From: a virus
IMG/VR virus record: IMGVR_UViG_3300037840_000303
Location: 1-33,293 of that record
Reading direction: 5' to 3' (one strand)
DNA length: 33,293 nt
The position numbers and the translations under genes are program-made. The first letter of the stretch is position 1. The number at the start of each line of letters is the position of its first letter. This document shows positions 1 through 33,293 of this stretch, piece by piece. The notes beneath the pieces are model-generated. The model worked only from the letters and a program-made list of their open reading frames with translations, searched no databases and was not told the DNA's origin.

Positions 1-459
1 ATCATGGAAGGTGAAGGCTCATTCCTGAAACCTCCCCCATCTGACCCCGCTTCTCCTATCGTTCAGGTTACGATGACCGACCTGGATGTGATGCAACGCC
101 TCGCAAGACTGCTCAGGACTACGGTCTATGCTCCACCGCGAAATAAAGACCATCCTCACTGGAAACAGCCTTATGTAGTCCGGCTCACTCACGCTCGCGC
201 GGCGGACTTGATGCAAATTCTGAGACCTCTCATGGGAATGCGCAGGAAAGCTGCGATAGATGTAGCACTTGCAGCCAGGAGGGCTTTTCTTGAAGGGAAG
301 CCAGTGTACCACCTTCTCATACAGGAGCAGCGTGAGGAGATAGCCGTAAGGTTCCTGGGCGGGGATCGGGCAGCTGACCTGGCCAAGGAGTATGGCATTG
401 CACGCGAGTATGTCTACCGACTGGTTAAGCGGTACTTGACGTCGAAGCGTGAAGGTTGA
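1..459 (+). CDS. LAGLIDADG-like homing endonuclease, 5' end cut by the window
   Basis: The reading frame is open from the first base (Ile-Met-Glu-Gly-Glu-Gly-Ser-Phe), so the true start lies outside the window. The EGEGSF segment is what follows the LAGLIDADG helix in this family, with the acidic residue as part of the active site. Residues 18-90 fit the following beta-sheet DNA-binding part. The last 45 residues (ADLAKEYGI...YVYRLVKRY) look like a helix-turn-helix, as seen in free-standing phage members. It lies just upstream of tRNA genes, a common location for mobile endonucleases. Whether it still cuts DNA cannot be judged because the first catalytic helix is missing from view. Confidence 0.7.
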   Translation: MMEGEGSFLKPPPSDPASPIVQVTMTDLDVMQRLARLLRTTVYAPPRNKDHPHWKQPYVVRLTHARAADLMQILRPLMGMRRKAAIDVALAARRAFLEGKPVYHLLIQEQREEIAVRFLGGDRAADLAKEYGIAREYVYRLVKRYLTSKREG

Positions 460-465
460 TACACT
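436..465 (+). promoter_or_regulatory. possible promoter of the tRNA cluster
   Basis: TTGACG at 436-441 is followed after 16 or 18 bases by GATACA (458-463) or TACACT (460-465). It overlaps the 3' end of the endonuclease gene and lies about 50 bases upstream of tRNA-Tyr. The -35 match is good and the -10 match is moderate. Confidence 0.35.
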
Positions 466-513
466 CAGTCAGTGATCCTCCCCGGTCACCCGCAGGACAA
501 CTGAATAGCGCTT

Positions 514-595
514 GCCAGGGTACTCAAGAGGCCAACGAGGGCTGACTGTAAATCAGCTGGCATGTCCTGCCTAGGTTCGAATCCTAGTCCTGGTA
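514..595 (+). tRNA. tRNA-Tyr (GTA)
   Basis: The acceptor stem is 514-520 with 588-594, including two G-U pairs, and the discriminator is A595. The anticodon stem GCTGA/TCAGC encloses loop CTGTAAA with anticodon GTA at 548-550. A long variable arm, as expected for bacterial tRNA-Tyr, precedes a canonical T arm (CTAGG TTCGAAT CCTAG). CCA is not encoded; CGC follows. Confidence 0.93.
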
Positions 596-658
596 CGCAA
601 GAAAACGCAAGTTCGGGGTTCTTACCTACCGCCAGCCTGGGCGTTATCAGGAATGCAC

Positions 659-880
659 ATGACTTTCTGGGCAGCCTGCCAGTGTGACGTAGGTCATAGC
701 GATAAGACTGGGAATAGGATATCCTGTAATCAGCTATTCCCTCAAGCCGACAACACCCGGTACCGGGACTGTTTCTCCTGCTGGGTGAAGAAGAATCCCG
801 TAAGAAGGATGCATCATGCTGATTCCGTGGTTCCGGCGATGCCGCGTATGCGGGATATACCGCCCCGTAAAAGGCAGTGA
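659..880 (+). CDS. small cysteine-rich protein, possible zinc ribbon
   Basis: This 73-residue frame starts at ATG 659, eight bases after AGGA; an ATG at 653 would lie on the ribosome site itself. It shows Cys-x-Cys near the start, a middle Cys and a Tyr-Arg-Asp-Cys-Phe-Ser-Cys-Trp segment, the spacing of a degenerate zinc ribbon. The C-terminal 20 residues overlap the next small gene in another frame, which is unusual and lowers confidence. I do not recognise a family. It lies between tRNA-Tyr and tRNA-Arg. Confidence 0.35.
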   Translation: MTFWAACQCDVGHSDKTGNRISCNQLFPQADNTRYRDCFSCWVKKNPVRRMHHADSVVPAMPRMRDIPPRKRQ

Positions 881-920
881 TCTCTGCATCCGCTGCCTCC
901 ATGATCTAAGTGGCCTGTAA
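816..920 (+). CDS. 34-residue zinc-ribbon protein
   Basis: ATG at 816 follows an AGAAGGA ribosome site by six bases. The product has Cys-Arg-Val-Cys near residue 9 and Cys-Ile-Arg-Cys near residue 26, two CxxC knuckles separated by 13 residues, as in a minimal zinc ribbon. It is basic and has no membrane segment. The stop lies three bases before tRNA-Arg, so it is probably co-transcribed with the tRNAs. Very small CxxC proteins are common in actinophages and their roles are mostly unknown. The call rests on the strong ribosome site and the paired motifs. Confidence 0.6.
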   Translation: MLIPWFRRCRVCGIYRPVKGSDLCIRCLHDLSGL

Positions 921-923
921 CTT

Positions 924-995
924 GTTCTCGTGGTCCAAAGGATGGACGCCAGCCTCCGAAGCTGGTCTATGCAGGTTCGAGTCCTGTCGGGAACG
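924..995 (+). tRNA. tRNA-Arg (CCG)
   Basis: The acceptor stem GTTCTCG/CGGGAAC has seven pairs with one G-U, and the discriminator is G995. The D stem is GTCC/GGAC. The anticodon stem CCAGC/GCTGG encloses loop CTCCGAA, giving anticodon CCG at 956-958. The T arm is GCAGG TTCGAGT CCTGT. No CCA is encoded; the next tRNA begins after one base. It would read CGG codons. Confidence 0.92.
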
Positions 996-996
996 C

Positions 997-1069
997 GGCG
1001 GTGTGGCTGAGTGGTCAAGGCGCCGGTCTGCAAAACCGGATTTCGCGAGTTCGATTCTCGTTACCGCTT
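997..1069 (+). tRNA. tRNA-Cys (GCA)
   Basis: The acceptor stem GGCGGTG/TACCGCT has seven pairs with two G-U, and the discriminator is T1069, typical of tRNA-Cys. The anticodon stem CCGGT/ACCGG encloses CTGCAAA, with GCA at 1030-1032. The T arm is GCGAG TTCGATT CTCGT. It begins one base after tRNA-Arg, so the pair must be cut from a common precursor. Confidence 0.92.
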
Positions 1070-1070
1070 C

Positions 1071-1340
1071 GTGAATAGCAACCTCCCGGTACCGCAAGGC
1101 GGGTACCTCTGGTCACGACGCCACCCGATCCTGGGCGTCCCGGTAAAGGACCGGCCTGCCCCACAGATCTGCCCCGGCTGCGGGCACAAGTGCTGGGCAT
1201 GCACTCGGTGCGGGTGGAGGCTGTGGTGGGATACTGAGCCAGAGCCACCATTTACAGAACGTTGGTCCGATTTACCGGCCTGTTTAGCTCATACCCGAGT
1301 AACCCACACGCCCCCTAAGCGTCGTAAGGGTAACGGATGA
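1071..1340 (+). CDS. zinc-ribbon protein
   Basis: This 89-residue frame opens with GTG 1071, directly after tRNA-Cys. The core is CPGCGHKCWACTRCGW (about residues 35-50), with two or three Cys pairs that suit one or two zinc ions, followed by a Trp-rich stretch and a basic tail (PPKRRKG). The ribosome site is weak, so the start is uncertain. Its last 48 bases overlap the tRNA-like element at 1293-1366, so the basic tail may be a by-product of that overlap. I recognise no family beyond the zinc-binding pattern. Confidence 0.5.
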   Translation: MNSNLPVPQGGYLWSRRHPILGVPVKDRPAPQICPGCGHKCWACTRCGWRLWWDTEPEPPFTERWSDLPACLAHTRVTHTPPKRRKGNG

Positions 1341-1366
1341 TGGGGGTTCGAATCCCCTCTCGGGTA
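1293..1366 (+). ncRNA. tRNA-like element lacking a normal D arm
   Basis: ACCCGAG (1293-1299) pairs perfectly with CTCGGGT (1359-1365), T and A follow as at tRNA positions 8-9, and the T arm GGGGG TTCGAAT CCCCT is canonical. The length is 74 bases. No D arm is found. Instead ACCC (1302-1305) pairs with GGGT (1328-1331), enclosing ACGC/GCGT around the seven-base loop CCCCTAA. That loop resembles a tRNA-Arg(CCT) loop with C in place of the invariant U33. It may be a degenerate tRNA or a D-armless tRNA-like RNA. It overlaps the end of the upstream zinc-ribbon frame. Confidence 0.45.
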
Positions 1367-1382
1367 CGCGGAAGGATAACCC

Positions 1383-1904
1383 TTGCTGAGCGACAACGAC
1401 ATCTCCCTTGCCCTTGCCTCCGGGGACCTGCAGATCGAGCCCCTGGATGACAGCCAGATCCAGCCCGCGTCAGTAGACCTGCGGCTGGACAGCGTTCTCC
1501 GTGAACCTGAGGCGGCGGCGAGCCAGGTCATGGATAATTGCGGGTACGTTCTCCAGCCCGGGAGGTTCATCCTCGGCGCCACCCTCGAATACGTGGGACT
1601 TCCCGGCAGCCTGGCGGGCCAGCTGGCCGGGAAGTCTTCCCTCGGCCGCAGGGGGCTGCAGATCCACTGCACCGCCGGGTTCATCGACCCGGGATTCCGG
1701 GGGAACCTCACCCTGGAGCTGTCTAACCTGTCCGGGGAAGGCTTCTGGCTGCGGCCCGGCATGCTGATTGCCCAGGTGTGCTTCTTCCGGCTGCACACTC
1801 CCGCAGGACGGCCCTACGGTTCTCCTGGCCTTTTCTCGCACTACCAGGGCCAGGCCGGCCCGACCCCGGCAGCCCATTTGACAAGACCAGCCGGCAGCCG
1901 GTAG
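1383..1904 (+). CDS. dcd: dCTP deaminase (possibly bifunctional with dUTPase activity)
   Basis: Deaminates dCTP to dUTP; some family members also hydrolyse dUTP to dUMP, feeding dTMP synthesis. The start is TTG 1383, six bases after GGAAGGA. Family landmarks appear in order: LSDNDI at the start, IQPASVDLRLD (about residues 26-36), AGKSSLGRRGL, TAGFIDPGF, LTLELSN with the probable catalytic Glu, and YQGQAGPTP near the end. The protein has 173 residues against about 190 for actinobacterial Dcd; the missing part is the variable loop after residue 40. The usual GSKYQGQ is here LFSHYQGQ. Nucleotide-pool enzymes are common in phages, and this one sits in the tRNA cluster. Bifunctionality is inference from similarity to the mycobacterial enzyme. 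Confidence 0.93.
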   Translation: MLSDNDISLALASGDLQIEPLDDSQIQPASVDLRLDSVLREPEAAASQVMDNCGYVLQPGRFILGATLEYVGLPGSLAGQLAGKSSLGRRGLQIHCTAGFIDPGFRGNLTLELSNLSGEGFWLRPGMLIAQVCFFRLHTPAGRPYGSPGLFSHYQGQAGPTPAAHLTRPAGSR

Positions 1905-1906
1905 GT

Positions 1907-1934
1907 TTGGTTCTGCGCAAGAGCGCAAGACCAA
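1907..1934 (+). other. strong hairpin just after dcd
   Basis: Bases 1907-1918 pair with 1923-1934 (11 of 12 pairs) around loop AAGA. No T-run follows, so it is not a standard terminator. It may protect the dcd message end or be a processing site before the tRNA-like region. Apart from this hairpin I see nothing coding at 1905-2059. Confidence 0.5.
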
Positions 1935-2059
1935 GACGAAGCCGAAGACCAGGTGGCAGGTTGGCCCAGCTGATCTGCCGTCCCGAAGCCGAAGCTGCAT
2001 CGCTCGAAGTCTAAGCCAAGCTCTCGTGTAAGCCAGATCCACTAGTAACGTCCGCGACT

Positions 2060-2136
2060 TACGGAATTGCGGGTTCGAGTCCCGCCGGGGAGGCCACATC
2101 TCCCTGTAGTCTAACGGCTAGGACACCGTGTCACAC
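2060..2136 (+). tRNA. candidate circularly permuted tRNA (3' half before 5' half), Val-like
   Basis: The 3' half comes first: anticodon 3' stem TACGG (2060-2064), variable AATT, canonical T arm (2069-2085), acceptor strand CGGGGAG (2086-2092), discriminator G2093 and an encoded CCA (2094-2096). After CAT comes a 5' half: acceptor strand CTCCCTG (2100-2106), T-A, a good D arm with the GG pair (2109-2124), A26 and anticodon 5' stem CCGTG (2126-2130). The two acceptor strands form 7 of 7 pairs and the two anticodon strands 5 of 5. The bases after the stem, TCACAC, resemble a Val(CAC) loop, but in strict register U33 would be C. Broken tandem tRNAs are the main alternative. Confidence 0.5.
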
Positions 2137-2224
2137 GAAAGAGGCGTGCTGACCGTCGCTGGCTGCGCGGGAATTGTCAGTAGGGACACCTACATCAGCC
2201 CGATAAGCTGTGACATCACTTATC

Positions 2225-2254
2225 GCCCCCCCGGGCAGGCTAGTCCGGGGGGGC
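2225..2254 (+). terminator. GC-rich hairpin, possible terminator of the tRNA cluster
   Basis: GCCCCCCCGG (2225-2234) pairs perfectly with CCGGGGGGGC (2245-2254). It is followed by ACCAAAACG rather than a T-run, which is often enough in actinobacteria. It lies 35 bases before the next start codon, so it may instead be part of that gene's leader. Bases 2137-2224 show nothing else. Confidence 0.4.
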
Positions 2255-2289
2255 ACCAAAACGTCTAAGAGAAAGTCTAGAGGTTCACC

Positions 2290-3072
2290 ATGCCTGACCG
2301 TCCCCTCACCTTGTCTGCGGTCGTGGCGCACCTCCGGGTCGCCCGGGAAGCAAGCAACCGGGCCGGGGTCGCGCTGCGCAACGGCCTGAAGGACCAGCAT
2401 GTCACCGGGTTCAGCCGCACCTTCTCGCCCCGCGTCAGCGAGGGCGGCACCGAGGAGTACGCGATGCTGAACAAGAACGCTGACGAGTACAAGGCCGTCC
2501 CGATCGTCGTGGAGCACGCGCTGGCTGAGGACGCGGAGATCTCCGCGAAGTCTCTCGACTGGGCTTTCACCCAGGATCTGGCTAACTGCGCGGCACAGGC
2601 GGACGTCATCGTCAACGGGGAAACCCTGCTGCATCACGTGCCGATCTCCAGCATCCTGATGCTGGTAAAGTTCTTCGATGAGTACAAGGCGGTCATCCTC
2701 ACGCAGCTGCCCATCCTGGACCCGTCCAGGCACTGGGATTACGATGAGCAGTCCGGGATTCACCGGAGCCGCCCGGAGAAGTCGGCGGCCGTCCTCAAGC
2801 AGGAAGAGCCTGTCGTCTCCGAGGTGAGCAAGTCCCCGAACGGCGCGGAGACCACCAAGTACCAGCGGGCCAACCGTGAGGTGCGCATCGGTGACTGGAC
2901 GAACGTGATCCCCAGCGGAGCCGTCACCGAAGTCCGCAAGCGGCAGCTCCTCCGCAACGCGGACACCCTGCTGGCCGCACTGAAGGAAGCGGCGGCGGTG
3001 GCTAACCACACCCCCGCCCAGAAGATCTCCGGCCACGGGGAGAAGCTCTTCGGGTTCCTTCTCGGCCAGTAG
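2290..3072 (+). CDS. conserved phage protein of unknown function
   Basis: 260 residues starting at ATG 2290 behind AGAGG. It opens with a helical segment (VVAHLRVAREASNRAG...ALRNGLKDQH), has a middle part rich in charged residues, and ends in a helix (RKRQLLRNADTLLAALKEAAA) and a hydrophobic end (LFGFLLGQ). There is no signal peptide, clear membrane span or catalytic motif that I recognise. Similar soluble proteins of about this size occur in actinophage genomes without assigned role. It is the only gene between two hairpins, and a strong terminator follows it directly, so it looks like a separately transcribed and probably abundant product. Function unknown. Confidence 0.85.
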   Translation: MPDRPLTLSAVVAHLRVAREASNRAGVALRNGLKDQHVTGFSRTFSPRVSEGGTEEYAMLNKNADEYKAVPIVVEHALAEDAEISAKSLDWAFTQDLANCAAQADVIVNGETLLHHVPISSILMLVKFFDEYKAVILTQLPILDPSRHWDYDEQSGIHRSRPEKSAAVLKQEEPVVSEVSKSPNGAETTKYQRANREVRIGDWTNVIPSGAVTEVRKRQLLRNADTLLAALKEAAAVANHTPAQKISGHGEKLFGFLLGQ

Positions 3073-3078
3073 GACCGG

Positions 3079-3126
3079 AAACGGCACCGTCCCCCAAGGG
3101 GTTGGGGACGGTGCCGTTTTCTTTTT
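3079..3126 (+). terminator. rho-independent terminator
   Basis: AACGGCACCGTCCCC (3080-3094) pairs perfectly with 3104-3118 around a nine-base loop, followed by TTTTCTTTTT. It sits seven bases after the preceding stop codon. This is the clearest terminator in the window. Confidence 0.95.
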
Positions 3127-3141
3127 CCAGGAAAGGGATCG

Positions 3142-3342
3142 ATGTGGTACGCTCGTGTTATGGGAAGCAATCCGAAGGCCCTCCTAAAGTACCGGCCGTG
3201 GCGAACCCGGCCACGGTGGGTACTCGTGCACGGCACCGTGATAACGCTCGTGCTTGCGGGTCTGGCGTGGCTGCGCAGCCGGCGCGGGACCAAGCTTGAA
3301 ACCAAGCCGTTACAGCGGGCTCACTTGTTAGGGAACAAGTAG
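3142..3342 (+). CDS. small single-span membrane protein
   Basis: 66 residues; ATG 3142 lies behind AGGAAAGGG with good spacing. A basic N-terminal part (KYRPWRTRPR) is followed by a hydrophobic span (about residues 27-44, WVLVHGTVITLVLAGLAWL) and a basic tail (RSRRGTK). The positive charges on both sides leave the topology unclear. It lies after a terminator and converges on the minus-strand lysis genes, overlapping the last one by 22 bases. A holin-like or superinfection role is possible but unsupported. Function unknown. Confidence 0.6.
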   Translation: MWYARVMGSNPKALLKYRPWRTRPRWVLVHGTVITLVLAGLAWLRSRRGTKLETKPLQRAHLLGNK

Positions 3343-3470
3343 ACGGCAGCAGCCGTGGCCAGTCCCGCGACCAGGACCTTCCAGTCGAAATGCGCCGAGG
3401 TCAGGGACTCGGCCGCCGACCCGAGCAGGGCGGCGAGGAACTTGGTGGCTCCCCCGTTCAGGACGTTCAC
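3321..3470 (-). CDS. 49-residue membrane protein of the lysis cluster
   Basis: GTG at 3470 follows AAAGGA by five bases, so a longer upstream frame is not needed. The product has an amphipathic N-terminal part (NVLNGGATKFLAALLGSAAES) and a C-terminal hydrophobic span (WKVLVAGLATAAAVYLF) ending in PNK. It is the last gene of the minus-strand block and directly follows the endolysin and a small zinc protein. A holin or antiholin-like role is a reasonable guess from size, membrane span and place, but one span in a 49-residue protein is not proof. Confidence 0.6.
   Translation of the reverse strand: MNVLNGGATKFLAALLGSAAESLTSAHFDWKVLVAGLATAAAVYLFPNK
3323..3340. terminator. small hairpin at convergent gene ends
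   Basis: ACTTGTT (3323-3329) pairs with AACAAGT (3334-3340) around AGGG. It lies inside the overlap of two convergent coding ends. The stem is short and has no T-run, so bidirectional termination is only possible, not shown. Confidence 0.3.
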
Positions 3471-3480
3471 GAGCTTCCTT

Positions 3481-3630
3481 TCAGGCCGCGCTGAGCTTGA
3501 CGACGGAGATCCGCCGGCAGTCCAGGCAGACGATCCAGTGGCAGGCCCGGAAGTTGAGGCAGTGCTCCCGGGTGACAGTGCTTGCGCAGTGCTGGCAGGG
3601 GGTGGCGCTGATCTCTCCGTAGTCATTCAA
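3481..3630 (-). CDS. 49-residue zinc-binding protein
   Basis: The frame starts at TTG 3630, overlapping the stop of the endolysin gene (TTGA), with GAAGG ten bases upstream, and ends next to the ribosome site of the following gene. It has CQHC at residues 12-15, then HC, AC, and CLDC at residues 35-38, a spacing that fits one or two zinc sites. A competing frame over the same bases is Ser/Pro/Ala-rich and lacks motifs, so I prefer this one. Translation is probably coupled to the endolysin gene. Role unknown. Confidence 0.6.
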   Translation of the reverse strand: MNDYGEISATPCQHCASTVTREHCLNFRACHWIVCLDCRRISVVKLSAA

Positions 3631-4409
3631 CCGGCCAGCACCTTCTCCCAGAGGGCAGAGTCCGTGGATCCCGTCACAGGCAGGCTGTAGCGGCGCTGGA
3701 CGGCCCGTACGGCATTTTCCGTGGCAGGTCCGTAGATCCCGTCGACCGCCAGCCGGGCCCCGTAGATGGCGCTCAGGAGCGCCTGCAGGCGCTGCACGTA
3801 CCAGTGCGGCATCTCCGGGTCACTGACACCGGGTGTCAGTGACGGCAGTTTCACGGAAACCTCCAGCAGCTCCGGCCCGGCCGGGACCGGCTGCGGCCGG
3901 ACATCCCAGAACGGCAGGGACGCCTGCGCTTCCGACAAATCGTAACCGGCAAAGGAGACGAACTGGGTTACGGCGTCTCCCGGGTACAGGTGCGGGACAT
4001 TCGTCCAGTCGGCGCCCCAGTAATACCCGTCCGGGTTCTGGTTCTTCGTGACGAAATCCTGCGACCCGTAGAGGATAAGCCTGTACCCGGCAGCAGTCAG
4101 CCCCTCGTATACCTGCCCGACGTATTCCGCGTCGGTGCTGGTTTCCATGTCCCAGGCGCACAGCGTTCCCGGCGGAGCGCCGATGACCCTCAGCTGGGCT
4201 ACGGCCAGGGCCACGTCTGCCGCCGCACCCGGGCCGGGCGGGTTGCTCCGAACGTACACCGGAAGCCGCCACCGGGCTTTCTGGGCTGCCCACTCGGCAG
4301 CGGTCCAGGTATGGACCGCATCACCGCCGATGTAACCGCATACCCCGGTCACGCCGGCGGGCAGGGATGCCTGCGGATAGGCTGAGTCGAGGAACAGGAG
4401 AATGCTCAC
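3627..4409 (-). CDS. endolysin: glycoside-hydrolase-like domain plus peptidoglycan-binding domain
   Basis: Cuts the host cell wall at the end of infection. GTG 4409 follows AGGA by seven bases. Residues 1-175 resemble the Rv2525c-like (DUF1906) glycoside-hydrolase fold: an early FLDSAYPQ strand, GVCGYIGGD, VYVRSNPPG, the acidic WDMETS segment, LILYGSQDF and WGADWTN. Residues about 200-258 are a type-1 peptidoglycan-binding domain with the VDGIYGPATENAVRAVQRR signature. There is no signal peptide, so export would depend on a holin; several small membrane proteins lie next to it. The exact bond cut is not clear from sequence. Confidence 0.88.
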   Translation of the reverse strand: MSILLFLDSAYPQASLPAGVTGVCGYIGGDAVHTWTAAEWAAQKARWRLPVYVRSNPPGPGAAADVALAVAQLRVIGAPPGTLCAWDMETSTDAEYVGQVYEGLTAAGYRLILYGSQDFVTKNQNPDGYYWGADWTNVPHLYPGDAVTQFVSFAGYDLSEAQASLPFWDVRPQPVPAGPELLEVSVKLPSLTPGVSDPEMPHWYVQRLQALLSAIYGARLAVDGIYGPATENAVRAVQRRYSLPVTGSTDSALWEKVLAG

Positions 4410-4425
4410 GGGAATATCCTAACAA

Positions 4426-5085
4426 TCATGTCCCGGGTTTGTCCAGGCCGAGGATGCCGGACACCTTCTTGTCAAGCGCGGTAACGGCAGCGAGAATCGC
4501 CTGCAGGCCGCCCTCGGTTTTCAGGTCCGTCCGGTCCAGGAGGATCTCGGTATCAGTGAAAGTCTTCGCCGCGCGGGCATCACTCGCCTCCCCCTGGACG
4601 TTCTGCCCGACCATCAGGATCGGGAGGAGGACCAGCTGGAGGAAGTAAGACGATATCCATGCCACCAGCGCGATCAGGGAGGCGCTGATCAGCCACCCCG
4701 GGAAGATCGTCAGGCGGAACGCCTGGGTGAGGATCGCCGGCAGGGAAGCCAGGGACAGGAGCGCGAAAATGTAGGCTGTCCACATTGTCCCGATGACCCT
4801 GGTGATACCTGCCGCCAGCTTCTTGTTGAAACGCTGGGCGATGTTCCCGGCGGGCAGGTGATCGAAACGGGAAAGGTGGACGGCAAGCCCGTGGGCGAAA
4901 CCGAAGCGGGGCCTGACTTGCATGCTGCCTTCTCTCGCATGGTCGCAGTCGCAGTTGCCCTCGCAGGCATCATGCCAGGCTCCCGCCAGCCCGAGGATAC
5001 CATCCGGGTCACCTGCGGACTGGGGGAGGAATGCCCATTCCCCCGGAAGGTACCCGGCGACCTGGCAATGCCTGCAAACTGCCAA
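4426..5085 (-). CDS. membrane protein with N-terminal cysteine-rich module
   Basis: The frame opens at TTG 5085 right after the previous stop. Residues 1-54 carry CRHC and a CEGNCDCDH cluster, a probable zinc site. Residues 85-150 contain two hydrophobic spans (TMWTAYIFALLSLASLPAIL and ISASLIALVAWISSYFLQLVLLPIL), followed by a soluble tail (TDTEILLDRTDLKTEG) resembling DUF1003-like proteins. A second start, ATG 4923, has a better ribosome site (AGAAGG) and would give the membrane part alone (165 residues), so two products are possible. It lies between the endolysin and two tiny membrane proteins. A role in lysis or envelope change is inferred from place only. Confidence 0.7.
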   Translation of the reverse strand: MAVCRHCQVAGYLPGEWAFLPQSAGDPDGILGLAGAWHDACEGNCDCDHAREGSMQVRPRFGFAHGLAVHLSRFDHLPAGNIAQRFNKKLAAGITRVIGTMWTAYIFALLSLASLPAILTQAFRLTIFPGWLISASLIALVAWISSYFLQLVLLPILMVGQNVQGEASDARAAKTFTDTEILLDRTDLKTEGGLQAILAAVTALDKKVSGILGLDKPGT

Positions 5086-5093
5086 TTGTCAGC

Positions 5094-5276
5094 TCACGTC
5101 TTGCACGAGACCGCCGGGTTCGCCCCGAGGTAGTTCAGCGGCCCGGCCAGGATGGTAATGGTGATCGTGCCCGCGTTGACACAGGGCACGTTCGTGTAGT
5201 AATGCCGCTGGCCGCCGGCGATGGCGCCGATGACCAGCCAGATAAGGATGAGCACGGTCGCGAAATGGAAATGCAT
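5094..5276 (-). CDS. small membrane protein
   Basis: 60 residues starting at ATG 5276. An N-terminal hydrophobic span (FATVLILIWLVIGAIAG) is followed by a short soluble part with two cysteines (PCVNAG...VSCKT). It could be a signal-anchored or lipoprotein-like envelope protein; no lipobox is seen. It lies ten bases after the stop of the neighbouring two-span protein, within the lysis cluster. Function unknown. Confidence 0.65.
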   Translation of the reverse strand: MHFHFATVLILIWLVIGAIAGGQRHYYTNVPCVNAGTITITILAGPLNYLGANPAVSCKT

Positions 5277-5285
5277 ACGTTACGC

Positions 5286-5456
5286 TCACCAGCCCACCAG
5301 GAAGGACAGTGCCATGGCCGTCAGGCCGCCAGCGAGGAGCCACGGCAGGGAACCGCTGATAACGCCACCCGAGATAAGGGCGGCGATCAGGAACAGGATG
5401 AAAGCGATAAGCATGAAAAACCAGCTGAACTGGCTGTGTCCCCGGTAATCCGACAC
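5286..5456 (-). CDS. 56-residue two-span membrane protein, holin candidate
   Basis: GTG 5456 lies five bases after AGGGAG, a strong ribosome site. The product has a short polar N-terminus (SDYRGHSQFSW), a first span (FFMLIAFILFLIAALISGGV), a short Gly/Ser-Pro turn and a second span (LPWLLAGGLTAMALSFLVGW). Two spans in under 60 residues near an endolysin gene is the layout of small class II holins, though the basic C-terminal tail usual in holins is missing. A competing longer frame on the same strand is arginine-rich and has no ribosome site. Confidence 0.65.
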   Translation of the reverse strand: MSDYRGHSQFSWFFMLIAFILFLIAALISGGVISGSLPWLLAGGLTAMALSFLVGW

Positions 5457-5488
5457 GATAACTCCCTTTTAAAGTAACGATACCAAAC

Positions 5489-6211
5489 CTATAGCGCATT
5501 TGGAAAAGATAAATGAACATGCACGACGATGGACACGATGATCGCCGCGATTGCGATCAGCCCGATAAATGCCTGGAGAAGAACGGTCATGCTGCTGTTC
5601 GCCAGGGTCCTGTTCTCCCTGGTCTCGGTATGCATTGCGGCGGCTCCCTGCTGCCCGCCCTCGCCCCGGTCGATCCGCTCTTTCAGCTCCGCGATCCGGT
5701 CACTGAACCCGTCCCCGATCGTCTTGATCTGGAGCTGGATCTGGTCGATCTGCTTAGTGAAGGAAAGCTCTGTCTTCTCGGCTGCCTTGGCGGCTGCCTG
5801 CGCCTGCTCGAATACCGCCTCTTTCGCGGCCTGGAGGGCGGCGGCGAGCGCCTGGGCGGAAGCGGTCGCTGCCTGGTTAGTCCTCACGTCGCGTTCTTCG
5901 AACTGCTGCTCGATAGACCGGAACTTCTCCTCCGCCTGCCCGCCCAGGGACCCTAGTTTCTCCTGGATCAGCTCCCGGACATGGGAGATCTCGACCTGGA
6001 TCTGCGTCGGGGTCCGGTTGACTGTCTCCGAGAGCAGCCTGGTCGCGATGTCCATCCCGTCCAGGCGCACCTTGAGCGCCTGGGCTTCCCCGTCGAGTTT
6101 CACCTCCAGCAGCTCCCGCAGCGACGACATCTCGCGCATCAGCTGGGCCGTGGTCAGGGTCGTCGGGTCCGGGCGGGGCACCCAGTCCCCCGCCTGGATT
6201 TCCTCAGGCAC
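5489..6211 (-). CDS. coiled-coil protein with C-terminal membrane anchor
   Basis: 240 residues; GTG 6211 follows GGGAGG by five bases. Residues about 20-190 are a long, charged, alanine-rich helix with repeated heptads (SSLRELLEVKLDGE..., QAEEKFRSIEQQFEER, AAALQAAKEAVFEQAQAAAKAAEK). Residues about 205-232 form a hydrophobic span (MTVLLQAFIGLIAIAAIIVSIVV) with a short tail. Such tail-anchored coiled-coil proteins occur next to lysis genes in actinophages and may be spanin-like or membrane-organising, but I know of no proven role. Its start overlaps the 3' end of the glycosyltransferase gene. Confidence 0.8.
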   Translation of the reverse strand: MPEEIQAGDWVPRPDPTTLTTAQLMREMSSLRELLEVKLDGEAQALKVRLDGMDIATRLLSETVNRTPTQIQVEISHVRELIQEKLGSLGGQAEEKFRSIEQQFEERDVRTNQAATASAQALAAALQAAKEAVFEQAQAAAKAAEKTELSFTKQIDQIQLQIKTIGDGFSDRIAELKERIDRGEGGQQGAAAMHTETRENRTLANSSMTVLLQAFIGLIAIAAIIVSIVVHVHLSFPNAL

Positions 6212-6735
6212 ACAACCTCCCGTAACTTAGCCAGCCGTGTCCCCGCATCCGGGACGACGGGGAATTCCTTCCTTCTCCTGCGCAGCCCGGAAAACGACCC
6301 GGTATGCTGATGCTCCTGCACGACGGTGCCGTGCCAGTCGCCCATTCCCAGGGTGACCGGAAAGGAAAACTCTCCGGCGGCGAGACGGCGCACGAAATCC
6401 GCCGAGGGAATCTCATCGATGTTGCTGATCATGATGACATCACCAGGTTCCCCGTTGAACCCGCAGGCGAGGAAATCCCGCAGTTGATCCTTCCGTTCCA
6501 GCGGGAGCCCGGACAGCTCATCCGCTTCCACCTGAACGTGATTCCACCGGCCCTGCCACGGCAGGAACCTGCCGTCGGTGCTCTTCCGGAAATACAGCGG
6601 TTTAGGGTCGCCTTTGTAGTCAGCGGCGGCTTCGGCTATGATATGGGTGACTTCCGGGATGTCCTGAAGTTCCCGGAACCTTTTCTCCAGCAAATCCAGC
6701 TCGCCCGCCAGGATAACGCAATCGAATACCCGCAC
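6154..6735 (-). CDS. glycosyltransferase family 17-like protein, probable frameshift near its end
   Basis: Likely transfers a sugar from a nucleotide sugar. GTG 6735 follows GGAGG by six bases. Family landmarks are VFDCVILAGELDLLEKRF (residues 3-20), the KPLYF segment and VIMISNIDEIP with the acidic metal-binding residues (about 101-111). The last part goes out of register: after PVVPDAG the frame gives TRLAKLREVV and a basic tail, whereas removing one G from the GGGG run at 6241-6244 gives PDAGHGWLSYGRLCA and a stop at 6204, just inside the next gene's start. The family usually has WLS-like residues there, so an indel or assembly error is likely. Confidence 0.75.
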   Translation of the reverse strand: MRVFDCVILAGELDLLEKRFRELQDIPEVTHIIAEAAADYKGDPKPLYFRKSTDGRFLPWQGRWNHVQVEADELSGLPLERKDQLRDFLACGFNGEPGDVIMISNIDEIPSADFVRRLAAGEFSFPVTLGMGDWHGTVVQEHQHTGSFSGLRRRRKEFPVVPDAGTRLAKLREVVCLRKSRRGTGCPARTRRP

Positions 6736-6759
6736 CCGGTACCTCCGGAAGGAAAAGTC

Positions 6760-6963
6760 GTGATAACTTACGTACTGACCTGTGACGGCTGCGGTGTGAA
6801 AGACGAGAACCCCGGTGATATCTGGCTGCTGCCCGCCGGGTGGTATATCCTCACCGTGAAACGCCAGGGGTACAACGACCTGGACGTTGCTTTCTGTCCG
6901 GGATGCTGGAAGGACAAGACCTGCGCAGAGGCGTTTGCCAGGGTACCCTGGCGGCATCGCTAG
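6760..6963 (+). CDS. 67-residue zinc-ribbon protein
   Basis: GTG 6760 follows GGAAGGA by six bases. The product has CDGCG at residues 8-12 and CPGCW at residues 46-50, with strand-like sequence between (DIWLLPAGWYILTVKR), a classic two-knuckle zinc ribbon. It is divergent from the glycosyltransferase gene with only 24 bases between start codons. It is the first gene of a plus-strand island that also holds two endonucleases. Role unknown; a nucleic-acid or protein-binding regulator is possible. Confidence 0.7.
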   Translation: MITYVLTCDGCGVKDENPGDIWLLPAGWYILTVKRQGYNDLDVAFCPGCWKDKTCAEAFARVPWRHR

Positions 6964-6990
6964 CTCCAGTAGGACGTGGGCTCGCAACGC

Positions 6991-7018
6991 TTGACTTTAG
7001 TAAGCGTAAGACTATATA
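6991..7018 (+). promoter_or_regulatory. sigma-70-type promoter for the endonuclease pair
   Basis: TTGACT (6991-6996) is followed after 16 bases by TATATA (7013-7018); TATATT at 7015-7020 is an alternative. This AT-rich patch lies just upstream of the HNH start codon, leaving almost no leader, and no Shine-Dalgarno sequence is seen, so translation may be from a leaderless or very short-leader message. Confidence 0.6.
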
Positions 7019-7026
7019 TTTTAATC

Positions 7027-7698
7027 ATGCCCCGTGGGGTCCTATCTCCCGAAAAGCGGTTCCTTGCTAAAGTCCGCAAAGATGGCCCCACTCCAGAACA
7101 CCGTCCTGAACTTGGTCCGTGCTGGGTATGGACTGCCGCAAAAGCGGGTTCCGGCTATGGCGTATTCTACCTGGATGGCAGGCAGAGAGGTGCCCACCAG
7201 GTTGCGTATATCCTGTTCAGGGAACCGATCCCGGACGGCATGGAACCGGATCACTTGTGTCATCCTGCTGATGGTTCATGCACTCTGGATAAGAAATGCC
7301 CGCACCGGCTGTGCGTGAATCCGGATCACCTGGAGCTGGTCACTCATCGGGAAAACGTGCGGCGCGGGACTTCCTTGTTCGCGAAGAACATGGCAGTTAC
7401 CCACTGTCCGAAGGGGCATGAATATACTCCCGAGAACACTCGCATAAGGATCGGGCGATCGGGACACGAGAACCGGTCATGCAAGGAATGCAATCTCCTA
7501 CAGAAGCGAACAGGGAAGATAAATCCTCTTATCGCAGCCAATGCCGCGAAGACTCACTGCCCGCAGGGACATGAGTACACGCGCGAGAACACGATAATCG
7601 ACTATACTGTCGGTGGACGCAACGGGGGACGTCGGTGTCGGACCTGCCGGAATGAGCAACAGAGAAGAAGATACCAGGAGAAACAAAGGCAAGAATGA
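7027..7698 (+). CDS. HNH homing endonuclease with two C-terminal zinc modules
   Basis: Probably cuts DNA at a specific site and spreads its own gene. Starts at ATG 7027 (223 residues). The HNH core (about residues 55-110) reads AHQVAYILFRE, DHLCHP and CVNPDHLE, with two extra Cys for zinc. Two repeated modules follow, CPKGHEYTPENT...CKEC and CPQGHEYTRENT...CRTC, each a CxxxH/CxxC zinc finger of the type that helps such enzymes bind DNA, then a basic tail. The region is richer in A and T than the structural genes, which suggests later arrival. Its stop overlaps the next start (ATGA). Confidence 0.88.
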   Translation: MPRGVLSPEKRFLAKVRKDGPTPEHRPELGPCWVWTAAKAGSGYGVFYLDGRQRGAHQVAYILFREPIPDGMEPDHLCHPADGSCTLDKKCPHRLCVNPDHLELVTHRENVRRGTSLFAKNMAVTHCPKGHEYTPENTRIRIGRSGHENRSCKECNLLQKRTGKINPLIAANAAKTHCPQGHEYTRENTIIDYTVGGRNGGRRCRTCRNEQQRRRYQEKQRQE

Positions 7699-8141
7699 AA
7701 CGAGACGGCGGCGGAACAATTATCCAGAATCCATCAGGCTCCTGGACACTACGCTATTGGCTAGATGACAGACAGCACACACGTACATTCAAGGAGGAGT
7801 GGAGGGCACAAAGAGCCAGGGTTGAAGTCCTGAAGCTGAAAGCAGACGCTCTCGACAAGAAAGAAATCCGACAGCCATCTGGCTGGATAGAACTATCTTT
7901 CGCCGCTAAGCCAGGAATCTATTGCCTGCGCGACAATGCAGGTAACTGCCTGTATGTAGGTAAATCTAATGTACCGCATCCCATGATGCGCATTATGCAG
8001 CATCGAGGGAAGTCGTGGTGGAAGGAAGTTAAGAGAGCAGAGTGGGTTGAATGTTCTCTGGAAAAGCTATACGAGACAGAAGCATACTATATAGAGACCT
8101 TGAAACCGAAACATAATACTTCTCAGGGTCGTAGGTACTAA
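7695..8141 (+). CDS. GIY-YIG endonuclease
   Basis: 148 residues; ATG 7695 overlaps the HNH stop by four bases, so the two are translationally coupled. The C-terminal half carries the family motifs in order: PGIYCLRD, CLYVGKS (the YIG position), the catalytic Arg in RIMQH, and the metal-binding Glu in YETEAYYIETLKPKHN with the closing Asn. The first 65 residues (SWTLRYWLDDRQHTRTF...) look like a small DNA-binding or integrase-AP2-like strand module. Base use is AT-rich like the HNH gene. The gene ends 18 bases before the convergent minor tail gene. Confidence 0.85.
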   Translation: MKRDGGGTIIQNPSGSWTLRYWLDDRQHTRTFKEEWRAQRARVEVLKLKADALDKKEIRQPSGWIELSFAAKPGIYCLRDNAGNCLYVGKSNVPHPMMRIMQHRGKSWWKEVKRAEWVECSLEKLYETEAYYIETLKPKHNTSQGRRY

Positions 8142-8159
8142 CCCAATATGCAGTTGGTT

Positions 8160-11100
8160 CTAGGACCAGTACTCATTGGGCTCGAAATCCAGGGTGAGCC
8201 ATACCGCCGCGATAACCTCCCGGGGGGTACCGAACGAGATATGCCGGCGCATTTCCGTCACCCGGAACGTGTAGACATTCCCGCCGCCCCCGATCACCCA
8301 GTCTTCCAGCTGCACGATATCCCCGATATTTACTCCGAGGACCAGCTCCCATGCCTGCGGGTAGGCAGCCGCGTCGATTTTCACGTTCTCCGCGTGCCGC
8401 TGCGGAGTCCCGAAATTAGACAGCAGCCAGTTTGCCTGGTTCTGCATCTCGGTGGGCGACTGAAGATACGACGTCACCGACAGCGGCTGCGCCCCGTACG
8501 CGATCTGGGAGGCATTCACTGCGGACGCATTTGACGGGGTTATCAGGGGAAGCGATGCCCCCGTAGGACTCAGCGGGGCGATACTGATGGCGTTGTAGAC
8601 CCGCTGCGGGTCAGTCACCCACCGGATCTCCTTGTAGTACGGGATCCTCCCGGCAGAAGTCGTGGGACCGATCTGCCACACCGGGGAACCGTACTGGGAC
8701 GCCAGGTGCGGACGCTGCCAGTAGGTGAGATGGTTGCAGTTGTCCACGTACAGCAGCCCGTCGTCAGACTGCTGGAGCGCCTGGACCGCCGCGCCCACCT
8801 GGGTGCCTTCCCCTGCGGTCCCCGGTGCCACCACGAGAAGGGGCGCAGGGTCGATGCACCGGTTCGTGGACGTGAACCGTCCCGCGCGCAGCAGCCGCTC
8901 GATCCGCTGCCCCACCGTGTCCCCGATAAGGGATGCCGTTGCCGGGGGGGAGCTGCCGTCCCCTCCGGCAACCTGGCAGACCCCGTGCCCGGAGGCAGCA
9001 GCCCCGAAACCGGAAGTGAAGGAATCCCCGGCCCCGTTCACCACGGCCGCCTCGGTTTCGCTGCCGAGGGTGGCAGATGTGTACAGGTTGAAAGCCGGGG
9101 CGAACCCGGTCCAGGAGATCCACAGGGTCTCGGTGTTAATGGCGGGATTCGTGCTGTCGTACTGCGCGCTGGCGGTCGCCCAGGGGGATGGCCCGGATGT
9201 CACCCCCGGAGCGGTCGCGACGACAACCGCCGATGCCGCTACCCCGGTACTTGCCTGGTAAGTCCCGCCGGCAGTGGAACCATCCGCCGTGAAGTAGGTG
9301 GCAGTCCCGCCTGTCACCTGGGAAGGCGGAACAGGCGGAGTCCAGGTGAGCTGCACCCCGCCCGGTGCGGGAAGCTGCCCGTAGGAGGTGACCGCCGCCC
9401 AGTAGTGATCCATGATCCGGTAGTAAGGCAGGATGCACGGGTAGATCGCGACGTGGGCAATCGCGACGTTCCCGCCGTGCACCAGCCCGCCCGTGCTGCC
9501 GCCGCCGCTGGAGCCCATGTCTCCGTTGAGGATCAGGTACGTCCACGCGGACGTCATCCCGGCCGCCGTCCCGGACACCTGCGCGTTCGCCCCGCCATCC
9601 AGCCACACCGTCCATGACGTGGCAGTCGCGGTGAGGGTCACCATGTGCCAGGAGCTGGACCGCAGGTCCGACGCGGTGTAGATGGAATGGGAAGTGCCGG
9701 TCCCCCCGTTGTAGGTGATCAGGTTCAGGTGCCCGGAGGTGTCCAGCTGCAGGACCGCGACAGGAGCGGACGCGGTGGCCAGCTCCATGATGGTCAGGGG
9801 GCATACCGGCTGGGTGGCGACGGAATGGGTCGCTCCTCCCCCGAACGCCACGTAGCCGGTCGCGGACCCGTAGAACCCGTAGTTGAACCAGCATTCGGCC
9901 GTGATTCCCCCGGACAGTGCCGGGAAGCTGCTGTCGTTGCAGGACAGGAACCACCCGTAGCTTCCCGTGTTCCCCTGCTGCCCGAGCGCCTGCCATGCCG
10001 CCGACCCGGCAGTCGCGGTGACCGGGTTGCCGGTGCCCAGGGAGGGAACGGGTCCTTGCGGGTCCCCGAACATGAACCCGGGGTCTGCCCCGACGGTGTA
10101 GCTGGCGATAGCCGGCGGCGGGACCTGGGAACTGCCGCCCCGGGTGGCATCCGAGCCGTTCGTGGTGAACGCGTCCTGCGCCGCCCCGCCCAGCGGGGAC
10201 AGGAGGATGTTCAGGACGTTGGTGTTCCCGATCGCCGTATTGAGCAGGGTGACCGGGAGCACCCCGGAGTTCCCCGGCTGGTCGTTGCACGGCCACCACG
10301 CGTACGGGTTGTCCTCGAAGATCTCGCTGCGGTAGAACGACGGGGGTGTCGCGGACAATGCCGCCCACAGGTCGGTCCCGGAGACGGGATTGTATCTCCG
10401 GAAAACCTCGTCAATGGCTTCTTCCCACTGGGTGGCGTTCCGCTGGATAATGTACCAGCGGTTGTACGTGGTCCCCCCCATTGTCCCGAGCGCCGCCCGG
10501 ATTCGCAGCGGCGTGCCGGGCAGGACATTCGGGTAGTACGGGGACAACGTATTCTCCGGCATCAGGTGGCCATCGACGTCATCCAGGTACACGGTCAGCT
10601 GCGTGGACTGCAGCTGCCCCAGCTGGAACTGTATGCCGGTGGTTTCCTCCCAGTCCCACAGCCGGGAGCTGATGTCAGTCCAGGTGACCTCGCTGTCCGG
10701 GGTGTTGAACCCGGACCCGAAACCCGCCTCGAAAACGACGTGCGGCCAGTTCGGGTTGGATCCCGCCGGGATCGGGTTGTTGCCCGAGACGAGCACGGCC
10801 AGCAGGAACCCGGACAGGTTCTCGGCGGTGCCTGCGGAACCCGAGACATTCTGGGTGGAATTAGACAAGGGCAGGTACGCGGAAGTGAGGATGTTATCCG
10901 CGAGAGTGTTGACCCCGTTGCTCTGGGAGACAGCCTGGAGTCCCAGCCACCCGGCCGGGAGGAACGCCTGCCCGGAGGACGCATTGTCCCCGCCGACGCC
11001 GCCGATGAAGAACGTCCCCGAACCCCCCGCCGCCTGCGACAGGGAAACGGAAGTCCCGGACGGCGTGTACGCGGTATTCGTCCCGACGACGGTATCCCAG

Positions 11101-12281
11101 TTGCCCAGGCCCTGGAATTCCACGACGAGAACGTCGATCGCGGCGATTTCCGCGTCCGGGGCGACGTAGACATTCCCGGCTGTGCGAGCCGTGTTCGCGG
11201 TGTAGGAAATCGAGGTACGGACGCTACCCCCGGACCCGGCTGCGGGGAATTCCCGCCACCAGGAGTGGATATCATCTCCCACCCCGATATGCACGTTGGC
11301 GATCTGCGGGTCCTGGGTCCATGACGCGATGGTGACCAGCCAGTTACCCTGGGTGGGGATACCGGAACCTCCGCCGACGGAGAACGCCGGGGTGAGCGGG
11401 ACGACGCAGGACTGCAGCGCGGAGGTGATCGACGTGAACGTGGTGCCCTGCCCGTAGTTCGCCGCCCACTGGTTGACGGCGGACGGCTGCGGTGCCGACC
11501 CGAATGCGGTCAGGATGCCCGCCCCGCCCAGGGTGGCCGTACCGTGAATAGTTCCCGGCGGGCTGAAAGACGGGTCAGCCATCGCGTTGAACAGCCCGAA
11601 CCGCTGAAGCCAGACCGGGCCAGGGCCGAACTGGGGCGGCGGCTTGCTTCCCGCGTAGCTGGACAGCACGCTGCCGGACGCGGTCAGCGTGCCGGCCCCG
11701 CCCAGGGCGGCCGTCCCGGCGACCGTGGCGGTCCACGTGATGATGATCCGCCCGGCAGCGCCAGCGGAACCAGGGTCAGCGACCGTCGAGGTGCCCAGGC
11801 CGCCTGCCCCGCCGCCGCCCGGGGCAGACCCCGCCTGCCCGCTGCCGTTGCCGCCGTTGCCGCCGCCGTCGTTCCCGGTGGGAACGCCGCCGTTGCCTGT
11901 GTTCCCGGCTGCGCCGCCTGCTGTCAGGTGGGTGGTGCCGGTGCCCCCGGAGAATGCGATCGTGTTCGACCCGGCGACACCGCCGATGCCGCCGGAAGCC
12001 CCGCCCTGCCCGAAGGCGGCGGTGACGGTAACGCTGTCCCCGGCGAACACGGTGTTCGTGCCGGTGCCGCCGCCCCCGATGGTGAACGGGTAGGTCGTGC
12101 CGATGGTGAGCGCGAGGCTGGGCTCCTCGGCGTAGGCGCCGCCCCCGCCGCCGGTCCCGTCGGAATGGTGAGTGCCTTTCGTCCCGTTCTGCCCGTTGCC
12201 GCCCTCGCCCCATGCCTGAACGTCGGCAGCGGGGGCGAGAGCCATCCAGGAACCGCTCGTGTTGAATGTAACGGAAGGAAT
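8160..12281 (-). CDS. minor tail protein with glycine-rich and LamG-like domains
   Basis: About 1,370 residues, the largest protein after the tape measure. N-terminal glycine-rich segments (first 170 residues) are typical of tail tip and fibre proteins. Around residues 770-940 lies a LamG/concanavalin-like jelly roll (ITAECWFNYGFYG, WHMVTLTATATSWTVWLDGG, GNVAIAHVAIYPCILP), likely sugar binding. The C-terminal part (WLLSNFGTPQRHAENVKIDA..., GDIVQLEDW) resembles siphophage tip proteins. The start is unclear: ATG 12245 has no ribosome site, while in-frame ATT 12281 lies six bases after GAGGAGG and adds PSVTFNTSGSW, usual for this domain. A lost base in an original GTG-GCT start is an alternative. 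Confidence 0.85.
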   Translation of the reverse strand: MPSVTFNTSGSWMALAPAADVQAWGEGGNGQNGTKGTHHSDGTGGGGGAYAEEPSLALTIGTTYPFTIGGGGTGTNTVFAGDSVTVTAAFGQGGASGGIGGVAGSNTIAFSGGTGTTHLTAGGAAGNTGNGGVPTGNDGGGNGGNGSGQAGSAPGGGGAGGLGTSTVADPGSAGAAGRIIITWTATVAGTAALGGAGTLTASGSVLSSYAGSKPPPQFGPGPVWLQRFGLFNAMADPSFSPPGTIHGTATLGGAGILTAFGSAPQPSAVNQWAANYGQGTTFTSITSALQSCVVPLTPAFSVGGGSGIPTQGNWLVTIASWTQDPQIANVHIGVGDDIHSWWREFPAAGSGGSVRTSISYTANTARTAGNVYVAPDAEIAAIDVLVVEFQGLGNWDTVVGTNTAYTPSGTSVSLSQAAGGSGTFFIGGVGGDNASSGQAFLPAGWLGLQAVSQSNGVNTLADNILTSAYLPLSNSTQNVSGSAGTAENLSGFLLAVLVSGNNPIPAGSNPNWPHVVFEAGFGSGFNTPDSEVTWTDISSRLWDWEETTGIQFQLGQLQSTQLTVYLDDVDGHLMPENTLSPYYPNVLPGTPLRIRAALGTMGGTTYNRWYIIQRNATQWEEAIDEVFRRYNPVSGTDLWAALSATPPSFYRSEIFEDNPYAWWPCNDQPGNSGVLPVTLLNTAIGNTNVLNILLSPLGGAAQDAFTTNGSDATRGGSSQVPPPAIASYTVGADPGFMFGDPQGPVPSLGTGNPVTATAGSAAWQALGQQGNTGSYGWFLSCNDSSFPALSGGITAECWFNYGFYGSATGYVAFGGGATHSVATQPVCPLTIMELATASAPVAVLQLDTSGHLNLITYNGGTGTSHSIYTASDLRSSSWHMVTLTATATSWTVWLDGGANAQVSGTAAGMTSAWTYLILNGDMGSSGGGSTGGLVHGGNVAIAHVAIYPCILPYYRIMDHYWAAVTSYGQLPAPGGVQLTWTPPVPPSQVTGGTATYFTADGSTAGGTYQASTGVAASAVVVATAPGVTSGPSPWATASAQYDSTNPAINTETLWISWTGFAPAFNLYTSATLGSETEAAVVNGAGDSFTSGFGAAASGHGVCQVAGGDGSSPPATASLIGDTVGQRIERLLRAGRFTSTNRCIDPAPLLVVAPGTAGEGTQVGAAVQALQQSDDGLLYVDNCNHLTYWQRPHLASQYGSPVWQIGPTTSAGRIPYYKEIRWVTDPQRVYNAISIAPLSPTGASLPLITPSNASAVNASQIAYGAQPLSVTSYLQSPTEMQNQANWLLSNFGTPQRHAENVKIDAAAYPQAWELVLGVNIGDIVQLEDWVIGGGGNVYTFRVTEMRRHISFGTPREVIAAVWLTLDFEPNEYWS

Positions 12282-12702
12282 AGCACGCCTCCTCAGTCAC
12301 ATTCCGGGATAAGACAAGGTTCGCGGTGATGCCGGCGGGGGCTACGCTGAACGTATTCCCCGTCGCCACCGTCACCGGCTGCCCTGTCCAGGTTCCCCAC
12401 AGGTACCGGGTGGTCGCCCCGGAGTTCCAGATTTCCAGCCCGACAAGGGACCAGGCGCTCCCGGTATTAGTCCACGAGACCGTGTTGGAATTGGAGGTGG
12501 CGGCAGCTGAGACGGCATTCCAGGTAATGGAACTGCCCCCGGTGGTGTACCCGGTACCCCCGGTCAGCTGCGTCATGGCGGCGGTGGCGGTGGGCGTGCT
12601 GGTGCCCAGCAGGATATTCGTCGCGGCAACGGCGGAAAACGCCGAGTTGTTCAGGATCAACGCGAGCAGGTTCCCGGCTATAGTCTGGTCAAACATTGCC
12701 AT
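11776..12702 (-). CDS. small tail protein; frame probably shifted at its end
   Basis: ATG 12702 follows AGGTG by five bases. The first 133 residues (FDQTIAGNLLALILNNSAF..., GTPTATAAMTQL, GGSSITWNAVSAA, TTRYLWGTWTGQPVTVATG, GITANLVLS) match the pattern of small tail-tip or fibre-associated proteins, which end near this point. Here the frame runs on for 170 more residues as a basic, arginine-rich read of the neighbouring glycine-rich gene. Losing or gaining one base in the CCC just before would bring in a stop at 12297-12299 or 12293-12295. I think the real protein is about 135 residues and that there is an indel, an error or a frameshift signal here. Confidence 0.65.
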   Translation of the reverse strand: MAMFDQTIAGNLLALILNNSAFSAVAATNILLGTSTPTATAAMTQLTGGTGYTTGGSSITWNAVSAAATSNSNTVSWTNTGSAWSLVGLEIWNSGATTRYLWGTWTGQPVTVATGNTFSVAPAGITANLVLSRNVTEEACYSFRYIQHERFLDGSRPRCRRSGMGRGRQRAERDERHSPFRRDRRRGRRLRRGAQPRAHHRHDLPVHHRGRRHRHEHRVRRGQRYRHRRLRAGRGFRRHRRCRRVEHDRILRGHRHHPPDSRRRSREHRQRRRSHRERRRRQRRQRQRAGGVCPGRRRGRRPGHLDGR

Positions 12703-12941
12703 AACATCACCTGCCCTCCAAGCTGCGCGTACGCGGTGATGATCACCGGACGGGAGGATGCGTCCCCGGTCGCCAGCACGTGCGCGATATGCTCCGCATG
12801 GGTGTGCCCGAGAGTGGAGCAGGAGCCTTCCGTGCTGCCGGGAGGGTCGCCCGCAGGGCTGGTGCAGCGCACGGCGGCATCGGGATTACTGCCGTCAGAC
12901 CACCCTTCCGCACCGCAGTTCGGGCAGCGGACATGGAACAT
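12678..12941 (-). CDS. small zinc-binding protein
   Basis: ATG 12941 follows GGAGG by five bases (87 residues). It opens with CPNCGAEGW, then single Cys residues (VRCTSPAG, GSCSTLGHTHAEH) and a histidine cluster, followed by an Ile-Thr-rich strand (RPVIITAYAQLGG). A mixed Cys/His zinc site seems likely. It lies between the tape measure and tail-tip genes, overlapping the next gene's start by 25 bases, so it is co-expressed with tail genes. Function unknown. Confidence 0.6.
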   Translation of the reverse strand: MFHVRCPNCGAEGWSDGSNPDAAVRCTSPAGDPPGSTEGSCSTLGHTHAEHIAHVLATGDASSRPVIITAYAQLGGQVMLWQCLTRL

Positions 12942-12966
12942 GCAAGCCTCCGTGGTAAGGTGAATC

Positions 12967-13098
12967 ATGAGAGAAGAAGGACGCCCGTTCAGCGAACTAA
13001 GTCATGAAGAGCAAGTGCGGTGGCTGGCAGCACTCCAGTCCTGGGTAATCCTTGATGAGGACGGGCCTGTGAGCGAGGTGCCGGTTCAGGACCGGTAG
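12967..13098 (+). CDS. 43-residue acidic protein on the opposite strand
   Basis: ATG 12967 follows AAGGTG by four bases. The product (EEGRPFSELSHEEQVRWLAALQSW...) looks like one amphipathic helix followed by an acidic tail. It fills the only gap of over 100 bases in the tail operon and overlaps the tape measure stop by 13 bases. No promoter is obvious. It could be a chance frame. Confidence 0.4.
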   Translation: MREEGRPFSELSHEEQVRWLAALQSWVILDEDGPVSEVPVQDR

Positions 13099-16000
13099 CC
13101 GGGAAGGGTAAGGTTCGTCCCCCGGTTGTTCTTCGCCTGCCGCAGCATGAGCGCCTGGAATGACCGTCCCTGGTTTGTGGGCGGCGGGGAATGCCCGGCA
13201 CCGCCGTTAGGGCCGCTCACGACAGCACCGGCCCCGGCGGCGCCGAGGATGGAGGCACCCGACCCGGTCAGCTCCACGTTGACCTTGACGGTCACCGTCT
13301 TGCCCTGCAGTCCCTGGATGGCGGCTTCCAGGGCGTGCACCTGGCCTGCCCCGGTAACGTCCGCCTTCGCCGAGACCGTCTTGCCTTTCAGCTGCCCGTA
13401 GGCGCCTTCTGCCCCGGTGATCCCCAGCTGGTTGGCCGCCTGGTTGATTTGCTTCCACAACTTGTTCACCGCGCCGATGCCGCCCTGGCCCTGGAGGATC
13501 GACTGGGCTTCCTGATCGCCTTGCAGCGGCCCGGCGGCGAGCAGCTGCTTGAGCAGGCTCGCGTTCAGGCCGCCTTTAGCGAGCTTGGTGACATCCCCGC
13601 TGAACGACTTGATCGACTGGAGGTAGTCACCCATCTGCTGCTGTACGGACAGCGGGCTGCCGGACGCCTGGTCGATGTAATACTGGTAAGGCTTCCCCTG
13701 TGCCGTCGTGGTGGGGACAGGCAGGTTGCTCATGCTGCCGAAATTCAGCCCGGAAACGGCAGTGGCGGCGACCGACTTGGCGTAATTCACCTCATTGGTG
13801 ACCTTGGTGGTCAGCGCTTTCGCTTCTGCCGCAGTCTCCTTCGCCGGGTTCTTGATGCTGTCCAGGAGGGACTGCAGGACCATTGAGGCGAACTGCCCCC
13901 ACGGGTTGCTCATCTTGGCGAACGTCTGCTCGAAAACGTCAATGACCTTCTGTGCGGGACTGGGGATCGGCAGGGCACCGCCGGCGCCGCCCATCGCCGC
14001 GATCTGCTGTTCCAGGATCCGGAAGTTCTCGTTGAGGACCGCAGGCAGGATTCCCGTGCTCATGGCGGAATTGAGCCCGATCAGGCCCCCGTCCTGCATC
14101 CCGGGGATCTTCCCCCGCAGCATCGGCGCCACCGAGGGCACCAGGTGCCTCGGCACGACCAGCTCGCCCCGTTCCAGCATCGCCAGGTGATTGTCCCCGA
14201 ACGCGCCTACGTCAGGCACCATGAAGCCGTGCTGGCCTTTCGCGATGAACGGGAGCCTCCCGCTGCCACCTCCGCCGACCCCGGCCGGGCCTTGGATGGA
14301 CACGCGCCCGATGATGTCGAAATACTTGGTGGCGATATTCGGGATGAACGGCATGTGCAGTTTCCCGACGACACCGAAAGACACGTCCGGGGGCTTCACG
14401 GGCTTGGGTTCGGTGACCTTCCCGGTCTCGGTGAAAGTCTGCCCGGTGATGTGGATGCCCCCGGTGCCCAGGCGGGCGGCACCGGCGCCGAACTGGGTGT
14501 CGAGTTTCAGGCTGGATCCGGAGAGGATAGTGCCGATCTGGGCGTTCACCGTCTTCTGCGAGGCGGGAGAGAATGTCCCCAGGCCCTTCATGCTCGCATC
14601 GATCGCGCCAGTGATCTCCTTGGTGCCCTGGACGCCCGCCTTCTGCATGTCGGAGATCAGGCTTTTCAGCGGTACCCCGAGAGGCCCGCCTTTCGCTGCG
14701 GCATCCTGGAGGCCCATCAGCGCGGTGGTCGCCTGCGCCAGCCGCTGCGCCTGGACATCGGGGGCGAGGTTCTGCGCGAACTGCTTGGCCATAGATGGCA
14801 GGTTCGCGAAGTTCACGGCCATCTGATTGGTCAGGGCATTCGCCTGAGCGACATTCCCGGCGATCTTCCCCGTGGCGTTCTCGGCGGCGACGTACTCTTT
14901 CGCCAGGTTGGCGGCGGCTCCCTTACCGCTGACCGGACCGGTGAAATACGGCATGCCGGGAATGCCGATCCCCGCGCCCATGCTCATCAGCGTGGACAGG
15001 GCAGCAGGGGAATGCCGCGCCAGCGGGAGCAGCTGCTGCAGCTGGAATGCACCCAGCTGCACGCCCTGCGGCTGGGTGAGGGCGCCCAGGGACATGGCAG
15101 CGCGGATCTGGTCCAGGTTCTGCTGCTCGGTGGGAACCAGCCCGTTCGGCCCGGCGAACGTCTGCCAGGCGGCTGCGCCGCCTGGGGTGGTGAAGGAAGC
15201 CAGGGCCTTCGCCATCGCGTGGAACGCCGGGGGGGAGCTAAGCTGGATACCCGCACGGGTAGGCGCTCTCGTCGCCGCCACCGGGGTGCCGCCGAGCAGG
15301 CCGAACAGGGAGGACATCCCCACCGGGCCGGCGGTCATCAGGCTGACCGCAGAATCCATCGCCTGGTTGACCTGCTGGAGTTCTTTCACCTTCCCCGAGG
15401 AGAAGATCGTGCCTGCCGCCGTCACCGCGCCGAACGCGCCGGGGCTCTGCGTCATCGGGATCAAGGCGGACATGTAGTCGCCGAGCTGCTTGAGCGCGGT
15501 GGCGTTCAGCTTGTGATCCTTCCCGAACGCCTGCGGGACGGTGATCAGCGCGTTGGATGCCAGCTGCAGCGCCTCAGCGAAACTGACCCCGTTCATGCCC
15601 GCCTTGCTGATCGCGGACACCAACTGCGGACCGGATGCGGCCAGATCCCCGAGTGTCTGGGCTGCTTGCTGAGCGGCCTGGCTGAGCTGACCTTGCACCG
15701 CCTGCTGCCCTAGTTCATGCGCGGTTGCCCCTGCCACCCGGTATTTAGGGATAACCGTTCCCCAGCCGCCTGGAGGGGCGTTCCCGCCAAGGAGGGAGTT
15801 AAACGAGCTGAGGGAATGGGTCAGCGGCGTGAGGGCATCTGCGAACGGTGCCTGGCTGACCTGCTGCTGGTAGCCGCCGATCATGCTGGCGATCGGGCCT
15901 TTACCCCTGGGGGACCATGCCTGGCTGACCAGGAATGCCCCGACCGCTGCCGCAGCAGCTACCGGGCCGGTGAGCGCGCCGAGACCCGCCCCGGCTCCCC

Positions 16001-17630
16001 CGAGAAGACCGGCAAGGCCCGTGCCGCCCAGCCCTACCGCGCCCGTGACACCCTCGGGCAGGGCGGCGACTTCTGCTGCGGTCATTCCCGCCGCGCCCAG
16101 CCCCAGCCGCCCGGCCAGGCCGCCGAGCCCGGTCAGCCCCTTGCCTGCGAGCCCGACCAGGGGCGTGCCCAGCCGCCAGCCCGCTTCGCCTGCCAGGCCG
16201 GCGCCGAGAAGCCCGCCGAGCCCGGACCGGTTCATGAAGCTGACGCCGCCCCTGGCCGCGCCGGTAAGTCCCACCAGGGCGCTCAGCCAGTCCGCGCCCA
16301 CTCCGGGAAGATGCTGGCCGACCCCGAGCAGGAGACCTCCCAGGTTGGCCCCGACTGCGCCGAACTGGCGCAGGTAATCCGTGCCGCCACCGAGAACTGT
16401 GTTCAGCTGGCCGAGGGTGCCCTGCTGCTGCATATTCACCTGGGCGCTGGCCAGGGCATGGGCGAGCATCTCCAGCGTGTTCCCGCCCATAGTGGTGAAC
16501 GCGCCGGAACCCTGCTGCCCCAGCTGCATCAGCCCCCCGGTCAGGGCGTAGACGCCGCCGCCGTACTTGTTCTGCGCGTTCTGCAGGGTGTTGCTGAAGA
16601 CGCCCTGGTAAGCCCTGGGAATCCCGTAGGCGCCAGTTCCCGCGCCCGTGCCGAGAGCCTCGTTGGTGGCGTAGAGCGCCGCGCCTCGCCCGTACAGCTG
16701 CTCGCCAGCCTGGTATCCCACGGCACCAGCCGCGCCTGCGGCGACACTGGCGGGAAGGATAGTGGACAAGGCTTCCAGGGTGCCCATGACCACGTAGTGC
16801 GCGGCTGTCGCCCACCGGCCGACGAAGCCGGAGATGGCGTCCGCATATCCGGCAGCGCTCATCAGGGCACCCGCACCCCCTCCGCCACCGCCGCCTCTCA
16901 CCGCGAGGGCAGTAACGAGAGCACCGCTGCCGCCGCCGCCGCGCATCACGGCAAGCGCTGCGGGAAGCCCTCCCGGAGAAGCGCTGTATGCCATCTGTAT
17001 TCCGAAGTTGACGTCGTTAACTGTGGACCTGAGCGCTTCCAGCTTCACCCGGTGCGCATCTACGCCGGCGCCCGCCTGCAGGGAGGTCTGGGCAGCAGCC
17101 AGTCCCGTCTGCCGGATCTGCACAGCCAGTTCTTCCTGGGCGGTTTTCAGCTGCCTCGCGGTCATCAGCGAGGCATCCTGCTGCACCTGAACGCGCTTGA
17201 AGCCGTTCAGGACGTCGTAGGTCAGGACGTCCCCGACGGACTTGAATTCCCGGTGGGCCGCCTTCCAGCCCGCGATCATCCGGTCGTAACTGCCCTCCCG
17301 GGCCAGCGCGTCCTGGGCAGCCCGTACCTTGCCGGTGGCCACGGCGACGGCTTCCATGTCATCCACCATGCGGCCCATGGCGTCACCGGAGAGGATGCTG
17401 TTCTTCAGCTCATCCTGCGCCTGCCTGACCTGGATCAGCCGTCTTTGCGCGTCCGCCAGGTCATCGGCGAACTCCTCGACAGCCCGCTGGTTGCGCTCCA
17501 CTGCCCGGCGGTGCTCTTCGAGGGACTCGACCTGGCCCCGGAGGGCATCCCGGTTCTCGTTCAGGGCCCGGAGGTAATCCGCGTTGTCTGCCCCGAATTT
17601 CTGGATAACGTCAGGAAGGCCTTTAGGCAT
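13086..17630 (-). CDS. tape measure protein
   Basis: 1,514 residues, starting at ATG 17630 behind GGGGGAG. It sets tail length and is held inside the tail tube. Residues 1-200 are a charged coiled coil (VESLEEHRRAVERNQRAVEEFADDLADAQRRL). Residues about 220-570 are Gly/Ala-rich with hydrophobic stretches (VAGAAGAVGYQAG, GPVAAAAAVGAFLVSQAW), as expected for a protein that enters the host membrane. The rest is Gln/Ala-rich helix with glycine loops, ending near NPWGQFASMVLQSLLDSIKNP and a Gly-rich tail. I see no lysozyme or peptidase motif. By length this suggests a tail of roughly 200 nm by the usual 1.5 angstrom per residue rule. Confidence 0.92.
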   Translation of the reverse strand: MPKGLPDVIQKFGADNADYLRALNENRDALRGQVESLEEHRRAVERNQRAVEEFADDLADAQRRLIQVRQAQDELKNSILSGDAMGRMVDDMEAVAVATGKVRAAQDALAREGSYDRMIAGWKAAHREFKSVGDVLTYDVLNGFKRVQVQQDASLMTARQLKTAQEELAVQIRQTGLAAAQTSLQAGAGVDAHRVKLEALRSTVNDVNFGIQMAYSASPGGLPAALAVMRGGGGSGALVTALAVRGGGGGGGAGALMSAAGYADAISGFVGRWATAAHYVVMGTLEALSTILPASVAAGAAGAVGYQAGEQLYGRGAALYATNEALGTGAGTGAYGIPRAYQGVFSNTLQNAQNKYGGGVYALTGGLMQLGQQGSGAFTTMGGNTLEMLAHALASAQVNMQQQGTLGQLNTVLGGGTDYLRQFGAVGANLGGLLLGVGQHLPGVGADWLSALVGLTGAARGGVSFMNRSGLGGLLGAGLAGEAGWRLGTPLVGLAGKGLTGLGGLAGRLGLGAAGMTAAEVAALPEGVTGAVGLGGTGLAGLLGGAGAGLGALTGPVAAAAAVGAFLVSQAWSPRGKGPIASMIGGYQQQVSQAPFADALTPLTHSLSSFNSLLGGNAPPGGWGTVIPKYRVAGATAHELGQQAVQGQLSQAAQQAAQTLGDLAASGPQLVSAISKAGMNGVSFAEALQLASNALITVPQAFGKDHKLNATALKQLGDYMSALIPMTQSPGAFGAVTAAGTIFSSGKVKELQQVNQAMDSAVSLMTAGPVGMSSLFGLLGGTPVAATRAPTRAGIQLSSPPAFHAMAKALASFTTPGGAAAWQTFAGPNGLVPTEQQNLDQIRAAMSLGALTQPQGVQLGAFQLQQLLPLARHSPAALSTLMSMGAGIGIPGMPYFTGPVSGKGAAANLAKEYVAAENATGKIAGNVAQANALTNQMAVNFANLPSMAKQFAQNLAPDVQAQRLAQATTALMGLQDAAAKGGPLGVPLKSLISDMQKAGVQGTKEITGAIDASMKGLGTFSPASQKTVNAQIGTILSGSSLKLDTQFGAGAARLGTGGIHITGQTFTETGKVTEPKPVKPPDVSFGVVGKLHMPFIPNIATKYFDIIGRVSIQGPAGVGGGGSGRLPFIAKGQHGFMVPDVGAFGDNHLAMLERGELVVPRHLVPSVAPMLRGKIPGMQDGGLIGLNSAMSTGILPAVLNENFRILEQQIAAMGGAGGALPIPSPAQKVIDVFEQTFAKMSNPWGQFASMVLQSLLDSIKNPAKETAAEAKALTTKVTNEVNYAKSVAATAVSGLNFGSMSNLPVPTTTAQGKPYQYYIDQASGSPLSVQQQMGDYLQSIKSFSGDVTKLAKGGLNASLLKQLLAAGPLQGDQEAQSILQGQGGIGAVNKLWKQINQAANQLGITGAEGAYGQLKGKTVSAKADVTGAGQVHALEAAIQGLQGKTVTVKVNVELTGSGASILGAAGAGAVVSGPNGGAGHSPPPTNQGRSFQALMLRQAKNNRGTNLTLPGYRS

Positions 17631-17656
17631 GATCTCCCCCTGACGTCAGTAGTTAG

Positions 17657-18148
17657 TTACGGGTCGTATTCCTCAAAGGCTTTAATGGCGGCTTCCTGCA
17701 GTTCCCCGTCGTCAATAGACTCATCCACCGTGGTCTCGATGAACGGGTGCGGCGGGTGAACCAGGAAGACGTGATACCACCGGCCCGCCGAGTCAGCCCA
17801 GGACATGAAATCCTTGCTGGCCGCGCTGACCACGCAGCCGAACTCCAGGATCCGGGAATACGGTGCCCTGTTGCCCACCAGGGCACTGGACCGGATGCCC
17901 TCGCTGGCCGGGCGCATGTACATGGCCCTGGCCAGGGTCCCGGAACCATATGCTGGCGGTTCGCCGGACCGCTGGCGGTGATAGGCCCCGGGCGGGTGAA
18001 TCGTCCGCCGCAGGGTGATCTCCTGCGTGCGCCAGACGGTATACCGGGCCATGGCGTCAGCGGCAGCCTTGGCTCCAGGCTTGGCGTGCCGGATAATGCG
18101 GTCCCATTCCTCCAGCATCTCTTCCGCGTTAACCTGGCGTTTTGCCAC
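17657..18148 (-). CDS. HK97 gp10-like tail component
   Basis: 163 residues from GTG 18148, which lies inside the 3' end of the glycosyltransferase gene (20-base overlap). The later half has the family pattern: APYSRILEFG, a short insertion and HPPHPFIETTVDES, followed by a helical end. Proteins of this type act at the head-tail joint or in tail completion and are normally encoded between the head genes and the tail tube gene. Here it sits directly before the tape measure, after the chaperones, which is unusual. Role inferred from similarity. Confidence 0.7.
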   Translation of the reverse strand: MAKRQVNAEEMLEEWDRIIRHAKPGAKAAADAMARYTVWRTQEITLRRTIHPPGAYHRQRSGEPPAYGSGTLARAMYMRPASEGIRSSALVGNRAPYSRILEFGCVVSAASKDFMSWADSAGRWYHVFLVHPPHPFIETTVDESIDDGELQEAAIKAFEEYDP

Positions 18149-19265
18149 ACATTTCCAGCAGCTGGTCCAGGGCCGGGGTCATGTACTTCTCCGCGACGGC
18201 GTGCACGTCATACTGCAGGGCGAACTTCCGCAGTTTCTTCCGGTTCACCTTGTCCCGGTTCTGGTAGGCCTTCTCCAGTGCCCGGTCGATCTGGGTAACG
18301 GACGGGCGCATCCACCAGCCCTTGTGGACCCCGTTCCAGAACGGTTCTCCCGTGACCTTGATACCATACGGGTTCAGCTCGGTCATGGCCGAGTGATCTG
18401 TGGAAATAACGGGTGTCCCGCACGCTTGTGCCTCGATGATCGGGAGGCCGAAACCTTCCCCGAAGGTGGTGGCGAGCAGCACGTCAATGGCCTGGCTCCA
18501 GTTAGCCATGTCGGGCGGCGTGATCAGCCCGCACTGCAGGCGGTACTGGTCCACGACCAGCATCCGGTCACTGATGCCCAGGTGCTCGGCCAGGTGCTCC
18601 AGATCCTGGCCGCCCTCCTGGTGCACTCCGGAATGCAAGGCCATCATCGCCTCCGGATGACGGCGGTGGAATTTAGCGAACGCGAGAAACATTTCCGGGA
18701 GCGCCTTCCGGAAAGCATCGTTATTCGCCGCGTTGATCCCGACGAGAAACTCATCGGTGAGCCCGAACGCTTCCCGCAGGCCCCCCCGGTCTTCGGGCGG
18801 GCAGAAGATATCCGTATTGATCCCGTGCGGGACGTAAACGGGATCATATCCGGCCTGGACGAAACGGCTGAAGCCGAACCGGCTCATTGCCATCAGTTTT
18901 GCCACGGCACCGGTCGCTTCCGCCTGGTCGGCTGTGGACATGGGCCGGCAGTCCGACGGCAGCCAGTGCACCAGGGGAAGCTCTCGCAGCAATCCCGGAT
19001 TCAGTACCCAGATATCGCCGAGAGTGATAACCAGGTCCGGCTTGACCCACTTGTAATGCTCCGACAGGGACGGAGAGCAGTAATTGGCCCCGAATCCTGG
19101 CAGCACGGGAATCCCGTTCCAGGATGTCGGGGCCCCGGTCAGCCCCCAGTACGTGGAGATGACCACATCGTGTCCCATTTCTGTCAGCTTCTGTGTCCAG
19201 ATCGCCGTCTGGGTTCCGTACCCGCTAGGCGCCCAGGGGGCGGTGCTGTGCCAGAGAATCCGCAT
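18129..19265 (-). CDS. GT4-type glycosyltransferase
   Basis: 378 residues, ATG 19265 eight bases after AGGA. It has the GT-B fold pattern: an N-terminal strand with a glycine-rich loop (ILWHSTAPWAPSGYGTQTAIW), a middle HGINTDIF hinge and the donor-site motif EGFGLPIIEAQACGTPVI with the E-x7-E signature (about residues 270-287). It should move a sugar from a nucleotide donor to an acceptor. It is placed inside the tail operon between the tail assembly chaperones and gp10-like gene, so it is made with virion proteins, and glycosylation of a tail or capsid protein is plausible. The acceptor is unknown. Confidence 0.88.
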   Translation of the reverse strand: MRILWHSTAPWAPSGYGTQTAIWTQKLTEMGHDVVISTYWGLTGAPTSWNGIPVLPGFGANYCSPSLSEHYKWVKPDLVITLGDIWVLNPGLLRELPLVHWLPSDCRPMSTADQAEATGAVAKLMAMSRFGFSRFVQAGYDPVYVPHGINTDIFCPPEDRGGLREAFGLTDEFLVGINAANNDAFRKALPEMFLAFAKFHRRHPEAMMALHSGVHQEGGQDLEHLAEHLGISDRMLVVDQYRLQCGLITPPDMANWSQAIDVLLATTFGEGFGLPIIEAQACGTPVISTDHSAMTELNPYGIKVTGEPFWNGVHKGWWMRPSVTQIDRALEKAYQNRDKVNRKKLRKFALQYDVHAVAEKYMTPALDQLLEMCGKTPG

Positions 19266-19275
19266 GCATACATTC

Positions 19276-19895
19276 CTAGTAAGTCAGAGGGGATCTGTCC
19301 TGAACGTTAGACCAGGCGGCCGAGGCTTCACTGCTGGCCGCATGTATGACCGGGAGCCAGTATTCTTCCTCCATGGTCAGCTGATCTACCGCGCGCGGAT
19401 GCCACTGTGCCTCAGCGTAGAACTGGTGGTAGAGAAACATCTTCAGCGGCATTCCCTCGGGCAGCTCCGGGGAGAACTCCGGGAGGCCGCCCTTCAGGTG
19501 ATGCAGGAAAAACTGGATTAGCCTCTCTCGGTCTTTTTTGGGTCCCGGGCGACCCGCCCGGAGATCTTGTCCATCAGCGGTTCGACCGCCTGCTCCAGTA
19601 CCGAGTAGTCATCGAGATCCATCAGCTCCCCGATGATCTTGTCCGGGGCGGCGAAAGAATTCTGCGACGGGATCGGCACCGGGTAAGACCAGGCGGTGAT
19701 GATACGCCCGAGCAGGGCGTTGCGCATGTCATTCTGCATTTCCAGGAAGGATGCAAGGTTGGCTTCCTCCTTCATTTCAAGGCGCGCGACTTTCTGTACC
19801 TCGAAACGGTCGGCAGCTTTCAGGACATCCCGGTAGTCGACCCAGTTGCGAGTCTCACCGTCAGCACTCATGCTGGGCAGTTCAATACGTGCCAT
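19276..19895 (-). CDS. tail assembly chaperone, long frameshift product
   Basis: A -1 ribosomal shift at the slippery site 19533-19542 joins the short chaperone to a second frame that ends at TAG 19276-19278. The extension reads KKDRERLIQFFLHHLKGG, then LPEGMPLKMFLYHQFYAEA and VDQLTMEEEYWLPVI, ending in SPLTY, about 85 residues. It has no start codon or ribosome site of its own. Two overlapping chaperone frames before the tape measure are a conserved trait of siphophages; the short and long forms bind the tape measure during tail assembly. The stop lies just before the ribosome site of the glycosyltransferase gene. Confidence 0.85.
19518..19895 (-). CDS. tail assembly chaperone, short product
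   Basis: 125 residues; ATG 19895 lies seven bases after TAGGAG, better placed than the TTG two codons upstream. It is mostly helical and acidic (VDYRDVLKAADRFEVQKVARLEMKEEANLASFLEMQNDMRNALL, ELMDLDDYSVLEQAVEPLMDKI), as for the first frame of the chaperone pair. Its last codons hold the slippery site and the frame ends five codons later. It lies directly after the tail tube gene, the usual place. Confidence 0.88.
   Translation of the reverse strand: MARIELPSMSADGETRNWVDYRDVLKAADRFEVQKVARLEMKEEANLASFLEMQNDMRNALLGRIITAWSYPVPIPSQNSFAAPDKIIGELMDLDDYSVLEQAVEPLMDKISGRVARDPKKTERG
19533..19542 (-). promoter_or_regulatory. programmed -1 frameshift site
   Basis: On the minus strand the bases CCCAAAAAAG are read in the zero frame as CCA AAA AAG, so they contain the heptamer A AAA AAG (the dnaX type) and also C CCA AAA. 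The zero frame stops soon after, while the -1 frame continues with the second chaperone. Confidence 0.85.
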
Positions 19896-19912
19896 GCGCA
19901 AACTCCTAAATA

Positions 19913-21223
19913 TCAGTACGTCGGGACTGTGTTCGTCACGGTGATAGAGCCCGGGGCCAGGCCGGCAGAACCGCCCCCGTCAGTGGCATTTGCCACGCCC
20001 TCGAAGGAGTTGGCGAACCCGATCAGCGCCTTGTTCCGCATGATCTTGGACTTGATATTCGCCGCCGCGCTGAGCACCGTGGCGATCGTGAAGCCCTGGC
20101 CCGCATTGGTTATCCCGTTGTTCGTCGTGGTGATCGTCATCGGGCCCTGGGCGTTCAGCAGCATGATGTCCAGCGGCTCCTCGTTGATGATCGGGTCCCA
20201 CTGCATGGATCCCGTGACATTCAGCGGGCCGCGTGCGATGACGTACGGGGTCTGGATGCCCTGCAGGGTCCAGTACACCTGCGTGGTCCGCTTGAAGGAG
20301 TAGTTGAATTCCCCGATGTTGTTAATAGCCGACCCGAGGACGTTCACCGTGGTGTTCCAGTTCGGCACCGGGCGGGAACTGGTGGTCACGTTAGTCACCG
20401 CCGTGCCGGCGACCACGGACAGCCAGGATTCCCCGGACATCCGGATGTTCAGCAGCTGCTCCGCGTTCCCGGAAAGGTCCATGCTGGCGACCACCGCCGA
20501 CGGGTACTGCCGGGCTCCGAATGTGCTGGTAGGAATAGTTCCGTAGGTGGCACTCGTGAATGTGTTGACAATATTCGTGACATCCGTGAAAGTATGCGTC
20601 GGCGGCTGCGCACCGAATGCGCCGCCATACCCCAGCTGGGAATTCAGTGCGGCAAACCGGTGCGTGAATGGTGCCACGACAGTGTTCACGGTTGCGGCGA
20701 CGTGCTGGAACCGGGCCGGGTTGTTCGTGAAGTTCACGACGTTCGACACGGCAGTGGAGCTGATCACGAACACTTCCGGCTTGGCTGCCGCACCCAGCGG
20801 GCCGGCGTCCACCTGGATGACCGCACCAGCCGAGTAAGCAGTCGGCGGAGCGGCGGACAACGTGAAAGAGGTATTCCCCACGGCCACGGTCCCGGAAACG
20901 GTAGCCACATTTGTCGGAGTGGACCCGACGGTCGTGAGGTCCCCGAAAACGTTGTCCATGAAATATCCGTGAGTATCCAGGAAGTTAGGACCGCCGAAAG
21001 AAAAGGTAGCAGACTCGACGCCCAGTGTCTCGTAGAACAAATCAGTCATCGCGCCACGGATTGACGTGTCCCTCAGGAAACGCGGCACGTCTTCCGGCTC
21101 AAACTGGTTCTGCTCAACCGGATGCGTGATCACCGGGACGAGCGGCGTCCCGACGGTCAGCTCACGGGCAACTCCGAGCCAGGAGAGGACGCCGGGATAA
21201 ATGTTCGGGCCACCAAGTGCCAC
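19913..21223 (-). CDS. major tail (tube) protein
   Basis: 436 residues from GTG 21223, seven bases after GAGGAG. It is rich in beta strands and Thr/Asn/Val, opening with GGPNIYPGVLSWLGVARELTVGTPLVPVITHPVEQ, a pattern seen in actinophage tail tube proteins, and carries repeated strand-turn segments through the middle. It is placed directly before the frameshifted chaperones, which is the fixed position of the tube gene. Its MTDLFYETLG segment (21021-21051) has a near copy in the gene just upstream. Confidence 0.85.
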   Translation of the reverse strand: MALGGPNIYPGVLSWLGVARELTVGTPLVPVITHPVEQNQFEPEDVPRFLRDTSIRGAMTDLFYETLGVESATFSFGGPNFLDTHGYFMDNVFGDLTTVGSTPTNVATVSGTVAVGNTSFTLSAAPPTAYSAGAVIQVDAGPLGAAAKPEVFVISSTAVSNVVNFTNNPARFQHVAATVNTVVAPFTHRFAALNSQLGYGGAFGAQPPTHTFTDVTNIVNTFTSATYGTIPTSTFGARQYPSAVVASMDLSGNAEQLLNIRMSGESWLSVVAGTAVTNVTTSSRPVPNWNTTVNVLGSAINNIGEFNYSFKRTTQVYWTLQGIQTPYVIARGPLNVTGSMQWDPIINEEPLDIMLLNAQGPMTITTTNNGITNAGQGFTIATVLSAAANIKSKIMRNKALIGFANSFEGVANATDGGGSAGLAPGSITVTNTVPTY

Positions 21224-21227
21224 ACGG

Positions 21228-21509
21228 CTACTCCTCTACCGGCTCGGATTCAGGAAGATTTTCTTCAGGACCCAGTGTCTCATGGAACAAATCAGTCATC
21301 GACTCAGGAAGATTTTCTTCAGGAACTTCTTCTTTTTCTTCCGCTGAGACGAGGGTAAACCGCCCGTCAGTCGGCACGTCGGGCGCATTAAAGGCCACGG
21401 GAGAAATCTCGTAGATCCCCCCGGGCTGGCAGACCAGGACGCCCTTGCCTACCTCGGCATAGCCGAGGTAAGTCATTTCCTGATGCCCGGTGAACTTTAC
21501 CAGTGTCAT
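21228..21509 (-). CDS. small acidic protein with duplicated C-terminal segment
   Basis: 93 residues; ATG 21509 lies four bases after GAGG. The first 55 residues form a compact beta-type domain (VKFTGHQEMTYLGYAEVGKGVLVCQPGGIYEIS), common in small head-tail joining proteins. The last 35 residues are acidic and contain EENLPES twice, separated by MTDLFHETLG, which is nearly identical to MTDLFYETLG in the tail tube protein. The gene ends a few bases before the tube gene start. The repeat and copied piece look recent because the DNA is nearly unchanged. The role of the basic fold is not known. Confidence 0.75.
   Translation of the reverse strand: MTLVKFTGHQEMTYLGYAEVGKGVLVCQPGGIYEISPVAFNAPDVPTDGRFTLVSAEEKEEVPEENLPESMTDLFHETLGPEENLPESEPVEE
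21250..21324 (-). repeat. 21-bp direct repeat flanking a copied piece of the tail tube gene
   Basis: The 21 bases at 21250-21270 recur without change at 21304-21324, a period of 54 bases (18 codons). Between them, 21271-21301 matches 21021-21051 in the tail tube gene at 29 of 31 positions. Confidence 0.92.
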
Positions 21510-21515
21510 ATCGCC

Positions 21516-22031
21516 TCACGAGTTAAGGATTTCCCAGACATTCACGGTGATCAGCGCGTCGAAACGTTTCTGCCGCTCGTCCTGAGTGGACTCGACCCCG
21601 GTCCGGTAGGTCATCTGCTCGCCCACGTTGTAGATCGTGGACCCCTGCTCGGTATTCGGGTCAGTCACCGGGTACGGGTTCGGCAGGCTGTAGCGCAGCG
21701 CGGTCATTACCGCATCCACCATCCCGGGGAATACGGGATCCTGGGACTTCCCGGACTCGGCGGAAAACCAGGTCAGGTACACGTCCATCCGGTGCATGAT
21801 GCCCTTGGTCCCGGACGGGCTGCCGGGCCCGGTATTCCGGGGAACAGTGCCGCCCAGCTCGCTGGACCGGTTCTCGTCGCCGTCGGAAGGCCAGACATAG
21901 ATTGCCGGGATCTTCGCCTGGACCCGGGGATCCGGGGGAAGGATGTAGGCTTTCCCGGAAGGGCGTCCGTAGGGCATCGGGAGATCGTTCAGGATGTAGT
22001 ACAGGAAAGTCTGGGTGGTTACCAGCCCCAT
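21516..22031 (-). CDS. probable tail terminator or head-tail joining protein
   Basis: 171 residues; ATG 22031 follows AGGAGG by seven bases, better than an upstream in-frame Met. It opens with a helix (TTQTFLYYILNDLPM), has several strands (AKIPAIYVWPSDGDENRSSE, IMHRMDVYLTWF) and ends with KRFDALITVNVWEILNS. Proteins of this size and layout just before the tail tube gene are usually tail terminators that cap the tube and join it to the head. I cannot point to a diagnostic motif, so the role is by position. Confidence 0.65.
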   Translation of the reverse strand: MGLVTTQTFLYYILNDLPMPYGRPSGKAYILPPDPRVQAKIPAIYVWPSDGDENRSSELGGTVPRNTGPGSPSGTKGIMHRMDVYLTWFSAESGKSQDPVFPGMVDAVMTALRYSLPNPYPVTDPNTEQGSTIYNVGEQMTYRTGVESTQDERQKRFDALITVNVWEILNS

Positions 22032-22079
22032 AGGTAACCCTCCTGACATTATATTATTCCGCAACCCGGTAAGCAAGAA

Positions 22080-22256
22080 TCAGGTGAGTGCTTTCAGGGA
22101 CCGGATTGCCCGCTGGGCCCGGGGCGAGGAGGATGTGCCCATGGCCCGTGCCTGCTCGTCCGGGAAGACGGCGGCACCGCGCCGGTCCCGCTGGTACATC
22201 CGCCGGGCCAGCTGGAAGCCCCGCCGGGAAGCAAGGGCTGCGCTTCTGCGGTTCAC
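22080..22256 (-). CDS. 58-residue basic protein
   Basis: GTG 22256 follows AGGAGG by four bases. The product is strongly basic (NRRSAALASRRGFQLARRMYQRDRRG) with a helical pattern and ends in RAQRAIRSLKALT. It may bind DNA or an acidic partner. It is divergent from the plus-strand island, with 71 bases between start codons, and it is the next late gene after the connector at 23732, across that island. Confidence 0.6.
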   Translation of the reverse strand: MNRRSAALASRRGFQLARRMYQRDRRGAAVFPDEQARAMGTSSSPRAQRAIRSLKALT

Positions 22257-22277
22257 GCTGCCTCCTGGTAGTATGAT
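22252..22277 (+). promoter_or_regulatory. possible promoter of the plus-strand island
   Basis: TATGAT at 22272-22277 is a good -10 match and the divergent gap is the natural place for a promoter. The -35 region is poor (TTCACG at 22252-22257 is too close), so this is tentative. Confidence 0.25.
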
Positions 22278-22327
22278 GAGCCCCGTGAAGATGCTTACCG
22301 GGGCACAGGAAAAGGAGAATGAGATCG

Positions 22328-22696
22328 ATGGCTGACTACACCGAGGAAGAAATCCGCAAGGCATTCCAGCTCGTCCAGCTCGTGTCCGGGAACGTCCCGG
22401 CGACGGCAGGCGGGCATGAGCATGACTTCACGGACACGGACACGATCACGGCAAAAGAGGTCAGGGATGCCTGGAGACGCCTAGATGCCCTTCAGGGGCC
22501 GGGCTCAGTGACCGTGAGTTCCTTCCTCCGGGATATCAGTGAGCACCGGGAGCCGGCTTATAAGACTGGAAAGGTGTACCGGGACAAGACCGGGGTCTAC
22601 TACAGGCGGGCAGTAAGCGGCGCCTGGCAGGTATTCGGGACGTCGCGGTTCTACGATGACCGCATCCCGGAGCGCCCGCTGCGGGAGATGCCGTGA
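22328..22696 (+). CDS. unknown protein, first gene of an antisense island
   Basis: About 122 residues from ATG 22328 (AAGGAG lies ten bases upstream; ATG 22319 is too close to it). The N-terminal half is helical and acidic (DYTEEEIRKAFQLVQLV), with a His-Asp-rich loop (GGHEHDFTDTDTITAKEVRDAWRRLDAL). The second half has a strand-rich segment (GKVYRDKTGVYYRRAVSGAWQVFG) with alternating Tyr. I do not recognise a family. It is followed by the exonuclease gene, and the two may be co-transcribed. Confidence 0.7.
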   Translation: MADYTEEEIRKAFQLVQLVSGNVPATAGGHEHDFTDTDTITAKEVRDAWRRLDALQGPGSVTVSSFLRDISEHREPAYKTGKVYRDKTGVYYRRAVSGAWQVFGTSRFYDDRIPERPLREMP

Positions 22697-22749
22697 AGAC
22701 AAGCCGGGTACCGTACTGACGGTCAACTTTAGTGAGGTGATTAAAGACC

Positions 22750-23289
22750 ATGGCTCCGAGTAACCTGCGCGGGCTGGTCTTCACGGACTGCGAGGCCCGG
22801 GGCACGTCTCCCGTGAACGGGACGCTGGCCGAGTTCGGTGCCGTCCACTACCTGTCCCGGATCTCGTTTTACGGGCAGCTGTTCGAATGCACTCCGGACC
22901 CGGAGAGCCCGGCCGTCCCGCTTATCGGGAAGCGGCTCGCCTCGGACCGGGATGTCGCTGCCGCGTTCGCTGCCTGGATACCGCAGGTGACAGGGGGAGC
23001 CCGCCCGGTCTTCGTCTCCGACAACCCGGCGTACGACTGGCAGTGGATCGCCGGGCTGTTCGACCGGGCGGGCCTGGAGAACCCGTTCGGGTACTCCGGG
23101 CGGCGGATCAGCGACTTCTGGGCCGGGCTGCAAGGGAACTGGACCGACACCCAGTCCTGGAAGAAATACCGGAGGACCAAGCACGATCATCACCCGGTCA
23201 ATGACGCCATGGGCAACGTCGAGGCCTTCGACCGCATCCTCCAGATCCTGGCGGCCAGGAAAAAAGACACGGGCGGCCCTGTCCCGTGA
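22750..23289 (+). CDS. DEDDh-type 3'-5' exonuclease
   Basis: 179 residues from ATG 22750. The family motifs appear in order: FTDCEARG with Asp and Glu (Exo I, residues 11-17), SDNPAYDWQWI with the second Asp (Exo II, about residues 95-105) and HHPVNDAMGNVEAF with the catalytic His and last Asp (Exo III, about 146-159). It resembles the phage group of RNase T-like and related exoribonuclease proteins. It could trim RNA, degrade short nucleic acids or act in host take-over. The ribosome site (GAGGTG) is 13 bases away, which is long. It lies between unknown island genes. Confidence 0.82.
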   Translation: MAPSNLRGLVFTDCEARGTSPVNGTLAEFGAVHYLSRISFYGQLFECTPDPESPAVPLIGKRLASDRDVAAAFAAWIPQVTGGARPVFVSDNPAYDWQWIAGLFDRAGLENPFGYSGRRISDFWAGLQGNWTDTQSWKKYRRTKHDHHPVNDAMGNVEAFDRILQILAARKKDTGGPVP

Positions 23290-23365
23290 CTCCTGCCTGA
23301 GATCTGTCCTTGCCGTTTCCCCGGCTGCGCGTTAACCTGCTCGTAAGAAACTCCGAGGAGGAACC

Positions 23366-23494
23366 ATGATGATACGCAGGGTAATCGCTTCTGTCGTGCT
23401 GGCGCTCAGCATGGCCGGCGCGAGCGCGGCAGCTGGCTCCGTGCAGGCTGACGGCACGTGCCCGGCAACCGGATGCATGTTCGTCCACGGCTAG
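23366..23494 (+). CDS. tiny secreted peptide precursor
   Basis: ATG 23366 follows GAGGAGG by five bases, among the best ribosome sites here. The 42-residue product starts with a basic end (MMIRR), a hydrophobic core (VIASVVLALSMAGASAAA) and a likely signal peptidase site after GSVQA, leaving a 14-residue mature peptide, DGTCPATGCMFVHG, with two cysteines five residues apart that could form a disulfide. It has no membrane retention signal. Exported micro-peptides are rare in phages; a role in signalling, envelope change or exclusion of other phages is possible but unproven. Confidence 0.65.
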   Translation: MMIRRVIASVVLALSMAGASAAAGSVQADGTCPATGCMFVHG

Positions 23495-23499
23495 TCAGG

Positions 23500-23547
23500 C
23501 CCTGGCGGCGGGCCGGTGACCCGCAGTTGTCCCGGCCGCCGTCAGGG
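23500..23547 (+). terminator. long GC-rich hairpin after the secreted peptide gene
   Basis: The arms 23500-23516 and 23532-23547 pair over about 16 positions with one bulge and one G-U, around a loop of about 15 bases. No T-run follows. It begins five bases after the stop codon and may terminate transcription or protect the message. Confidence 0.5.
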
Positions 23548-23582
23548 ACTGACATAACTTATGCAACAGGAAGAGAGAGAAA

Positions 23583-23735
23583 ATGTTCTCCAACGGCAAC
23601 AGCTTTGAGATCAGCAGCGGCCAGAGTACGAGTAACGGCGGCAGCGCCGCCAGCATCGGCCCGTCGAACTGCGAGCCGTGGTACTGGCAGCTGCTGCGGG
23701 CGATCCAGCCCGGCGCCGATCCCCTGGGCGCTTAG
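23583..23735 (+). CDS. 50-residue protein at the end of the island
   Basis: ATG 23583 lies behind a purine-rich stretch (GGAAGAGAGAG). The first 30 residues are rich in Ser, Asn and Gly (FSNGNSFEISSGQSTSNGG) and probably unstructured; the rest has EPWYWQLLRAIQPG, a short aromatic helix. The last four bases overlap the convergent connector gene. No family recognised; a chance frame is possible but the ribosome site favours a real gene. Confidence 0.5.
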   Translation: MFSNGNSFEISSGQSTSNGGSAASIGPSNCEPWYWQLLRAIQPGADPLGA

Positions 23736-24724
23736 ATCGTCCGCCGGAACGGATGGCACAGCAGTTCCGCTTCCGTGTTGAGGCCGGCGACATCGCCGCC
23801 CGTGTTCTGCGCGTGACCGCCGATATCGTGGATCGTCGTGGTGGTCGCGCCCCGGGTAAGGGCCTCGGCGGCAGCGAACAAGATGCATGCCTGCTCGATC
23901 TGCGGCGGCAGGGTCGTGATGATCGTCCCGGCGCCGTGCGGGTACGCCAGCCCTGCGGACAGGGTCAGGGTGCCAGGGCCGGCTGTCACCGAGGATGCGG
24001 TAACGTGCACGGATTCCTGCTGCCCGGAGTCTTTGACCACCCCGGTGGCCCCGGTGACTCCCCCGATGTAGCTGGTGATCCCCCAGCCGGTGCAGTCATC
24101 CACGCTGACCGTAGTCGCGCCGGCGACAGCAGCAGCCGTCAGGGACGCATGCGGGTACCCGTTGATGTACTGGACCTGGATCGACCAGCCATTGCGCCCG
24201 TTCCCCCAGTCCACGTACCCCGGGGCCAGCAGGATTGCCTGGCCGCCGAACGCCTCGGAAGACGGGGCTACCGAGCCGTAGATCCCGATAGGAGGGATTT
24301 CCGGCTCGTACATTCCCGCCGGGACCGGTGTCCAGACCCGGGGAAATACCGTGTTCGGGCAGGTCTGGACGCTGAGGATCTGCAGTATCGGGAAATGGGC
24401 GAGCAGCATCCGGGTATTGAATGTGCCGGAGCCGGTCAGCCAGTACGCCGGGTTATACGATCCGCCTGAGGCCGGGCCACAGGTCACCCGGAAGTCCGGC
24501 CCGTGCAGCAGCTCGTTATCCACTGTGGCGCGCAGGACCTGGTTGCAGTACCCGTTGACTTTCCCCGTGACACGCTGGCAGATATTCCAGATCTCGGCTG
24601 CGTTCTGTGCGGGAGTCACATCGTCGCCCGGCGGGATACTGGTCCAGTCAATACCGGTAGGAGCGGTTTCCAGTGTTTCCGGAGAAATGTACGGCGTCAT
24701 GTTCAGCGGCAGCGGGGTAGACAT
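23732..24724 (-). CDS. head-tail connector protein
   Basis: 330 residues; ATG 24724 follows GAGGTG by six bases. The N-terminal helical region (TPAQNAAEIWNICQRVTGKVNGYCNQVLRATVDNE) and later IEQACILFAAAEALTRG fit the gp6-like connector group that attaches to the portal. The central part is beta-rich (ASLTAAAVAGATTVSVDDC, GTLTLSAGLAYPHGAGT), suggesting an inserted domain, so it is longer than the usual 100-200 residues. It lies on the head side of the tail genes, as expected, and converges with the plus-strand island. Confidence 0.75.
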   Translation of the reverse strand: MSTPLPLNMTPYISPETLETAPTGIDWTSIPPGDDVTPAQNAAEIWNICQRVTGKVNGYCNQVLRATVDNELLHGPDFRVTCGPASGGSYNPAYWLTGSGTFNTRMLLAHFPILQILSVQTCPNTVFPRVWTPVPAGMYEPEIPPIGIYGSVAPSSEAFGGQAILLAPGYVDWGNGRNGWSIQVQYINGYPHASLTAAAVAGATTVSVDDCTGWGITSYIGGVTGATGVVKDSGQQESVHVTASSVTAGPGTLTLSAGLAYPHGAGTIITTLPPQIEQACILFAAAEALTRGATTTTIHDIGGHAQNTGGDVAGLNTEAELLCHPFRRTI

Positions 24725-24737
24725 CTACATCACCTCT

Positions 24738-24929
24738 TCAGGCAACCTGCCGGATGCCAAGATCCTTGGCACACTTCGTGCACACCCAGTCCGCGCCGGA
24801 CATAACCGAGTGCTTCTCGCAGATCTCGGAACCGCACTGCTGGCACCGGGCCCAGGGTGCGGCAGTCCGGGCTGCCCGGCCCCGGCGGGGACCCCCGCAA
24901 AATCGGCACAGCCCGGCTGCTCGGCTCAT
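24738..24929 (-). CDS. 63-residue double-zinc protein, cross-brace pattern
   Basis: ATG 24929 lies just after TAGGAG, whose TAG is the stop of the previous gene. Metal ligands are regularly spaced: CRFC at residues 8-11, CQQC at 29-32, C37, H40, CTKC at 50-53 (C-x2-C, x17, C-x2-C, x4, C-x2-H, x9, C-x2-C). Eight ligands in this order suit a cross-brace two-zinc fold as in RING, FYVE or related domains. In bacteria and phages this is unusual. It is translated between the connector and another head-region gene. Function unknown. Confidence 0.7.
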   Translation of the reverse strand: MSRAAGLCRFCGGPRRGRAARTAAPWARCQQCGSEICEKHSVMSGADWVCTKCAKDLGIRQVA

Positions 24930-24935
24930 AAACTC

Positions 24936-25598
24936 CTATGTCGTGCGCCTCTGGAGTTCCAGGATCAGCTCAGCAACCTGCCGGATGGTAAAAGATACCT
25001 CCGGCTCTTTCTCCTCGTTCACTGCCTTCTCGATAAATTCCCATCCTTTCGAGAAAGGAACAGGTCCCTGTGCGGTGAAGATGACAGGCTCGGAAGTCTC
25101 CGGCAGGCCCCACGGGGGCAGGTCGAGCTTCTCCCGGATTTCATCGATACTGGAGATGCCATGCTGGATCTGCAAAACGCCAAGATCTACCTCGTCGCGT
25201 ACCGTCGTAACTCCAGCGGGAAGCGGGGACGGAACGTCTAGTTTCTCTTGTTCTGGCCACTGCCAGAATCCGGGAAGATCTCCTTCCCCGCGAGAGGTTG
25301 CCCAGAAAGTATCGTTCCCGTCCAGGAAAACCTGGAGATTTGCCGCAACCGGGCTGAATACCCGGACAGCCACCGCAGGGTAGACATCTCCTTCGGATAC
25401 CTCATTGCCGATGTGCCCGACATGCCCGGAGTTAGGGAACTCCCCGGACTCTGCCCGGCCGGCAAGGCCCGTAAGGTCTCTGGGAACCGGGCTGTTCTTC
25501 TTCATGAATGCCCGGAAGTCACCGCGACGGCGGTTGATCTCCGTGACGTCAAAAGCGGAAAGCCTGTAGTTGACGATGCGCCCAGGGGTAATATTCAT
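24936..25598 (-). CDS. two-part head-region protein
   Basis: 220 residues; ATG 25598 overlaps the previous stop (ATGA) and lies eight bases after GGGAGG. Residues 1-115 form a beta-type domain: PGRIVNYRLSAFDVTEINRRRGDFRAF, then GDVYPAVAVRVFSP, LQVFLDGNDTFWATSRGEG and FWQWP, a pattern I know from small actinophage proteins of unknown role. Residues about 140-185 (SSIDEIREKLDLPPWGLPETSEPVIFTAQGPVPF) look like the tail end of a portal or other head protein that has been joined to it. The fusion is inferred from the two unlike parts. Confidence 0.7.
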   Translation of the reverse strand: MNITPGRIVNYRLSAFDVTEINRRRGDFRAFMKKNSPVPRDLTGLAGRAESGEFPNSGHVGHIGNEVSEGDVYPAVAVRVFSPVAANLQVFLDGNDTFWATSRGEGDLPGFWQWPEQEKLDVPSPLPAGVTTVRDEVDLGVLQIQHGISSIDEIREKLDLPPWGLPETSEPVIFTAQGPVPFSKGWEFIEKAVNEEKEPEVSFTIRQVAELILELQRRTT

Positions 25599-26287
25599 GC
25601 GCTCAGCCTCCCGATCAGCTGAACCTTGGTGCCCCTATCGGACAATCCCTGCTCACGGCATTTCTTGCGGAGCGTGGCAATATGCAGCATCTCCAGGGGA
25701 ATAACAGGCTCTCCCGAGAAAAGCTCTCCAGGAGGAGGCTCGATTTCCTTCTTTACGTCCATGGGGACACCGCATTCACCGCAGAATTTCGTGCCGGCCA
25801 GGTTGTCGTGCCCGCTGGCGCAGACGATGCGCCCCTCCACGGCGGGACGGCGCAGCGGGTCCAGGGTCTGGTCGAGCATCCACTGGGCTTCCGCGAAGTC
25901 ACGCAGGTCCAGCCCGGGAACCTTGCTCAGGGCCGCGTACGCCTGCAGCATCTCCAGCTGGCGGCGGCCCTGCTCGGTCCGGAGCTTGAAGATATGCTGC
26001 TCATCGGGGGTCTGCGGGATGCCTTCCGGGGTGGTGGACCAGTGCGGGTCCGCGTCCGGGACGTGCATCATCTTCCCGGGAATACCTCGCTCCTTGTCCC
26101 CGGGGGTCATGTGAATGATCTTCTTCTTGCTGTCGCCGCGCAGGAGCGGTTCGCAATCCGCGCAGTCGAGTTTCCAGATCTTCACCGGGGCACCGTGGGT
26201 CACCGGACGCATATGCGTGGCTCCACATCCCCCGATCGCAACGGGAAGCGCTACCGACATCATGTCGGAGCGGGCATAAATTGTCAT
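25595..26287 (-). CDS. head-region protein with zinc site and C-terminal SAP domain
   Basis: 230 residues; ATG 26287 follows GGAGG by five bases. Near the start is CGATHMRPVTHG...CADC, a probable zinc site; around residue 157 CASGHDNLAGTKFCGECG forms another zinc ribbon. The last 30 residues (MLHIATLRKKCREQGLSDRGTKVQLIGRLSA) are a clear SAP helix-extension-helix motif, which binds DNA. Between them lies a helix (EQGRRQLEMLQAYAALSK). It may touch packaged DNA or act near the portal. It lies among the connector genes. Confidence 0.72.
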   Translation of the reverse strand: MTIYARSDMMSVALPVAIGGCGATHMRPVTHGAPVKIWKLDCADCEPLLRGDSKKKIIHMTPGDKERGIPGKMMHVPDADPHWSTTPEGIPQTPDEQHIFKLRTEQGRRQLEMLQAYAALSKVPGLDLRDFAEAQWMLDQTLDPLRRPAVEGRIVCASGHDNLAGTKFCGECGVPMDVKKEIEPPPGELFSGEPVIPLEMLHIATLRKKCREQGLSDRGTKVQLIGRLSA

Positions 26288-26301
26288 TCAGGCCTCCAGG
26301 T

Positions 26302-26625
26302 TTAAGGAATGTACTCTTGCATCTTCGGCAGGTTCAGCTCGGATTCGGGAACAGTCAGCTCCCCGCATTTCGGGCATACTTTCGTCCAGTTATGCCAGGC
26401 GCGGACGGGGACACACGTACGACACCACATTCCCTCGGGTCCTTTCGTCACGTAGAATTTCTCCGCGCCTGCATCGACCAGTCCTGCCTGGGCGTAGTCG
26501 TTCTTCTTCAGCGCTGCCATGTGATAGTCGGCGACATCCACGGAAGTCCCCGGCTTAGCGACGTACCTGGTCCCGTCTTGTGCCTTAAAACCGCAACATC
26601 CTTTGGGCAATAGAACCTTAGTCAA
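26302..26625 (-). CDS. small head-region protein with C-terminal zinc ribbon
   Basis: 107 residues from TTG 26625, with AGGGA about eight bases upstream and an eight-base overlap with the previous gene. The N-terminal part is beta-type (YVAKPGTSVDVADYHMAALKKNDYAQAGLVDAG). The C-terminal part has CRTC and CPKCG separated by 14 residues, a zinc ribbon. The first part resembles short phage proteins often coded near the head genes. Role unknown. Confidence 0.65.
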   Translation of the reverse strand: MTKVLLPKGCCGFKAQDGTRYVAKPGTSVDVADYHMAALKKNDYAQAGLVDAGAEKFYVTKGPEGMWCRTCVPVRAWHNWTKVCPKCGELTVPESELNLPKMQEYIP

Positions 26626-26920
26626 GGTGGATCCCTAAATTTATCGCGGTGCAGAGAATGTAAGAAAATGAGGAAGCAGTCCCGTTGCCGGTGGTCGCGT
26701 ACATAGTCGCACCCATCGCCCCGGTATACGTTTCCGTATTCAAGGGCGTGACCGGGACGATCATCCCGGTCGTGGGAGTGACACCCGGGCCGGTGCCGAC
26801 CCAGACAGACTGTGCCTGGCTCGGCTGATAGACAGTCAGGTTAGAATAACCCGGGGGAAGAGAGAATACCGGGATGGTAGAATTGGAGGGGACGGTAGCG
26901 CTCCCGGCAGTAATAGCCAT
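26618..26920 (-). CDS. small beta-rich protein, probable capsid decoration paralog
   Basis: 100 residues from ATG 26920. The sequence is almost free of charge and rich in Thr, Ser, Gly and Val (FSLPPGYSNLTVYQPSQAQSVWVGTGPGVTPTTGMIVP, TMYATTGNG). The core 'hydrophobic strand, VWVGxG, then P-x-x-G-M' recurs in the neighbouring gene and in two genes next to the capsid gene. Small proteins like this near a major capsid gene often decorate the shell. The ribosome site is weak. An upstream reading is arginine-rich and belongs to the neighbour's shadow. Confidence 0.65.
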   Translation of the reverse strand: MAITAGSATVPSNSTIPVFSLPPGYSNLTVYQPSQAQSVWVGTGPGVTPTTGMIVPVTPLNTETYTGAMGATMYATTGNGTASSFSYILCTAINLGIHLD

Positions 26921-27186
26921 AACTGACCGCTCACGATAATATAGGAAATAGTTCCCGGGCCGGCGGCCACGGTCCCGTAGAACTGCGCTCCGGCAGAAGA
27001 CACGTAATTGAAGAAGCTGGTGGGGATAGAGTGGCACACCAGGCCGTTTGCGGCCGTGACCGTCGTGCTGCTGCCGACGTAAATTGTCGCCGCCGGGGTG
27101 TTATTCCAGAACGTGACGTTCGCCAGGCCGGCCGGGACCCGGAACAAAGGCGCGACAGCACCGCCGGTAACGACAATCTGACCCAT
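26836..27186 (-). CDS. small beta-rich protein, decoration paralog with long overlap
   Basis: 116 residues from ATG 27186. The first 87 (VVTGGAVAPLFRVPAGLANVTFWNNTPAATIYVGSSTTVT..., GPGTISYIIVSG) share the strand pattern and IYVGSS core of its paralogs, which end at this point. The remaining residues (LWLLLPGALPSPPILPSRYSLF) read the next gene out of frame over 85 bases, so the true end may have been lost by an indel. The nearest ribosome-like site (AAAGGA) is about 20 bases upstream, which is too far for strong initiation. Confidence 0.6.
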   Translation of the reverse strand: MGQIVVTGGAVAPLFRVPAGLANVTFWNNTPAATIYVGSSTTVTAANGLVCHSIPTSFFNYVSSAGAQFYGTVAAGPGTISYIIVSGQLWLLLPGALPSPPILPSRYSLFPRVILT

Positions 27187-27211
27187 GATATAGGCGACAC
27201 GACCACGTCCT

Positions 27212-27907
27212 TTAAATCAGGGAGAGTACCCAGGAGAGATCCTGGCTGAATTCACGCCGCAGCCGGGCTACCTCGCCGGCCATCCGGTCGGCCTGCCAGG
27301 TCTTGAAAGCTTCCATGTCGGATTTCCCGAAATCCTTCTCGGCATCGGTGTACATCGCGTCGCGTTCGATCTCGGGATGCGTCGTGTAATGCTGATGCTC
27401 GATGACTGCCTCCGGGCAGTACCGGATCAGCCCGGAGCGCTTCCCGAGTTCAGCCCAGCAGTTATCTACGAAAAAATGCCCGAGGGAAGGTTCGGCAAAC
27501 CAGCCGAGAAACCGGACGATATCGCTGGAGATCAGCGGGTGCTCCGGGACGTCATACCGGCGCTTGTCGTCAGGGAACACCCAGCCGCTGCCGCCCATCA
27601 GCTCCAGCGAGCGCAGCAGGTGCCGGTTCCAGCCAGGCGTCTTGAAGACCAGGTCGTCGGCCCCGAGAAACAAGGCCCGGTACTCCCCGGAAAGCCAGCG
27701 CGCAGCCCGGTTGATCGCGGTGGTCAGGCTCTCGTGCGGAACCGTGATCACCGGGACGTCCATGTCCTGGTAGGAATCGTCATCCTCGTCCACGACGAGG
27801 AACAGGTCAACGTCCCCGTCAACAGTCTCCCGGAAAGACCTGATGCATTCCCCGGCACGGGCCCGGCGGTGCCGGGTGGGAATGAACACGCACAGGTCGT
27901 CAGGCAA
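27212..27907 (-). CDS. GT2-like glycosyltransferase
   Basis: 231 residues; TTG 27907 follows AAAGG by seven bases and overlaps the end of the cupin gene. The GT-A pattern is clear: VFIPTRHRRARAGECIRSF at the start, DLFLVVDEDDDSY, then SLTTAINRAARWLSGEYRALFLGADDLVFKTPGW with the acidic pair that binds the metal and nucleotide sugar. Later GHFFVDNCWAELGKRSG and VIEHQHY match the acceptor side. It is the last gene of a four-gene sugar cassette and probably attaches the modified sugar to its target. The acceptor is unknown. Confidence 0.85.
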   Translation of the reverse strand: MPDDLCVFIPTRHRRARAGECIRSFRETVDGDVDLFLVVDEDDDSYQDMDVPVITVPHESLTTAINRAARWLSGEYRALFLGADDLVFKTPGWNRHLLRSLELMGGSGWVFPDDKRRYDVPEHPLISSDIVRFLGWFAEPSLGHFFVDNCWAELGKRSGLIRYCPEAVIEHQHYTTHPEIERDAMYTDAEKDFGKSDMEAFKTWQADRMAGEVARLRREFSQDLSWVLSLI

Positions 27908-28256
27908 GGATGGGCCTTTCCAGGCGGATAGTGTCTTTCTCGTAATTCTCCCCGGACCTCGGCCCTCTCGTGAACACCAGGACCAGGGTGTCCAGCTCGG
28001 CCTTCCAGGCGTGCGGGATGCCGGGAGGCTCGGTGATCAGCTCCCCGGGCCCGTGAGTACTCTCGTGGATCCCGTCATCCTCGATCCAGGCCCGCCGGAG
28101 TTCGCCCCAGACGACATAAGTCCACTGGGCCGTTTCCTTGTGGATATGATTCCCCCGGACGGATCCCTTGCGGGTGAAGATCTCCGTTACCTGGTCGATC
28201 GGGCCGGGCAGGATATCCTGGATGACACCCCGGGCATCTTCGAAACGGTCAGTCAC
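27900..28256 (-). CDS. cupin sugar isomerase or epimerase-like protein
   Basis: 118 residues from GTG 28256, six bases after GGAGG and overlapping the methyltransferase stop. The cupin motifs are visible: GNHIHKETAQWTYVVWGELRRAW (His pair and strand) and PGELITEPPGIPHAW with the third His. This is the build of the sugar ketoisomerases and related WxcM/FdtA-like proteins that act on dTDP-keto-sugars. With the dehydratase-like SDR and the C-methyltransferase next to it, it may epimerise or isomerise a keto-sugar. Exact reaction not derivable. Confidence 0.75.
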   Translation of the reverse strand: MTDRFEDARGVIQDILPGPIDQVTEIFTRKGSVRGNHIHKETAQWTYVVWGELRRAWIEDDGIHESTHGPGELITEPPGIPHAWKAELDTLVLVFTRGPRSGENYEKDTIRLERPILA

Positions 28257-29505
28257 TGAGAACCTCCGGCTCCGGCAGCGGCACGATGAACTTGCCATGA
28301 TAGCCAAGTTCCCGGAGTTTCGGCACGATGTAATCCCGGATGTGCCAGGACAGCAGCAGGGCGTACGGCGGCTGGTCCTCGATCAGCTTCTTCTCGTCCA
28401 CCACCGGGATCCGGGTCCCGGGAATGAACAGCCCGATCTTGCCGGAAGAGGGAACCTCGCAGACGCACTGCAGCCACTGCTGCAGCCCGGCGTAATGAAT
28501 CAGCGGGGTGGCACGGGTGGTGGCCCCGATCCCGTAGACGGCCCCGAGCCCCCGGAGCAGCTCCCGGAGGGCCGTACGGGCCGCCTGGGCTCTTTCCTCC
28601 AGCCTCCCTGGTTCTTTCCTGGCGGTCACCCGGAAGGATCCTCCGTGCGCCTGGATGCGTTCTACGTCCGTCACGGTCAGGCCGTGCTCGTCCAGCAGCC
28701 GGGACAGGGTGGCGATGGTGAAATAGCGCAGGTGCTCGTGATAGACCGTGTCGACCTGCAGTCCCCGGGAAACACTGTTCCAGTCATGGTTCTCGGTGAT
28801 GAAGATCCCGTCCGGGTCAAGCAGGTACTGGATCCCGTTCAGGACATCATGAATATCCGGGACATGCGCCAGGACGTTGCAGGCGGTAATAACGGCAGCA
28901 TTGCCCTTTTCCCCTGCAATGCGCACTCCGGTATCTTCCGTGAAGAATTCTTTCCAGGCAGGAATGCCCGCGTCGTAGCAGGAGGTCACCTGGTTCGTCG
29001 GCTCCACGGCCAGCAGGCCGATCCCCGGGGCAAGCTTCCGGATTTGCTTCAGGAGGGTTCCGTCGTTAGCCCCGATATCCACGATGAGGGGAGTCTTAGT
29101 CTTCACCGGGGAAGGCAGGACAATGATCTTATGTTTCCAGGCCGGATCTGCGGAAAGCGCGTTCAGGGCGTCCTGGAGTTCGCGGTAAGCATCATCCGGT
29201 AGCTCTCCCGGAGAGACTGAAATTTCTCCGGGAGATGCCAGTTCCGGGAGAGTCACGATCTTCTCGGCAAGTCCCGCGAAATGCTGGGTGCGCTCCCGGG
29301 AGTTCCCGGACGCGTACGGGTGATCCGGGGCGAAGATCTCCTGCTGCGGCGGCGACTCGGAGAGCTGGATCAGGCTGCATCTGCGGCATCGCACCAGCCG
29401 GAGCGGGTACCGCTTCCCGTTGTCGTTCTCGGCCAGCGGCTGGACGCCCATGTCGAGAATGCCCTCGAAGTCGTATCCCCGGCACAAGTCACAGAAATTA
29501 TCCAT
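28249..29505 (-). CDS. sugar C-methyltransferase
   Basis: 418 residues; ATG 29505 overlaps the end of the SDR gene by eight bases. It has the three parts of the NDP-hexose C-methyltransferase family (TylCIII/NovU/EvaC type): an N-terminal zinc part (CDLCRG...CRRCSLIQL, residues 5-46), a SAM-binding Rossmann part (LIVDIGANDGTLLKQI, about 139-154, and CNVLAHVPDIHDVLNGI) with the conserved DTVYHEHLRYF, and a C-terminal Rossmann-like part ending in GKFIVPLPEPEV. These enzymes add a methyl branch to a keto-sugar, here probably one made by the neighbouring SDR. Length is normal for the family (about 410). Confidence 0.9.
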   Translation of the reverse strand: MDNFCDLCRGYDFEGILDMGVQPLAENDNGKRYPLRLVRCRRCSLIQLSESPPQQEIFAPDHPYASGNSRERTQHFAGLAEKIVTLPELASPGEISVSPGELPDDAYRELQDALNALSADPAWKHKIIVLPSPVKTKTPLIVDIGANDGTLLKQIRKLAPGIGLLAVEPTNQVTSCYDAGIPAWKEFFTEDTGVRIAGEKGNAAVITACNVLAHVPDIHDVLNGIQYLLDPDGIFITENHDWNSVSRGLQVDTVYHEHLRYFTIATLSRLLDEHGLTVTDVERIQAHGGSFRVTARKEPGRLEERAQAARTALRELLRGLGAVYGIGATTRATPLIHYAGLQQWLQCVCEVPSSGKIGLFIPGTRIPVVDEKKLIEDQPPYALLLSWHIRDYIVPKLRELGYHGKFIVPLPEPEVLSD

Positions 29506-30451
29506 GCTGCTGGTACCACCGGACGGTCCGCTTCAGGCCGGTAGCGAAATCCGTCTCCGGCAGGTCACCGAGCGACCGCGTTTTCGTCATGTCGGGCAGC
29601 CGGCGAGGCGGGGAGCCTTTCGGGAGGGCGCCGGGCTGCACCTTGATCACCCGGTCGTAGCAGACAGCTACCTGCAGGGCCACCTCATAGATGGACCGCT
29701 CGTCCATCGTCCCGACATTGTAGACACTGGAGGAATCCGCTTTCTTCAGGAGCAGCATCAGCTGGCTGATGCAGTCCTCGATGTAGCAGAAACTCCGGGT
29801 TTCCAGCCCGCTGCCCTGAATCGGGAACGGGATGATCCCATGATGTTCCTTGACTAGCTTGTTCATCCGGATGCAGAATTCCGGGATGACGTGCTCCCGG
29901 CCCATGTCCTCACCGTAACAGTTATGCGGCCTCGCGATGACCAGCCGGTCCAGCACGCCGGTCCGGGCCCACGCCAGGGCCATCAGCTCGCAGGCGATCT
30001 TGCCGCCGCCATAGGAGTAACGCGGATTGAGGACATCCGGCACCATCAGGGGGATGGTTTCCGGGGTGGGCACCACGGATGCCACCTGGTATGCCTCCGA
30101 GGAGGAGACGAGCAGCAGTTCCCCGCAGCCCGTCTCCTCGCACGCAGACAGGACATTCAGCATCCCCCGGACGGCCACGTCCAGCACCTGCCGGGGCTCG
30201 GAGTAAAACGTCTGAGTCCCCTGCAGGTAGGCCAGGTGGATAACCGAGTCGCAGCCCCACATGGCCTGCCGTACCACGTCCGGGTCCCGGACGTCCCCGG
30301 AGAAAATACTGCAGGCTTTCCCGAGGGAATGCAGTCGCTGCGGCTTTCCCCGGGAAAAATCATCCAGTACGGTAACTTCATGCTCCGCCAGGAGCCGCCG
30401 GACCAGCGCCGAGCCGATGAAGCCCGCACCCCCGGTTACCAGGTAATGCAC
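29498..30451 (-). CDS. NAD-dependent sugar epimerase/dehydratase (extended SDR)
   Basis: 317 residues; GTG 30451 follows GGAGG by six bases. It shows the Rossmann motif TGGAGFIG at residues 6-13, a SGDVRD segment, the VIHLAYLQG strand, the catalytic Ser region LLVSSSEAYQV and YGGGK as the YxxxK motif, and RPHNCYG and SFCYIEDC near the substrate site. It acts on a nucleotide sugar as an epimerase or 4,6-dehydratase. It is first in the cassette SDR, C-methyltransferase, cupin, GT2. Its ribosome site lies within a hairpin. Confidence 0.9.
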   Translation of the reverse strand: MHYLVTGGAGFIGSALVRRLLAEHEVTVLDDFSRGKPQRLHSLGKACSIFSGDVRDPDVVRQAMWGCDSVIHLAYLQGTQTFYSEPRQVLDVAVRGMLNVLSACEETGCGELLLVSSSEAYQVASVVPTPETIPLMVPDVLNPRYSYGGGKIACELMALAWARTGVLDRLVIARPHNCYGEDMGREHVIPEFCIRMNKLVKEHHGIIPFPIQGSGLETRSFCYIEDCISQLMLLLKKADSSSVYNVGTMDERSIYEVALQVAVCYDRVIKVQPGALPKGSPPRRLPDMTKTRSLGDLPETDFATGLKRTVRWYQQHG

Positions 30452-30458
30452 TCGCTAC

Positions 30459-30484
30459 CTCCGCAGAAATAATTTCCTGCGGAG
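30459..30484 (-). promoter_or_regulatory. hairpin covering the SDR ribosome site
   Basis: CTCCGCAG (30459-30466) pairs with CTGCGGAG (30477-30484), and inner A/T pairs extend it. On the minus strand the Shine-Dalgarno GGAGG (30458-30462) is almost wholly within the 3' arm, so translation of the sugar cassette could be held low by this fold. Confidence 0.5.
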
Positions 30485-30485
30485 A

Positions 30486-31010
30486 TTATAGCACGCCGGG
30501 GAATACGGTAATGGAACTTCCGACCGGCGTGGCGAGATAGATAACCCCGGATCCGACGTGATCCTGGACCAGCGGGTTGGCGAACGTGATCTGGCTGGAC
30601 GCCGTGGTCGAGTTGACCACCTGCGACTCCCAGCCGGTCCCGGTGGTAGTGCCCACGATGATCGTGGTTCCTGCAGCAAGGGATGCCGGGACCGCTGCGG
30701 TCAGGGTAATGGCGGTAGTCCCTACCGTCACCGCTGACGCAGACATGGTGCCAGCCGCAGCTCCCACGGCCACCCCGGACAACGCGTACAGGGTGCTCGG
30801 GCAGTTCTGCAGCTCAATCGGCCGGTTCCCGGGATAGATGGGCAGGGAGTTGTTCTGCGTCATCTGGGAGCCGCCCACGTACACCGCGCTCTTCCCGGGG
30901 TTGTACAGCCGCACGGACGGCCCGGCCACGCCCGGCGTCGGGGTGAAGATCCACGTCGGGGTCACCGCAGGAGACACGTTATTCGGAGAGCCGGGCGGAA
31001 AGTTAGGCAT
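30486..31010 (-). CDS. beta-rich probable capsid decoration protein
   Basis: 174 residues; ATG 31010 follows AAGGAGG by four bases. It has two parts: residues 1-75 carry the shared pattern (VRLYNPGKSAVYVGGSQMTQNNSLPIYPGNRPIELQ), as in three other genes here, and residues 80-170 are a Thr/Ala/Val repeat-like strand region (ASAVTVGTTAITLTAAVPASLAAGTTIIVG) with few charges. The build suits an outer capsid or fibre protein. It lies between the capsid gene and the sugar cassette, so it is a good candidate acceptor for glycosylation because of its many Ser and Thr. Confidence 0.7.
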   Translation of the reverse strand: MPNFPPGSPNNVSPAVTPTWIFTPTPGVAGPSVRLYNPGKSAVYVGGSQMTQNNSLPIYPGNRPIELQNCPSTLYALSGVAVGAAAGTMSASAVTVGTTAITLTAAVPASLAAGTTIIVGTTTGTGWESQVVNSTTASSQITFANPLVQDHVGSGVIYLATPVGSSITVFPGVL

Positions 31011-31038
31011 AGAGCCTCCTTACTTGCTTCCCGCTGGA

Positions 31039-31359
31039 TTACGCCAGCGAGACGGCAGTGGCGTACCCGATGGACACGGACGAGCTGCCGGCGCCGGCAA
31101 TCGCGGTTACCGGGACGGCGTTCGGCACCTGGCACTGATGCAGCAGGAGAGTCCCGCCCGCCGGGATCTGGAAACTGGCCACCGAGGTAGCCACGTTGGA
31201 AACACCCATGCCGATGAAGATGGCAGCAGTCCCGGAGTTGCTGATCACCAGGTCCTGGGCAGATGCGAAAGTAGAGGCAGTTGCCGCAGCAGTGGTATAT
31301 ACCGTGCCTGCGGTCGTGGTCACGGACGCGACAGTCTGCCAGGTAGCTGCAATAGCCAC
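31039..31359 (-). CDS. small beta-rich probable capsid decoration protein
   Basis: 106 residues; GTG 31359 follows AAGGAG by four bases. Nearly uncharged and rich in Thr, Ala and Val (WQTVASVTTTAGTVYTTAAATAS, LVISNSGTAAIFIGMGVSNVAT, IPAGGTLLLHQCQVPNAVPVTAIAGAGSSSVSIGY). The IFIGMG core followed by a PAGG turn matches the related proteins at 30486, 26836 and 26618. It is the first gene after the major capsid gene, the normal place for decoration proteins. Confidence 0.72.
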   Translation of the reverse strand: MAIAATWQTVASVTTTAGTVYTTAAATASTFASAQDLVISNSGTAAIFIGMGVSNVATSVASFQIPAGGTLLLHQCQVPNAVPVTAIAGAGSSSVSIGYATAVSLA

Positions 31360-31396
31360 ATAACTCCTTGGTTAGTCGAGCAGGTAATGAATGGCA

Positions 31397-31423
31397 GCAG
31401 GCCCCGGGGATCCCGGGGCCTGC
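31397..31423 (-). terminator. perfect 12-bp hairpin after the major capsid gene
   Basis: GCAGGCCCCGGG (31397-31408) pairs with CCCGGGGCCTGC (31412-31423) around GAT. It lies nine bases after the capsid stop. No T-run on either strand. It may partly stop transcription, so that capsid message exceeds downstream message, or stabilise the capsid message end. Confidence 0.55.
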
Positions 31424-31431
31424 CTGCTTTG

Positions 31432-33293
31432 TCAGCTGTAAGGCGTGGTGTCGCTTACCTGGAGGCCCTGAAGAATTCCCGAGTACATCGGGGCATGCGC
31501 GACAAGGCTTCCCAGGAGGAAAATCGAGTAACGGAAGGTGGCGTCGATAACCGGCCACGCCACGCTGATGTAATCCTGGACGACGGTCATCTCCCAGGCG
31601 TTATCCACGTGAGACCAGGTCTGCGGCAGCTGGTAGCTCATCAGCAGCGCGGTGCCCTGGCTCATCCACGGGTGGACGGTCAGCTTCACGGTGCTGCGGG
31701 TGACCGGGTTGACGAATTCCGCAACCGCTGCGCCGGCCCGGATGCCGGAAATCTGGTTCTGATCGATGTTGAGCAGGTAGTTCAGGCTGTTCCCCTGCAG
31801 CAGCATGTCATTAGCCAGCCGCATGAGATCGCCACCATCAGCCACGATCTCACTCGGGTCCGCCTTGTAAACACCAGGCGCGACATTGTTCAGCCCGTTA
31901 TTCTCCCACAGGGCGTCGAGCGCCGTGAAAATGGCGTTCGTGCTCAGGTGAGTGCCGACGGACTGGTTGATGTAACCGCCCTGCCAGACGTTACTCCCGG
32001 TGAACCCGACGTTGGCGTACGGGCCGGAGCCGGCGGCGGACAGCCCGGACAGAACCGGGATGAGACCTTCCATGCGGTTGGATCCGCCGGTCCCGGTGTC
32101 CACGGTCATGGCCTGGGCGGCTGCCCCGGTCTGGACATTCTGCAGGGTGAACCGGGCGCCACCGAAAGAGTTCGCGGTCTGCGACCCCTGGAAGGTGGTA
32201 GCCCCGGCCGTGCCGGTGCCGCTCTGGATGGACGTGCCGACGGTCAGGTTGTAGTTCCCTGCGCCGGACAGCTGCACATACAGGTTGTACTGCTGGGCCC
32301 CCGCCACGGGAGTCACGGTGACGTCCACGACCGAGGTGGCTGCGGTGATGTTCACCGAGGCCGAGGCGGCCGAGGCAATGCTCTCCCCGAAGAAGTTCAG
32401 CGCGGTAACCTTCACCTTCACCGCAGTTCCGGAGGTAATTGCCGTCTCGTTCGACCCCGCATTCCTCGCGGAAAGAGTCGGGGCTGCCGGGGTGGCCAGG
32501 TTCTGCGAGGAACCCGCCATGAGCTGGTATTCCTCACCCAGCATCATTTCCTGCAGGAGAACCAGGTTGGCCAGTGCCGAAACATCCTCGAACCCCTGGC
32601 CTTCGAACTGGGCAAGCCAGCTCAAAGACTCCGTGAGCCCAAAGAAACGATACGGGACCTGGAGCTTGTACTCCGTCTGGCTTCCGGTCTTGGGAAGGTT
32701 CAGCGGCCACGAGGACGATGCCAGGGTGCCACCGGACTGAACCAGCTCCGGCATGGAGATGTCCACGATTCCCTGACCGCCGGTCTGCGACCCGGAAATA
32801 CCGATCAGGCCGTAAACCTGCCGGGAAGCGCCCTGCCCGGCCGGACGCGGGAACTTATTCCGGAAAAGAGTATATACCGGGTAGATAAGCCGCGAGGGTG
32901 CCAGCAGGTCAAACGGCACCAGGCCGTACGGGGTCCCGCTCAGGCCCAGGTTCGTCGCGGTGAACGACTTCTGCAGCTCAGACGACCGGTTCAGCTGGTA
33001 GGCGATCGGCGCGAAGCTGCGGTGCTGCCGGAAGTCGGGAGACATCCGGCTCAGCACGGCATCCATGTCCCGGGTGCCGTGCATGGAGGCCACCCGGACG
33101 TCACGGGCGACGTCCATGGCCTTAGTGAGGATCTCCCCGGCGTTACGTCCCTCAGTCAGGGGAACGCCGTCGTTCATGACATGCCCGGCACCTTTCACCA
33201 GCTCCTTGGCCTTAGTGGTGAAAAGGGCTTCGTAATCGGTCCGGCGGGCCGCCTTGGCCATCTGCTCGTTGACGACGCCGACCGCACCGCCGC
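31432..33293 (-). CDS. major capsid protein with Ig-like insertion, 5' end cut by the window
   Basis: The frame is open to the window edge (GAVGVVNEQ precedes the first Met at 33261, which has no good ribosome site), so the start lies outside. Counting from that Met, residues 100-250 (GLVPFDLLAPSRLIYPVYTLFRNKFPR, YRFFGLTESLSWLAQFEGQGFEDVSAL) and 400-609 (GGDLMRLANDMLLQGNSLNYLLNIDQ, VHPWMSQGTALLMSYQLPQTW) fit an HK97-fold capsid protein of actinophages. Residues about 254-342 (AAPTLSARNAG..., VKVKVTALNFFGES, VDVTVTPVAGAQQYNLYVQLSG) form an Ig/FN3-like domain inserted in the shell protein and probably shown on the surface. Confidence 0.88.
   Translation of the reverse strand, partial: GGAVGVVNEQMAKAARRTDYEALFTTKAKELVKGAGHVMNDGVPLTEGRNAGEILTKAMDVARDVRVASMHGTRDMDAVLSRMSPDFRQHRSFAPIAYQLNRSSELQKSFTATNLGLSGTPYGLVPFDLLAPSRLIYPVYTLFRNKFPRPAGQGASRQVYGLIGISGSQTGGQGIVDISMPELVQSGGTLASSSWPLNLPKTGSQTEYKLQVPYRFFGLTESLSWLAQFEGQGFEDVSALANLVLLQEMMLGEEYQLMAGSSQNLATPAAPTLSARNAGSNETAITSGTAVKVKVTALNFFGESIASAASASVNITAATSVVDVTVTPVAGAQQYNLYVQLSGAGNYNLTVGTSIQSGTGTAGATTFQGSQTANSFGGARFTLQNVQTGAAAQAMTVDTGTGGSNRMEGLIPVLSGLSAAGSGPYANVGFTGSNVWQGGYINQSVGTHLSTNAIFTALDALWENNGLNNVAPGVYKADPSEIVADGGDLMRLANDMLLQGNSLNYLLNIDQNQISGIRAGAAVAEFVNPVTRSTVKLTVHPWMSQGTALLMSYQLPQTWSHVDNAWEMTVVQDYISVAWPVIDATFRYSIFLLGSLVAHAPMYSGILQGLQVSDTTPYS

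What the first reader, a model, noticed from the sequence alone, without database searches (positions are those of the whole stretch)
2021..2143. Candidate circularly permuted tRNA gene in a phage
A T arm, 3' acceptor strand, discriminator and CCA (2060-2096) come three bases before a 5' acceptor strand, T8-A9, a good D arm and an anticodon 5' strand (2100-2130). The acceptor strands make 7/7 pairs and the anticodon strands 5/5, in exactly the wrong order for a normal tRNA. None of the other tRNAs here encodes CCA; this one does. Flanking bases CTCTCGTGT (2021-2029) can pair with ACACG-AA-AGAG (2133-2143), which could bring the outer ends together for joining. Permuted tRNAs are established in some algae and archaea; I know of no established phage case. 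Weak point: the joined loop has no U33 in strict register, and two broken tandem tRNAs would look similar.
Basis: partly seen in the sequence, partly recalled or inferred. Interest (0 to 1): 0.85.

Follow-up and report, generated by a model that had tools for sequence, protein, structure and literature searches.

The report
tRNA-mimic RNA paired with DUF7873
The "back-to-front tRNA" in this phage is real, but it looks like the tRNA-shaped part of a larger, apparently undescribed structured RNA that travels with a protein of unknown function (DUF7873) in many phages and bacteria, and not like a gene for a working tRNA.

Summary
T arm, 3' acceptor, G-CCA, CAT, 5' acceptor, D arm and anticodon-stem strands lie at 2060-2130 in permuted order, with 7/7 acceptor and 5/5 anticodon-stem pairs. 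The interpretation (gene for a mature, joined tRNA) is not supported. The next gene (2290-3072) is DUF7873. In 55 of 68 DUF7873 loci from viral contigs, and 65 of 80 from bacterial genomes, the same permuted tRNA-like unit lies next to that gene, often as two units about 150 nt apart. Acceptor stems covary strongly. The "anticodon stem" continues into conserved outer helices, and U33 is absent (about 20%, against 81/83 in neighbouring ordinary tRNAs). A covariance model built without the window finds 2017-2170 at 55.9 bits (E 3.5e-12); about 10 of those bits come from the flanks. In 79 actinobacterial genomes, the same five carry both DUF7873 and the full-length RNA. So this is a divergent, single-unit member of an RNA class that goes with DUF7873 and works most like bacterial Y RNA (YrlA), though no Ro gene was found. 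No Rfam family covers it and no paper in the searched library names DUF7873. Binding to DUF7873 and the biochemical role are inferred.

The parts
2017..2170 (+). core of the RNA (single permuted tRNA-like unit, type B, with its enclosing stem)
   Evidence: covariance model R1, built without the window: 55.9 bits, E 3.5e-12, model 1-157; tRNA-like part alone 45.6 bits
2060..2064 (+). 3' strand of the anticodon-like stem (TACGG)
   Evidence: pairs 2126-2130 5/5
2069..2085 (+). T arm
   Evidence: 5/5 stem, TTCGAGT loop
2086..2096 (+). 3' acceptor strand, discriminator G and CCA
   Evidence: sequence; pairs 2100-2106 7/7
2097..2099 (+). spacer CAT closing the acceptor hairpin (CCACAT as in many relatives)
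2100..2106 (+). 5' acceptor strand
2107..2130 (+). T8-A9, D arm, position 26 and 5' strand of the anticodon-like stem
2031..2036 (+). outer helix P4, 5' strand (AGCCAG)
   Evidence: conserved covarying helix in relatives; pair probability about 1 for 5 of 6 pairs
2159..2164 (+). outer helix P4, 3' strand (CTGGCT)
1998..2017 (+). CATCGCTCGAAGTCTAAGCC, resembles the middle (M) segment of relatives (TTATCGCTCTAGTCTTAGC)
   Evidence: comparison made after the fact
1921..1945 (+). GAGCGCAAGACCAAGACGAAGCCGA, resembles the upstream (U) segment of relatives (GAGCGCAAGCTGAAG)
   Evidence: comparison made after the fact
1952..1982 (+). plain hairpin at the place of the first tRNA-like unit (A) of relatives; extent approximate
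   Evidence: fold; unit A not found by the finder
2226..2256 (+). terminator-like hairpin after the RNA
   Evidence: sequence; relatives end in a similar hairpin
2290..3072 (+). DUF7873 protein gene (PF25283), partner of this RNA in genomes
   Evidence: Pfam E 1.2e-40; co-occurrence

Best explanation
The element is the tRNA-like domain of a structured noncoding RNA that forms a genetic pair with the DUF7873 protein. Shown: the RNA folds a T arm, an acceptor hairpin and a D arm in permuted order. The would-be anticodon stem leads outward into two conserved helices (P3, P4) instead of a loop. Most relatives carry two such domains in tandem (A and B); the window keeps one, most like B, with a plain hairpin where A should be. 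RNA and DUF7873 gene occur together across phages and bacteria. Inferred: DUF7873 binds the RNA, probably at the conserved stem and internal loops, and the RNA works as a tRNA mimic. Its elbow and acceptor would recruit a tRNA-handling enzyme (a nuclease, modifying enzyme or processing factor) to the particle or decoy it, much as YrlA links Rsr/Ro60 to PNPase. RNase P may open the acceptor hairpin, which would leave a nicked RNA with CCA ends, but no joining of outer ends is needed. Membership of the RNA class about 0.9; RNP with DUF7873 about 0.6; Y-RNA-like recruiting or decoy role about 0.45.
For: DUF7873 gene next door. 55/68 viral DUF7873 loci have the unit and 31 have two. 83 hits lie within 1.1 kb downstream on the same strand, 3 elsewhere, and 1 in 1.85 Mb of shuffles. 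65/80 bacterial loci have it. Covariation of acceptors, anticodon stems and the enclosing helix, p<=0.0005 over 35 non-redundant pairs; control stem p 0.40. 32 of 36 pairs have double changes, 0/500 shuffles. Window hit by an independent model. Five of 79 genomes have both RNA and protein, 74 neither. Also in a cyanophage and, more weakly, a Klebsiella jumbo phage. The YrlA model covers the fold weakly.
Against: No expression or binding data. The flanks add only about 10 bits in the window, and helix P3 is weak there. Here the RNA lies before the DUF7873 gene, elsewhere after it. The fold of DUF7873 suggests no function. Thermodynamic folding prefers P4, T arm and acceptor but gives the D arm only 0.14 and the anticodon-like stem about 0.03. 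Encoded CCA in 31 of 70 units hints at real tRNA-type end processing, which simple mimicry does not need.
Confidence: 0.65

Rival explanations
1. A true circularly permuted tRNA gene: the transcript is cut and joined at the anticodon loop and then trimmed to a mature tRNA, as in algae and some archaea.
For: Permuted order, 7/7 acceptor, encoded CCA; CCA encoded in 31 of 70 relatives; known permuted genes have spacers of 1-74 nt and junctions at 37/38 (PMC3978253).
Confidence: 0.07
2. A multi-piece tRNA-like RNA processed as two-piece tmRNA is: RNase P and 3' trimming remove the spacers, the pieces stay paired, and the CCA ends may be aminoacylated for a translation-linked role.
For: Same order T arm-acceptor-CCA-spacer-acceptor as permuted tmRNA genes (own knowledge; permuted tmRNA processed into two RNAs: PMC10085705); CCA far above chance at the exact place; M segments read as short basic-hydrophobic frames with some excess of third-position changes.
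Against: No G3-U70 alanine identity (1/35 in A and in B); the frames lack conserved starts or stops, and U shows no third-position excess; the window's U reads K-T/P instead; many acceptors are closed by short TCG or TTCG loops.
Confidence: 0.2
3. A YrlA-type Y RNA, partner of a Ro60/Rsr protein encoded elsewhere in the phage.
For: Rfam YrlA E 7.7e-5 over 2041-2156; same permuted tRNA-like module.
Against: 29.6 bits against a gathering score of 69; no TROVE gene in the window or in five phage records; tandem ordinary tRNAs also score 37-38 bits with YrlA, so the score is not diagnostic; the genetic partner is DUF7873.
Confidence: 0.05
4. Leftover of two broken tandem tRNAs, or a chance arrangement.
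For: Other tRNAs and an odd tRNA lie within 1.5 kb upstream; tandem duplicated tRNAs give partial model hits.
Against: No complementary halves nearby; covariation across relatives and model match to both flanks; shuffles give 1 hit in 1.85 Mb.
Confidence: 0.02

Closest known systems
YrlA bacterial Y RNA (Rfam RF02553), partner of Rsr/Ro60
   Same: permuted tRNA-like module (T arm, acceptor hairpin, D arm) with the anticodon-like stem running into a protein-binding basal stem
   Different: partner gene DUF7873 instead of TROVE; usually two tandem modules; different basal helices; acceptor often 7/7 with encoded CCA; below the Rfam cut-off
Circularly permuted tRNA genes of algae and archaea
   Same: 3' half before 5' half, short spacer, sometimes encoded CCA
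   Different: no anticodon loop or U33; outer helices conserved; no joined product known
Two-piece (permuted) tmRNA
   Same: T arm-acceptor-CCA-spacer-5' acceptor order
   Different: full D arm and anticodon-like stem, no G3-U70, no clear tag frame, no match to the tmRNA model beyond the T arm

Membership tests
DUF7873-linked permuted tRNA-like RNA (class described here) | full-length match to a model built without the window | tested here: met
   55.9 bits, E 3.5e-12, 1-157; about 10 bits from flanks
DUF7873-linked permuted tRNA-like RNA (class described here) | DUF7873 gene adjacent on the same strand | tested here: met
   2290-3072, Pfam E 1.2e-40; order reversed relative to other loci
DUF7873-linked permuted tRNA-like RNA (class described here) | outer helix P4 | tested here: met
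   AGCCAG/CTGGCT, about 1.0 for 5 of 6 pairs
DUF7873-linked permuted tRNA-like RNA (class described here) | outer helix P3 | tested here: inconclusive
   weak in the window, zero in the ensemble
DUF7873-linked permuted tRNA-like RNA (class described here) | two tandem tRNA-like units (seen in many, not all, relatives; not used here as a defining feature) | tested here: not met
   one unit only in the window; a hairpin stands in place of A
circularly permuted tRNA gene | permuted halves with complementary acceptor strands | tested here: met
circularly permuted tRNA gene | anticodon loop with U33 after joining | tested here: not met
   window has C; relatives T in 8/35 and 7/35
circularly permuted tRNA gene | circular or joined RNA intermediate | not testable with these tools
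   needs RNA from infected cells
YrlA Y RNA | Rfam gathering score | tested here: not met
   29.6 bits against 69
YrlA Y RNA | nearby Ro60/Rsr (TROVE) gene | tested here: not met
   none in the window or five phage records; the window is a fragment
tmRNA (two-piece) | G3-U70 and match to the tmRNA model | tested here: not met
   3:70 is C-G in the window; tmRNA model matches the T arm only; G-U 1/35 in A and in B
YrlA Y RNA | binding of a ring protein and of PNPase | not testable with these tools
   biochemistry needed

The most novel reading that the evidence does not exclude
DUF7873 and its RNA form a new kind of two-headed, tRNA-shaped ribonucleoprotein whose heads are opened by RNase P, carry matured CCA ends and are aminoacylated or delivered to the ribosome: a new class of tmRNA-like or translation-linked machine shared by phages and bacteria.
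Probability: 0.13. Interest if true: 0.95.

Novelty: new variant of a known kind. Interest (0 to 1): 0.8.

Why it matters
It turns a one-off curiosity into an apparently undescribed RNA-protein pair found in phages of actinobacteria, cyanobacteria and probably enterobacteria, and in Streptomyces, Actinomadura, Chloroflexota, Armatimonadota and Acidobacteriota. Only a few tRNA-mimicking bacterial RNAs are known (tmRNA, YrlA), and this one often carries two mimics. It gives DUF7873 a testable role and explains an odd "permuted tRNA" without new splicing machinery. Many Streptomyces carry the pair, so culture, deletion and pull-down tests should be possible in harmless laboratory strains.

Tried and rejected
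Nucleotide search of phages gave only a weak dCTP deaminase hit, and exact tRNA-half patterns in viral contigs gave none. A permuted group I intron around the tRNA was considered from flank motifs and dropped: too little flanking sequence for a core, and no Rfam match. Coding of short basic-hydrophobic peptides in the flanks (U, M) was tested: no third-position excess in U, some in M; left unresolved. U-M pairing by base complementarity is not supported (p 0.16). YrlA membership was tested and rejected. Permuted-looking hits in two actinobacterial genomes (G025, G064) proved to be tandem duplicated ordinary tRNAs, so bit scores of the tRNA-like part alone are not diagnostic. Structure searches with the DUF7873 model gave no Foldseek match below E 0.001 in PDB or viral libraries; a second look ranked 3kdq_A, of unknown function, first at Z 10.3, rmsd 6.4 over 149 residues. 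A solved-structure sequence search gave nothing significant.

Full report
Observation. Acceptor strands pair 7/7, anticodon-stem strands 5/5, T and D arms are intact, and CCA follows the discriminator. Standard finders miss it. A finder written for permuted order gives one such hit in 1.85 Mb of dinucleotide shuffles, so chance is unlikely. The proposed flanking helix 2021-2029/2133-2143 is possible on paper. It has about zero probability once the sequence to 2170 is included, because AGCCAG 2031-2036 pairs with CTGGCT 2159-2164.

First lead. With permissive thresholds, Rfam's YrlA (bacterial Y RNA) aligns over 2041-2156 at 29.6 bits, E 7.7e-5, far below its cut-off of 69. YrlA is known to carry a tRNA-like domain and a basal stem that binds Rsr (PMC8394870). 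No Ro/TROVE gene is in the window or in five phage records. Tandem ordinary tRNAs also score 37-38 bits with YrlA, so this was a lead only.

The neighbour. The gene at 2290-3072 is DUF7873. Phage relatives (Phendrix, Racecar, NiceHouse, Ziko) have it in or beside tRNA arrays. After it lie permuted tRNA-like units, usually two in tandem, with 7/7 acceptor pairs of different sequence. A pattern scan of viral contigs that did not use the protein found more, and the clear tandem cases had DUF7873 upstream. Of 68 DUF7873 loci drawn from viral contigs by protein search, 55 carry the unit and 31 carry two. In those loci 83 hits lie within 1.1 kb downstream on the same strand and 3 elsewhere. In bacterial genomes 65 of 80 DUF7873 loci have it. 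The pair also occurs in cyanophage Pam2 and, more weakly, in a Klebsiella jumbo phage. In Herpetosiphon the RNA lies far from the gene.

Is it a real RNA structure? In 35 non-redundant tandem pairs, own acceptor strands, anticodon-stem strands and the stem enclosing unit B bind much better than strands swapped between loci (p<=0.0005). The cross-control, the 5' strand of A with the 3' strand of B, does not (p 0.40). The finder requires complementary acceptor and anticodon strands, which favours those stems; the enclosing stem was not selected for. In a 19-row alignment 32 of 36 pairs have changes on both sides, 0/500 shuffles. The outer helices P3 and P4 are 89-92% paired and covary. The anticodon-like stem fares poorly there (49%), probably because its register varies between rows.

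Does the window belong? A covariance model built without it finds 2017-2170 over its whole length at 55.9 bits, E 3.5e-12. The tRNA-like part alone gives 45.6 bits, so the flanks add about 10. Tandem ordinary tRNAs can reach 60 bits but match only positions 43-120. The window also shows upstream stretches like the U and M segments of relatives (1921-1945, 1998-2017) and a plain hairpin at the place of unit A; these comparisons were made after the fact. Together with DUF7873 next door I take membership as about 0.9. Differences: a single unit, a weak P3, and the RNA before the gene, not after it.

Do RNA and protein go together? In 79 genomes drawn from one actinobacterial class, the full-length RNA and DUF7873 occur in the same five and neither occurs in the other 74. 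One of the five was the chosen centre; for the other four the chance of coincidence is about 7e-7 if genomes were independent, which they are not.

Not a working tRNA. The base that would be U33 is T in 8/35 (A) and 7/35 (B), against 81/83 ordinary tRNAs in the same loci. The place where halves would be joined is occupied by conserved helices. CCA is encoded in 16/35 A and 15/35 B units, far above chance yet not general. That leaves open that acceptor hairpins are opened and matured as in two-piece tmRNA, without joining.

Mechanism. Shown: structure, conservation, pairing with DUF7873. Inferred: DUF7873 binds the stem, and the tRNA-like head or heads engage a tRNA-handling enzyme, as a recruiter or decoy, in the manner of Y RNA. 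AlphaFold gives DUF7873 a confident model (pLDDT 92), but fold searches suggest no function.

Known or new? No Rfam family other than ordinary tRNA reaches its cut-off in five loci scanned, and no paper in the searched open library mentions DUF7873. Subscription papers could not be read. It works most like YrlA but fails YrlA's tests, hence new variant of a known kind.

Noticed in passing
1293-1366: Odd tRNA with a large insertion in the D region and no clear anticodon arm; Rfam tRNA 30.7 bits, missed by ARAGORN.
   Followed up: partly
L087:10775-11003, L074:8365-8563, L069:4435-4531 (-), L043:10646-10780 (-): Other phage contigs with permuted tRNA-like units but no DUF7873 found in the locus; L043 is closed by an 8-bp stem GATTAGTT/AACTAATC, and L087 repeats a motif like TTGCCC..CGTTTTGA between units. 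Possibly a second class.
   Followed up: partly
U and M segments of relatives, e.g. L136, L141, L208: Six-base periodic sequence that reads as alternating basic and hydrophobic codons (KLKLKL, RLRLSL); coding or RNA motif unresolved.
   Followed up: partly
L287:1989-2247: Actinomadura locus with two adjacent YrlA-like matches (54.2 and 30.7 bits) away from its DUF7873 gene.
   Followed up: no
L285:2692-2962 (-): Herpetosiphon RNA with both units, far from its DUF7873 gene, so adjacency is not required.
   Followed up: partly
L183:4440-4732 (-): The RNA lies on the opposite strand to DUF7873 in this viral contig.
   Followed up: no
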